From Candidatus Omnitrophota bacterium (GTDB lineage Bacteria; Omnitrophota; Gorgyraeia; Aquiviventales; Aquiviventaceae), in contig JAHFGV010000012.1 of NCBI GenBank assembly GCA_023247255.1, positions 12,778 through 61,225 of the forward strand: a DNA stretch of 48,448 nucleotides, in the 5' to 3' direction. Made by a program: the position numbers and the translations under genes. This document shows positions 1 through 48,448 of the stretch, in pieces; position 1 is the stretch's first letter, and every line of letters starts with the position of its first letter. Under the pieces are notes generated by a model. It did not search any database. It was not told where the DNA came from and worked only from the letters and a program-made list of their open reading frames with translations.

Positions 1-69
1 CGCCACCTGCTTCTGGATGTCCAATTCCCGTCCGGGCACAGCATCGATCATTATGAACGCTTTAGGCAT
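1..69 (-). CDS. Lrp/AsnC ligand-binding (RAM)-type protein, N-terminal fragment
   Basis: The minus strand opens with ATG at 69 and runs off the window edge after 23 codons. The visible start is MPKAFIMIDAVPGRE, a pattern typical of stand-alone Lrp/AsnC ligand-binding domain proteins (short hydrophobic beta strand followed by a PG turn and a helix). A good Shine-Dalgarno sequence (GGAGGGG) lies 9 bases upstream of the ATG, which supports the start. Only the first strand and turn are visible, so the family call is tentative. Such proteins usually bind amino acids or small metabolites as oligomers. Confidence 0.5.
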   Translation of the reverse strand, partial: MPKAFIMIDAVPGRELDIQKQVA

Positions 70-244
70 GGATGAACGCCCCTCCCTGGTTGCGTATTCT
101 ATCCCAACCGTTCCTGGCTTGCAACAGGTGGATTCTCTCGCAGGCTACTGGTGACTGGGCTCTTGCAAAGCCTCAAGTTTACGCGGTGTGCCATCCCGAC
201 TTGCGAAGGCCATCGCAGGAGCGTATCGTATCTTTACTATGACT

Positions 245-460
245 GAGGTTTTGCAAAATGCATCGAGATTAGTGGCAGCGCTCACGTCTGTGTCATGAGT
301 CATGTGTCAGGTGTCATGAAAAAGCAGAAAATAAATAGGCATCTCAAGGATGGCCAAAGGGCTCTTTTTGCTTTCCATGACACATGAAACTTGACACAAT
401 CCTCATTACTTCTCTTGGAACATAACACAACACTCGGTCACCGCGCTGCATTTTGTAAAA
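245..460 (+). repeat. Dispersed repeat family 1, copy A
   Basis: About 216 bp without coding capacity. Outer ends are imperfect inverted repeats (left GTTTTGCAAAATGCA, right complement GTTTTACAAAATGCA). The centre (about 318-385) has its own imperfect inverted arms, TCATGAAAAAGCAGAAAA and TCATGGAAAGCAAAAAG. The arms are flanked by variable runs of a 7-base unit like TCATGAG/TCATGTG. Four further copies lie at 5988-6222, 11588-11808, 42757-42992 and 47875-48026. No transposase is associated, so this looks like a MITE-like non-autonomous element. It ends 9 bp before the start of the NlpC/P60 gene. Confidence 0.8.
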
Positions 461-469
461 CATCAGTCA

Positions 470-1447
470 TTGAGAAAGACTCCATTGCCAGGAATTCTCT
501 TGGGCGTATGGAGTCTTTTTGTGTGCGGATGCGCGTCATCGTCAATCATGCGAGTGGCCAATCCTTTGGTGGATCTGCGGGCGCAACCGTTCACGAGCGC
601 CGAGCCGTCTGTGCATGACCCTCTACAAGAAACGCAGCTTTTCTACGGCGAGCGCGTTCGTCTGCGTCGAAAACGTGACGGCTGGGCCTATGTAGAAGCG
701 CTGGAACAACCCGAGTTCACTCACGCAGGACGTTGGCAAGGCTATCCCGGTTGGGTCCCTCTGTCGGCCTTAGCCCCCTGGCAGGAAGATTCCGAACCGA
801 CCGTAGTAGTGACGAGTCCCTGGGTACGGGCATGGAAAGACGCTTTTGGCCAGAGACAATCGGATTGGCAATTTCCCATGGGCACCTACCTTCAGGCCAT
901 GCGCATGGGCAACCTCTGGCGGGTAAACCTCATGGATGGATCGACCGTGTGGCTTTCCGAAGACGATGTTCAAGCACTCAAAGCCCTCAACGCCCTGGCT
1001 CCTGCTCAGAAACGACGCCCAATCGTCCAGGCCGCCGAGCGACTGATCGGGCATGGCTACTACTGGGGAGGGCGATCGCCTCAAATCTTATCGAATGATC
1101 CCACCGGCTGGGTGACGGGGGTGGATTGTTCGGGCTTAGTGCAGCTAGCGCATCGTGCCGTCGGGATCGAAGTACCTCGGGACTCTCATGAGCAATTTCT
1201 GCGCGCTCAATCCGTCGAGCGTCTTCAACCGGCCGACTTGATCTTCCTCTCCGATCGTGTCAATTCCAACCGGATCGTGCACGTGATGCTGTATGCCGGA
1301 GGGGATTGGGTGATTGAAGGACCTGGAACCGGAGGGCGCGTGCGACGGATCCGTCTTGAAGATCGCCTGGGCAAAACAGCGGATGCGCTCGTCCCCGGAA
1401 CCGAGGTGGACGGGCAAATCGTTCGACTGGGCAGTTTCCTTCAATGA
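470..1447 (+). CDS. NlpC/P60 family cell-wall hydrolase, lipoprotein
   Basis: 325 residues. A hydrophobic N-terminus ends in a lipobox-like FVCGC, so Cys21 is probably lipidated and the protein anchored in a membrane. Residues about 30-170 look like SH3-type wall-binding modules (GWAYVEAL, GYPGWVPL, WRVNL). The NlpC/P60 peptidase domain follows from about 185, with catalytic Cys220 in VDCSGLVQ and His271 in IVHVMLYAG. The family cleaves peptide stems of murein, commonly the gamma-D-Glu-diamino acid bond. The best start is a TTG at 470, which gives the full signal peptide but has no visible ribosome site; repeat copy A ends just upstream and may have replaced the original leader. The gene stands alone, followed by the DUF819 gene after 47 bp. 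Confidence 0.88.
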   Translation: MRKTPLPGILLGVWSLFVCGCASSSIMRVANPLVDLRAQPFTSAEPSVHDPLQETQLFYGERVRLRRKRDGWAYVEALEQPEFTHAGRWQGYPGWVPLSALAPWQEDSEPTVVVTSPWVRAWKDAFGQRQSDWQFPMGTYLQAMRMGNLWRVNLMDGSTVWLSEDDVQALKALNALAPAQKRRPIVQAAERLIGHGYYWGGRSPQILSNDPTGWVTGVDCSGLVQLAHRAVGIEVPRDSHEQFLRAQSVERLQPADLIFLSDRVNSNRIVHVMLYAGGDWVIEGPGTGGRVRRIRLEDRLGKTADALVPGTEVDGQIVRLGSFLQ

Positions 1448-1494
1448 CTCGATAACTCCTACAGCTGCCGTGACACGGTACTAATCCCTGAGAC

Positions 1495-2640
1495 ATGCTG
1501 CGGACAATCCTCGTGCTCATGAGTCTGGTGATCGGGGTCTTGATCGCCAATCGCCATCCGTCGACGCGTGTCGTCTTTCGGTGGCTTCCTGTTCCCTTAT
1601 GGTGTTACGTGTTGCCGATGCTCGCCCGCTCATTTGGCTGGCTTCCGGAACAATCGACGGTTTATCGGACCCTCACGGAACATTTCCTTCCCTTTGCCTT
1701 GGCCTTGCTCTTATTGGAGGTCGATGTCCCTTCGCTGCAACGTGTGGGAGATCGAGCGCTTGTGGCGGCTAGCGTCGGTGCGGCAGGGATTGTCTTTGGC
1801 GCTGGGGTTATGTTTCTCGCCCTCCAGAAGATATTGGGTCCTGAATCTTGGAAAGGGGTGGCAACCTTGGTGGGCACCTGGACCGGCGGCAGCCTCAATC
1901 TGCTGGCCCTGCGCAGCCTACTCAACACACCGGATGGGATCGTGGCTCCGCTGATTGTCGTCGACACGATGGTCGCTTACAGTGGGATGGCCCTGTGGGT
2001 GGCGGTATCCGGATTTCAAAAGCCTATCGACAAATGGCTGCGGGCGAAGCCACTGGTCATTCCTGAAGTCACATCTGCTTCGTCAGACAGCGCTCAACGC
2101 GGCTGGCGAGCATGGTTGTTGTGCGTTTGCTGCGCGTTGGGTCTAACGTTAATCTCAACGAATCTTGCCATGCGACTTCCCACTCATACGCTCATCAGTT
2201 CCGCAAGCGGATGGACGATTCTGCTAGTCACCACAGGATCGCTGCTGCTTTCTTTCCTGCCACGTGTCAGACAGTGTGGAACGCAGGCAAGCTTTCTGGG
2301 CTATCCCTGTCTGTACGTCGTGCTGGCAGCGACCGGAGCCCAAGCAAGCCTGCAAGCTTTCGCCTCCTCGCCACAATGGTTATTGTTAGGGCTGGGCATC
2401 GTTGTCATCCACGGCGGCCTTTTGATTCTGGCCGGACGCTTGTTGCGCCTGCCTGTGGGATTGTTGGCAACCGCCAGTCAAGCGAATATCGGAGGGGTAG
2501 TCTCATCTCCCCTGGTCGGAGCCGTCTATCATCGCTCACTCGCACCGGTAGGGTTGGTTCTGGCCCTTGCCGGTAACGCCCTGGGCACTTATTTCGGATT
2601 GTTCTCTGCCTGGCTCTGCCAAAGATGGCTCATGTCGTAG
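1495..2640 (+). CDS. DUF819 family multi-pass membrane protein
   Basis: 381 residues, strongly hydrophobic throughout, with about ten to eleven predicted membrane segments. The signature GTWTGGSLNLLALR (about residues 127-140) is the hallmark of DUF819 (YjcL-like) proteins, and the C-terminal TASQANIGGVVSSPLVGAVY matches the family's second conserved half, suggesting an internally duplicated transporter fold. The substrate is unknown for the family. Start ATG at 1495 lies 47 bp after the NlpC/P60 stop. The 3' end overlaps the convergent gene at 2630-3277 by 11 bp. Confidence 0.85.
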   Translation: MLRTILVLMSLVIGVLIANRHPSTRVVFRWLPVPLWCYVLPMLARSFGWLPEQSTVYRTLTEHFLPFALALLLLEVDVPSLQRVGDRALVAASVGAAGIVFGAGVMFLALQKILGPESWKGVATLVGTWTGGSLNLLALRSLLNTPDGIVAPLIVVDTMVAYSGMALWVAVSGFQKPIDKWLRAKPLVIPEVTSASSDSAQRGWRAWLLCVCCALGLTLISTNLAMRLPTHTLISSASGWTILLVTTGSLLLSFLPRVRQCGTQASFLGYPCLYVVLAATGAQASLQAFASSPQWLLLGLGIVVIHGGLLILAGRLLRLPVGLLATASQANIGGVVSSPLVGAVYHRSLAPVGLVLALAGNALGTYFGLFSAWLCQRWLMS

Positions 2641-3277
2641 AAAAATCCGTGGTGATCCTGCGCTGAATGAAGTATCCGAATGGGCTGACGTAGATTTCGT
2701 AAGTCATCTGCGGTTCCACAGAAACAGAGGCCGATGAGCCATAGGCTGCTTCGATGAATGGCAGATACGGATCCATCCGGTAAAGACACTCCCACAGCAC
2801 GTCGCGCTCGGGCCCAAGCGCATGGACGGTCGGGGCAACCAAACGCTGACGACGGATATCAGAAAATTGACCGCTGATGCGCATCGGTTTGTGATAGTTA
2901 GAAAACCCAATCATATTCAACCAGGAACTCCATTTCACCATCCCTCCACTGATCGTCCATTGATCTCCACGCAGTCGAAAGATTTTAGGCACGCGCGTCT
3001 GTTTGGAACCCACCGCTTTGTAGGTCAACTCAAATTCATCTTTAGAAATCCGCTCCACCTCAACCGTCGCCACCGGCTGGGATTTAGAAAACACATCAAA
3101 GGTATGCACCAGCAGCCAAAAGGCTACCAACGCCGCCCCGATGCTCGCACCCATCAAAGCCACAATCAGGGAATGCACCTTGCGCCAGAACCCAGGATTC
3201 CTGAACAGCTCAAGCACACCTAGCAAGCAGAGCCCCCAACAGGCAATGAGTCCAATGATGAGCCACGACCCAGGCAT
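2630..3277 (-). CDS. Hypothetical membrane-anchored protein
   Basis: 215 residues. Two N-terminal hydrophobic segments (about residues 5-25 and 37-60) are followed by a soluble domain of about 150 residues rich in beta-strand patterns (ATVEVERISKDEFELTY, RVPKIFRLRGDQW). This suggests a membrane hairpin presenting a beta-rich domain. No catalytic motif or family is recognised. The gene converges on the DUF819 gene and overlaps its end by 11 bp; no partner is evident on the other side, where an insertion-sequence remnant begins. Confidence 0.7.
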   Translation of the reverse strand: MPGSWLIIGLIACWGLCLLGVLELFRNPGFWRKVHSLIVALMGASIGAALVAFWLLVHTFDVFSKSQPVATVEVERISKDEFELTYKAVGSKQTRVPKIFRLRGDQWTISGGMVKWSSWLNMIGFSNYHKPMRISGQFSDIRRQRLVAPTVHALGPERDVLWECLYRMDPYLPFIEAAYGSSASVSVEPQMTYEIYVSPFGYFIQRRITTDFSTT

Positions 3278-3309
3278 GACGCTTTAGTTTATCCTGTCGC
3301 GTTTCTTTT

Positions 3310-3344
3310 AAAATGTCATGATCGCGTTCAATAAAAATGTCATG
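3310..3344 (+). repeat. Direct repeat at the presumed left end of the ISNCY remnant
   Basis: AAAATGTCATG occurs twice, at 3310-3320 and 3334-3344, about 40 bp before the transposase remnant. Short direct repeats of this kind are compatible with transposase-binding sites at an element end. No matching right end was found by eye, consistent with a decayed element. Confidence 0.4.
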
Positions 3345-3381
3345 GTCGGGATGGTAAAACGTCCCTTAAAAGGAGGGACGA

Positions 3382-4093
3382 ATGGAGGAGTTGCTGACCA
3401 TGACGAGACGGGAACTGGACAAGCTCAGAGTGATTCGCCAAGTGCTGGAGCACAAGCTTAGATGGCGCGAAGCGGTCAGACAATTGGGATTGTCCACCCG
3501 CCAGATCGCACGATTGTGTATCCGGGTGCGGACCGACGGCAACAAGGGAATCATCCATCGCTTGCGTGGACGAGGAGGTGCAGCTCGATGGCTCCGACCA
3601 TGCCTGATTCGAAGAACGCGCTCCCCGGTGCGTGCTGCTCATTTACATCGACGATGCGAGGAGCCGGATCCTCGATGGGGAGTTTGTCGCGCTCGAGGAC
3701 ACGCTGAGCTTGCTGCGCACTACGAAGACCTACCTTCAGCAGCACGGTCGTCCCGTCGCCTTCTACGTCGACAAGGACTCGATCTACCGGGTCAATCGCC
3801 AGGCCACCATCGAGGAGCAATTGCAGGATATGGCACCCTTGACCCAGTTCACGCGCTCGATGCGCGAGCTGAACATCGATGTCATCTGCGCCCACAACCC
3901 TATCGCCCGCCACGGACGCATCCCTGGAAGGATCCCTCTTATTACGCGATGCACCGACGCCAAACCGCCTCGCACGCTGCAACGGGGATACTCCGATTCC
4001 TCCCTCGGTGACGATCGTCGATTCTGGAGCCTGTCAGAGGCCAAAAACGCGACGACTCCAAGCGCCCAACGGCCATTGTGCACAAGTTCATAA
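3382..4093 (+). pseudogene. Decayed ISNCY-family transposase
   Basis: Three pieces of one transposase can be read in different frames. The first 60 codons from ATG 3382 carry a helix-turn-helix start (MTRRELDKLRVIRQVLE, LGLSTRQIARLC). After a deletion a second piece reads QLDGSDHA-stop-FEERAPRC near 3580-3630, where a TGA replaces the expected Trp. It continues as LLIYIDDARSRILDGEF and VAFYVDKDSIYRVNRQATIEEQL (3632-3900), the DDE integrase core of ISNCY elements. The frame is lost again after about 3910. A full-length relative would be well over 400 residues, so this is an inactive remnant with a deletion, a nonsense codon and at least one frameshift. Confidence 0.8.
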
Positions 4094-4180
4094 CTTATCC
4101 ACCCTTCCCCCCTAAACCCCCCATCCAAAAACAACGACTATGACATTTCTATTGGCTTGCGACAGGATAGGAGCACCGGC

Positions 4181-4216
4181 TTTCCAATCGACAATCGAAA
4201 ATCTACAATCGAAAAT
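4181..4216. repeat. Short repeat family 4 (ATCGACAATCGAAAAT-type)
   Basis: A run of near-identical units, CAATCGACAATCGAAAAT, close to the sequence found inside mqnC at about 8757-8835. The stretch 4094-4259 has no gene. Its right end (4245-4260) carries a TTTTTCCGCAGCCTGCTA motif related to the ends of family 3 elements. Confidence 0.55.
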
Positions 4217-4259
4217 TCTCTCAGCCTTGAGCGCCGCGGGACTTTTTCCGCAGCCTGCT

Positions 4260-4393
4260 AATACAAACACACTTATTATTGAGACATTGAGTGCGTTTGT
4301 GTTGTACGTAACAGGATGTCTGATCGTATGATACAAATGAATTATCCTCTGGCATTGCCGCGTTAGATAATTCGTTTGTATTATTTGTATTAA
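4260..4393 (-). repeat. Dispersed repeat family 2, full copy
   Basis: About 134 bp bounded by AATACAAA and TTTGTATT. It contains two nested hairpins: GAATTATC...GATAATTC, and an arm pair of the ACAAACGCACT/AGTGCGTTTGT type. Other copies are at 17682-17776 and 25010-25129, and a fragment at 5950-5990. The outer end overlaps the stop codon of the deformylase gene (4390-4392). No coding capacity is seen, so it is likely a non-autonomous REP- or MITE-like element. Confidence 0.75.
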
Positions 4394-4893
4394 AGGTAGG
4401 CCTTTCTACGGAACACGTCGGTTTTGACATTCTCGACGCTATCCAGAAAGAGCTTGCCATCCAGATGATCGATTTCATGCTGTGCGATGATAGCCTCCAA
4501 CCCACTCAACCCGATTTCAAAGGGCGTTCCCGACTGATTGATGGCTTTGATGTGCACACGCGTCGCCCGACGGACATTCGCGGTGAAATCGGGAATGGAC
4601 AGGCACCCCTCTCGCTGAACCGTCTGATCCTTTTGTTCGTCGATCACCGGATTGATAAGCGTAATCAGGCCGCTTGTGGTTGTGGTCTTGGGATGCCGCG
4701 AAGAATCCATCACAGCTATGCGCCACGCACTGCCCACCTGAGGAGCCGCCAGCCCCACACAGCGTGGGTGAGAGTGCATCGTTTGAATCATCGCGTCGAT
4801 CAGCCGTTTGAGTTGTGTATCGAAGCGCTGAACGTAACGGGTCGGTCGCTTGAGAATGGGATCGGGAAATCGGCGGATGGCTAAAAGGCTCAT
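4390..4893 (-). CDS. def: Peptide deformylase
   Basis: 167 residues, the normal length. All three deformylase motifs are present: GLAAPQVG at 47-54, EGCLSIP at 95-101 with metal ligand Cys97, and HEIDHLDG at 139-146 with two His ligands and the catalytic Glu140. It removes the formyl group from nascent proteins in the cytoplasm using a metal ion. The ATG at 4893 lies 21 bp after the stop of the ACT-domain gene; the spacer holds two copies of TTTTATGAG and no clear ribosome site. The stop codon lies within the edge of a family 2 repeat. It is probably the last gene of the DCC-ACT-def unit. Confidence 0.95.
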   Translation of the reverse strand: MSLLAIRRFPDPILKRPTRYVQRFDTQLKRLIDAMIQTMHSHPRCVGLAAPQVGSAWRIAVMDSSRHPKTTTTSGLITLINPVIDEQKDQTVQREGCLSIPDFTANVRRATRVHIKAINQSGTPFEIGLSGLEAIIAQHEIDHLDGKLFLDSVENVKTDVFRRKAYL

Positions 4894-4914
4894 GGTATTT
4901 TTCGCTCATAAAAC

Positions 4915-5472
4915 TCATAAAACATGAGATTCCACGCCCCGCATGCTGACTTCTACCCCCAACTGCCTACCCAGTTGCCCGAGGGTTCTTTCAAGGGAGG
5001 TGACTTTCACACCTGGGGGCAGCTCGACTTCAAGCAGCATGAGATAGAACGCTGAGCCGGATCGCTTACCCTTGAGATCACTGCGGTGGGTTTGAACATC
5101 TGTGATGTTGATGCGACTATGCGCCAGAGCCTGTGAGACACGATAGACGATTCCGGGCCGGTCCGCGCCATAGACGGAAATCAGGTATGGGATTCCCCGG
5201 GCTTTTGGCGCGCGGCTTTCCAGTTTTGTCAGGGGCTTCAGATTAAGGGAAAGCTGCTGTTGCCGCTTGAGTCGATCGAATGCTTGACGCAGCCTCTGAT
5301 CTGTGACCGATGCGGGCGCTGAAAAAATCAGCAGAATCGCAAACTCCCCGGCTAGACGCGTCATCGCTGAATCCTCGAGATTCGCACCGAGGGCGTAGAG
5401 TACTTTCGTTGCCCCGGCGACAATCCCTGGTCTATCCTTGCCCAAGACTGTGACAATCCACCGATGCGTCAT
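4915..5472 (-). CDS. ACT domain protein, GcvR-like
   Basis: 185 residues from ATG 5472. Two ACT domains are visible, each starting with a DRPGIV motif: VTVLGKDRPGIVAGAT near residue 7 and ISVYGADRPGIVYRVS near 100. This arrangement matches glycine-cleavage repressor GcvR and related tandem-ACT regulators that sense amino acids. The chosen start has a strong ribosome site (GGAGGAA) and overlaps the upstream stop as TAATG, which argues for translational coupling to the DCC gene. A longer reading frame upstream lacks support. The regulatory target is not evident from context. Confidence 0.8.
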   Translation of the reverse strand: MTHRWIVTVLGKDRPGIVAGATKVLYALGANLEDSAMTRLAGEFAILLIFSAPASVTDQRLRQAFDRLKRQQQLSLNLKPLTKLESRAPKARGIPYLISVYGADRPGIVYRVSQALAHSRINITDVQTHRSDLKGKRSGSAFYLMLLEVELPPGVKVTSLERTLGQLGRQLGVEVSMRGVESHVL

Positions 5473-5915
5473 TATTCCTCCTCGCCATGAGCCGTTGCCA
5501 GCCATTGGTAAAGTCCCTTCAAGAGTCGCTGATGTCCGGGTAGAGAGGTTAAACACCAAGCAGCGAGCCTTCCCCCGGGCAACTCGCGCAAGATCACCGC
5601 AACAGCCTGCTCACCACTGACTAAGAATGCCTGTCGACTGATGAAATGGAAAGTGCCTCGCTGTTGATCGGGGCTCAGCCTATGAGCGGCAAGCAAGCGT
5701 TGGGCTTGTTCGCTCGTAAGCGGCAAAAGCTGAATGCGATTCGCAGAATCCCATCGTTTAAGAAATCGGCTGATCCGCACACAGAGCGGACACGCAGCAT
5801 CATAGATCAGGAAACAACAAGCCCCGCCTCTGGGATGCCTTTGCAGCGGGGCCGCCTCGTGTTTTTTTGCCGCATGGCTTGCGCAGGACTCAGCAATCGT
5901 CAATCCCCATGACAC
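5472..5915 (-). CDS. DCC family thiol-disulfide oxidoreductase-like protein (DUF393)
   Basis: The core from about residue 33 reads CFLIYDAACPLCVRISRFLKR, where the usual DxxCxxC of the DCC/YuxK family appears as D-AA-C-PL-C. The family is thioredoxin-like and presumed redox-active. The only in-frame start upstream of the core that is obvious is a GTG at 5915; the first 30 residues (Ser/His/Lys-rich) are not family-like, so the true start is uncertain. The stop TAA overlaps the next gene's ATG. Upstream lies a repeat-rich spacer. Confidence 0.75.
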   Translation of the reverse strand: MSWGLTIAESCASHAAKKHEAAPLQRHPRGGACCFLIYDAACPLCVRISRFLKRWDSANRIQLLPLTSEQAQRLLAAHRLSPDQQRGTFHFISRQAFLVSGEQAVAVILRELPGGRLAAWCLTSLPGHQRLLKGLYQWLATAHGEEE

Positions 5916-5949
5916 GTTTTTGCGTATCCGCCGTTGGCACAGACCCTAA

Positions 5950-5990
5950 GTGCGATAAGACATCCTGTTGTGTAAATACAAACGCACTCA
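5950..5990 (+). repeat. Family 2 repeat, truncated copy fused to family 1
   Basis: The piece TGCGATAAGACATCCTGTTG followed by AATACAAACGCACTCA matches the middle to right part of family 2. It joins family 1 copy B directly at about 5988, replacing the expected outer end of that copy. This indicates nested insertion or recombination between repeats. Confidence 0.65.
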
Positions 5991-6222
5991 CCGAGTGTTG
6001 TGTCATTTCCCAAGAGAAGTAATGAGGATTGTGTCATGTGTTATGAGTCATGGAAAGCAAAAGGGGCCCTTTGGCCATACTTGAAATGCCTGTTTATTTT
6101 CTGCTTTTTCATGACACATGACTCATGAAACAGACGTGAGTACTGGATCTTAGAACCATGATTTACTTTCTTCCTGGCCATGGGCCACTTGGCCACTAAC
6201 CTCGATGCATTTTGCAAAAACT
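5988..6222 (-). repeat. Dispersed repeat family 1, copy B
   Basis: Reverse orientation relative to copy A. It has the conserved core with TCATGGAAAGCAAAAGGGG and TTTTCTGCTTTTTCATGA arms, flanked by TCATGTG/TTATGAG-type 7-base units. The end near 6203-6221 has the outer inverted repeat (complement TTTTGCAAAATGCATCGAG). The other outer end is missing, replaced by the family 2 fragment. The rest of the gap to bioB (6223-6260) contains a TTTTTCAGCAACCTGCTGA motif. Confidence 0.75.
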
Positions 6223-6260
6223 CAATTAGAGCTCACTCTCGTTTTTCAGCAACCTGCTGA

Positions 6261-7301
6261 TCACTGGCCACTCTTAGGCGATTCAATCTCAAATCCCATG
6301 TCCTCGATCATCCGATGCGCTTCTTGCGCTTGCTGCCCTGAAGTGGTCAGGTACCCTTCCACGAATATGGAGTTGGCAGGATATAAAGCCAGGGCTTGGA
6401 GTGAGCGCAGATTCACCTCTCGGCCACCCGCCGCTCGGATTTCACTCTTGGGGTTTAAGAATCGAAACAGGCAAAGAACCTTGAGGCATCTCATCGGCGT
6501 GAGATATCGAAAACCTTCCATCGGTGTGCCCGAAATCGGATGGAGGAAATTGACGGGAATGGAATCCATGCCGATTTCCCGAGCGGCATAGGCCATGTCC
6601 AAAATATCCTCGTCGGCCTCTCCCATTCCGACGATGCCGCCGCTGCATGTCAGAAGCCCGGCTTTACGGACGTTCTGAACGGTTTGCACGCGGTCGTGGT
6701 AGGTGTGTGTGGCGCAGATTTCAGGATAATAACGCTCGCTGGTGTTCAGGTTATGATTCACCCAGCCCACACCGGCTTCTTTCAATTTCTTTGCCTGAGC
6801 GTCGGAGAGAATGCCGACGCAAACGCAGATCTCAAGCGGCAACGCCCGCTTGATGGCACGCGTAACGTCACAGAAATGTTCGATTTCTTCATCGCTGGGG
6901 CTGCGGCCGCTGGTCACCATGCAATAACGGGTGGCTTTTGACCCGATGGCTCGTTCGGCACCCTCCAAAAGCTGTTCTTTCGACATCAGCGGATACTTGT
7001 CGATATCGGCTGTGGAGATCGAAGACTGGGAGCAGTAGTGGCAATCTTCCGGGCACAGGCCACTTTTGGCGTTCTGCAACACACAGAGTTTCACCCGCCT
7101 GCCGAAGGTGACCTTGCGAACTTCAAAGGCAGCCTGAAGCGCTTGCAGGATCTGATCATCCGGACACTGCAGGATGTCCCGGGCTTCCTCCCGGCTAAGG
7201 CAGTCCCCTCGGAGTGAACGTTCCACCCATTCAGGCCAATTCAGCGTCAGAAATGGGTCTTTTGTGAGAGAAAACGCCCGTGAGATAGACACGTTCTTCA
7301 T
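6261..7301 (-). CDS. bioB: Biotin synthase
   Basis: 346 residues from ATG 7301. A radical SAM enzyme that inserts sulfur into dethiobiotin. The SAM cluster motif CPEDCHYC (Cx3Cx2C) is present, followed by YCMVTSGR, EICVCVGI, GVGWVNHNLNTS, CSGGIVGMGE and IPVNFLHPI, all BioB signatures including the Cys ligands of the second cluster; the conserved C-terminal Arg is also expected in INLRS-like VNLRS. The start overlaps the upstream stop as ATGA, so it is coupled to the hypothetical gene. The stop codon lies inside a GATCACTGGCCACT repeat end that also supplies the region of the treS-mak stop at 36234. Confidence 0.95.
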   Translation of the reverse strand: MKNVSISRAFSLTKDPFLTLNWPEWVERSLRGDCLSREEARDILQCPDDQILQALQAAFEVRKVTFGRRVKLCVLQNAKSGLCPEDCHYCSQSSISTADIDKYPLMSKEQLLEGAERAIGSKATRYCMVTSGRSPSDEEIEHFCDVTRAIKRALPLEICVCVGILSDAQAKKLKEAGVGWVNHNLNTSERYYPEICATHTYHDRVQTVQNVRKAGLLTCSGGIVGMGEADEDILDMAYAAREIGMDSIPVNFLHPISGTPMEGFRYLTPMRCLKVLCLFRFLNPKSEIRAAGGREVNLRSLQALALYPANSIFVEGYLTTSGQQAQEAHRMIEDMGFEIESPKSGQ

Positions 7302-7765
7302 TTCTGCATGGCCTCTTTGAATCGCGGCTCGGATCGTTCCCACAATTCAGTTCCCAATGCCATCAGCTGCCCAGCGATTGACGATCGTTCTCTCAGGCTG
7401 AGTGTTTTCAAGTTAATCCCTCCGCGCATGGCTTCATCCATGCGGTTGACAGACTCAGCCAACGACTTGCATCCAACGCCAGCCTGCGGATCGAGGAAGA
7501 ACTCAGACACGGCGATTCCCTTGTATCGCACCGGGCGGTTGGTACTGTCTAATTCCACTGCGACCCAGACAAACCAAGCAGTCGCGGGGTTGGGCACCTG
7601 TTCGCGTTGCTGGACAAGACAGAGCGACTGCTCCAATTCACTGCGTCCATGGATGGCTCCGGGATCGGCTCGGATCGTACCGTCTGCAGAAAGAACCAAC
7701 GACACCATCAACGTCTGTGGCGCCAGGATCTCTCCCAGTCCCGTGGAAAGCGTAATCGGTTTCAT
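7298..7765 (-). CDS. Hypothetical protein between mqnC and bioB
   Basis: 155 residues from ATG 7765, which follows the mqnC stop as TAAGATG. No signal peptide or membrane segment. The first half is beta-rich (LMVSLVLSADGTIRADP, ATAWFVWVAVELD), and the second half is helical with charged residues (LAESVNRMDEAMRGG, AGQLMALGTELWERSEP). No known family is recognised. It is sandwiched in a tightly coupled operon, overlapping bioB by 4 bp, so it is probably co-translated with the radical SAM enzymes, but its role is unknown. Confidence 0.75.
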   Translation of the reverse strand: MKPITLSTGLGEILAPQTLMVSLVLSADGTIRADPGAIHGRSELEQSLCLVQQREQVPNPATAWFVWVAVELDSTNRPVRYKGIAVSEFFLDPQAGVGCKSLAESVNRMDEAMRGGINLKTLSLRERSSIAGQLMALGTELWERSEPRFKEAMQK

Positions 7766-7766
7766 C

Positions 7767-9095
7767 TTACCATTTCCTGAGTATTTCATACAGCGTCGTA
7801 CGCTGGGCGGCTGGGAAACCGGATTCCTGGATCAGGGTGACGACTTCGTCGATAGTCGTCTTGTTGATGAAGTCTGCCGCGGCATGGACGTTTTCTTCGA
7901 ACAAAGTGCCGCCGAAATCATCTGCGCCAAAGTGCAAGGCGATTTGACCCGTTTTCTTTCCCTCGGAAAACCAAGAGGCTTGGATATGGCGAACATTGTC
8001 GAGGTAGAGCCGCGAAAATGCGATCATGCGCAGGTACTGAGTGGGGCCCGCGTGGACCTTGATGGCTTTCTCAAGCGGCGTGTTACCCGGCTTGAAGCTC
8101 CAGGGGATGAAGGCGGTGAAGCCGCCGGTTTCATCCTGAAGGGTTCGGATGTGATCCAGATGTTCCAGGATGTCCTCGTCTTGCTCAATATGCCCGAACA
8201 TCATGGTCGCCGTGGATTTGAATCCAAGTTTGTGTGCCTCGCGATGGACAGAAAGCCACGCCTCGGCAGGGCCTTTCTTTGTGGCTAATCGTCGACGGAT
8301 GCGATCGGAAAGGATCTCGGCTCCACCCCCCGGTAAGGTGAATTGACCCGCGTCCTTGAGTCGTTGTAAGACCTCGCGAATCGACAGCCCCGAGACCTGA
8401 GCCATCATCGTGATTTCTGAGGCCGTGAAAAAATGCGGGGTGACTTGCGGAAATCGTCTGCGGGTCTCACGGACGAGACGGGTGTAGTAGTCCAACGATA
8501 GACTGGGGTTGTGTCCTCCTTGCAAAAGAACCGTGGTGGCTCCTCGTTCCACGGATCGCTGGATCTTCTCCATGACCTGCTCGATGGTGAGGGTGTAGCT
8601 GTCCGCAGCGCCAGGCTTGCGGTAGAAGGCGCAGAACACGCAGTCGGTGATGCAGACGTTGGTGTAATTGGGATTCGAATCCACCACGAAGGTGACGACG
8701 GGCTCCGGGTGGAGCCCCACAGGATGAGCTTGTGGCACCAGCACTCCCACACCTTGGAATTTTCGATTGTCGATTTTGGATTGTCGATTGGAAGACGGCC
8801 GTTCAATCGAAAATCGACAATCATCAATCGACAATTCCACAGGATGAGCCTGTGGCACTGCCAGGTCCATCCCGCGTGGGGCGACATCCCGCCCACCCAA
8901 TCGGCTGCTAACTGCCGTGTCGCCCACGGCTTTCGGCCGTGGCGCAATGGCGGGGTTGAGCCGTAAGCGTACCTGCTGGGCCAGGCGACCCAACTCAAGC
9001 AGAGGCGCTTGTTGCCACAGCCACAAGCCATCCTCCCGACTCAGACGCTGACCGGATAGAAGTTTTTCTTCAAGAGCCTCAAAACAGAGGATCAT
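7767..9095 (-). CDS. mqnC: Cyclic dehypoxanthinyl futalosine synthase with in-frame repeat insertion
   Basis: 442 residues. A radical SAM enzyme of the futalosine menaquinone route that cyclises dehypoxanthine futalosine. The SAM motif CITDCVFCAF is at about 148-157, followed by LLQGGHNPSLSLDYY, LPGGGAEILSDR and TATMMFGH, all MqnC signatures. The helical N-terminus (residues 1-46) is normal, but residues about 47-129 are foreign: low-complexity, encoded by inverted repeats and with two near-identical VPQAHPV segments. After it the family sequence resumes at HPEPVVTFVVDSNPNYTN. The family's usual length is about 360, so the excess is accounted for by this block. The frame remains open. The function is probably retained only if the loop is tolerated. 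Confidence 0.88.
   Translation of the reverse strand: MILCFEALEEKLLSGQRLSREDGLWLWQQAPLLELGRLAQQVRLRLNPAIAPRPKAVGDTAVSSRLGGRDVAPRGMDLAVPQAHPVELSIDDCRFSIERPSSNRQSKIDNRKFQGVGVLVPQAHPVGLHPEPVVTFVVDSNPNYTNVCITDCVFCAFYRKPGAADSYTLTIEQVMEKIQRSVERGATTVLLQGGHNPSLSLDYYTRLVRETRRRFPQVTPHFFTASEITMMAQVSGLSIREVLQRLKDAGQFTLPGGGAEILSDRIRRRLATKKGPAEAWLSVHREAHKLGFKSTATMMFGHIEQDEDILEHLDHIRTLQDETGGFTAFIPWSFKPGNTPLEKAIKVHAGPTQYLRMIAFSRLYLDNVRHIQASWFSEGKKTGQIALHFGADDFGGTLFEENVHAAADFINKTTIDEVVTLIQESGFPAAQRTTLYEILRKW
8712..8958 (-). repeat. Composite repeat insertion inside mqnC
   Basis: About 246 bp within the coding sequence, made of several hairpins. One is CCACGGC/GCCGTGG, one is GGGCG/CGCCC. A directly repeated unit GTGCCACA(G/A)GCTCATCC appears at both sides and itself folds as CCACAGG-CTCAT-CCTGTGG. 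Between the two units lies a long inverted repeat of ATTGTCGATTTTCGATTG type, also seen at 4181-4216. No stop codon arises in the mqnC frame. Boundaries are estimated from the point where the protein departs from the family pattern. Confidence 0.75.
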
Positions 9096-9128
9096 TTATG
9101 AATTTCCGAAAATCGGCAATCGACGCTG

Positions 9129-9941
9129 TCATTCATTCCCCCGACCGATTCCTGTTTCCTCAAGCAGAAATCGAAAGCGCTCGATGGCTTCTTCTTCCGG
9201 TTGGCTGAGGCGATAGATAAAGGTGGATAGATACCGGTGGAGTTCTTCGACCGGCCGCTGGAAGGCTACAGCCTGCTCTTTGGCGATAGACTCCAACTGG
9301 GAGGTGTTCAGTGCCAAGGTTCTTGCCAGGGTGCGTTCCAGATGCTGTTTTTCGGAAGGACCGGCATCTTTGCGGATGCCCCAGACGGCGAAGACAAACG
9401 GCAGATGCTGCCAGAGCCACCACTCAAACGCAAGGTCGGTTTCATAAGGATAGGCTGTGCTGGTCTGTTGAAACCGCAGCGCCTCATCCCCGATGAGCAG
9501 CAAAGCGTCGGCTTGCGGATTGTATCCTCGGGAATAGAAGATCGGTTTTAAATGGTAGCGCTCCTCTAAAATCAGGCGCAACAAACACACGCTCGTCGAG
9601 CTTTCCTGCGTCATAGCAATCGCAGCCCTTTCAAGCAGCCGAATGGGCTTGCGGGAAAATAAAAGCGCGCTGTAGGCTCGTCCGCGCACAGCGATACCGA
9701 ATCGTCCGAGCCGCTCAAAGGTCTGCCCTAGACGAAAATAATCCACCAAGGGCAAAAGGCCTGCGGTCAGTTCTCCAGCAGCCGCTTGAGCACCCAACTG
9801 TCGCGGCACAAGATCAGAGAACGTCACCGACTCATCCGCAGGCCAGTTTCGAAAAAACGGCACGCTATTGAGATACGGAACTCTCGCAACGCGCGTGACC
9901 GTTGGCGGCAGCGTAGGTTTTGAGGGGATGGTAGACGGCAT
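9129..9941 (-). CDS. mqnA: Chorismate dehydratase
   Basis: 270 residues. MqnA makes 3-enolpyruvyl-benzoate from chorismate, the first futalosine-route step. The N-terminal RVARVPYLNSVPFF is the family signature, and the periplasmic-binding-like fold is seen in AIAMTQESSTSVCLLRLIL and DALLLIGDEAL. The only reasonable start in frame is ATG 9941, which gives a 14-residue leader before the signature and overlaps the end of mqnE by 77 bp. Thirty-three bp separate its stop from mqnC. Together with mqnE and mqnC it forms one transcription unit. Confidence 0.9.
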   Translation of the reverse strand: MPSTIPSKPTLPPTVTRVARVPYLNSVPFFRNWPADESVTFSDLVPRQLGAQAAAGELTAGLLPLVDYFRLGQTFERLGRFGIAVRGRAYSALLFSRKPIRLLERAAIAMTQESSTSVCLLRLILEERYHLKPIFYSRGYNPQADALLLIGDEALRFQQTSTAYPYETDLAFEWWLWQHLPFVFAVWGIRKDAGPSEKQHLERTLARTLALNTSQLESIAKEQAVAFQRPVEELHRYLSTFIYRLSQPEEEAIERFRFLLEETGIGRGNE

Positions 9942-10974
9942 CGCGTTCCACCGGAATACATCCTGCTTCTTGGATAAGAGCCACGAGACGTTCGCGGGTC
10001 AGGGCAACCGGAGAAGGGGCATCCGCCGCGTGCATGATGCGCTCCTCACCGATCGTTCCATCAATATCATCCGCGCCGAAATGCAGAGATACGGCTGCGA
10101 TTTCTTCCCCCATCGTGACCCAGTAGGCCTTGATGTGGGGAACATTGTCGAGCAACAGGCGGGCGATGGCGATGGTTTTGAGATCTTCGATCGCCGATGC
10201 CTGCCGAGCGACGACTCGAGTCCTGCCCGGCTGATAGGCCAAAGGGATAAAGCTCATAAACCCTTGCGTCTGATCCTGCAGCTCGCGTAGCTTGAGCATG
10301 TGATCGACACGCTCTTCATGCGTCTCCCTGTGACCGTAGAGCAACGTCGCATTCGTCGGTATTCCCAGACGATGCGCGATCCGGTGAATCTCAAGCCATC
10401 GGGGAGCACCAATCTTAAAAGGAAACAGCGCCTTGCGTATCCGCTCGGAGAAGACCTCGGCACCGCCACCGGGCAGGGCGGTGAGACCCACCGCTTGGAG
10501 TTGACGCAGGATCTCTTCAACGCTCATGCGGAATTTCTTTGAGAAGTAGTCGATCTCAACAGCCGTCCAGGCCTTGATCTGGATCTGGGGAAACTGCGCT
10601 TTAATCGCCCGGAACATTTCCAGGTAATAATCCCAGCGCCAGTCCGGATGCAGACCCCCGACGATATGAACCTCGTGGAGCTGCGGACTCAGACGATCGA
10701 GGATCTGTGCGATCGTCATCTCATACGCATTGGGCCGTCCACGCTTGGTCGCAAAGTCGCAGAACCGACACGAAAGCACGCAAACGTTCGTCGGGTTGAT
10801 CTGCCGGTTGATGACAAAATGCGCCTGATTACCCCACCGCGCGCGCTTGGCCTGATCGGCTAGCTGCCCCAGTCGGAGCAAATCCTGCGTCGCAAAGAGT
10901 TCCAGCGCCTCGTTGCGTGTGAGGCGCCTGCCTGTCTGAGCGCATGGTGTTTCTTGCAAGACGGCTGATCGCAT
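9865..10974 (-). CDS. mqnE: Aminofutalosine synthase
   Basis: 369 residues from ATG 10974. A radical SAM enzyme joining 3-enolpyruvyl-benzoate to adenosine. The SAM motif CVLSCRFCDF sits after FVINRQINPTNV, followed by VHIVGGLHPDW, LPGGGAEVFSERIR and TNATLLYGH. The C-terminal ALHFGADD-type motif appears as SLHFGADDIDGT. A longer start at ATG 11028 is possible, but the residues from 10974 align better with the usual family start and the longer form would overlap the upstream gene. The 3' end overlaps mqnA by 77 bp. It is the first recognisable gene of the mqn-bioB run. Confidence 0.9.
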   Translation of the reverse strand: MRSAVLQETPCAQTGRRLTRNEALELFATQDLLRLGQLADQAKRARWGNQAHFVINRQINPTNVCVLSCRFCDFATKRGRPNAYEMTIAQILDRLSPQLHEVHIVGGLHPDWRWDYYLEMFRAIKAQFPQIQIKAWTAVEIDYFSKKFRMSVEEILRQLQAVGLTALPGGGAEVFSERIRKALFPFKIGAPRWLEIHRIAHRLGIPTNATLLYGHRETHEERVDHMLKLRELQDQTQGFMSFIPLAYQPGRTRVVARQASAIEDLKTIAIARLLLDNVPHIKAYWVTMGEEIAAVSLHFGADDIDGTIGEERIMHAADAPSPVALTRERLVALIQEAGCIPVERDAVYHPLKTYAAANGHARCESSVSQ

Positions 10975-10997
10975 GGCCTGGCGCTTCGTAGCTCTGA

Positions 10998-11639
10998 TTA
11001 CTGCTGCGACAGATAAGAACTCTGGCATCCGCCAAAAGTCCTGAGTCGAACGTTGGGCCTCAATTCTAGGACACTATGAATCGATTGGATCTTGATCTCA
11101 CCCGCATCATCTCGAACCACAGTGAATGTGGTTTCACTGGACTCAACATCGCGAGCCTTGATTCCCAGATAACTCAGTATGTGCAAATCACTCCTCTGGG
11201 GTCCAGGACCGCTCTTCCAGGTGTAGCTAGCCCGATCAGGGCTGACGGAACGGGCCGCCTGAAGCTGATCAAATGGCTGAAAGGACGGATAGTCTGGAAT
11301 ACAAGTCTTGCGCAACCACTTGAAATAGGATCCTCGTTCACTCGGAGGGAACGGCGGATAACCCAGAATCTCATCCGTGATCGTAACCGTTGGCAGGTAA
11401 TGGCGCTCAATCCAGTCGATGTCACATCGAGCCGTTGCTACACCCAGGTCTTGGAAAAACACGTACAGCTCTCCTTCACTCAAGGGTTCTTTTGAGGTAG
11501 AGCCAGCCTCTATATTCTCTGCATGAGCCAACAGGACTACGGCAGACACGCAGCAGAAAATAACCGTCGGTCTTATGCCTAAGTACTGAGGTTTTGCAAA
11601 ATGCATCGAGGTTAGTGGCAGCGCTCGCGTCTGTGTCAT
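10998..11639 (-). CDS. Hypothetical secreted protein; N-terminus overlaps repeat copy C
   Basis: Up to 213 residues. A hydrophobic segment VIFCCVSAVVLLAHAENIEA looks like a secretion signal, followed by a soluble domain (LYVFFQDLGVATARCDIDWIERHYLP) that resembles NTF2/SnoaL-like folds in pattern only. The first 12 to 18 codons, including both candidate starts (ATG 11639 and 11606), lie within the end of repeat copy C. The native start may therefore have been replaced by repeat sequence, or the gene may be damaged. Its stop is 24 bp before the preferred mqnE start. No specific function is assigned. Confidence 0.6.
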   Translation of the reverse strand: MTQTRALPLTSMHFAKPQYLGIRPTVIFCCVSAVVLLAHAENIEAGSTSKEPLSEGELYVFFQDLGVATARCDIDWIERHYLPTVTITDEILGYPPFPPSERGSYFKWLRKTCIPDYPSFQPFDQLQAARSVSPDRASYTWKSGPGPQRSDLHILSYLGIKARDVESSETTFTVVRDDAGEIKIQSIHSVLELRPNVRLRTFGGCQSSYLSQQ

Positions 11640-11808
11640 GTTTCATGGTTTATGTGTCATGAAAAAGCAGAAAATAAACAGGCGTCTCAAGCATGGCCAA
11701 AGGGCCCCTTTTGCTTTCCATGACACATGACTCATGACACAATCCTCATTACTTCTCTTGGAATAGGACACAACACTCGGTCAACGCGTTGGCTATTTTT
11801 GCAAAAGC
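11588..11808 (+). repeat. Dispersed repeat family 1, copy C
   Basis: Same orientation as copy A: GAGGTTTTGCAAAATGCATC at the left, core arms TCATGAAAAAGCAGAAAA and CCCTTTTGCTTTCCATGA, then CCTCATTACTTCTCTTGGAA and an outer right end with TTTTTGCAAAAGCCC. The 7-base TCATGTG-like runs differ in number and sequence from the other copies while the core is well kept. It overlaps the 5' end of the minus-strand gene 10998-11639. Confidence 0.8.
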
Positions 11809-11820
11809 CCAGCACTAACT

Positions 11821-11969
11821 TAGCAGGCTGCGGAAAAACCCTTCGTGGTTCTGGTTTGAGGGTTCAGGGTTCGGGACAAATGCACCACCGCTCGTCGGTG
11901 AGATGGATCCTGGCCCCCAGCCTAGAACCCCGATCCCTGAACCGACTGGCATTTTTCAGCAGCCTGTTA
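11821..11969. repeat. Family 3 inverted-repeat element, copy 1
   Basis: About 149 bp. The ends are TAGCAGGCTGCGGAAAAA and TTTTTCAGCAGCCTGTTA, inverted with two mismatches. Inside, a second arm pair of the GGTTCAGGGTTCGGG / CCCCGATCCCTGAACC type makes most of the element a long imperfect hairpin. The element lies between family 1 copy C and the 3' end of ubiD. A second copy is at 35997-36142, and solitary TTTTTCAGCAGCCTG-like ends occur near 4245, 6245, 29437 and 42736. Confidence 0.75.
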
Positions 11970-11986
11970 GAGGCACGCTGTGCGCT

Positions 11987-13753
11987 TCACGCCTTCCAAT
12001 ATTGCTGCCAGCGCTCGTCCACCCGTCGCACCACAGAGGCATCCATTTCGATTGGGTCGGGATAGCCGGGCTTGAATGTGGCATCGATCCCCAGGCATCC
12101 CCTGTAAACTGGCCACGCGCCATTGAGCTGTGCGCGAGTGAACACGACGTCCCGGGCCGGATCAAACCGCGTGAAGATTCCCCACAGCAGGCTCTGGGTA
12201 TCTTCCAGTTCGACGTCTTCACTGACAGCAGCGATGAGCTTCACCGAAGCAAGCGCCGGGGATTCAACCAACGTCTGGATGACGTCGCGTCCGGTTCCGG
12301 AGACCTGAACGACCAGCAAGGTTTCTTCAAGCAGGCGAGAACGTTGAATCCGTGCGTGGAGAGACTTAAGGCCCTGCTCGGAAAGCTCAAGCCCCTGGGC
12401 CGGACGATTCGCAGCCTGTTCCGGGTGGCGGGTCGCATCCAGCACCATCTTGCTTCCCAGGTTGAGGGTGAAACTGGTGAAATCAAGGGTATCAAAAGGA
12501 ACCCCAGGAAGCAAGAGAAAGTCGCTGGCAGGGTCGAAATGATCACGGATGGCGCGCAAAACGGCCTTGAAGTTTCGGGCATCGACATCGGCATCAACGA
12601 GAACGAGGCATTTGGTCAGGCTCATCTGTCCGGTTCCCAACAGTCCCAGAGCGGTTTTCATCCCTTCTTTTCCAAATCGCTGAACGACCGAGGCCACCGC
12701 CAAGCTGTGGAACCCCGCCTCATAGTAGGCCCAGATATCCCGTAGCTCCGGATGGATCAGGCGAATCATCGGCAGCAGCATTTCCTGCACGGCGTTGCCG
12801 ATGTATCGGTCTTCTTGCGGGGGCTTTCCGACGACGGCAGAAAGATAAATGGGATGGCGCTTTCGCGTCATCGTCTGAATCCACAGCACCGGAAACGGAG
12901 ACGGATGCGAGTAGTGACCGAAGTGGTCTCCAAATGGCCCCTCCAGCTTGTGCTCATCCGGTGCGACGATTCCCTCAAGAACGATGTCCGCATCCGCCGG
13001 CGCTGCGGTCAGCTTCGTCTTTCCATAGACTAAGGGAACTCGGCTACCGCTGAGGAATCCGGCAAAGGCAAGCTCGTCGATTCCTTCCGGAAGCGGTGCG
13101 ACAGATGCGATATACAGGATGGGATCCCCACCGATGACGACTGCAACCGCCAAGGCTTTCGATTGGCTCTGGGCCTTCCAGTAGTGAAACCCGCCGCCTT
13201 TTTGAATCTGCCAGTGCATCAGGACCTGATCCGGGCCGATGACTTGCATGCGATAAATACCCAGATTCCGCGCATCGGTTTCTGGATCATGCGTGAGAAC
13301 CATCCCGCAGGTGATAAAACGTCCGGCGTCCTTGGGCCAGCACTTCATGATGGGCAGACGGCTCAGGTTAGGGGGTTCTTCTATTTCTTGGCAGGCAGCC
13401 CGACGCACGCGTTTGGGAGGCATGGACAGAATGCGCCCGACGCTGCGCCATTCCTCGATGAGCCGTTTGGGACGAGGAGGCATCGCCGCTTCCATCAAGC
13501 GTTTGAGCTCAGCACCGACCTGCTGCGGATGTCGGCCTAAGGCAAGCTCGATGCGTCGGTCATTGCCCAGAAGATTGATCGCTAAAGGAAAGGAAGAGCC
13601 CTTCACCCGTTCAAAAAGCAGAGCCGGCCCTTGCGACTTAACCACCCGCGTGGCAATCTCCGTAATCTCAAGCTCTGCATCCACCTCCACGCGTATGCGC
13701 GCCAGTTGATTTTCCCGCTCGAGCCGATAGAGAAACTGCGCCAGATCAGCCAT
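11987..13753 (-). CDS. ubiD: UbiD family decarboxylase, menaquinone-type
   Basis: 588 residues. UbiD enzymes use prenylated FMN to decarboxylate aromatic acids. The start RLERENQLARIRVEVDAELEI and the central block VLEGIVAPDEHKLEGPFGDH with FGHYS are diagnostic, as is LVYGKTKL nearby; these hold the prenyl-FMN-binding and acidic catalytic residues. The length, longer than E. coli UbiD, matches the menaquinone decarboxylases of futalosine-pathway bacteria. The link to the mqn operon 1 kb downstream supports a role in late menaquinone synthesis (inference). The start lies 18 bp after the SNF2 helicase stop on the same strand, with no strong ribosome site. Confidence 0.88.
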   Translation of the reverse strand: MADLAQFLYRLERENQLARIRVEVDAELEITEIATRVVKSQGPALLFERVKGSSFPLAINLLGNDRRIELALGRHPQQVGAELKRLMEAAMPPRPKRLIEEWRSVGRILSMPPKRVRRAACQEIEEPPNLSRLPIMKCWPKDAGRFITCGMVLTHDPETDARNLGIYRMQVIGPDQVLMHWQIQKGGGFHYWKAQSQSKALAVAVVIGGDPILYIASVAPLPEGIDELAFAGFLSGSRVPLVYGKTKLTAAPADADIVLEGIVAPDEHKLEGPFGDHFGHYSHPSPFPVLWIQTMTRKRHPIYLSAVVGKPPQEDRYIGNAVQEMLLPMIRLIHPELRDIWAYYEAGFHSLAVASVVQRFGKEGMKTALGLLGTGQMSLTKCLVLVDADVDARNFKAVLRAIRDHFDPASDFLLLPGVPFDTLDFTSFTLNLGSKMVLDATRHPEQAANRPAQGLELSEQGLKSLHARIQRSRLLEETLLVVQVSGTGRDVIQTLVESPALASVKLIAAVSEDVELEDTQSLLWGIFTRFDPARDVVFTRAQLNGAWPVYRGCLGIDATFKPGYPDPIEMDASVVRRVDERWQQYWKA

Positions 13754-13771
13754 GAGTTCGCAATTCGAAAA

Positions 13772-16702
13772 TTACCGATCTTTCAGATGGTGGGATTCAA
13801 CCGAGAGGAGTTCAAGGAGCTCCTCTCGGTTGAATGTCTTAAGAGAGTCCTGATCCGAAGCAACGAGGCTATTCATGAGTAGCCGTTTACGCTCAATCAT
13901 GCGGTGGATGCGCTCCTCCAAGGTTCCTTTAGTAACGAGCTTGAAGACCTGGACCCCTTGCGACTGACCGATTCGATGCACTCGGTCCGTGGCCTGGTCC
14001 TCACGCGCGGCATTCCACCAGCGGTCGTAATGGATGACAACGGAAGCGGCGGTAAGATCAATCCCCAACCCTCCCGCCAAGAGGCTTGCGAGAAAGACCC
14101 GGCAGGAGGAACGCTCTTGGAACGTGGCGATGATCTGGCGACGGTTGCGGCTTTCCCCGCGCAATTGAATATGCTCCACTTTGATCTGTCGCAGATACTC
14201 AGCGAGGATATCCAGCATTTCCAGGTACTGGCTGAAGACGACGATCTTCGGGTTGCTGGCGAGGGCTTCTTCGATGAGCTCTTGAAACGCGGCGAACTTG
14301 CCTGAGGCAAGCGCTCGAGCGCGCTGGGTTCTGAGCACCAACGCCGGGTGGTCACAGATGCGTTTGAGCCTCATCAGGAGGGCGAAAACGTGAATGTATT
14401 CGATCGGTCGTGACGAATCGCGCAGCCGCTCGATGATTGCTCCGGATCGTTCCAGAGCCGTCCGGTAGAGCAAGGATTGCTGGGGGCTCAGCTCACAGAA
14501 ACGGATGTCTTCAACCTTCGGAGGGAGTTCAGACAATACGTCCGCTTTGCAGCGTCGCAGCTTAAATGGATGCACCAGCCGTTTGAGGTGCCCCAGGACT
14601 CTTGGGTTGGCCTCTTGCACGAGAGGAATCTCAAACCGCTTCCGAAAATCCTTGGCGCTTCCGAGGTAGCCAGGCAGGAGAAAATCAAACACCGACCAGA
14701 GTTCCATCGGGCGGTTTTCCAGAGGTGTGCCGCTCAGAGCCAGGCGATGTCTGGCGCGGAGATTCTTGACGATCCGTGCGATTTTTGTCATGGGGTTTTT
14801 GATCTTCTGCGCTTCATCCACCACCACGTATTCCCACTCAACATCTTCAAAGATAGCCGGTTCACGAGTAAGCATCGTGTAAGTCGTCAACACAATGGGA
14901 GGAAGCTCGCTGCCCGCCAAGGTCTTGGAACGCTGGGCTCCATAAAATCGCAGGCACCGAAGGTCTGGGGCATGGAGACGCAGTTTGTCTTGCCAATGAT
15001 CCAGGACCGTCGTCGGACAGACAACGAGGCTCGGGCGCGGCGATCCATAAGACTTTAGATCGCCGTCGGAACTAGAGCGCCAAGCGGCACTTAAAAGCGC
15101 CATGGCCTGGTGCGTTTTTCCCAAGCCCATCTCATCGGCGAGCAGGCCGTTGAAGCCATTGACGTGAAGGAACCACAGCCACTGGTAACCCGCCTGCTGG
15201 TAGGAACGCAGGGCTGTCATAGAGTTCGCAAGCGCAGGAGCCTGCGGCTGTGGAACAAGGCGGTCAAGCTGCTCACGGAATGCCCTCACCGGCTCGGATT
15301 CATCCAGATGCACGCGTTGCAGATCCCAACTCGCCTTGGCGCGCAGGTACTGTAGGCGGCTCAAGCGTAGACGGCCTTGAGCGTCTGGTTCTTCGCCGCT
15401 AAGATCCTCGAGCAATTCAGAACGGTTCGGAAGCTTAATCCAGTCCTGGCCTTTGCGCAGATAACCTTTGCCTTGCGCTTGCAGTATTTCCTGAAGTGCC
15501 ACCGGATGATGCCCAACCCGGTAGCGGACCTCGCACCAAAACCAATCCGCTCCTCCTACCTCAAGCTTGACGTGGCTCGTGGATGGAGGAGGAAATATCT
15601 TCGTGCTGCGAACAGCCTCCGATGGGTGGAAGACAATCTCATCCCTCAGGCGTTCATAGACAGTCTCAAAGAATTGGAGAATCTCAGCATCATCATACCG
15701 CAGAGGCTTCTCCCCGGAAAAGAACGGACGTAGCCGTCTAGGGATCGGTGCGATTGGATAAAGGCCGTCTTGCCCCAAGACCCAGTCTGAGTTGAGCCGA
15801 TTCTCCTGAAGTTCTTGGAGACTCAAAAGACGCAGCTCTTGCCGGTTGTTTCCAGGAAACTCGTATCGTGGCTCAAGCACAAGATGTCCTTGCGCATCGT
15901 AGTCGGCAACAAGGCTGTGCTCGATAAACCGTCTGCGCAACCGCAAGCTTGCGGCTGCACCTATCCATGTGAAGTCGGATGCGTTTCTAAACTGCGCGAC
16001 GAAGTTGGGGATTTCCTGTCTGGGGATGTGAAACATCGCCTGACGATCGGAGTGCTGAGCACTCAGCGTCACCCGTAAATCCTTATCCTCACTCAGGTGA
16101 ACCTCGGCTTTAAGGGAGATGGCGTTCATGAAATACTCCCCAGCCAAAAGCGGGGCGATGGGTAATCGGAATGTCGGATCGTCCCCTACCCAAGGCGCAT
16201 GGCGAAGGAAGGGACGAAGGCGAATCGTTCGTCCGTCACGCTTAGGTCGTGATTGGCTTCGGCGGCTCGCTAGAGCAGGAACGTAGGGAAGGGAAATTTG
16301 TTTCTCAAAGAATGACGGTCTTTTTGCATCAGCGCGCTTCAGCGGATGAGTTGCTAATGAAGCTTGGGGCACCCCCGGATCCTGTTTAGCAATCCACGCC
16401 AGCAGGACAGCCACCAGATGTTTGCAGATTACTTCCACATCACGCGCAAAGGGGCAAGAACAGCGGCATCGAAGTTCGCCTCCGTGTGTTTCCACGCACT
16501 CCACAGCGTAGGGTCTGACGCGGCTACCCTCAACCGACGCGCTAAGACGCAAGCCTTCACAGCGTAAGTGGATGACACAGCCAGCGCGATGATACGCGGC
16601 ACCCCGTGAGAAGATCGCGGGCTCTGTCCCAACACGCAACAGTTGTCGGTTGACGCTAGCCAATGTTGTGCTTAGAGTGGCTGCAGGAGCTGCCGTCGGC
16701 AT
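13772..16702 (-). CDS. SNF2-family DEAD/DEAH-like helicase with SWIM zinc finger
   Basis: 976 residues. A SWIM zinc-binding motif lies near the start: C81-S-C83 then C93-K-H95. A middle region of about 400 residues is typical of bacterial SNF2 proteins. The ATPase core follows: motif I DEMGLGKT at 523-530, motif II DEAQ at 629-632, LSGTPLENR (motif III), and the C-terminal lobe with VFSQYLEML and QATDRVHRIGQSQG (motif VI). These proteins are DNA translocases that remodel nucleoprotein complexes; the bacterial role is uncertain. The 3' end contains a 16-bp perfect inverted repeat. It is followed by ubiD after 18 bp. Confidence 0.93.
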   Translation of the reverse strand: MPTAAPAATLSTTLASVNRQLLRVGTEPAIFSRGAAYHRAGCVIHLRCEGLRLSASVEGSRVRPYAVECVETHGGELRCRCSCPFARDVEVICKHLVAVLLAWIAKQDPGVPQASLATHPLKRADAKRPSFFEKQISLPYVPALASRRSQSRPKRDGRTIRLRPFLRHAPWVGDDPTFRLPIAPLLAGEYFMNAISLKAEVHLSEDKDLRVTLSAQHSDRQAMFHIPRQEIPNFVAQFRNASDFTWIGAAASLRLRRRFIEHSLVADYDAQGHLVLEPRYEFPGNNRQELRLLSLQELQENRLNSDWVLGQDGLYPIAPIPRRLRPFFSGEKPLRYDDAEILQFFETVYERLRDEIVFHPSEAVRSTKIFPPPSTSHVKLEVGGADWFWCEVRYRVGHHPVALQEILQAQGKGYLRKGQDWIKLPNRSELLEDLSGEEPDAQGRLRLSRLQYLRAKASWDLQRVHLDESEPVRAFREQLDRLVPQPQAPALANSMTALRSYQQAGYQWLWFLHVNGFNGLLADEMGLGKTHQAMALLSAAWRSSSDGDLKSYGSPRPSLVVCPTTVLDHWQDKLRLHAPDLRCLRFYGAQRSKTLAGSELPPIVLTTYTMLTREPAIFEDVEWEYVVVDEAQKIKNPMTKIARIVKNLRARHRLALSGTPLENRPMELWSVFDFLLPGYLGSAKDFRKRFEIPLVQEANPRVLGHLKRLVHPFKLRRCKADVLSELPPKVEDIRFCELSPQQSLLYRTALERSGAIIERLRDSSRPIEYIHVFALLMRLKRICDHPALVLRTQRARALASGKFAAFQELIEEALASNPKIVVFSQYLEMLDILAEYLRQIKVEHIQLRGESRNRRQIIATFQERSSCRVFLASLLAGGLGIDLTAASVVIHYDRWWNAAREDQATDRVHRIGQSQGVQVFKLVTKGTLEERIHRMIERKRLLMNSLVASDQDSLKTFNREELLELLSVESHHLKDR
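13795..13835 (-). repeat. Perfect 16-bp inverted repeat in the helicase 3' end
   Basis: Arms ATTCAACCGAGAGGAG (13795-13810) and its exact complement (13820-13835) enclose a 9-base loop. It lies inside the last 25 codons of the SNF2 gene, 23 bp before the stop, and encodes the segment TFNREELLELLSVES. There is no T-run after it, so a simple intrinsic terminator is unlikely. Confidence 0.85.
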
Positions 16703-16836
16703 CTATCGTGAGGGGAAATCGCCTGCCTATTTGGAGGAAGCATCCGGATGGAGTGAGTAAGACCGTTTGGCATTGTAGCTGGCCGCATAACCGTCGTTAA
16801 CGGGCAACGCGTGAATGTCGCAACAGCGTGAATCTT

Positions 16837-16962
16837 TCATCCCTTCTGCCTCAGCACGTCGGTGCGCCGCTTCCGCTCAGGTCCTTGCGAGAGGACCTGC
16901 AAGTGAGCCATACGGCCATCCGCAGCTACATCAAGGCTCTGGAATTGACCGCTGTTTTGTTT
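16837..16962 (+). pseudogene. Remnant of a DUF4143-type ATPase
   Basis: A 42-codon stretch reads SLLPQHVGAPLPLRSL then REDLQVSHTAIRSYIKALEL, ending in TAVLF. This is the winged-helix part of the DUF4143 domain found at the C-terminus of AAA ATPases of the archaeal-type family. The Walker region and the remaining domain are absent, and the frame runs on into antisense ubiX sequence. It is a gene fragment, not a functional gene. The rest of the gap 16703-16965 shows nothing else recognisable. Confidence 0.6.
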
Positions 16963-16965
16963 CAA

Positions 16966-17517
16966 TCATTCCAACGCTTCGGGCTTCCAGACAAACGCCG
17001 TTTCAAATCCGAGAAGACTGAGCAGTTTTCCCGTGAACTGCTCGACCATTTCTTCGATGGTTTGGGGACGATGATAGAACGGTGGTGAGATCGGCACGAC
17101 GATGGCTCCGGCCTGGGAGAGTTTGTAGGCTTGTTCCAGGCTGATGGTCGAAAGTGGCGTCTCGCGCAGGCCGATGATGAGTTTGCGGCGTTCCTTCAGC
17201 GCAACCTGGGCAGCGCGGGTGAGCAGTGTATCCCCTAGTCCACAGGCGAGTTTTGCCATCGTCGAGATCGAGCAGGGTAGAATCACAAGCGCGTCGAATG
17301 GGCTTGATCCAGAGGCAAAGCAAGCCGAGAGATCCTCGTCGGAAAAGCTGCGTTTGACGTGTTCCGCAAGATGATGTTCCGTCAGCCCGGTTTCCTCCTT
17401 GAGAACGTACCGACCCCATTTCGTCAGGATTAAGAATTTCTCCGCCGGACACCGTCGGAGGAAGTCGACGCCGAAAATAGCACCCGAAGCGCCTGTGATC
17501 CCGATGATAACGCGCAT
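16966..17517 (-). CDS. ubiX: UbiX family flavin prenyltransferase
   Basis: 183 residues. It transfers a dimethylallyl group to FMN to make the cofactor of UbiD. The N-terminal IIGITGASGAIFGVDFL is the flavin-phosphate-binding signature; VILPCSISTMAKLACGLGD and the C-terminal LRETPLSTISLEQ and PISPPFYHRP are all characteristic. The start ATG 17517 has a good ribosome site (GAGGAG, 6-base spacer). A terminator-like hairpin lies 23-54 bp upstream of the start. Its natural partner ubiD is two genes downstream on the same strand. Confidence 0.94.
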   Translation of the reverse strand: MRVIIGITGASGAIFGVDFLRRCPAEKFLILTKWGRYVLKEETGLTEHHLAEHVKRSFSDEDLSACFASGSSPFDALVILPCSISTMAKLACGLGDTLLTRAAQVALKERRKLIIGLRETPLSTISLEQAYKLSQAGAIVVPISPPFYHRPQTIEEMVEQFTGKLLSLLGFETAFVWKPEALE

Positions 17518-17539
17518 AGAAATCTCCTCTGTTATACCT

Positions 17540-17571
17540 CCTAAAAAACGGCGAGTCAGCCGTTTTTTAGG
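17540..17571. terminator. Terminator-like hairpin in the ubiX leader
   Basis: CCTAAAAAACGGC, a 6-base loop GAGTCA, and the exact complement GCCGTTTTTTAGG. The short GC stem flanked by A6 and T6 is the classic shape of a bidirectional intrinsic terminator. It sits just upstream of the ubiX ribosome site, so it could end an upstream transcript or act as an attenuator for ubiX. Confidence 0.7.
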
Positions 17572-17599
17572 ACTGGAACTTCCGCAGGCCTTTGGCCAT

Positions 17600-17636
17600 G
17601 TTGCACAAGTGTATCATTTAGGACGGTTTGTGCAAC
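17600..17636. repeat. Short inverted repeat GTTGCACAA...TTGTGCAAC
   Basis: Nine-base perfect arms at 17600-17608 and 17628-17636 with a 19-base spacer. It lies in gene-free DNA between ubiX and the lipoprotein gene. It might be an operator or an element relic; nothing further supports either. The rest of 17637-17681 and 17777-17943 holds no recognisable feature. Confidence 0.5.
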
Positions 17637-17681
17637 GCTTACTTTAGCGATGGTGCAGGGTTTAGTCATAGCCGTCATCCA

Positions 17682-17776
17682 AGAATTATCTAACGCGACA
17701 AGACTAGAGGATAATTCGTTTGTATCATACGATAAGACATCCTGTTGTGTACAATACAAACACAAACGCACTCAAT
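17682..17776 (+). repeat. Dispersed repeat family 2, partial copy
   Basis: GAATTATCTAACGCG through GGATAATTCGTTTGTATC, ATACGATAAGACATCC and ACAAACGCACTCAA match family 2. The right-hand complementary arm found in the copy at 25010-25129 is missing, so this copy is truncated. Confidence 0.72.
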
Positions 17777-17943
17777 CAACGCCTCGCCGCCGGATAGCAT
17801 CAGGACGATGATCACTCCCGTCAGATATTCCTTCAGCGGGACATTGAAGCCGTAGCAACGAAATTTATGGTATGATGGAAACTCGTTTCATTTGCACGGG
17901 CTTTTGCCATCGGGTAGCGGGAAGGTTCCTTGCATCCATCCTC

Positions 17944-18273
17944 ATGAAGAAAAGCAAGCTTGCAGCCATTACGTGCACCGGGATGATCATCCTGTCCGGC
18001 TGCGGGCTGACGAGCCAACAACGACAGACCGTCTCTCAATTTGCCAACGCCTGCGCATACATGGGACAATTCGTCGCTGCTGAGCTGCCTTCCCTGCGTC
18101 AAGCCACCATAGACCTCGATACATTCAGCGCCGCCCTTGGCGGTCCCACATCCGTCCTCACAAACCTCGATGAAGCCTTTGACCCTGAGGACGTTTCGGA
18201 TCGAGTCGCCGCAGCCCAGGCTTTGGCTAGCTATGGAGAACTGCTGCACGCACTCGTAGCTAAACTGGCATAA
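17944..18273 (+). CDS. Small lipoprotein upstream of a patatin-like lipase
   Basis: 109 residues from ATG 17944. MKKSKLAAITCTGMIILSGC is a textbook lipoprotein signal with lipobox LSGC, so the mature protein starts at Cys20. The mature part is alpha-helical and polar (QRQTVSQFANACAYMGQF, RVAAAQALASYGELLHAL) with no known domain. An earlier ATG at 17872 would bury the signal and is less likely. The stop is 6 bp before the patatin gene, so the two are almost certainly co-transcribed. Function unknown. Confidence 0.78.
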   Translation: MKKSKLAAITCTGMIILSGCGLTSQQRQTVSQFANACAYMGQFVAAELPSLRQATIDLDTFSAALGGPTSVLTNLDEAFDPEDVSDRVAAAQALASYGELLHALVAKLA

Positions 18274-18279
18274 GAACCC

Positions 18280-19317
18280 ATGCCCCGAGCGCCCAAGAAA
18301 CTCACACGCATCCTCTCGATCGATGGGGGCGGAATCCGCGGGATCTTGCCTGGACAGATTCTCGTCGATCTCGAACAGATCCTCCAGGCCAAGACGCAAG
18401 ACCCCAGCGCCCGCATCGCCGATTACTTTGACCTGTTTGCCGGAACCAGCACGGGTGGCATCCTCATGTGCCTTTATTTGTGTCCGGAAAATCCCCGATC
18501 GTCCCGGCCGCGCTATTCAGCCAAGCAGGCGGTGGACCTTTACCTCGAACGCGGGGATGAGATCTTTAACGTCTCCGTCTGGCAACGCATCCGTTCCGGT
18601 GGTGGGTTGACGGATGAAAAGTTTGACGCGGATGAGTTGGAACGGGCCTTGCGGGATTTTATGGGAAGTACGCGGTTGAGTCAGCTTCTCAAGCCTTGTT
18701 TGATCGCAGCTTACAACATCGAACAGCGCTACCCCCATTTCTTCACCCAGCATGATGCCGTTAAAAAACCCTCTTACGACTTTTACCTTCGGGACGTCGC
18801 GCGCGCCACATCCGCCGCCCCGACCTACTTCGAGGCAGCCCGCGTCAGTTCCATGACCCAAACCGCCTACGCGCTCGTCGATGGAGGACTCTTCGCCAAC
18901 AACCCTGCCCTGTGCGCCTACGCCGAAGCCCAGACGATGCGTTTCCCCAAACGCAGCAGCCATCCGACGGTAAAAGACATGGTCGTCTTATCCCTGGGCA
19001 CCGGTGAGATCAAAAAATCCTATCCCTATTCATCGGCGAAAAACTGGGGATTGGTGGAATGGGTTCGCCCGGTCATTGACATTCTCATGACCGCAAACTC
19101 GGACACGGTCAGTTACGAATTGAAGCAGATGTTCGAGTCGGTGGAAAGACCGGATCAGTTTCTGCGGATCGACCCTTCGCTAGGCAATGCCAGCCCGGAC
19201 ATGGACAATGCCTCAGCCCAAAACCTCAAGGCCCTCCAAGAAGCCGGTGAGCGTTCAGCCGCTGAGCACCGTAAGGAGCTGGAAGCCCTCGCCGAACTTT
19301 TGATCCGTAACGCCTGA
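18280..19317 (+). CDS. Patatin-like phospholipase
   Basis: 345 residues. A cytoplasmic-type patatin fold: the oxyanion-hole motif DGGGIRG at 15-21, nucleophile elbow GTSTG at 55-59 with Ser57, and catalytic Asp201 in VDGGLFANNPAL. These give the Ser-Asp dyad that cleaves acyl esters of phospholipids. The overall length and the block YFDLFAGTSTGG resemble CapV-type and plant patatins. No nucleotide cyclase of the CD-NTase type is adjacent, so a CBASS role is not supported. The gene follows the lipoprotein with a 6-bp gap and converges on msrA, 3 bp from its stop. Confidence 0.92.
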   Translation: MPRAPKKLTRILSIDGGGIRGILPGQILVDLEQILQAKTQDPSARIADYFDLFAGTSTGGILMCLYLCPENPRSSRPRYSAKQAVDLYLERGDEIFNVSVWQRIRSGGGLTDEKFDADELERALRDFMGSTRLSQLLKPCLIAAYNIEQRYPHFFTQHDAVKKPSYDFYLRDVARATSAAPTYFEAARVSSMTQTAYALVDGGLFANNPALCAYAEAQTMRFPKRSSHPTVKDMVVLSLGTGEIKKSYPYSSAKNWGLVEWVRPVIDILMTANSDTVSYELKQMFESVERPDQFLRIDPSLGNASPDMDNASAQNLKALQEAGERSAAEHRKELEALAELLIRNA

Positions 19318-19320
19318 GCG

Positions 19321-19950
19321 TTACTGCCCCCAAACCCTGTTGATGTAATCCTCACGTCCGGACCCTTTGCGATAGAGCTTGTAGCGCAACGGGTTCTTTT
19401 TGTGATAGTTCTGGTGGTAATCCTCGGCCTGATAAAAAACACCGACGAGAACTATTTCCGTTACAATCGGCCGATGGACTTTTCCGGAACGCTCCAGATC
19501 TTCCTTCGATTTTAAAGCCAGCCGTCTTTGTTCCTCATCGTGGTAGAAAATCACCGTCCGATACTGGCTGCCCACATCGGTAAACTGTTGATTCGGAGTC
19601 GTTGGATCCACGTTACGCCAAAAAACATCCAGCAGACTCGCATAGCTGACTTTCGAAGGATCGTAGGTGATCTCAACCGCCTCCGCATGGCCAGTCGTTC
19701 CCAAGCTGACCTCTTCATACGTCGGATCCGCTTTCGTGCCGCCGGTATAGCCTGCCCTCACCGAGACGACCCCTTCCAATTGTTCAAAGGGAGCTTCCAT
19801 GCACCAGAAGCATCCACCCGCAAACGTCGCTTTCTTCAATGTCTCAACCGCGGTCGGATCCCTATCTGCATCTGTTTCAGCCATCACCCATCCTCCTGGA
19901 CTGACGATGAGAAAACCAACAAGCCCTCCGATCAGCAGCTGTGTACGCAT
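19321..19950 (-). CDS. msrA: Peptide methionine-S-sulfoxide reductase, exported form
   Basis: 209 residues from ATG 19950. MsrA reduces the S-epimer of methionine sulfoxide. The active-site motif GGCFWCMEAPFE is present, followed by GYTGG, GHAEAVEITYDP and YHQNYHKKNPLRYKLY. An N-terminal hydrophobic signal (LLIGGLVGFLIVSPGGWVMA) indicates export to the periplasm. The start is preceded by AAGG at short spacing; a longer start at 19983 adds only a basic extension. It may repair envelope proteins, but no dedicated partner is adjacent. The stop faces the patatin gene. Confidence 0.93.
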   Translation of the reverse strand: MRTQLLIGGLVGFLIVSPGGWVMAETDADRDPTAVETLKKATFAGGCFWCMEAPFEQLEGVVSVRAGYTGGTKADPTYEEVSLGTTGHAEAVEITYDPSKVSYASLLDVFWRNVDPTTPNQQFTDVGSQYRTVIFYHDEEQRRLALKSKEDLERSGKVHRPIVTEIVLVGVFYQAEDYHQNYHKKNPLRYKLYRKGSGREDYINRVWGQ

Positions 19951-20035
19951 CGGCCTTCTAAGAGTGCGTCGAGTGCGTCCCACAATTGAAGCCTCGACCC
20001 CTCACCGTCCCTCTCCCCTTCCAGGGGGTAATTGT

Positions 20036-20549
20036 TTAGCTCTGTGAGACCACGACGGGATTCAGATCGCCATGCCGATGGCGCAGATAGGTAGTCCTCA
20101 GCATCTCCCCGATGGCGCGGCCTTGCAGCGTCAGGGTCTGCAGGAGACTCATGATATCGGCATGGGTCGCGGCCACCATCGGGGAGCGACTCTGATACGA
20201 GCGATGGCGAATAATGACGTGGGGTCGGATCGCCCGTTCGGCCGGGCTGTTGTCCATCGGCACGCCCGGCACCTTCAGGCAAGTCAAGAGCTGATGGTGA
20301 TGCTTCAGAACACGGCCAGGTGGGTCGTTGCAGGGTCTTGTGGTGATAGGGCCTCGTGCCCAGCTGAACAGGCGTGTTTCCAGCCGCTGCTTGCACCGCT
20401 GCACACGTAGAGGCGCAAGCGCCCCACGCTGGCGCACCAGGCGTCGCGCATCGAGGAAGACCCGGCGCATGCGACGAGCAGTAGCAGCGATGCCACTTAA
20501 AACACGTAACCTCGACGCGGGCGGGAATCACGTCCTCTTGGAGGTGCAT
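20036..20549 (-). pseudogene. IS66-family transposase remnant
   Basis: Two pieces in different frames. Upstream, MHLQEDVIPARVEVTCFKWH (20546 downward) matches the zinc-binding part of IS66 TnpC transposases. Downstream, VPMDNSPAERAIRPHVIIRH and MSLLQTLTLQGRAIGEML (from within 20470-20036) match the C-terminal DDE region. The central catalytic section is deleted and the frame shifts. It occupies the place where leuD would normally follow leuC. The flanks 20550-20769 contain no recognisable gene. Confidence 0.72.
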
Positions 20550-20769
20550 CGTCACGGCGACGGATGAGCCCAGCGGCCCGTGACACTCTTCGCTTTCTCC
20601 GGGACTCAGCGATACGGTATAACGAATCGACATTGCATACAAGCGAAATCTGCTCAGGGAGCTAAACAGATACACAAAATCTTTCCTTCCATGCCCGCAC
20701 CCCAATAAAAAGAGACGGCTCCGGAAAGTTTTTATAATCAATTGCTATAAAATAAGTTATGTAATACGT

Positions 20770-22173
20770 CTACAATGGCCAGGTGCGAATGTCGACGAAA
20801 TGGCCGGCGATGGCGGCGGCGGCGGCCATTTGAGGGCTCAGGAGATGGGTGCGTCCACCTTTTCCTTGACGGCCTTCAAAATTACGATTCGACGTTGAAG
20901 CGCACCGCTGGCCCGGTTGCAGTTGATCCGGATTCATTCCCAGGCACATGCTGCAACCCGATTGACGCCACTCGCAGCCGGCGTCTTTGAAAATACGGTC
21001 CAACCCTTCGGCCTCAGCCTGTCGGCGCACTTGTTGGGATCCTGGCACGATCAGTGTTCGGACGTGGGCGGCGACCTTGCGTCCTTGAAATATCTGCGAG
21101 GCTAAGCGTAAATCCTCGATCCGTGCATTCGTGCAACTGCCGATGAAAACAACGTCAATGGGAATCTTGGTGATCGGTGTGCCCGGTTTCAGGTCCATGT
21201 AGGAAAGCGCTTGTTCCACGTCGCTTTTGCTGTAGCCGGAAACGCTCTCGGGTTGCGGCACTTCGCCTGTGACATCGACGACCATCCCTGGGTTAGTACC
21301 CCAAGTGACCTGCGGGGCAATCTGCGACGCATCGATGGTAATCGAGCGGTCATAGGTGGCATCAGGGTCTGTTGCCAGTGTGCGCCAGAAAGTTACCGCA
21401 CGGTCAAACGCCGCTTCTTTCGGGGCAAATACCCGTCGAGGATCCGCCAAGTATTCGAACGTAACATCATCTGGAGCAATCATCCCAGCACGCCCGCCCG
21501 CTTCGATGCTCATGTTGCAAATCGTCATGCGCGCTTCCATCGATAAGGGCCGAACAGCCTCACCGCAATATTCCAGGATGAAGCCAGTCCCACCTGCCGT
21601 TCCGATCGTTCCAATGAGTTTCAGGATCATGTCCTTCGCAGTGACGCCTGATGAAAGCCGACCGGCAAATTCAATCTTGTAAGTTTGGGGACGTTGTTGA
21701 CTCAGGCACTGCGTCGTTAAGACATGCTCGACCTCAGACGTCCCGATGCCAAAGGCCAGCGCCCCAAAAGCCCCGTGTGTTGAGGTGTGCGAATCGCCAC
21801 AGACAATCGTCGTTCCAGGCAAAGTCAACCCCAGCTCAGGTCCAATGATGTGGACGATTCCCTGACGCTCGCTTTTGAGGTCATAGAGAGTAATACCGAA
21901 CTCGGCGCAGTTTTCCGTCAGCGCCTCAATCTGTGCGCGGGAAATTGCATCGGGGATGACGCTGCGATCATCCGTCGGGACGTTATGATCCATCGTGGCG
22001 ATCGTCAACTCCGGACGTCGGACCTGGCGGTGAGACAAGCGCAGGGCCTCAAAAGCCTGAGGGCTCGTCACCTCATGAATCAAGTGACGGTCGATGTAGA
22101 CCAGACACGTCCCATCCGCAAGCGCGGTTACCACGTGCCGATCCCAGATTTTTTCAAATAAAGTCTTTCCCAT
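20770..22173 (-). CDS. leuC: 3-isopropylmalate dehydratase large subunit
   Basis: 467 residues, the full length for LeuC. It carries the [4Fe-4S] cluster of the leucine-pathway isomerase: Cys in [17 protein letters not shown] and the pair in [12 protein letters not shown]. Other signatures are [21 protein letters not shown] and [17 protein letters not shown]. The enzyme needs LeuD as partner; leuD is not next to it here, where an IS66 remnant lies instead. A strong promoter (TTGACC-17-TATACT) has its -10 only 9 bases before the ATG, so the transcript is predicted to be leaderless and there is no ribosome site. Confidence 0.95.
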
Positions 22174-22182
22174 AACAGCGTC

Positions 22183-22211
22183 AGTATATCGATCGTTTTA
22201 TCGTCGGTCAA
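22183..22211 (-). promoter_or_regulatory. leuC promoter, sigma70-type
   Basis: TTGACC at 22211-22206 and TATACT at 22188-22183 with a 17-base spacer. The predicted start of transcription (about 22176) is 2-4 bases from the leuC ATG at 22173. Confidence 0.7.
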
Positions 22212-22228
22212 GGAAGCTGTTTTTCCGT

Positions 22229-22257
22229 TTGATGGCCATGCGTTTGTCTGTTACGAT
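22229..22257 (+). promoter_or_regulatory. Promoter of the PA0069-type radical SAM gene
   Basis: TTGATG at 22229-22234 and TACGAT at 22252-22257, spacer 17. The ATG at 22266 lies 8 bases after the -10, so the transcript would begin at or just before the start codon. It diverges from the leuC promoter. Confidence 0.55.
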
Positions 22258-22265
22258 GACTCATC

Positions 22266-23318
22266 ATGCAGCCCACTCTTGCGATTGCATCTGTGCCTAA
22301 ACGGATTTGGAACCCGCCCAATCCTTATCTGACCGAGCACCGAGAGCTTCTCGGCGAGCCTCCGGAGACCGAACCGGAAGTTTACGAAGATGATTCCCGC
22401 TCGGTCCTTTCTCACAACGACAGCCCAGATATTGGATTTCGCTGGAGTGTGAATCCCTACCGTGGATGCTTCCATGCCTGTGCCTATTGCTACGCACGGC
22501 CGACTCACGAGTATTTTGGACTCGGGGCAGGGACGGATTTTGAACGGAAGCTATTCGTGAAGACTCAAGCACCCCAGTTATTGGAAAAAACTTTCTGGAA
22601 GCCGTCGTGGAAAGGAGAGTTAGTCGTCTTTTCAGGCGTGACGGATTGCTATCAGCCGCTGGAAGCGGCCTGGAAGCTGACGCGCGGGTGCCTGGAGGTA
22701 TGTTTGGCTTTTCGCAATCCGGTAGCGATTGTGACGAAATCACTGTTGATCCGTCGAGATAGGGATGTGCTGCGCGGCTTGGTGCAGGAAGCCCAGGCGA
22801 GTGTAGCCATCAGCATCCCGTTTCTGGATGAGCGCATCACACGCCTGATCGAGCCCAAAGCGCCTACGATCCGGCGTCGCTTTGAGACGATGAGCCTGTT
22901 GGCTGAGGCAGGAATTCCAGTGGGCATCGGGGTCGCCCCGATCATTCCCGGCTTGAATGATGCCGATATTCCAGGGCTGCTCAAGGAAGCCAAGCGCTGC
23001 GGGGCTTCATTTGCTTTCCATACCCTTCTTCGACTGCCTGGCTCGGTTAAGGATGTTTTCTTTCATCGTCTTCGAGAATCATTGCCGCTTCGCTTTAAGC
23101 GCATCGAACATCGAATTCGAGAAGTAAGAGCCGGTGCGCTGTATGATAGCCGGTTTGGATTCCGCCACGAAGGCCAGGGGACTTATTGGCAGACGATCGA
23201 GCGGGTGTGGACGTTGTGGGTCAAACGTCTGGGGTTGGATCAAGCCGAGCGCGTGGATCGTCCCGCGACGTTTCGACGACCGTCTGGCGACTTGGGCCAG
23301 CAGGAGTTTGCGTGGTGA
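22266..23318 (+). CDS. PA0069 family radical SAM protein (SPL-like)
   Basis: 350 residues. The radical SAM cluster motif CFHACAYCYARPTHEY (Cx3Cx2C, cysteines within RGCFHACAYCYARP) and the preceding SVNPYRGC are signatures of the PA0069/Rv2578c branch, related to spore photoproduct lyase. Further blocks VVFSGVTDCYQPLE, RNPVAIVTKS and PIIPGLND agree. The substrate is unknown; a DNA-repair role has been suggested for relatives only by similarity. No Shine-Dalgarno sequence precedes the ATG, in line with the promoter position. Its last bases overlap the start of the M28 peptidase gene. Confidence 0.9.
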   Translation: MQPTLAIASVPKRIWNPPNPYLTEHRELLGEPPETEPEVYEDDSRSVLSHNDSPDIGFRWSVNPYRGCFHACAYCYARPTHEYFGLGAGTDFERKLFVKTQAPQLLEKTFWKPSWKGELVVFSGVTDCYQPLEAAWKLTRGCLEVCLAFRNPVAIVTKSLLIRRDRDVLRGLVQEAQASVAISIPFLDERITRLIEPKAPTIRRRFETMSLLAEAGIPVGIGVAPIIPGLNDADIPGLLKEAKRCGASFAFHTLLRLPGSVKDVFFHRLRESLPLRFKRIEHRIREVRAGALYDSRFGFRHEGQGTYWQTIERVWTLWVKRLGLDQAERVDRPATFRRPSGDLGQQEFAW

Positions 23319-24406
23319 GGCGTCTGTCCCATCGAAATGTCTCCATCACCGGTTCCTCCAGTTCGCGGGTCGTGCGGGTCATTGCCTTGGGCGTTGGCGC
23401 ACTCATCGGCGGGATAATCATGATCGGCATGCCAGGCAGAAGTTATAGAGGGTCTTTGCCACCGCTCACATCCAAGGAGCAAGGGCTACGCGAATTCCTT
23501 CGACGGGACGTGGCCTATTTGTCGGGCACTATCGGCGAGCGTAACGTGGAGCACTACGCCAACCTCAAGGCGGCGGCTGAATTCATCGCGCGATCGTGGA
23601 TAGAAGCAGGCTATGTCGTTGAGCGTCAGGGCTACGACGGGCACGGCAAGCGCTGTGAAAATCTACAGGTGGAATTGGCCGGCCACAAGCGACGCGATGA
23701 AATTGTCATCGTCGGCGCGCATTACGATTCGGTGATCGGCTCACCCGGGGCGAATGATAACGCCACAGGCGTTGCCGCCCTGTTGGCTTTGGCTGGCGCT
23801 GTCAAAGACAGCAGTCCTTCACGCACCCTGCGGTTTGTCGCCTTCGTCAACGAAGAACCTGTCTGGTTTCAGACAGAGGCGATGGGTAGTGTCGTCTATG
23901 CCACACGCGCGCGCTCGCGAGCAGAACGCATTGTCGCGATGATAAGCTTAGAGACAATCGGCTACTATTCGGATGCACCCAACAGCCAGCAGTTTCCTTC
24001 TCTTTTCTTAAAATTCTTTTATCCGTCAACGGGCAACTTCATAGCCTTTGTATCCAACCTTCCGTCGCAGCGTTTGCTTCGACGGGCGATCGGTTCGTTC
24101 CGACGCCATGCGCGTTTTCCTTCTGAAGGCCTGGCTGCGCCCGAATTCATTCCGGGTGTAGGCTGGTCCGACCATTGGGCATTCTGGCGGGCCGGCTACC
24201 CGGCGCTGATGGTTACAGACACAGCGCCCTTTCGGTATCCCTACTACCACACGGCCGAGGATACCGCCGACAAGATTGACTATGATCGCCTGAGCCGTGT
24301 CATTTCTGGGATACAACGGATGATTGAGGAGTGGGTGGAGATCACGACATCCCGCGCGCAAGGCTTGTCCGCGCGAAGGGCTGACAACGGCAATATTCCG
24401 AGATAG
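23315..24406 (+). CDS. M28 family metallopeptidase, membrane-anchored
   Basis: 363 residues from GTG 23315 (a second GTG is at 23312). A good ribosome site AGGAG is 8 bases upstream and the start overlaps the previous stop as GTGA, which indicates coupling. A hydrophobic segment (VIALGVGALIGGIIMIGM) anchors or exports the protein. The zinc-peptidase ligands are seen: His and Asp in VGAHYDSV and PGANDNATG, Glu pair in VNEEP, and a late His in YYHTAEDTADKIDYDRL. M28 enzymes are aminopeptidases acting outside or in the periplasm. Longer starts upstream are within the radical SAM gene and unsupported. Confidence 0.88.
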   Translation: MRRLSHRNVSITGSSSSRVVRVIALGVGALIGGIIMIGMPGRSYRGSLPPLTSKEQGLREFLRRDVAYLSGTIGERNVEHYANLKAAAEFIARSWIEAGYVVERQGYDGHGKRCENLQVELAGHKRRDEIVIVGAHYDSVIGSPGANDNATGVAALLALAGAVKDSSPSRTLRFVAFVNEEPVWFQTEAMGSVVYATRARSRAERIVAMISLETIGYYSDAPNSQQFPSLFLKFFYPSTGNFIAFVSNLPSQRLLRRAIGSFRRHARFPSEGLAAPEFIPGVGWSDHWAFWRAGYPALMVTDTAPFRYPYYHTAEDTADKIDYDRLSRVISGIQRMIEEWVEITTSRAQGLSARRADNGNIPR

Positions 24407-24461
24407 AATGGACATCCGCTTATCATACGGTTTCGAGGTTTCGGAAGGGATGATGGATTGC

Positions 24462-24467
24462 TATAAT
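24462..24467 (+). promoter_or_regulatory. Extended -10 promoter of the ferritin-like gene
   Basis: TATAAT preceded by TGC (TTGCTATAAT), an extended -10. A weak -35 (TTTCGG) lies 17 bases upstream. Transcription would start near 24474, leaving a short leader containing AGGAGG. Confidence 0.55.
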
Positions 24468-24490
24468 CAGCAACACCAAAGGAGGAAGTC

Positions 24491-24973
24491 ATGGGAAGAA
24501 AGGGTCTAGAGATTATTGAGGTCGATGCCAAAGGGATCATCAAAACCTTGCAGGCCGCCTACGCGGATGAGTGGTTGGCACACTACCATTATCTGTATGC
24601 CGCCCAAGTAATCGTTGGAATCAACGCTCCCCAGATTGCAGCGGTTCTGCGGACTCGGGCGAATGAAGAGCTGACGCATGCCATGCTTCTGGGGGAACGG
24701 ATTCTGCAATTAGGGGGTGAGCTGCCCGAGCATTGGTCGGATATCCCCAAACTGGCTCACTGCGTGAAGGCGTTTACTATGCCACGGGATCTTTCGGATT
24801 TGAAAGGGGTGTTGCAGTCAGCCCTTCAAGTGGAGCGCTGTGCGATTGACAGCTACCAGCATCTGCTCAAACAGACCCTGCACAAGGATACCGTTACGCA
24901 TGAGCTTGCTGAAGAACTGTTAGCCGATGAGGTGAAGGATGAAGAAGAGTTGGAGAACCTGTTGGGGGAATGA
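24491..24973 (+). CDS. Ferritin-like (bacterioferritin/Dps-like) protein
   Basis: 160 residues. A four-helix bundle with di-iron type residues: YADEWLAHYHYLY (helix A Glu and His), ANEELTHAMLLGERI (ExxH in helix B), LQSALQVERCAIDSYQHLL (helix C Glu) and ELAEELLADEVKDEEELE (helix D Glu). This fits bacterioferritin-like or Dps-like proteins that oxidise and store iron. The ribosome site AAAGGAGG is at ideal spacing and an extended -10 lies upstream. The gene stands alone and ends before a family 2 repeat. Confidence 0.88.
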   Translation: MGRKGLEIIEVDAKGIIKTLQAAYADEWLAHYHYLYAAQVIVGINAPQIAAVLRTRANEELTHAMLLGERILQLGGELPEHWSDIPKLAHCVKAFTMPRDLSDLKGVLQSALQVERCAIDSYQHLLKQTLHKDTVTHELAEELLADEVKDEEELENLLGE

Positions 24974-25009
24974 TTCTTTCTTAAAGGCAAGGCTCTTTCG
25001 GTTGCTGAC

Positions 25010-25129
25010 ACAAACAAATTATCTAATGCGCCAATGCCAGAGGATAATTCGTTTGTATCATACGATAAGATATCCTGTTGCGTGCGATACAAACGCACTC
25101 AATGTCTCAACAATAAGTGCGTTTGTATT
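25010..25129 (+). repeat. Dispersed repeat family 2, full copy
   Basis: About 120 bp: left hairpin AATTATC...GATAATT, then ATACGATAAGATATCCTG, then the right hairpin ATACAAACGCACT...AGTGCGTTTGTAT. It ends one base before the ATG of the thioredoxin-like gene. It is the clearest two-hairpin copy of this family. Confidence 0.78.
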
Positions 25130-25130
25130 C

Positions 25131-25793
25131 ATGCTCGGGCCATTGCAGAAGCCCCAGCGAGGTTTGCGATGGCCCTGCATGTTTTGGGTGGTGATGATTG
25201 CGCTGGTTGCAGCGCTGGGTTATCCTCAAGAGGGTCGATGCGCCGATGAGGCTCTAGCCATAGGCCAGATCGCGCCGGACTTCACTTTGACGGACGCAGA
25301 CAACCGGTCGCTTTCCCTGAAGGATTTTGCCGGTCAGTTCGTCGTCTTGGAATGGATGAATCCGGATTGTCCTTTCGTCCGCAAGCATTACGACAGCGAC
25401 AATATGCAAGCGTTGCAACGTGCCTATACCGGAAAGGGAGTGGTGTGGCTGTCGATCGACTCATCGGCTCCTGAAAAACAAGGGCATCTGACACAGCAAA
25501 TGGCCCGGGCGTTTCTTGAACAGCGGCAGGCAAAACCGAGCGCGCTTTTGCTCGATCCCGATGGAACAGTGGGCCGGCTCTATAAAGCTAAGACCACGCC
25601 GCATCTGTTTATCATTGATCCGCAGGGACGCTTGATCTATGAGGGGGCGATCGATGATACGCCTTCGGTCGACCCTGCCGATGTCGAGACGGCGCGTAAT
25701 TACGTGCGACAGGCGTTAGAAGAAGCGCTGGCGGGGAAACCGGTTTCAACACCGCAGACTCGGTCGTATGGTTGTTCGGTGAAGTATGATTAG
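25131..25793 (+). CDS. Thioredoxin-like redoxin domain protein, exported
   Basis: 220 residues from ATG 25131; a later ATG at 25179 (MFWVVMIALVAALG) also gives a clean signal sequence and may be the true start. The mature domain begins IGQIAPDFTLTDADNRSL, the AhpC/TSA-redoxin pattern, with EWMNPDCPFVRKHYDS at the active site. This NPDCPFV form keeps a single Cys where thioredoxins have CxxC. Later blocks TTPHLFIIDPQGRLIYEG fit the fold. The repeat ends immediately upstream and there is no ribosome site at 25131. The role is probably periplasmic thiol or peroxide chemistry. Confidence 0.85.
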   Translation: MLGPLQKPQRGLRWPCMFWVVMIALVAALGYPQEGRCADEALAIGQIAPDFTLTDADNRSLSLKDFAGQFVVLEWMNPDCPFVRKHYDSDNMQALQRAYTGKGVVWLSIDSSAPEKQGHLTQQMARAFLEQRQAKPSALLLDPDGTVGRLYKAKTTPHLFIIDPQGRLIYEGAIDDTPSVDPADVETARNYVRQALEEALAGKPVSTPQTRSYGCSVKYD

Positions 25794-25953
25794 GGTTCGT
25801 TAAGAAATGACTGCGCTATTTGGCCGTGGGGATTTTGACTCAGGGCAAGGCGCGAAGAGCGAGCATCCGCGACGAGGATGTAAGCGATGAGCAACGCAGC
25901 CATGGGGCAAAAGCCCCCGGTCAAATGGATGCAGTTATTTCTTAACGAACCCT
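25792..25953. repeat. Palindromic-ended element (family 5)
   Basis: About 162 bp with 22-base terminal inverted repeats: AGGGTTCGTTAAGAAATGAC at the left and the complement of AGGGTTCGTTAAGAAATAAC at the right. The interior holds GGGGCAAAAGCCCCC and no gene. It begins at the last base pairs of the thioredoxin-like gene and resembles a MITE. Confidence 0.75.
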
Positions 25954-25983
25954 TAGAGTGCGTGAAGAATAGAGCCCTAGAAC

Positions 25984-26012
25984 CCCACGCCTGCAAGACG
26001 TGGGATTTTATT
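25984..26012 (+). terminator. Intrinsic terminator
   Basis: Stem CCCACG / CGTGGG with a 9-base loop, followed by ATTTTATTT. It would end transcription of the plus-strand thioredoxin-like gene. The T-rich tail overlaps the end of the convergent DsbA-like gene. Confidence 0.6.
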
Positions 26013-27048
26013 TGCTCAATTCCTGGTCAATGATGCGTTGAAAATGTTCGAAGGGAGCGGATCCGACGATCATGCGTCCATTGACGAAAAAGCTGGGTGT
26101 GCCCGTGACACCGGCCTGTTCCCCAGCAATCCGGTTTCGTTGAACCGTGTCGGCGTATCGAGCCGTGTCCAGGCAGGCGCGGAACGGATCTGCGTCCAAC
26201 CCCAGTTCCTGGGAATAGCTGACTAGATTCTCAAGATCGAGCGCTTGCTGATTGCTGAAAAGTTTCTGATTCATTTCCCAGTATCGGCCTTGTTCTTTGG
26301 CACAATAACTCGCTTCGTGGGCTTTCATCGCCTGGGTGTGGAAAGGCAAAGGAAAATCACGGAACACATACCGGACCTGATCGGGATAGGTCTCCAGGAT
26401 TTTGGCGATGGCCGGTCGAGAGCTGCCACAGTAAGGACACTGGAAGTCGCCGAATTCAATCAGGGTAACCGGTGCTTTTTGGGGACCTCGAGAGGGGGCG
26501 TTTCCATCGTCGACTGCAACGACCGGAGGCTGAATGATCCACTCGATGGTGGCGTCTTTCCGAAGGCGACTCATCAAGTCCGCGTAGCGTTGCGTCTTGC
26601 GTTCGTTGACCAGGCGGGATCGAATTTCCTCAGTGGCTTCCTGTAGGGTCTTGCCCTGCATCTGGTCGGAATGTTCGTAGAACTGGGCGATTTCCTCCTC
26701 CGTTACACCCACGGAATCGGTAACCTGTTGCTTGATGAGTTCATCTTTGGTCAGCCCATAACGCGCCGCTTCGGCGGTGAGCAGCCGTTGTTCGATCAGC
26801 TGGTTGATGGCTTCTTCTTGGACATCGTAGAACTGTACCTGCACCCGAAGCAGCCGGGACCCGGAGATTTGTCGGACGTCCTCCTCGCTGATCGGTTGTC
26901 CATTCAATCGGGCAAGGATGGAAGAATCGGAATGTAAGGGGATCGGCCGCATCGTTGGAACAGATCTAGATAAGGGAGTCGTAACGCATCCAGCCGTCGT
27001 GAAGATCAGGATTATCCCCGCAATGCAGCCAGCAATAGCGCGTTTCAT
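26008..27048 (-). CDS. Lipoprotein with SurA-like N-domain and DsbA-type thioredoxin domain
   Basis: 346 residues. The signal ends in TTAGC, so Cys21 is the lipidated residue. Residues about 45-170 are SurA/parvulin-chaperone-like (LARLNGQPISEEDVRQ, EEAINQLIEQRLLTAEAARY, VTEEEIAQFYE). Residues about 180-346 form a DsbA-like thioredoxin domain with active site FGDFQCPYCGSSRP and the cis-Pro loop GVTGTPSFFVNGR. It should act on disulfides in exported proteins while holding the substrate with the chaperone domain (inference from the fusion). A perfect TTGACA-17-TAGATT promoter puts transcription start at the ATG. Confidence 0.88.
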   Translation of the reverse strand: MKRAIAGCIAGIILIFTTAGCVTTPLSRSVPTMRPIPLHSDSSILARLNGQPISEEDVRQISGSRLLRVQVQFYDVQEEAINQLIEQRLLTAEAARYGLTKDELIKQQVTDSVGVTEEEIAQFYEHSDQMQGKTLQEATEEIRSRLVNERKTQRYADLMSRLRKDATIEWIIQPPVVAVDDGNAPSRGPQKAPVTLIEFGDFQCPYCGSSRPAIAKILETYPDQVRYVFRDFPLPFHTQAMKAHEASYCAKEQGRYWEMNQKLFSNQQALDLENLVSYSQELGLDADPFRACLDTARYADTVQRNRIAGEQAGVTGTPSFFVNGRMIVGSAPFEHFQRIIDQELSK

Positions 27049-27054
27049 GAAACC

Positions 27055-27083
27055 AATCTATCCTAAATTGCCTGCGATGTCAA
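27055..27083 (-). promoter_or_regulatory. Promoter of the SurA/DsbA-like lipoprotein
   Basis: TTGACA at 27083-27078 and TAGATT at 27060-27055, spacer 17. The -10 ends 6 bases before the ATG at 27048, which predicts a leaderless message. It overlaps the divergent tRNA promoter. Confidence 0.68.
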
Positions 27084-27096
27084 AATACCCTATAAT
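27068..27096 (+). promoter_or_regulatory. tRNA-Phe promoter
   Basis: TTGCCT at 27068-27073 and a perfect TATAAT at 27091-27096, spacer 17, followed by the tRNA at 27113. It physically overlaps the divergent promoter at 27055-27083. Confidence 0.7.
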
Positions 27097-27112
27097 GCGA
27101 CTCTCGACTATC

Positions 27113-27185
27113 GCCGGGATAGCTCAGGTAGTAGAGCGCAGGTCTGAAAAACCTGGCGTCCCCAGTGCAAGTCTGGGTCCCGGCA
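27113..27185 (+). tRNA. tRNA-Phe (anticodon GAA)
   Basis: A 73-base cloverleaf. Acceptor arms GCCGGGA and TCCCGGC pair, with discriminator A. The D-arm contains AGCTC...GAGC, the anticodon arm CAGGT-CTGAAAA-ACCTG presents GAA, and the T-arm is CCCAG-TGCAAGT-CTGGG. The 3' CCA is not encoded. A strong promoter lies upstream. Confidence 0.95.
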
Positions 27186-27229
27186 TACTCTTTATCCTCA
27201 TGTTTTGATGCCTAAGGAAGACTTACGCG

Positions 27230-27892
27230 TCACGATGGGGAAGTCTGCTTGCCAGAACAGATCCATCCATAACCCCAAAAAGCCACAGCAAGGCTCAGGT
27301 ATCCCCAGAGCGAAAACCACAGGCCCTGTCCAATCGTGATCGCCGCAAGCGGAGTCTTCATATCCATCGTCAGGAGTTTCCAAAAACCGACGCCGACAAT
27401 GACCGTAACGAGGATCGCCGCCGCCTGAGTCACAAACAGAAACCGCCTGCCCAGCACTGTCACGATAAGAACCAGCAGAAAAGCCACACCGGGCACAAGA
27501 TAAACCGCATAACTCTGAACGTCCGCGTCCTTCGCTTGATCCGTCAGCAATCCGGCCACTGCCAGTATTGCCTTCGTACTGGGGCGGTTGGCGAACCGGG
27601 GAATCTCCACTCCGCTGAGTTGTCGAGGCAGTTCATCGAAAGAAGGCAGATCTCCAACGACTTGCTCAGTCCCGTGCTTCACTTTCACTGCGATCCGCCC
27701 CATGCCCCGGAACACAGCATTCAAGGTGTCCGTCACCCCATTCGACTCCCCCACCGAATCGACTGCGGCACGCAGCCAGGAACTTTCCTGCCATGTGATT
27801 TCCACCCATGGCAGCCAGAACCCGACAGCAATCGCAGCCACACTCAACCAACCCCAACCGAGCAACGCCCACCGGATCGATGGATGTCTCAT
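27230..27892 (-). CDS. Hypothetical multi-pass membrane protein
   Basis: 220 residues with about four membrane segments: near 9-28, 128-148, 153-173 and 187-210. Between the first and second lies a polar region of about 95 residues, likely exposed (DTLNAVFRGMGRIAVKVKHG). No known family is recognised. The ATG overlaps the TauE/SafE stop as ATGA, so it is translationally coupled and is the third gene of the nuclease-TauE operon. Confidence 0.72.
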   Translation of the reverse strand: MRHPSIRWALLGWGWLSVAAIAVGFWLPWVEITWQESSWLRAAVDSVGESNGVTDTLNAVFRGMGRIAVKVKHGTEQVVGDLPSFDELPRQLSGVEIPRFANRPSTKAILAVAGLLTDQAKDADVQSYAVYLVPGVAFLLVLIVTVLGRRFLFVTQAAAILVTVIVGVGFWKLLTMDMKTPLAAITIGQGLWFSLWGYLSLAVAFWGYGWICSGKQTSPS

Positions 27893-28641
27893 TTTCTACC
27901 CAATAGCCACATCCCTCCGTCAATCACGAATTTCAGGCCCATGCATCCCAGCAGTACGCGCACCCAAAGATGAAAAACCTCCGCCCGGACGCGCCGAATC
28001 CAGCGTTGTCCCAGCCATGCTCCAGTAAAAGCCACCAGCATCAAGCTGAGGATGACCGCAAATCCCTGCCTCGGAACAAAACCCTCCATCACATACAGGC
28101 TCAGCCGCGTGGCATCTACCATTAACGCAATCGCCGCCGAGGTCCCCAGATACCTTTCCTTGGGCAGACCAAAGGCCAAAAGGCAAGCGGAACGGATCGC
28201 CCCGCCGGTCCCAATGAGCCCTGCGACGAACCCAGAGACGACGCCACCCGTCGCTAACGTCGCGGATCGCTGCGGCAGACGAATCCCTCCAGGCCACCAG
28301 CGATCAAACGCCACGTAACCGACAAGAAACAATCCGAGGCACAGAACAATGACCGGCGATGGCAAGCCGGCCGCGACTTGCACGCCGACGACGCTTGCCA
28401 AAACGGCAGTGAGCCCAAATCTCCTCCAAACCTTCCAGTCAATGGCGTACCCAAAAAAGATCAGACGGCAGGCATTGCCCATCAGATGGAACCCGGCCAC
28501 CAGCGCAATCGCTCGTTTGACATCCATCAGAAGCGCTGCCATGGGGCTGAGTATCGTCGCTGCCCCAAATCCCGCCATCGAACCCACGATTTCGGCAAGG
28601 AGGGCGCATAGGAGGAAAATGAACCAGGAACCTGTTTCCAT
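27889..28641 (-). CDS. TauE/SafE family sulfite exporter-like permease
   Basis: 250 residues from ATG 28641. Eight or so hydrophobic segments with the duplicated TauE pattern: SMAGFGAATILSPMAALL in the first half and VSGFVAGLIGTGGAIRSA in the second. The family moves anions such as sulfite or sulfoacetate, but the substrate here is unknown. The start lies 2 bases after the stop of the nuclease gene (TAGGAATG), which supports coupling. A longer upstream frame overlaps the nuclease and is rejected. Confidence 0.85.
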   Translation of the reverse strand: METGSWFIFLLCALLAEIVGSMAGFGAATILSPMAALLMDVKRAIALVAGFHLMGNACRLIFFGYAIDWKVWRRFGLTAVLASVVGVQVAAGLPSPVIVLCLGLFLVGYVAFDRWWPGGIRLPQRSATLATGGVVSGFVAGLIGTGGAIRSACLLAFGLPKERYLGTSAAIALMVDATRLSLYVMEGFVPRQGFAVILSLMLVAFTGAWLGQRWIRRVRAEVFHLWVRVLLGCMGLKFVIDGGMWLLGRK

Positions 28642-28643
28642 TC

Positions 28644-29408
28644 CTAAGGATTCAAGAAGGTAAACAGATCCCCCGGGATTTCGGGCGAGGATGCCTGGGC
28701 ACGCGAAATGGCCTTCGATGCCGGCTTGACCATCTTTGGGTCCGGTGAAAGTTCGCAAGACCGCTCGGGTTCTGCCATCTGCATCTTGGCCCATCGGCAG
28801 AATTCACAAGTCGCCCCAGACTGAGGAAGCCCTGCACGCAGGCACTGACAGGCTTCAAAAAAAATGGCGTAGGCCGTCTCAGGATCGGTCCCAATCGGAT
28901 GCACAGCGACTGTAAACGGAAACCCCTCATGCAAAGATCCATCAGTCGGCGCGTAGTAGATGACATAAGCACTCCGACTGGTGGAATAGCCATTGCGTTC
29001 CAGCAACAGCGTATAGACGTCCATCTGGAATTTATAGTACCGCTCGGTATAACTCACATCATCGGGGATGGAGGCGCGGGTCTTATGATCCAAAGGGGCC
29101 AGGCGTTGATTGGGCAAGACCACGCAATCGTCCAACTTGCCCCAGAGTCTCGCCTGGGTTTTCTCATCATTGAAGCCGAGGGTAAGCGGATGAGTGGCCA
29201 AGGTTCCTTTGAGCCTGCCGTCGATCAATGGGGGTAGAATCCCTTTTTCCCTGTAGGCGTCGAAGTAGACTTTCAAAACCCTATCGATTCCGGAAGGCAG
29301 CGAGGGAAAAGGCCCGCGCGGCCGCTCAATACGCTTGTTGATGTGTAGCCAAAAACAGCGAGGGCATTCTTGAAACAACTTGAGAGTCGAAGCAGACAGA
29401 GACGGCAT
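28644..29408 (-). CDS. PD-(D/E)XK nuclease superfamily protein
   Basis: 254 residues. RecB/Cas4-like layout: STLKLFQECPRCFWLHIN at the start (a motif seen in RecB-type nucleases), then WGKLDDCVVLPNQRLAPLDHKT with the D...D-x-K catalytic arrangement, YKFQMDVYTLLLERNG (QxxxY motif) and a C-terminal CEFCRWAK. The Cys at both ends could hold an iron-sulfur cluster as in Cas4 or AddB. No helicase or CRISPR genes are adjacent. A TATAAT-type promoter lies at about 29490 and the gene heads a three-gene operon. Confidence 0.85.
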   Translation of the reverse strand: MPSLSASTLKLFQECPRCFWLHINKRIERPRGPFPSLPSGIDRVLKVYFDAYREKGILPPLIDGRLKGTLATHPLTLGFNDEKTQARLWGKLDDCVVLPNQRLAPLDHKTRASIPDDVSYTERYYKFQMDVYTLLLERNGYSTSRSAYVIYYAPTDGSLHEGFPFTVAVHPIGTDPETAYAIFFEACQCLRAGLPQSGATCEFCRWAKMQMAEPERSCELSPDPKMVKPASKAISRAQASSPEIPGDLFTFLNP

Positions 29409-29485
29409 GCGGCGCTGAAATCTTTAAGTCCAACTCTTAGCAGGTTACGGGAAAACGCCCCGTTTGCTTAAAGCTCGTGATACGG

Positions 29486-29514
29486 ATTATACGACGGATA
29501 ACCCCTTTCGCGAA
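29486..29514 (-). promoter_or_regulatory. Candidate promoter of the nuclease operon
   Basis: A perfect TATAAT (complement at 29486-29491) with a weak TTCGCG -35 (29509-29514), spacer 17. It lies after the terminator at 29541-29573 and before the nuclease start at 29408. The stretch 29409-29485 also has a TTAGCAGGTTACGGGAAAAC motif related to family 3 ends. Confidence 0.45.
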
Positions 29515-29540
29515 GCGGAATTTTTGTAGCGCGTCGAGCG

Positions 29541-29573
29541 TACAACAAAAACACGGCTTGTTTCCAAGCCGTG
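29541..29573 (-). terminator. Intrinsic terminator downstream of the structured region
   Basis: On the minus strand CACGGCTTG, loop GAAA, CAAGCCGTG, then TTTTTGTTG. A 9-bp GC-rich stem followed by a U-tract is a strong intrinsic terminator. It would end a transcript coming from the RNA methyltransferase gene or from the candidate non-coding RNA. Confidence 0.8.
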
Positions 29574-29599
29574 CCGATGGGTGATCTGTTTTTCTCAAG

Positions 29600-29880
29600 G
29601 ATTCGAAGCATTGATGATGAAGCCGGGAGCCTCAAAGTCCAAAGCGCCCTCAGAAGCTTCGGCAGCTCAGCCACCTTACTGCATCCGGCCGGACACTGAG
29701 GCGCCTTTCTCCCCGTGGGGATACGCTTCTCCAGCGCTCGCCCGCCAGACCCTCTGCAATGAAGGCCCGATAGCTTTGCGACCCTGCCTTTCGGCGCTCC
29801 GTAAATCGGAGCCCGTCCGGCACTCCAGACTCCAACCCGACGGAGGTGTGCCCTTATCGGCTCCCTGGAACACTACTACC
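29600..29880 (-). ncRNA. Candidate structured non-coding RNA, possibly riboswitch-like
   Basis: A gene-free, GC-rich stretch between the RNA methyltransferase stop and a strong terminator. On the minus strand it contains hairpins CTCCG-ATTTA-CGGAG (29811-29797) and GCC-GAAA-GGC (29795-29786) followed at once by AGGGTCGCAAAGC, then GGGCC. Near 29676-29660 a second stem GGTGGC-TGA-GCTGCC is followed by GAAG. The GAAA loop, the CGCAAAGC string and the final GGC...GCC stem recall c-di-GMP-I (GEMM) riboswitches. The conserved 5' GGCAAA strand is not obvious and the middle is longer than usual, so the class is unproven. Reading frames here are short and repeat-like. Confidence 0.42.
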
Positions 29881-29903
29881 ATACCATATCGCCATCGGAG
29901 ACT

Positions 29904-30872
29904 TCAAGCTGTTGGGGCCTCGGGCATCTTTCGAAAACGGGCGATGAAGAAACCTTCCGTCTGGGCACTGGGAAGGATGCGCGCGGTCATACAAACCCTC
30001 GGGTCGAACGAGTGGGCTTGCCAAGAAGACAGGCCGGGCAGATGGGCAACCCATCGGCTGGCAATGGAATCGAGACTGGCAACTTCGTGAAATTGGCGAA
30101 GGGCCCAATCAACCACAGCCTCGTTCTCCTCCGGTGCAAAAGTGCATGTGGCATAAACCAGCAGGCCACCCGGACGCAGAGCCAACAGCCCGGAGGCCAG
30201 CAGTTGCTTCTGTTTCCATGCCATCTGATGGATCTTCGCCGGCTTCCAGTACCGATAGGATGCGTTTTCCTGAACCTGAAATCGGCCCTCGGCGCTGCAG
30301 GGGGCGTCGACCAGAACACGATCAAAAGCTTCCGGATACTCGCGACCCAAGCGCGTTCCATCGCGGAAACTTAACGTTACGTTCGCCGCTGCCTGCTGCT
30401 GAATGTTGGCTTGCAATTTGTAGAAGCGAATCCGGTTGTTGTCATTCGCCACGATCCGTCCTTTTCCCTGCATGAGGCAGGCCATCTGTGTCGATTTGCT
30501 TCCGGGGGCAGCGGTAAGATCCAGAACCGATTCCCCAGGTTGTGGATCGAGGACTAGAGCCGGCAGCATGCTGGAGAGACTCTGCACATAAATCCAGCCT
30601 TGTTGATACGCCGGGGTTTCCTGCAACTGACGCAGCGTCCCGCGCCGAAGGATGAAAGCCTCAGCATACCAGCGGACCGGTTCCAGATGAAGACCTTGGG
30701 CTTGGAGCGACTCACGCACAGAACGTACGGATGCCTTCAGGCAGTTGACGCGAAACGTCGTCGGTCTGGACTGGGAAAAACTGCTGGCCACCGCATGCCA
30801 GCTTCCTTGAGGAATGATCTGGCGCAGCCTCTCGATAAATAAACCAGGAAGCGGATGCAGTTCATCTGACAT
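29904..30872 (-). CDS. RsmB/NOP family RNA m5C methyltransferase
   Basis: 322 residues from ATG 30872 (a TTG at 30902 is a weaker alternative). A SAM-dependent cytosine-5 RNA methyltransferase. The SAM site LDLTAAPGSKSTQMA is followed by VANDNN, and the two catalytic cysteines are in VDAPCSAEGRF and YATCTFAPEENE. It lacks an N-terminal NusB domain. The target, rRNA or tRNA, cannot be told from sequence. The stop is about 25 bases before the candidate non-coding RNA; glgB lies upstream on the same strand, 44 bp away. Confidence 0.9.
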   Translation of the reverse strand: MSDELHPLPGLFIERLRQIIPQGSWHAVASSFSQSRPTTFRVNCLKASVRSVRESLQAQGLHLEPVRWYAEAFILRRGTLRQLQETPAYQQGWIYVQSLSSMLPALVLDPQPGESVLDLTAAPGSKSTQMACLMQGKGRIVANDNNRIRFYKLQANIQQQAAANVTLSFRDGTRLGREYPEAFDRVLVDAPCSAEGRFQVQENASYRYWKPAKIHQMAWKQKQLLASGLLALRPGGLLVYATCTFAPEENEAVVDWALRQFHEVASLDSIASRWVAHLPGLSSWQAHSFDPRVCMTARILPSAQTEGFFIARFRKMPEAPTA

Positions 30873-30916
30873 AGCGATCGCTTGCTGCGATATAATTGGC
30901 AATCGACGATTTTATT

Positions 30917-32869
30917 TTAAGATCTGAGGTACCGCAGGAAAAGAACTCCCAGTGGAGGAAGGGTAAGATTGAGGCAGTGGCTCCGGCCATGACAGGGAAA
31001 GGGATTGGTAAGCATACCCCCCAGATTACCATGCCCGCTGCCTCCATAGAGGGTAGCGTCGCTGTTGAGCCGCTCCATCCACCAGCCTTCCCAGGGAACC
31101 CCAATCCGATAGTTGTACCTCACGATAGGGGTGAAGTTGCAAACCACAAGCACCGCATGCTGAGTCTCTGAGCCTTTTCGAAGAAAGCCCAAGACGCTGG
31201 ATTGCGCGTCGTGGCAGTCGATCCATTCAAACCCCGAGGGGTCCCTGTCGCGTTCGTACAGGGCGGGCTCGTTGCGATAACAGCGATTCAGATCACGTAC
31301 CCACTGCTGCAATCCGGCATGGCGCGGCTCACCCAAAAGATTCCAGTCCAGGCTTTCCTCATGCTGCCATTCCCGCCACTGACCCCACTCCCCACCCATG
31401 AAAAGCAATTTCTTTCCAGGCTGGGCATACAGGTAACCCAACAAGAGTCGAAGATTCGCAAACTTCTGCCAAGAATCACCGGGCATTTTATCCAAGAGTG
31501 ACCCTTTGCCGTGGGTGACCTCGTCATGAGACAGCGGCAACAGGAAGTTCTCGGTAAATGCATAGAGCATGCGGAAGGTGAGGTCGTGATGATGGAAGGA
31601 CCGAAAAATGGGGTTGCGGATCATATACTGGAGCGTATCGTGCATCCAACCCATATCCCATTTCAGGCCAAATCCCAGACCTCCGAGATAAGTGGGCCGG
31701 GACACCATGGGCCAGGCGGTGGACTCCTCAGCGATGGTCTGCACATCCGGATGGCGCTTATAAACTTCCTCGTTCAGCGTCCTTAAAAACGCCAACGCCT
31801 CCAGATTCTCACGACCACCATAACGATTCGGGATCCACTGCCCTTCTTTTCGCGAGTAATCCAAATAGAGCATCGACGCGACCGCATCGACGCGCAGGCC
31901 GTCCGCATGGTAGCGCTCCAGCCAGAACAAAGCATTGCTCATCAGGAAGCTTTTCACCTCATGGCGTCCATAGTTGAAAATGTAGCTGCCCCAATCCGGA
32001 TGAAAACCTTGGCGCGCATCCGCGTGCTCATACAGGTGGGTCCCGTCGAATAAGCCCAGCCCATGGCCGTCTGTAGGAAAGTGCGAAGGAACCCAATCGA
32101 GAATCACCCCGATTCCCCGTCGATGCAGGGTATCGATGAGGGACATGAAATCCTGCGGTGTGCCATATCGACTGGTGACAGCGAAATAGCCGGTCGTCTG
32201 ATAACCCCATGAGCCGTAAAAAGGATGCTCCATCACCGGAAGAAACTCCACGTGGGTGAATCCCATCCGATGGACATAATCGGTAAGGTAAGGAGCCAGC
32301 TCGCGGTAAGTCAGCGGTCGGTTCCCTTCCTCAGGCACCCGGGCCCAGGAACCGAGATGGACCTCGTAAACAGAGATAGGGCTGTTGAGAGAATTGCATG
32401 CGGCGCGTGAGTGCATCCAGGAGGCATCCTGCCAAGAGTAATCCAGATCCCGGACGATCGATGCTGTCCGCGGAGGTACTTCACTGAAGACGGCAAAGGG
32501 GTCGGCTTTTTCGGCCTGATAGCCGTTCGGATCGCAAACGATGAAATATTTATAGCACATACCCGGCCCTACATGAGGGATAAAACCTTCCCAGATGCCG
32601 GAGTCTCCACGAACCGACAAAGGGTGGCTGCTGCGATTCCACTGGTTGAAATCTCCCATCACGAAAACCTGCCGCGCACTGGGAGCCCAGACGGCAAACT
32701 GTGTGCCTGGGATTCCATCGACGCGCCTGGCGTGGGAGCCTAACTTTTCCCAAAGCCGATAGTGCGTTCCTTCGTTAAAGAGGTACAGATCCTCAGCCGT
32801 CAGCAGGCTGACGTCACTCCTGACGGCAGGACCGACCGGTCTTTGGGATTCAACCCGCGTCAGCTTCAT
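30917..32869 (-). CDS. glgB: 1,4-alpha-glucan branching enzyme
   Basis: 650 residues. GH13 branching enzyme that makes alpha-1,6 branches. An N-terminal CBM48 module (FAVWAPSARQVFVMGDFNQW) precedes the barrel. Catalytic blocks are GLRVDAVASMLYLDYSRKEG (nucleophile Asp), TIAEESTAWP (acid Glu) and LPLSHDEVTHGKGSLL (third Asp). The C-terminal beta domain ends VLFLRYLRS. In the GlgE pathway it branches the glucan made from maltose-1-phosphate. It is separated from malQ and treS-mak by a toxin-antitoxin-like pair on the same strand. Confidence 0.95.
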   Translation of the reverse strand: MKLTRVESQRPVGPAVRSDVSLLTAEDLYLFNEGTHYRLWEKLGSHARRVDGIPGTQFAVWAPSARQVFVMGDFNQWNRSSHPLSVRGDSGIWEGFIPHVGPGMCYKYFIVCDPNGYQAEKADPFAVFSEVPPRTASIVRDLDYSWQDASWMHSRAACNSLNSPISVYEVHLGSWARVPEEGNRPLTYRELAPYLTDYVHRMGFTHVEFLPVMEHPFYGSWGYQTTGYFAVTSRYGTPQDFMSLIDTLHRRGIGVILDWVPSHFPTDGHGLGLFDGTHLYEHADARQGFHPDWGSYIFNYGRHEVKSFLMSNALFWLERYHADGLRVDAVASMLYLDYSRKEGQWIPNRYGGRENLEALAFLRTLNEEVYKRHPDVQTIAEESTAWPMVSRPTYLGGLGFGLKWDMGWMHDTLQYMIRNPIFRSFHHHDLTFRMLYAFTENFLLPLSHDEVTHGKGSLLDKMPGDSWQKFANLRLLLGYLYAQPGKKLLFMGGEWGQWREWQHEESLDWNLLGEPRHAGLQQWVRDLNRCYRNEPALYERDRDPSGFEWIDCHDAQSSVLGFLRKGSETQHAVLVVCNFTPIVRYNYRIGVPWEGWWMERLNSDATLYGGSGHGNLGGMLTNPFPCHGRSHCLNLTLPPLGVLFLRYLRS

Positions 32870-32912
32870 TCAGCAACCATCCAAACTGTGAATCTAGAAT
32901 TCAATAACACAT

Positions 32913-32926
32913 CCCTATCGATAGGG
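32913..32926. repeat. 14-bp perfect palindrome at the vapC 3' end
   Basis: CCCTATCGATAGGG is its own complement. It spans the stop codon of the PIN-domain gene. It could be a protein-binding site, but no other evidence supports that. Confidence 0.55.
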
Positions 32927-33349
32927 GAGGGGTTGAAGCGGGACTTCCATGGCCGCCTGCTCGAATTCGGGATCTTTGTGAACTAGGGTGGCGCCGAGCT
33001 GTTTCGCGGTCGCCAATATCCATGTATCGGCTAACGACATACGGTACATTCCTTTTATTCTGGCGGCTATTGCAATCAACTCATCGCTGACATCCACGCG
33101 AGTAATGGGTAGTTGCTGGAGGGAGGCCATCAAGGCTGCCAGACCATCTTCCCCACGTGCCTGGTAGGCTTTGTAGCCAGCCTCCATCACACTGAGGAAG
33201 GATATGTACAATTGCGCTTCTCCTCGACGCCCCTTCGCCAGCAAGATGCCAACGGCATCTGCGCCAGGTTCGTCACCAGAGAACGTCAACAGCGCTGAGG
33301 TGTCGAGGAGATAGCGAGATTTACCCCCGCCTGTGGGCTCTCTGCTCAG
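32915..33349 (-). CDS. PIN-domain (VapC-like) toxin, start codon unclear
   Basis: The PIN fold is clear: YLLDTSALLTFSGDEPGA (first Asp), FLSVMEAGYKAY (Glu) and MSLADTWILATAKQLGATLV (later Asp), then HKDPEF. These acidic residues bind Mg and cut RNA. The first Asp lies upstream of the only usual start in frame (TTG 33289), so a functional protein must start earlier. No ATG, GTG or TTG is in frame between the antitoxin region and that Asp; a CTG at 33349 follows a GGGAGG ribosome site at 9 bases. The toxin may start at CTG or be crippled. It overlaps the antitoxin gene 33321-33569. Confidence 0.75.
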   Translation of the reverse strand: MSREPTGGGKSRYLLDTSALLTFSGDEPGADAVGILLAKGRRGEAQLYISFLSVMEAGYKAYQARGEDGLAALMASLQQLPITRVDVSDELIAIAARIKGMYRMSLADTWILATAKQLGATLVHKDPEFEQAAMEVPLQPLPYR

Positions 33350-33569
33350 GTTCCAATTCCTCCCGGCGATCCTTGATCAAACTCTTGGTAAGTCCCAGGC
33401 CTTTGAACATCCCCCGGAAATGCTTGACCGGATCGGCGGCAACAGGAACGACGCGAATTCCGCTTCCGGTATCCACCCACACAAGCTTCATGTGGGGCTT
33501 CAAGCCGTATTTCTTTCGCAAGACAGCAGGAATGGCTGTCTGCCCCCGTTCGGTGACTGTAGACTCCAT
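33321..33569 (-). CDS. AbrB/MazE/SpoVT family antitoxin
   Basis: 82 residues. ESTVTERGQTAIPAVLRKKY and LKPHMKLVWVDTGSGIRVVP are typical of the swapped-hairpin AbrB-type DNA-binding domain used by VapB antitoxins. The C-terminal half (HFRGMFKGLGLTKSLIKDRREEL) is the toxin-binding tail. An excellent ribosome site AGGAGGT precedes the ATG. It overlaps the following PIN-toxin gene, as expected for a TA pair. The pair sits between malQ and glgB in a glucan gene cluster. Confidence 0.85.
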   Translation of the reverse strand: MESTVTERGQTAIPAVLRKKYGLKPHMKLVWVDTGSGIRVVPVAADPVKHFRGMFKGLGLTKSLIKDRREELEPEQRAHRRG

Positions 33570-33703
33570 GGGCGATTACCTCCTAAGAGAGGGTACATGC
33601 TAAAGTTCATATTTTCAAGATAAAAATAAATATTTGCTTGTAGGTCACCGGCCGGGAAAAACCCGTATCTGTTTAGCTTTCTGAGACAGCGATGAGGCCA
33701 AAA

Positions 33704-35875
33704 TCATAGCTTTCGCAGCGCGGAAAGGCGGCTGAGGAGTCGAACCCCATCGCACACCTCAGGCAAATCCATCAGGCGTTCCAAAGGCTCACGTAGTTTG
33801 AGTCGCCAGTTAGGATGTTCGCTAACCGTTCCCGGAATATTTTGCGGCTCGGTTTCACCCAGAAGATCATCGAGATTGAGCAGGACCACCCGTGCAGGAC
33901 TCGACGCAAGATGGGCCGTGCAAGCTCCGATGGCCTGCCGGGAATCGACGGACGATGGGCATTTGGGTAGATAACCCCGCCGGGCCAAGAACCGGACGAG
34001 CGCTCGCGCTACCGCGGCTCGGCTTGCACGTTCTTGAGACGCCTGGGAAGCGCTCAGAAGTCCCAAACGAATCCGGACGGCAATATCCAAAGCCTGCCAG
34101 AATGCGGCAAAGGGCGGCATGTCATGGGTGTTGATGCTGGCTATAGAATCACGAGGCACAACGCGTAACACGCTGGGTGCGCGAGCTGCCAGTTCATACT
34201 CAACGACGAAAAGGCGGTGGATTTTGTGACGATCCATCGCCGGATGGACCTCGGGGGGAACCGTACCGAGATCTTCTCCCGCGATGATCGCGCCCGCACG
34301 CTGGGACTCCAGAGTCAGGATGGCGTAGAACTCCTCGGCAGGATACGTGACATACACCCCGTGGGTGGCCTTGAAGCCATGAGGTATCCAGAATGACCGA
34401 TGCAGTCCCATCACATGGTCGATCCTCAAAAGGCTGGCATACTGCAGATGATGACGGACACAGGCGCGGAAATAGGCGTGGCCCATCTTGCGACTCTGTT
34501 GCGGATGAATGGGGGCAAATCCCCAGTCTTGTCCGTTTGAAAAAACAATGTCCGTAGGAGCACCCGTGGATACGGAAGGCGCAAAAAGAGTCTGCTGCCT
34601 CCAGATATCGTAGCCGTCGGAATGAACCCCAAGCGGAAGATCTAAGGCCAAGCGTATGTGATCATCGCGTGTGCCTACAGTTGCGGTAATGGCCATGAGC
34701 TGTTCATGCATCAACCACTGGACGTAGAGATGGTAATGGTAGGTGGAACGCTCATAGGTAGCTGGATCGATCTCACCCTCCCGCGATGGGAAAGGCCACT
34801 GTCGCCACGGATGGTGAGAGTGTTCGCAGGCGGCGCGAAAACGGGCGTAATCCTCAAGGCTCGGGTGGGCGTTCACAAATTGACGAAAGGCTTCGTGCCG
34901 CTGTGATGATCCCAACGTATCGAAGTTCCCCGACAACTCCTGAAGCACTTTTCTTTTACAGGCCATCGCCTGGCGGTAATCCACTAGTCGCTGCTGTCGA
35001 AGACGCGTCAACGTCTGTTGAAAATCAACGGAAGCGACAAGCCTCTGTGCAGAGGGGCACTGGGCCAACTCAGGAACACGTGTCACATCGAGATAAAGCT
35101 CGTTCCAAAACAGGCGACTGACAGGGACGTAGGGACTGGGTTCGAACGGCTCATCGAGAAACGCAGCCAACAGAGGCAAGATGGATACAAAATCGCCTCC
35201 TTGACGACGAACCCAATCCCCCAAGACCCGCAGATCCGATAGATCCCCCAGCCCCCAACTGTTCTGGGAATGCAAGGCGTACAAAGGCACAAACACCCCC
35301 CAGGATTTTTCCTGTTCACCGTTACCACCCGAGACAAAAGCCTGTCTCGGAGCACAAATCACCCCACTCGTGCAGGAACGCCGCTGAAGACTGACCGTCA
35401 ATTGATGATAGCCCCAAGGAAGATTCTCCGGCCAAGGAATCTGTTTGCATAGATACCGCTTGCGCCCGACCATCATCGCGCGTACCCTCCGTCGAACAGT
35501 GGATAGATCGCAAGTCCATCGCCGGAGGCTGCCGTCCTCGCACAAAACTTCCAAGGCTATTTCTCCCTCGGCCTCATCCACAGGCAATCGCACGGTCAAC
35601 GGCTCTGGAAGTCCGTCCCAGGCGATGATCACCGGCTCGATGGGTTGCTGCCACAGAGCCTGTCGACGCATTTCCAACGCCTGCGGGACGTCCTTGAGAT
35701 GTTCCAGGGGAGTCCCCAGAGCCCGCAGGACAGCCAATAGCGTATCCGGTGAGGCTTCATGGGTTCGACGCGAAAGATCGCGGTAGGTGACTTGGATTCC
35801 GGATAGACGAGCCAAGGCATAAAGCTGACGGACCAGCGTGGAAGAGCGCCGAAGCCTTGAGCCTTGAGTAAACAT
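33704..35875 (-). CDS. malQ: 4-alpha-glucanotransferase
   Basis: 723 residues, GH77 amylomaltase with an N-terminal extension of about 190 residues, as in the larger type. It transfers maltodextrin segments between glucans. Family signatures are NSWGLGDLSDLRVLGDWV, LRIDHVMGLHRSFWIPHG (catalytic Asp), AGEDLGTVPPEVHPAMD (Glu) and INTHDMPPFAAFW. It belongs to the alpha-glucan cluster. A repeat element abuts its start codon and no ribosome site is visible at the ATG. Downstream (33570-33703) no further gene is seen; an AT-rich tract precedes the antitoxin. Confidence 0.94.
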   Translation of the reverse strand: MFTQGSRLRRSSTLVRQLYALARLSGIQVTYRDLSRRTHEASPDTLLAVLRALGTPLEHLKDVPQALEMRRQALWQQPIEPVIIAWDGLPEPLTVRLPVDEAEGEIALEVLCEDGSLRRWTCDLSTVRRRVRAMMVGRKRYLCKQIPWPENLPWGYHQLTVSLQRRSCTSGVICAPRQAFVSGGNGEQEKSWGVFVPLYALHSQNSWGLGDLSDLRVLGDWVRRQGGDFVSILPLLAAFLDEPFEPSPYVPVSRLFWNELYLDVTRVPELAQCPSAQRLVASVDFQQTLTRLRQQRLVDYRQAMACKRKVLQELSGNFDTLGSSQRHEAFRQFVNAHPSLEDYARFRAACEHSHHPWRQWPFPSREGEIDPATYERSTYHYHLYVQWLMHEQLMAITATVGTRDDHIRLALDLPLGVHSDGYDIWRQQTLFAPSVSTGAPTDIVFSNGQDWGFAPIHPQQSRKMGHAYFRACVRHHLQYASLLRIDHVMGLHRSFWIPHGFKATHGVYVTYPAEEFYAILTLESQRAGAIIAGEDLGTVPPEVHPAMDRHKIHRLFVVEYELAARAPSVLRVVPRDSIASINTHDMPPFAAFWQALDIAVRIRLGLLSASQASQERASRAAVARALVRFLARRGYLPKCPSSVDSRQAIGACTAHLASSPARVVLLNLDDLLGETEPQNIPGTVSEHPNWRLKLREPLERLMDLPEVCDGVRLLSRLSALRKL

Positions 35876-35918
35876 CTCAGTCAGTGGTCAGTAACTACAA
35901 CCCATCTTCAAAAGAAGG

Positions 35919-35962
35919 GGCCGGGGGCGTGGGGCGAGGGGAGTGGGGCACGGGGCGGGGGA
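35919..35962 (+). repeat. G-rich tract with G-quadruplex potential
   Basis: A run of seven or more GGGG blocks separated by 2 to 4 bases, for example GGGGGCGTGGGGCGAGGGG. The spacing suits a parallel G-quadruplex on the plus strand, or stalls on the minus transcript. It sits upstream of malQ within a repeat element. Confidence 0.6.
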
Positions 35963-35996
35963 AGCGCAAATAGCACTCCACAAATCTTGAAAGCTG

Positions 35997-36142
35997 GACA
36001 GCGTCTGAAAAACCCCTCTTGGCTCAGGGTTCTGGGTTCGGGGCTCAGGGCCGTGCGTGTCATCAGTGTCGATGATTTGTGTTCTTGCCCACAGCCCAGA
36101 ACCCCGAGCCCTGAACAAACAAGAGTTTTTCAGCATCCTGTC
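35997..36142. repeat. Family 3 inverted-repeat element, copy 2
   Basis: The ends GACAGCGTCTGAAAAAC and GTTTTTCAGCATCCTGTC are inverted. Inside, GGTTCTGGGTTCGGGG pairs with CCCCGAGCCCTGAAC-type sequence, giving a long imperfect hairpin like that at 11821-11969. It is nested in the larger element 35876-36237. Confidence 0.72.
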
Positions 36143-36233
36143 TAAGTAGGTGGACAAAAATATCTTGATATATTTCTTCGTGTTTCTCGTTGGACGTTCC
36201 ACGGTCACGAGAAACGGATCACTGGCCACTGAC

Positions 36234-39200
36234 TTAGTCAACCTCAAGGAGTTGGAACAGACCGCGGATCGGAATGGCCACCCAGTCGGGACGGTGATTT
36301 AACTCATAACCCAACTCATACACAGCCTTCTCGAGCAGAAAAGTGCTTAGCAATACTTTGAATTCCTCCATCGATCGCGGCAAAAACAACGCTTGCCGGG
36401 CACTCGTCAGATAAGCATTGAGGAACGCTGCGCTGACCCATGTCTGCCAGCCCAACGCCCAGCCATCGAGGATTGCACGATCTTCCGCGCGGATCATACC
36501 CGATGAGGATGACGTCTCCCGCAAGACCGCTTGAGTCGCATAGTGGAAAGACCGAAGCATCCCTGCGACGTCCCGCAGGGGAGAGCGTTTGATCCGTCGG
36601 TCGGTGAGCGACCGTGCGGGTTCTCCTTCGAAGTCAAAAATCACGACATCCTTTCCTGTGTAAAGCACCTGGCCTAAATGGTAGTCGCCATGACAACGGA
36701 TGCGCATCGCAGTCATCTTCCTGCTTAAGATGAGACGGAATCGTTCCAGTATCCGGCCTTCCCGGCTGAGCAGCTTTTCCGCCTCGGGACGCACCCCCTC
36801 TGGAAGGCTCGGCAGTTGCTTGCGCAAAAGCCGCATCACTTGATGAGTCGCTGTCGCCATCGCTTGATAGAGGGAGCGTTGGTAGAGGACACTGAACGGC
36901 TCGGGTTTAAAAGCGGGATCGTCGGACCGTTGCGCCAATACGTGGTGCAGTTCGGCGGTGCGACGGCCCAAAAGCCTGGCCATATCCAGGGAAGCGGCAG
37001 CCATCTGCTGGGCGATCGTCGGCAGAGCACTTTGGGCCATATCGATGAAAGACCCAAAACCCTTCGAAAGCCCCAAGACGGGCTGCCCAGACTCCAAGGC
37101 CTGTTCAAAAAAGCTGCCCAGAGAATGAAGCGTGTAGCTCCACAGGTCTGCCTCGTTAGGAACGAACCCGTGCAGCAGGCCAAAGACCATGGGCTCAGAG
37201 CCTTCTCGTCGATACTCCAAATGACCGGCCCAGATGGGGGCTTGGGTAAAACCTTCCTCGGTGAGGAAACGTCCGATCTCCAACTCCGGATGAATGCCGC
37301 ACTCGACGCGGCGCAGGAGTTTGAGGATGATGGCCTTGCCATAGACGATGCCGGTGTTGGTCTGCTCTGCGGCTAATATCCTCGGCTCAAGCAGACGCGT
37401 CAGGGATGGGAGCAGCTTCTTGAGGAACGGGCTTGGCGCACCGATGCAGAATCCATTCGTCCCAAAAAATTTTTCCCGGCCGGCGACGGCCTCAAGAAGG
37501 GCCTGGCTGAAGGCAGGCACAGGGGTCGCTTCATAGAGAAAACCATCCCTGGAATCCTGCGCCATCCGGATTCGGGCCAAGACGCCTGATTGCTGAGATT
37601 CCGACAATCCCCGATCCTCGGAGGTCCCATAAGTCAACGGCAACACATAAGTCTCAGGATCGCCGTCGGTGTACGCCACCTCGATGAAAGCCAGCATGAT
37701 CGCCGTCGGCTTGCGAACGATCGCAAGCGCATCGAGCAGTTGCGTATGACGGATGCGCCGGGCCTTTCCGGAAAACCAGCGTCGGGACTTAAGATAGGCG
37801 GGCAAAATCGATTCCAACTTTTCCTTGGCCTGATCCTGGAAAATAGCCTCCCAGCGACCCGCCACTTCCACGCTTGGAAGCGAGGTGCCTGGTAATGCGG
37901 CTGTTTCTTCGGCCGTCTGTGGAATCCCGGTCAAGGAAAACCAGTAGAAACCATGGGGCCCCAGCGTCAAGGGATAGGGCACTGACCCGATCAGCGGGAA
38001 ATTCGTCTGTCCAAACAGCTCGATGGGCTGCTTGCCTCCCTCGGTAGACAAATCCAACTCCACATACTGAACATAGCGAGAGAGATTGGCGACGATCAAG
38101 AGGGTCTCTTTCTCCGTCCGTCGAAGAAACGCCAGCACGTGGCTGTTGTCCGGGTGGAGAAACTCCAGGCTGCCCCGCCCAAAGGCTTGGAAACGTTGGC
38201 GCAGATCCAACAAGCGTTTCATCCACCACAAAAGCGAGCTGGGATTACGCTGCTGGGCCTGGACGTTCACGGCCTCGTAATGGTATTCCGCATCAATGAT
38301 TACAGGAAGGTAAAGCTTTTGGGCGTTGGCTTCTGAAAACCCGGCGTTGCGATCCGCGCTCCATTGCATCGGGGTGCGCACCCCGTTGCGATCCCCCAGA
38401 TAAATGTTGTCTCCCATGCCGATCTCATCGCCGTAGTAAATCACCGGGCTTCCCGGCAGGGAACACAGCAGGCTGTTGAGCAGCTCAATCAGGCGCCGAT
38501 TGTGGCGCAAAAGGGGAGCGAGTCGTCTGCGGATACCTAGATTGATCCGCATCCGAGAGTCCTGGGCATAGGCCCGGTACATATAATCCCGCTCTTCATC
38601 CGTGACCATCTCCAGGGTAAGCTCATCGTGATTCCGCAAAAACAGCGCCCACTGACAGGACTCGGGGATGGCCGGGGTCTGCTGTAGGATCTCCTCGACG
38701 GGAAAACGGCTTTCCATCCGCACCGCCATGAACAGCCGCGGCATCAGCGGAAAATGGAAGGCCATCTGGCATTCGTCGCCTTTTCCGAAATAAGCGCTGG
38801 AATCCTCCGGCCACTGGTTGGCCTCTGCCAAAAGCATCCGGTTGGGAAAATGCGTCTGCACATGGTGGCGCAGTTTCTTGAGGAAGGAGTGGGTCTGTGG
38901 AAGATTCTCACAGGACGTTCCTTCCCGTTCATAGAGATAGGGAATGGCGTCCAGCCGGAAGCCGTCGACGCCTAGATCCATCCAAAACTTCAACACTTGG
39001 AAGATGGCTTGATGCACCTGAGGATTGTCGAAGTTTAAATCCGGCTGATGCGAGTAGAACCGATGCCAGTAGTAGGCCTTGGCCAGCGGATCCCATGTCC
39101 AGTTTGAATGCTCGAAGTCTTGGAAGATGATGCGGGCATCGGAATAACGCTGCGGACTATCGCTCCAGACATAGAAATCGCGGATGGAACTGGCGGATGG

Positions 39201-39635
39201 GGCGTGTCTGGCTTTTTGAAACCAGGGATGCTGATCCGACGTATGGTTGATCACAAGCTCCGTAATGACGCGCAAGGCTCGTCGGTGGGCCTCCCGGAGA
39301 AACAGCTTGAACTGCGGCAAGGTCCCGTAGGCCGGATGGATGTCGGTGTAGTCGGCGATATCGTAGCCGTCGTCTTTCAAGGGAGAAGGATAAAAGGGCA
39401 ACAGCCAAATCGTCGTCACCCCCAAGTCTTGAAGGTAATCCAGCTTCTGAGTCAGTCCGACGAAATCGCCGATGCCATCCCCGTCGCTGTCGCAGAACGC
39501 CCGGACATGCACTTCATAGAAGACCGCGTCTTTATACCACAAAGGATCGTCGGTCCTAAGCAGGGTGGCCTTCGGCCGGGATTTTCGATGCGCTTTTGGG
39601 CGAGTCGCCTGGGAAGGGGAGTGGCGGTTGCTCAT
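36234..39635 (-). CDS. treS: Trehalose synthase-maltokinase fusion
   Basis: 1133 residues. The first 550 are a GH13 trehalose synthase that interconverts maltose and trehalose: [35 protein letters not shown] (nucleophile Asp), [10 protein letters not shown] (Glu) and [13 protein letters not shown] (Asp). From about 590 a maltokinase-type (Pep2/Mak) domain follows with [17 protein letters not shown], then [17 protein letters not shown] (catalytic HGD) and VIFDFEGEP. So one protein makes maltose and phosphorylates it to maltose-1-phosphate for GlgE. The start is directly adjacent to the glgE stop (TAGATG), indicating coupling. The stop lies in a repeat end. Confidence 0.95.
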
Positions 39636-41693
39636 CTAGTCATAATAATCGAAATCCTGCTCGCTGCGCTGGCGCCGTCGGATGCGAAAGATGTGCGCCG
39701 GCATCAGGTGCGGATTCAGCTCCACGTAATTGCGATGGCCCTGCCACAGGTAGCGGGCATCGCTCAACAGATCATGAACCTGATAGGGATGGGAAGGATC
39801 CAACCCCATGGCCTCGATGGAAAAATCCAGCCATCCGGATTGGGTCGCATGAGGATCTAGATTGACGACGACCAGGATGCGGTTGGCCCCTTCCTCGGTG
39901 CGCTTGCTATAGGCTATCAAGCGCTCGTTATCCACGGAGTGAAACTGCAGGCTGTCTGGCCGCTGCAGGGCCGGGTTCTGACGCCGAATCGCGTTGATCC
40001 GTGCGATCAACGCACAGAGGCTGTCTGGCCGCTGCCTATCCCAAGCCCTCAGTTCATATTTCTCCGAATCCAGATACTCTTCGCTTCCGGCTTCGCGCGG
40101 GCGAGACTCGCACCATTCAAACGCGGGGCCGTAGATGCCATAATTCGATCCCAGGGTCGCCGCCAAAATCAGGCGCACCATAAACGCGGGTCTACCGCCG
40201 GTCTGCAGATACGCATGCAGAATGTCCGGGGTATTGGGCCATAGGTTGGGCCAGAAAAATTCCCGCACCGGCGCCTGGGTGAGTTCCGTGAAGTATTGCG
40301 TCAGCTCAGCCTTGGAATTGCGCCAGGTGAAATAGGTGTAGGACTGGGTGAAGCCCAACTTGGCAAGCTGGTACATGATCTTGGGACGCGTGAAGGCTTC
40401 GGAAAGAAAGATCACATCCGGATAGTCACGAGTGATTCTGTTGATCAACCACTCCCAGAAGGCAAAGGGTTTCGTGTGGGGATTATCCACTCGAAAGATG
40501 CGTATACCCTGCTCAATCCAGAATCGCACGATGCGTTCCATTTCTGCCCACAGGGACTGCCACGCGGGGCTTTCAAAGTTTAACGGATAAATATCCTCGT
40601 ACTTCTTGGGAGGATTCTCCGCATGCTGAATGGTACCATCCGGACGGATGTGGAACCACTCGGGATGTTCTTTCACGTAGGGATGATCCGGCGAACATTG
40701 GAAAGCCAAGTCTAGGGCGATTTCAAGACCCTGTCGCTTGGCCGCCTGCATGAGGCTTCGGAAATCTTCCAGAGTTCCAAGCCTCGGATCAACGGCCAGG
40801 TGTCCTGCATCTGGAGAGCCGATCGCCCAGGGACTTCCCGGATCTTGAGCGGAAGCGACCGCCGCGTTGTTCTTGCCTTTGCGATGCGTCATGCCAATCG
40901 GATGGATCGGAGGCAGATAAAGCACATCGAAACCCATCGAAGCGATCTCTTTCAGACGGGACTCACAACCCTTCAGGGTGCCGTGGACGTAGGGTTGCGG
41001 GGAACAGGAACGCGGAAACATTTCGTACCAGGCGCTGAATCGAGCCTTCTGGCGATAGACTAAAACCTTCAGCGTTTTTTCATAGGCCGTGGCCGACCGA
41101 CGGTCCGGATAGCGATCCATACACTCGGCCAGCTCAGCACTGAGCGCACACTCGATGGCCGATGCATGGCCGCCTGCGTCCTGCGTCCGTAGCTGAGATG
41201 CCATGCGTTTCATCTGACGCGCATCCTTTCCATGCGCACGCTGGGCGGCCACATCCACCCAATGCTCACCGATGAGCAATTCCAGATACACATCTTGATT
41301 AGCCTGCAATCGTTTGGCCAAATCCCTGCGCCAGGATCCAAAGTCATCCACCCAAGCCATCAGGGTATAAAGATACTGCCCGACGGTGTCCACCCTAAAG
41401 GAAGCTTGCCAGCGATCATTTCCCAGAGCGACCATCGGCTGCTCCGTCCAGGCCGGATCATTACTGCTTCGGAAAAGCAATCGGCAGGACAACGACTCAT
41501 GCCCGTCGGCAAACATGTCCGCTTCTACCACCACCGAATCACCGATGGCCCGTTTGATTGGAAAACGTCCTGCGTCCAACTGGGGGCTAACGGCCTCGAT
41601 GACAACCCGACAGGGCGGGTGGGTCGTTTTCGTTTTTCGGCGGATCGGCTGTGATTGAACCTTTCGGCTCTGACGCATCGGTCGTGTTCCCAC
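39636..41693 (-). CDS. glgE: Alpha-1,4-glucan:maltose-1-phosphate maltosyltransferase
   Basis: 685 residues, normal for GlgE (GH13_3). It extends alpha-1,4-glucan using maltose-1-phosphate. The N-domain beta region (VVIEAVSPQLDAGRFPIKR) is followed by the barrel with FDVLYLPPIHPIG, IFRVDNPHTKPFAFWEWL (nucleophile Asp), IFLSEAFTRPK (Glu) and the C-terminal beta domain. Upstream is a promoter TTGACC-18-TAAGAT. It is the first gene of the glgE/treS-mak operon and defines the pathway TreS-Mak-GlgE-GlgB. Confidence 0.96.
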   Translation of the reverse strand: MGTRPMRQSRKVQSQPIRRKTKTTHPPCRVVIEAVSPQLDAGRFPIKRAIGDSVVVEADMFADGHESLSCRLLFRSSNDPAWTEQPMVALGNDRWQASFRVDTVGQYLYTLMAWVDDFGSWRRDLAKRLQANQDVYLELLIGEHWVDVAAQRAHGKDARQMKRMASQLRTQDAGGHASAIECALSAELAECMDRYPDRRSATAYEKTLKVLVYRQKARFSAWYEMFPRSCSPQPYVHGTLKGCESRLKEIASMGFDVLYLPPIHPIGMTHRKGKNNAAVASAQDPGSPWAIGSPDAGHLAVDPRLGTLEDFRSLMQAAKRQGLEIALDLAFQCSPDHPYVKEHPEWFHIRPDGTIQHAENPPKKYEDIYPLNFESPAWQSLWAEMERIVRFWIEQGIRIFRVDNPHTKPFAFWEWLINRITRDYPDVIFLSEAFTRPKIMYQLAKLGFTQSYTYFTWRNSKAELTQYFTELTQAPVREFFWPNLWPNTPDILHAYLQTGGRPAFMVRLILAATLGSNYGIYGPAFEWCESRPREAGSEEYLDSEKYELRAWDRQRPDSLCALIARINAIRRQNPALQRPDSLQFHSVDNERLIAYSKRTEEGANRILVVVNLDPHATQSGWLDFSIEAMGLDPSHPYQVHDLLSDARYLWQGHRNYVELNPHLMPAHIFRIRRRQRSEQDFDYYD

Positions 41694-41724
41694 GCGTTTG
41701 AAGGTTGGAGGCTACCGGTGTGCT

Positions 41725-41754
41725 ATCTTAACGGATTGCATAAGAGGGGGTCAA
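41725..41754 (-). promoter_or_regulatory. glgE promoter
   Basis: TTGACC at 41754-41749 and TAAGAT at 41730-41725 with an 18-base spacer. It leaves a leader of about 25 bases before the glgE ATG at 41693. Confidence 0.55.
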
Positions 41755-41756
41755 GC

Positions 41757-42057
41757 GCATGTACAACGGACGGGCGAGGAATTACCGTAGCTTCCGTAGG
41801 CAGAGGTGAGTCGGTTGAGGCCGTCGCATTGAAAGGACTGGCTGGCTTAAGTACACACGATCCGTGATGGCGCTTACGTTTCCGACGGCGTCGAAGGTGT
41901 ATTGGAAGTCTTGAATCTGTGTGCTATTTGCTATGTGCTGTGTGCTGAGTAATGAGGCTAAGACGGATGGCGGTGCAATCGTGAAGCTGCAGAATGTGAA
42001 GCGGGAGAGGAGAGAAACTTGACGCGTCATTAAGGAGGAGTAAGCTGTCAGCACCAC
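41757..42057 (-). pseudogene. RHS-repeat protein remnant
   Basis: On the minus strand, QDFQYTFDAVGNVSAITD in one frame and FQCDGLNRLTSAYGSYG in another are two halves of one RHS repeat (YxYDxxGN... and YDxLNRL motifs), split by a frameshift. The last codons run into the glgE promoter region. Just upstream, 41920-41950 carries a degenerate run of TGTGCT-like units (CTATGTGCTGTGTGCTGAG). The remaining stretch 42058-42127 has no gene. Confidence 0.6.
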
Positions 42058-42127
42058 TGAGCCCGCCCGTCCCTCAATCAGGTGAGCTATTAAAGTATGC
42101 TGTCCCCTTCATTTCTGCTATTTTATG

Positions 42128-42155
42128 TTGATCTTCTTGTCCTGTTATGGATAAT
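42128..42155 (+). promoter_or_regulatory. apt promoter
   Basis: TTGATC at 42128-42133 and GATAAT at 42150-42155, spacer 16. Transcription would start about 8 bases before the apt ATG at 42170, leaving almost no leader. Confidence 0.5.
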
Positions 42156-42169
42156 CGTTCTTAGAGGCT

Positions 42170-42733
42170 ATGTGTCCATTCCCAGAATCTTCGTTAGCGC
42201 ATCAAGCGAAAGTAGATTCGTTGCATCTGGCTCCATACATCCGCGATATCCCCAACTTTCCAGTGACCGGGATTCTCTTTAGGGATATTACCCCTTTGTT
42301 GCAGGACGGGCCGACTTTCCATCGTGCGATTCAGGGACTTGCCTTGCGCCATCAGGGACGCAAACCCGACGCAGTGGTGGCGATCGAATCGCGTGGGTTG
42401 ATTGTCGGCGCTGCCTTGGCTTATGAGCTGGGCATCGGAGTGGTTCCTGTCCGCAAGGCGGGCAAACTTCCTCATAAAACTTACACAGCCAGCTACACCC
42501 TGGAGTATGGCCAGGATACGCTTGAGATTCACCAGGATGCCTTGACTCAGGGACACCGGGTGATATTGGTGGACGATCTGTTAGCTACCGGCGGAACCAT
42601 GCAAGCGACCGTTCAACTCATCGAGCAGTGTGGGGCAAAGATTGTGGAGCTGGCTTTTCTGATCGAGTTGACGGCGCTGAAAGGTCGGCAACGACTCACC
42701 CCGCATCCGGTGATTTCGCTCGTCCAGTATTGA
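42170..42733 (+). CDS. apt: Adenine phosphoribosyltransferase
   Basis: 187 residues. Apt makes AMP from adenine and PRPP. Signatures are IRDIPNFPVTGILFRDITPL at 24-43, AIESRGLIVGAALAYE, VPVRKAGKLPHKTY, and the PRPP-binding loop VILVDDLLATGGTMQA. The start ATG 42170 has AGAGG only 2-3 bases upstream, too close for a normal ribosome site; the promoter is also very near. Besides purine salvage, Apt would recycle the adenine released when aminofutalosine is processed (inference). Repeat copy D follows. Confidence 0.94.
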   Translation: MCPFPESSLAHQAKVDSLHLAPYIRDIPNFPVTGILFRDITPLLQDGPTFHRAIQGLALRHQGRKPDAVVAIESRGLIVGAALAYELGIGVVPVRKAGKLPHKTYTASYTLEYGQDTLEIHQDALTQGHRVILVDDLLATGGTMQATVQLIEQCGAKIVELAFLIELTALKGRQRLTPHPVISLVQY

Positions 42734-42756
42734 CCGGATGCTGAAAAACTCCTGCT

Positions 42757-42992
42757 AGTGTTGTGTCATGTTCCAAGAGAAGTAATGAGGACTGTGTCAT
42801 GTCTCATGAGTTATGTGTCATGAGTCATGGAAAGCAAAAGGAGCGCTTTGGCCATGCCTGAGATGCCTGTTTATTTTCTGCTTTCTCATGACACATAACA
42901 CATAACTCATGAAACAGACGTGAGTGCTGGATATTAGAAACATGACACAATCCGCATGGTTTATCCGGAACATAAAACAGACGTGAGTACTG
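42757..42992 (-). repeat. Dispersed repeat family 1, copy D
   Basis: Reverse orientation. Conserved AAGAGAAGTAATGAGGA, core TCATGGAAAGCAAAAGG to TTTATTTTCTGCTTTCTCATG, with the longest set of 7-base units in the window (CATGTCTCATGAGTTATGTG). The segment AAACAGACGTGAGT(A/G)CTG appears twice at its end, at about 42912 and 42976. It ends 18 bases before a small gene. A solitary GATGCTGAAAAACTCC family 3 end lies at 42736. Confidence 0.78.
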
Positions 42993-43009
42993 CAAAGAGG
43001 AGGTGACAG

Positions 43010-43123
43010 ATGGCGACGACACGACGTAAGAAAGCCAAGCGGCCTCAAGCAAAGCGACCACTCGCGCGCCGAAGCTCAGGGAAAAAATCGTCCCTCGGCC
43101 CGATGAGTTGTTGCTCTTGCTGA
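43010..43123 (+). CDS. Small basic peptide with Cys-rich tail
   Basis: 37 codons from ATG 43010 to TGA 43121-43123. An excellent ribosome site (AGAGGAGGTGACAG, GGAGGT at 6 bases) supports translation. The first 28 residues are strongly basic (MATTRRKKAKRPQAKRP then Arg, Ser and Lys) and the tail is GPMSCCSC. A basic domain with a CCxC end could bind nucleic acid and a metal or be modified, but no family is recognised. It lies between repeat copy D and the TVP38 gene. It could also be the truncated start of a longer gene. Confidence 0.5.
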   Translation: MATTRRKKAKRPQAKRPLARRSSGKKSSLGPMSCCSC

Positions 43124-43185
43124 TCCGTGCCTTTTACGGTTATGCAAGGCTGCGGCGAAGCTGTGAGGTTTTTGTCTGATTCTTG

Positions 43186-43836
43186 ATGAAGGGTGCCACT
43201 TGGATTGTGCTTGGGTCGCTTGTTATCCTGGCCGTCGCAGGTGTATGGGCATTACAGGCTGCGGGAGTCGATCTGACTCAGTTTGGCCCGGAACATCTGC
43301 GTCTGTTTTTCCTTTCCTTTGGTCTGTGGGCCCCGCTGATCTACTTGGTCATTTATAGCCAGCCTGTGATTCCGCTGCCATGCAGTGTGATGACCCTGAC
43401 GGCGGGTCTTGCCTTTGGCCCTCTATGGGGAACCACGACGGCTTTAGTCGGCTCGACGGTGCGGGCCTGTACTACTTTTGGGATGGCTCGTTGGTTGGGA
43501 CGGGATCTGGTCGCTAAATACTTTAAACGACCCATGGCCGGGTGGGATCGAGTCAGCAAGAACCATGGCTTCACCACCGTTGTTTTGATCCGTCTGATTC
43601 CCAATTTTCCCTTTGATATCCAGAACTACGGCTTGGGGCTTTCCCGAGTGCGGTTCTGGCCCTATATATTAGGGACGATCGTGGGCCTGGTGCCTGGGTC
43701 TTTTGCTTACGTGTATCTGGGCGATTCGCTTACCGATAGGCGACAGCTTTGGAAAGTAATCGTCGCTTTACTGATCCTCGTTGGGCTGAGTGTATTTCAA
43801 CGTGCAATAAAAGCGCGCGCGCCAAATCCTCGATGA
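43186..43836 (+). CDS. TVP38/TMEM64 family membrane protein
   Basis: 216 residues from ATG 43186 (TTG 43183 is in frame just before). Five or six membrane segments with the SNARE-associated/DedA-like core: PLPCSVMTLTAGLAFGPLWG and VVLIRLIPNFPFDIQNYGLG, the latter a TVP38 signature with conserved Arg and Pro. Family members move or scramble lipids or undecaprenyl carriers; the specific role is not known here. The stop overlaps the next start as ATGA. Confidence 0.9.
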   Translation: MKGATWIVLGSLVILAVAGVWALQAAGVDLTQFGPEHLRLFFLSFGLWAPLIYLVIYSQPVIPLPCSVMTLTAGLAFGPLWGTTTALVGSTVRACTTFGMARWLGRDLVAKYFKRPMAGWDRVSKNHGFTTVVLIRLIPNFPFDIQNYGLGLSRVRFWPYILGTIVGLVPGSFAYVYLGDSLTDRRQLWKVIVALLILVGLSVFQRAIKARAPNPR

Positions 43837-43976
43837 CGCCCGGTATTCTGTTTGTGTGCGTGGCCAACTCCTGTCGGTTCCAAATGGCGCAGGCCCTCGC
43901 CCAGTCGATGGCCGGTGGGCGGCTGCAGATTTGGAGTGCTGGCTTGCAGGCTGCTGATCGGGAGGATCGGGATTGA
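43833..43976 (+). pseudogene. Truncated low-molecular-weight phosphatase/ArsC-like fragment
   Basis: 47 codons from ATG 43833, overlapping the TVP38 stop by 4 bp. ILFVCVANSCRFQMAQALAQ contains the P-loop CVANSCR (CX5R), and WSAGLQ follows, as in LMW phosphatases and thioredoxin-type arsenate reductases. The Ser after the Arg is Phe. The frame then stops at 43976, far short of the usual 130-150 residues, and the catalytic Asp loop is missing. It is probably a truncated gene. The gap 43977-44143 holds no gene. Confidence 0.75.
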
Positions 43977-44143
43977 CAAGCAATCGGTGGTCGTGTGAAG
44001 ATAGTCCACGCGCGATTTTTGAAAAAGAGATTACGAACGGCTGGTAGAGTCTATATAGAACACAAACGACCCGTGCACGTGGGTATTTCGAATGCTGTTT
44101 TGATGTTCAGCCGGCTCCGTCAATGAGGAGGGATCTGTCTGGA

Positions 44144-44737
44144 ATGGCGAGGATAACCGCAAGACACAGTGGTCTAAGACTCGGCAGCGTTGTCGCAGTC
44201 GTTGGTCTTTTGACAAGCGGCTGTTTTGGTCCGTTTCACCTGACTCGCAGGCTCTATCAATGGAATACTCAGGTGGGCGAGGATAAATGGGAGCGCGAGC
44301 TGGTTTTTTTGTTGTTGGCCCTGAGTCCTGTGTATAGCTTCACTACTTTAGCGGATGCAGTCGTGTTTAATGCGATGGAGTTCTGGACCGGGAATAACCC
44401 TGTGGGTCCCTCTGACCCCAGACGCAGCGAGGCTCCTCAGATCAAGCGTTTGGTCCGCGGGCCGGATGAAGTGGTGCTTCATTGTACGCAGGAACCCCAC
44501 CAGCGGGTGCTGACCCTTGAGCTTTTTCATAACGGGGCCCTGACGCGGACGCTGCATTTCGAACGGCGGACCGGCGAGGCGACACTCGCCAAGGATGCTA
44601 AAGGGCTCGTTCTTCTCAGTGCCCGTGCCCTTACCGATGGCGGCATTGTCGTCAACGATCGAGACGGAAATACCGTGGCTGTCTATTCGGCGCCTCAGGT
44701 GGAGCAAGGTATGGAATTGGCGCGCGCCGATCGGTAG
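44144..44737 (+). CDS. DUF3332 family lipoprotein
   Basis: 197 residues from ATG 44144; ATG 44123 is an alternative with no ribosome site, while GAGGAGGG lies about 12 bases before 44144. The signal ends in LTSGC, so it is a lipoprotein. FGPFHLTRRLYQWNTQVG, VFLLLALSPVYSFTTLADAV and MEFWTGNNPV match DUF3332, a family of uncharacterised lipoproteins with a short hydrophobic segment. It is followed closely by oxidase subunit III and may belong to the same operon. Its function is unknown. Confidence 0.82.
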   Translation: MARITARHSGLRLGSVVAVVGLLTSGCFGPFHLTRRLYQWNTQVGEDKWERELVFLLLALSPVYSFTTLADAVVFNAMEFWTGNNPVGPSDPRRSEAPQIKRLVRGPDEVVLHCTQEPHQRVLTLELFHNGALTRTLHFERRTGEATLAKDAKGLVLLSARALTDGGIVVNDRDGNTVAVYSAPQVEQGMELARADR

Positions 44738-44759
44738 CATCGATAGCGAACATCCTTCC

Positions 44760-45362
44760 ATGAAAACCGCATCTCCGACGCTGGCTAGTACCCAGTCTAT
44801 TTTCCCAACCGTGACCGGTATTCCTAACGGTAAGCTCGGCATGTGGGTGTTTTTAGCCTCGGAGGTGATGTTCTTTACCGGCCTCATCGGCGCGTATCTG
44901 GTGCTGCGGATAAGCCATCCTCATTGGACAGGTCCTGAAGGCCATCTGAGCGTTCCGCTGGGAACCCTCAATACCTTCATCCTCATTGGCAGTAGCATGA
45001 CGATTGTCCTGTCTCTGGCCGGCCAAGAACGCGGGAGCCTTCCAGCGATGCGGGGTTGGCTTCTGGCCACGATCGGGCTCGGCGCTTTGTTTCTTATCAT
45101 CAAAGGGATAGAATACGCCGCTAAGATTTCACACGAAATTTTCCCCAGCACCCACGTGTTCTGGTCCTGTTACTATACATTGACCGGTTTTCACGCCCTG
45201 CACGTGCTGGGGGGTATCGGCTTTAATCTGCGGGTTTTGGCTGTCAGTTTCAATCCGCTCGCATGGAAAGACCAGAGCCATCGCCTGGAGCTGGCCGGGC
45301 TCTACTGGCATTTCGTCGATATCGTGTGGATTTTTCTTTTTCCATTGGTCTACCTGTTATAA
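44760..45362 (+). CDS. Cytochrome c oxidase subunit III-like protein
   Basis: 200 residues from ATG 44760. Five membrane segments. Characteristic subunit III blocks: LGMWVFLASEVMFFTGLIGAY, THVFWSCYYTLTGFHALHV and LELAGLYWHFVDIVWIFLFP. It stabilises the heme-copper oxidase core in the membrane but carries no metal. A longer reading frame from 44595 overlaps the DUF3332 gene and is rejected. Subunits I and II are not in this window, so this pair may serve a core encoded elsewhere. The subunit IV gene follows after 38 bp. Confidence 0.92.
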   Translation: MKTASPTLASTQSIFPTVTGIPNGKLGMWVFLASEVMFFTGLIGAYLVLRISHPHWTGPEGHLSVPLGTLNTFILIGSSMTIVLSLAGQERGSLPAMRGWLLATIGLGALFLIIKGIEYAAKISHEIFPSTHVFWSCYYTLTGFHALHVLGGIGFNLRVLAVSFNPLAWKDQSHRLELAGLYWHFVDIVWIFLFPLVYLL

Positions 45363-45400
45363 GGGTTATGCTTGGGCTTTCCCTTCGCGAGTGAGCTGAA

Positions 45401-45682
45401 ATGAACGCAGCCACTTCTCCGACGAGACACTATTTCATCATCTGGGCATGGCTGGCAGGTTTGATGCTTGCCGGGGTGCTGTTGTCGGAGCTTCCGATTC
45501 CCAAAGTGGCGGTTGTGTTGTTGGTTCTTTTCCTTTCATCCATCAAGGCGCTTCTGGTTGCCCTCTACTACATGCACCTTAAGATGGACCGGCGACTCCT
45601 CAGTTTCATCGCTGTAGCTCCTCTAGTGTTGATTGCCCTCGCCCTAGGTGTTGTCTTCTCCAGCAAGCTGATTCGGTTATAA
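45401..45682 (+). CDS. Cytochrome c oxidase subunit IV-like protein
   Basis: 93 residues with three membrane segments (about 11-31, 35-55 and 66-88). SIKALLVALYYMHLKMDRRL matches the prokaryotic oxidase subunit IV (CyoD/CtaF) signature, including the MHL-K-D motif. It is a small accessory subunit of a heme-copper oxidase. It follows the subunit III gene on the same strand. Confidence 0.9.
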   Translation: MNAATSPTRHYFIIWAWLAGLMLAGVLLSELPIPKVAVVLLVLFLSSIKALLVALYYMHLKMDRRLLSFIAVAPLVLIALALGVVFSSKLIRL

Positions 45683-45717
45683 CCGAAGTTCGTCGCTCGT
45701 CGGACGGAAGATCACCA

Positions 45718-46257
45718 ATGACGATTGAACAAGCTCTGATACTTGCCGCAGTTTGTTCGGCGTCGATCGGCGGGCTTGTTTTGTTTTTCTCGTATCAGCG
45801 CTGGTATCTTCCGCTGCGGTCGCGACTCAAGGTCGAGCGGCTGAATCGAGAGCAGGCGGCCGGCGTTCCACCCAGCCCACGTGATTATCACTATGCGATT
45901 TCATTCGACCCCGAGGGCTTCACCGTTTCCGACCTGCGAGGCCGCAAGCACGAGTCCGTCGGGATGCACTGGTCAGAGATTTGGCGTGCGACCGCCTTCA
46001 AACGCGATTTGTTTACTGTTGACTGCATTTGTTTGTTTCTCGCCCGTGCCGATGGCACGGGCATCGAGTTAAATGAGGAGATGGCCCGTTGGAACAGCCT
46101 CGTTGAGGCATTGCCAAAGTACTTGCCGGGTTACAAGCCGCGGTCAGAGTGGTTTTCCATTGTCGCCTTCCCGCCATTCGCCACAAACGAGACACAGGTT
46201 TATGATCGTACAGAACCAAAAATCGCCCAACCAATCACTGGAGCGAACGCGGGCTAA
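45718..46257 (+). CDS. Hypothetical membrane protein, PH-like soluble domain
   Basis: 179 residues. One membrane segment near 5-25 is followed by a soluble region. DYHYAISFDPEGFTVSDLRG, HWSEIWRATAFKRDLFTVDC and WNSLVEALPKYLPGY have the strand-turn-helix pattern of small bacterial PH-like domains, but this is a pattern match only. The last residues (QPITGANAG) and the DNA after them (46248-46265) run through a perfect hairpin. It follows the oxidase subunits after 35 bp and might share their operon. Function unknown. Confidence 0.68.
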   Translation: MTIEQALILAAVCSASIGGLVLFFSYQRWYLPLRSRLKVERLNREQAAGVPPSPRDYHYAISFDPEGFTVSDLRGRKHESVGMHWSEIWRATAFKRDLFTVDCICLFLARADGTGIELNEEMARWNSLVEALPKYLPGYKPRSEWFSIVAFPPFATNETQVYDRTEPKIAQPITGANAG

Positions 46258-46265
46258 CGCCCGCG
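46248..46265 (+). repeat. Hairpin CGCGGGC-TAAC-GCCCGCG at the gene end
   Basis: A perfect 7-bp stem with TAAC loop; the stop codon TAA of the preceding gene is in the loop. No T-run follows, so it is not a typical intrinsic terminator, though it may slow or protect the transcript end. Confidence 0.55.
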
Positions 46266-46322
46266 TCGCTCAGTTCCGACGTTAATCATTGTTCGAACGT
46301 CTCGCAAGAAACATCCCGAATC

Positions 46323-46745
46323 ATGAGCATTGAGATCACAGCCATCTATGAAGGGCAACTGCATTGTCGCCTCACGCATGGACCATCCGGTCAGATGTTC
46401 GTGACGGATGCCCCGAAGGACAACTTCGGACAGGGTGCCGCGTTTTCACCGACGGATTTAGTCGCAGCCGCTTTGGGTTCCTGCACGCTTACCGTCATGG
46501 GGATTGTGGCTCGGCGACACGGGATTGACTTGGCGGGAACAACGGCGAAGGTTCAAAAGGAAATGGTCAACGCACCGACGCGCCGGATTAGCCGGTTGCC
46601 TGTGACGATTACGTTCGTGCGGTCGTTTGACGAATCACAGCGAAGACTCCTGGAGCAGGCGGCGCAGAGCTGTCCGGTCCATCACAGCCTCCATCCGGAC
46701 ATCGATGCGCCGATTCAGTTTCAATATCCCTCAGACGCCCCCTAA
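46323..46745 (+). CDS. OsmC family peroxiredoxin-like protein
   Basis: 140 residues. The two redox cysteines are in ALGSCTLTVMGIVARRHG (about Cys59) and AQSCPVHHSLHPD (about Cys119), and SPTDLVAAALGSC is the family signature. OsmC/Ohr proteins reduce organic hydroperoxides. It appears as a single gene between the oxidase group and the desaturase. No strong ribosome site precedes ATG 46323. Confidence 0.92.
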   Translation: MSIEITAIYEGQLHCRLTHGPSGQMFVTDAPKDNFGQGAAFSPTDLVAAALGSCTLTVMGIVARRHGIDLAGTTAKVQKEMVNAPTRRISRLPVTITFVRSFDESQRRLLEQAAQSCPVHHSLHPDIDAPIQFQYPSDAP

Positions 46746-46771
46746 GCGATTCGTTCCCGATACTCCTGGAA

Positions 46772-47734
46772 TTACATTGATAGGTTAGGGATGGGCAGGG
46801 GTAGGCGTTTGAGGGATAGGGCTGGATTGATTGCGGGCAGCCTGGCAGGATTACCTTGCGGTAGCCGAATGCGACTGGCGAGCTTGAACCATCCGAGCAG
46901 GCGGATGGTCAAATAGGTGATGTCGAACTCCCACCAACGCAGTCCATGTGCAGCCGAGTGGAGATAAGCGTGGTGGTTGTTGTGCCAACCCTCCCCGTAG
47001 GACAAAAGCGCCACCCACCAGTTGTTTGTAGAACCCTCGTTGGTTTGGAAGGTTTGATAACCCCACAGGTGTGCGGCTGAGTTAACGAGCCACGTGGAGT
47101 GATACACGAAGACCGTGCGGACAAAAAGGCCCCAGATGAGCCAAGGCAGTCCACCGATGGCAAAGAGCAGTGTGCCGAAGAATACCGTCTGTAGCCCATG
47201 CGTTCGGTTGAGGAATAGGTGGACGGGGTCTCGTGCTAACTCTGGCGCGTAGCGAAAGTACCGTGTTCCCTCATCCAGCACCTCGTCGTATGCGAACAAC
47301 CAAAGTATGTGCGCCCACCAGAATCCTCGCGTGGGGCTGTGCGGATCCTGAGGACGGTCCGAAAAGGCGTGATGAACACGGTGAGTGGCCACCCACTTGA
47401 TCGGCCCACCTTGGAGGGCCAGAACTCCGCATAGAGTCAGGGTGTATTCCAACCACTTCGGAACGTGAAAGCTGCGATGGGCGAGCAAACGGTGGTAACA
47501 GAGGGTGATGCCCAGAAGGCCTGTGACACCTTGCAGCACGATAAACAGCCAGAAGGCACTCCATGTGAACGTGAAGGGACCCAGAAGCGCACCTAGATGG
47601 ATAAGGGTGATTCCAGCAACGATTTCCCATTTGATCTTCTTGATATCCATTGGTGCCGTTACGCTTGTTGCCAGAGTCGGTATTGGGACTGGCAATTCCT
47701 GCGTTTCGACGGGTGCTGATGAGCCTATGCTCAT
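46772..47734 (-). CDS. Acyl-CoA desaturase (fatty acid delta-9-type)
   Basis: 320 residues from ATG 47734, chosen because GAGGAGG lies 8 bases upstream; earlier starts (47776, 47785) read through that site. Four membrane helices and the three iron-binding His boxes: HRLLAHRSF (HX4H), HRVHHAFSD (HXXHH) and HNNHHAYLHSA (HXXHH). It introduces a double bond into membrane lipid acyl chains using di-iron. The C-terminus is proline-rich and basic. The gene converges on osmC, 26 bp away. Confidence 0.92.
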   Translation of the reverse strand: MSIGSSAPVETQELPVPIPTLATSVTAPMDIKKIKWEIVAGITLIHLGALLGPFTFTWSAFWLFIVLQGVTGLLGITLCYHRLLAHRSFHVPKWLEYTLTLCGVLALQGGPIKWVATHRVHHAFSDRPQDPHSPTRGFWWAHILWLFAYDEVLDEGTRYFRYAPELARDPVHLFLNRTHGLQTVFFGTLLFAIGGLPWLIWGLFVRTVFVYHSTWLVNSAAHLWGYQTFQTNEGSTNNWWVALLSYGEGWHNNHHAYLHSAAHGLRWWEFDITYLTIRLLGWFKLASRIRLPQGNPARLPAINPALSLKRLPLPIPNLSM

Positions 47735-47874
47735 GTCGTGAGCCTCCTCATGATGTTCGAGCGCGTAATGCCTCATTCCTTGCACCTTTCTATCAAGGGA
47801 TGGTATTAAGTATAGCCGCCCGCATCGGAAACGTACAGAGAAATCTGTCGGGAAATCGGGGACGGTTACTTACT

Positions 47875-48026
47875 GGGCTTTTGCAAAAGCCAACGCGTCG
47901 ACCGAGTGTTGTGTCCTATTTCCAAGAGAAGTAATGAGGATTGTGTCATGAGTCATGAGTCATGGAAAGCAAAAGGAACCCTTTGGCCATACTTGAGGTG
48001 CCTGTTTATTTTCTTCTTTTTCATGA
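47875..48026 (-). repeat. Dispersed repeat family 1, copy E (truncated)
   Basis: Begins GGGCTTTTGCAAAAGCC, then AGTGTTGTGTCC, AAGAGAAGTAATGAGGATTG, and perfect tandem 7-base units TCATGAGTCATGAGTCATGG. The core AAAGCAAAAGGAACC to TTTTCTTCTTTTTCATGA is kept, but the sequence leaves the family right after it. The opposite outer end is absent. The stretch 47786-47874 contains no gene. Confidence 0.75.
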
Positions 48027-48232
48027 TCTGCAATCAAGGAAGCACGGCTAACATAAGCAGATATTGCTCCCCTAATCAACCCGTTCAATTTTTCTCTTCT
48101 CTCTCCAGTCTCTCCAGGAGACAATCGCACATCACATATATACTTCTTGGCTTCCACATGAAAGCCCACCACTGGAAGATCCGGGCCTAGAACGAGCGAA
48201 AACCGATACCCAAGTTCAATAAGTAAGTGCAA
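48027..48232 (-). other. Unassigned gene fragment between repeat E and IS30
   Basis: The minus-strand reading frame 48232-47960 encodes LELGYRF-like and VVGFHVEAKKYICDVRLSPG segments with a domain-like composition. Its C-terminal codons (after about 48027) come from repeat E, and its start runs toward the IS30 end. It looks like the remains of a gene cut by both elements; no family is recognised. Confidence 0.35.
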
Positions 48233-48275
48233 CAGCTAGAGGGGTTGACGGCTTCCGCGTTAGAATACGCGGACT

Positions 48276-48448
48276 ATGCCAATACCCTACCAACACCTGA
48301 GTAGCCATGAACGAGATGTCTTGGCCATCCTTCGAAGTCGGGGGCAGTCGCTGCGGCAGATCGCCGCAGTCCTGCGGCGCGCCCCCAGCACCCTGGCGCG
48401 GGAGCTGCGACGGAATGCCCCGCCCATCTACAGCGGCTACTACCTGGC
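48276..48448 (+). CDS. IS30 family transposase, N-terminal part
   Basis: 57 complete codons before the window ends. YQHLSSHERDVLAILRSRGQ and SLRQIAAVLRRAPSTLAREL form the N-terminal helix-turn-helix of IS30 transposases, and RRNAPPIYSGYYLA follows as in the family. The DDE core lies beyond the edge, so integrity cannot be judged. TTGACG at about 48245 may be part of its promoter, and CAATAAGTAAGTGCAACAGC just before may be the terminal inverted repeat of the element. Confidence 0.85.
   Translation, partial: MPIPYQHLSSHERDVLAILRSRGQSLRQIAAVLRRAPSTLARELRRNAPPIYSGYYL

Follow-up and report, generated by a model that had tools for sequence, protein, structure and literature searches.

The mqnC gene in a 48,448-nucleotide stretch of contig JAHFGV010000012.1 from a Candidatus Omnitrophota bacterium (the whole stretch is referred to as the window) encodes a protein that leaves its family near the N-terminus and later returns to it, which raises the question of what kind of DNA entered this gene and how the reading frame was kept. 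An initial annotation had described an in-frame insertion of repeats at this position. Alignment with MqnC of 16 relatives (L092-L107), drawn from 27 genomes of the family and with cores 77-88% identical, confirmed an insertion, which comprises residues 48-129. The relatives pass directly from VRFRLN to PEP, and the 82 residues were absent from all 16. The window reads CGGCTCAAC/CCCGCC...GGGGCTCCAC/CCGGAG at this site (slashes mark the ends of the insert). The DNA of three empty sites (L092, L095 and L100) reads CGGCTCAAC/CC[TCA]GAG, with a left part identical to the left flank in the window, and the motif CTCAAC was already present in all three. The region reported initially (8712-8958, residues about 47-129) was right, but its ends were 3-4 bases off (Table 1).

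Table 1. Features of the mqnC insert and related elements in the window
Feature	Position	Strand	Basis
mqnC, 442 aa	7767-9095	minus	ORF list, Pfam, alignment with relatives
Whole insert, 246 bp = 82 codons, residues 48-129	8709-8954	minus	absence in 16 relatives
Element A, left part, CCCGCC to CCTGTGG (hairpins 1 and 2, first copy of hairpin 3)	8837-8954	minus	nhmmer A0 1-123; genome copies
Element B, AT-rich 81-bp hairpin nested in A	8756-8836	minus	nhmmer B0, inverted repeats
Tail, second copy of A hairpin 3 and right end of A, GGGGCTCCAC	8709-8755	minus	nhmmer A0 88-129, boundary comparison
22-bp direct repeat, copy 1, beside B	8717-8738	plus	repeat search
22-bp direct repeat, copy 2, beside B	8837-8858	plus	repeat search
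Host target motif CTCAAC, directly 5' of insertion point	8955-8960	minus	
Second B copy in window, between ORFs	4144-4220	minus	nhmmer B0, ORF list
Sequences bounding element A, CCCGCCATYGSGCC and GGGGCTCCAC			

The insert contained no stop codon over its 246 bp, and homology to MqnC resumed at the exact codon after it, both in agreement with the initial annotation. The radical-SAM and the CofH/MqnC C-terminal domains were recognised as intact by Pfam in the insert-bearing protein, and the catalytic CxxxCxxC motif was retained. Comparison of the mqnC core with that of L092 gave a low dN (about 0.08), in keeping with a retained function, and a saturated dS, which makes it uninformative on selection after the insertion. 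An AlphaFold model of MqnC, built from few aligned sequences, was of low confidence (mean pLDDT 53.6), with values below 35 and no secondary structure in the insert, and carries little weight.

The insert was found to consist of two nested elements, A and B, a composite nature that the initial annotation had not described. Intact element A, as represented by copies elsewhere in the genome, is 126 bp (42 codons) long, comprises three hairpins and reads NPAIAPRPKAVGDTAV.SRLGGRDVAPLEADLPVPQAHPVGLH in its main frame. Copies of A can also stand in tandem with a spacing of 126 bp. In mqnC the left 118 bp of A are followed by B and then by the right end of A, so that B sits inside the last hairpin of A. 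A direct repeat at both sides of the insert had been noted before; the repeat exists (22 bp, 95% identical), but it flanks only the inner hairpin B and represents two copies of the terminal hairpin of A. The B copy was 100% identical to one inside another ORF (C27:54060-54140), which suggests recent movement.

Element A occurred in two subfamilies, between which some stem pairs co-vary (T-A to C-G, C-G to G-C), and 89% of the pair cells in 48 copies were standard. RNAalifold with ribosum scoring predicted a three-domain structure for near-full-length copies; with default scoring no structure was obtained, either for these copies or for a gappy alignment of A. The loop of hairpin 1 alternates between CGAAG/CGAAA and CTTCG in both subfamilies, as if its tip had been inverted.

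Both elements were dispersed over the genome. In the 0.33 Mb of fetched stretches, to which the copy counts refer, 142 A/B copies were present in 104 clusters, 52 of which contained A. The core pattern CACAGGATGAGCYTGTG, allowing up to 2 mismatches, was matched 66 times in the genome and 0 times in the reversed control. The insert DNA gave 121 local matches in the genome, and its translation matched about 90 further places, many of them within open frames of 300-1100 codons. The insert is therefore not a product of chance.

As a generic codon-usage classifier discriminated poorly, it was replaced by homology. Clusters were either intergenic or lay in-frame within genes, in both orientations and in several frames; this tolerance and the multi-copy nature of the family go beyond the initial description. 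About half of the A clusters were intergenic. The in-frame hosts identified by Pfam were Der, KdsB, MenC (antisense), Memo-AMMECR1, Trm112-methyltransferase, HemD-HemE (antisense) and CtaA-UbiA (B only). Further hosts recognised in this way included Aas, an MFS transporter, a trehalose phosphatase, a ceramidase-like protein and glycosyltransferases (antisense), among others. Alignments of Der, KdsB and MenC to solved structures resumed on either side of the element; the added peptide differs, as the element is read in another frame in Der and lies in reverse in MenC. In nine relatives such host genes were contiguous without the element, with an exact empty site that is not placeable in variable loops. 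No gene split by A was recognised among the copies checked. Intergenic copies stood between different complete genes, for example those for a tRNA synthetase and IF3, RuvC and YebC, YchF and ornithine cyclodeaminase, or RNase Y and 5-FTHF ligase.

Element A was also present in relatives, with matches in 12 of the 27 family genomes including its own (E <=0.001; several of the matches short and partial). Genome G025 had 15 matches, with three copies that were 98% identical, and G005 had 13. In a sample of 285 genomes of Omnitrophota, with few candidates scored per genome, matches occurred only in members of this one family. An exact-pattern scan of named genomes gave 0 matches, and near records possibly lie outside that scan. 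The mqnC gene of G016 carries A at another site (FV/N...GLH/KTAVDE, slashes again marking the ends), where the window and relatives read F-I/V-N-K-T. In folP of G025, A follows directly on SRKSFIG. Aligned to dihydropteroate synthase 5umg, the protein loses homology at this point and regains it at ERL. Other hosts in relatives were trpE, an HD phosphohydrolase, a GNAT-DegT ORF, a histidine kinase, an NAD kinase and an M48 peptidase. These insertions are independent of that in mqnC of the window. The comparison of the block with RPE, the palindromic elements of Rickettsia, as proposed initially, is supported by a dispersed palindromic repeat that keeps the frame, is missing in orthologues and lies in-frame in many unrelated genes.

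Judged from these sequence comparisons, the block in mqnC is very probably a mobile, non-autonomous palindromic element that preserves the frame and, on translation, adds a loop of 82 residues. Element A would insert on the immediate 3' side of a short motif, YC[AG]A[CT], with transposition carried out by an enzyme acting in trans. B, a second mobile hairpin, would have landed within the terminal hairpin of A, an event that may have taken place in mqnC or already in a composite copy of earlier date. In MqnC the additional loop would separate the N-terminal helices from the radical-SAM barrel, and the enzyme has probably retained its function. Since A has a length divisible by three and an open main sense frame, insertion would add residues and not inactivate the gene. 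Insertions that damage genes are presumably purged by selection, which would leave copies that are intergenic or in-frame in loops, linkers and termini.

The flanks and ends of A were compared in the 32 copies that have both. Nearly all of them showed YC[AG]A[CT] as the left flank and terminated on the right in GGGGCTCCA[CT], followed by unconstrained sequence. With A[CT] on the left and A[CT] on the right, the ends are compatible with a 2-bp AC/AT duplication or with none. Terminal inverted repeats were absent, as the ends CCCGCCAT... and ...GGGGCTCCAC are not mutually inverted. It is possible, if unlikely, that A travels in single-stranded form and depends for this on a Y1 (HUH) nuclease, of the IS200/IS605 or RAYT type, that acts in trans; this would be compatible with the mobile palindrome proposed above. 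Consistent with such a mechanism are asymmetric, hairpin-bearing ends that lack terminal inverted repeats, insertion 3' of a short conserved motif already found at the empty site, a right end (TCCA[CT]) resembling the target, and nine Y1_Tnp matches in the own genome. However, none of the Y1 genes of G000, G025 and G005 was bordered by A ends, G003 (93% complete) and G016 contain A and had zero Y1 matches, and a 2-bp AC/AT duplication also fits the ends of A. No enzyme moving A was found. A broader scenario, in which an actively spreading coding palindrome, selected for harmlessness in its length and frames and moved as single-stranded DNA by a trans-acting nuclease, has repeatedly added blocks of 42 codons to conserved proteins across the family, is likewise possible but unlikely.

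The Y1 transposases were themselves considered as a source of A and were rejected on the lack of A ends around their genes in G000, G025 and G005. Y1 genes at L260, L263 and L265 (C19 and C25 of the own genome) were flanked by inverted repeats of their own, of the types GGGGACGGTTC, GGGGTCAGGCATT and GGGGACAGTATAC. These repeats were unrelated to A or B, and their arrangement was as in REP-RAYT units.

Preservation of the frame was also apparent from cluster lengths, which were evaluated by hand. All 17 clusters inside genes were divisible by three in length, compared with 16 of 27 elsewhere. Among clusters that deviated from the intact lengths the ratio was 7/7 for genic copies and 7/18 elsewhere (one-sided Fisher p 0.007), a test that is partly circular because the genic label partly rests on open frames. 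Intact A, with 126 = 3 x 42 bp and an open main frame, is harmless by construction. The A consensus of the relatives was open in 6 of 6 frames (shuffling P 0.016) and B in 4 of 6 (shuffling P 0.002), while the local A consensus was open in 3 of 6, no more than shuffled sequence.

These lengths also bear on whether the protein is made without the 82 residues, the inserts being removed after transcription by RNA splicing or bypassed by ribosomes. The inserts are strongly structured, and translational bypassing of palindromic elements is known from the mitochondria of the yeast Magnusiomyces (PMC6649704). Yet splicing or bypassing would not call for an open frame or a length divisible by three, both of which the genic copies keep. 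Copies also occur in several frames and antisense, and Rfam matched only a tRNA in the window and no intron or other family. Such processing is therefore very improbable. Equally improbable is a peptide module that serves as a linker or in binding and is kept for its usefulness by protein-level selection. The peptide NPAIAPRP...GGRDVAP...VP.A.PVGLH was recognisable in several genera, but variation was nearly even over the codon positions of the element, a bias too weak to be informative, copies in other frames or antisense encode a different peptide, and the frequent intergenic position of A and the functionally unrelated hosts do not fit a module. Decay of mqnC and the other hosts to pseudogenes, or artefacts of short-read metagenome assembly, which might be suspected as all genomes compared were metagenome assemblies and repeats misassemble easily, is hardly credible given hosts without stops or frameshifts and with intact catalytic motifs, the presence among them of Der and KdsB, which are usually essential, and separate assemblies (G016 mqnC, G025 folP) with the element at different in-frame sites, the last of which also makes the assembly error considered in the initial annotation unlikely.

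The mobile, frame-keeping palindrome was compared with known systems. RPE are about 100-150 bp long, several of their families lie in-frame in conserved genes, and the guanylate kinase (Gmk) of Rickettsia with an RPE insert is translated and active (PMC10969869, PMC2229807, PMC3767692). Like RPE, especially RPE-1 to RPE-3, A is palindromic, multi-copy, intergenic as well as in-frame in conserved genes, and has an open frame. It shares with RPE and with WPE, the corresponding repeats of Wolbachia, a dispersed palindromic unit of about 100-150 bp (126 bp, three hairpins, co-varying pairs) and stop-free in-frame insertion, here in MqnC, Der, KdsB, MenC, FolP, TrpE and others. In contrast to RPE, A belongs to a different phylum, its host lineage being, according to MqnC matches in named genomes, Candidatus Omnitrophota and not Rickettsiales, has no terminal inverted repeats but a YC[AG]A[CT] target motif, and forms nested A+B composites and 126-bp tandems. 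Because taxon and ends differ, A was not classed as an RPE; the likeness described is one of behaviour. The same applies to WPE, protein-coding palindromic repeats in a second genus (cited in PMC3767692), which in the literature consulted are restricted to Rickettsiales; here the likeness is by description.

Other small non-autonomous repeats with open frames, such as ERIC, the 107-bp Correia element and QMITEs, can also fuse in-frame with genes (PMC2229807, PMC5896051). These MITEs carry terminal inverted repeats and, in many cases, a TA-type duplication. A lacks such repeats, and its ends fit a 2-bp AC/AT duplication as well as none; in-frame insertion well inside conserved enzymes is far commoner for A than for bacterial MITEs. 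Elements of the REP/IS200-IS605 type form hairpins, lack terminal inverted repeats and insert next to a short target motif, and REPs are extragenic by definition. A resembles this type in its hairpins, short target motif and ends, but no Y1 transposase is linked to the ends of A, and A is also found inside genes. A literature search for such repeats in Omnitrophota, made with a loose query, yielded nothing relevant.

Frame-keeping palindromes in enzyme genes were described as peculiar to Rickettsia and later to Wolbachia as well; both genera are alphaproteobacteria with an obligate intracellular life. An element family that behaves in this way in Omnitrophota shows that such palindromes also occur outside Rickettsiales, and they must have had more than one origin unless their sequences turn out to be related. 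Mobility, tolerance and the evolution of proteins can be put to the test here, as the target motif is defined, near-identical copies exist and related genomes offer both empty and filled sites. Annotators should bear in mind that a long insertion without explanation in a conserved protein of these genomes may represent mobile DNA rather than a domain.

Some further observations concern single loci. At L051:309-2444 (minus strand), HemD and HemE are joined in one open frame of 712 codons with a B/A remnant exactly in the linker; in the relative L279 they likewise form one frame, and the element is absent. In the window, a 15-bp B-like fragment, CGAAAATCGGCAATC, with 93% identity to the B repeat, lies at 9107-9121 between the start of mqnC and the next gene and is possibly a relic of another B copy. 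Directly adjoining the second B copy of the window, overlapping frame-shifted ORFs were present at 3382-4134, which by eye look like a degraded transposase of the integrase type.
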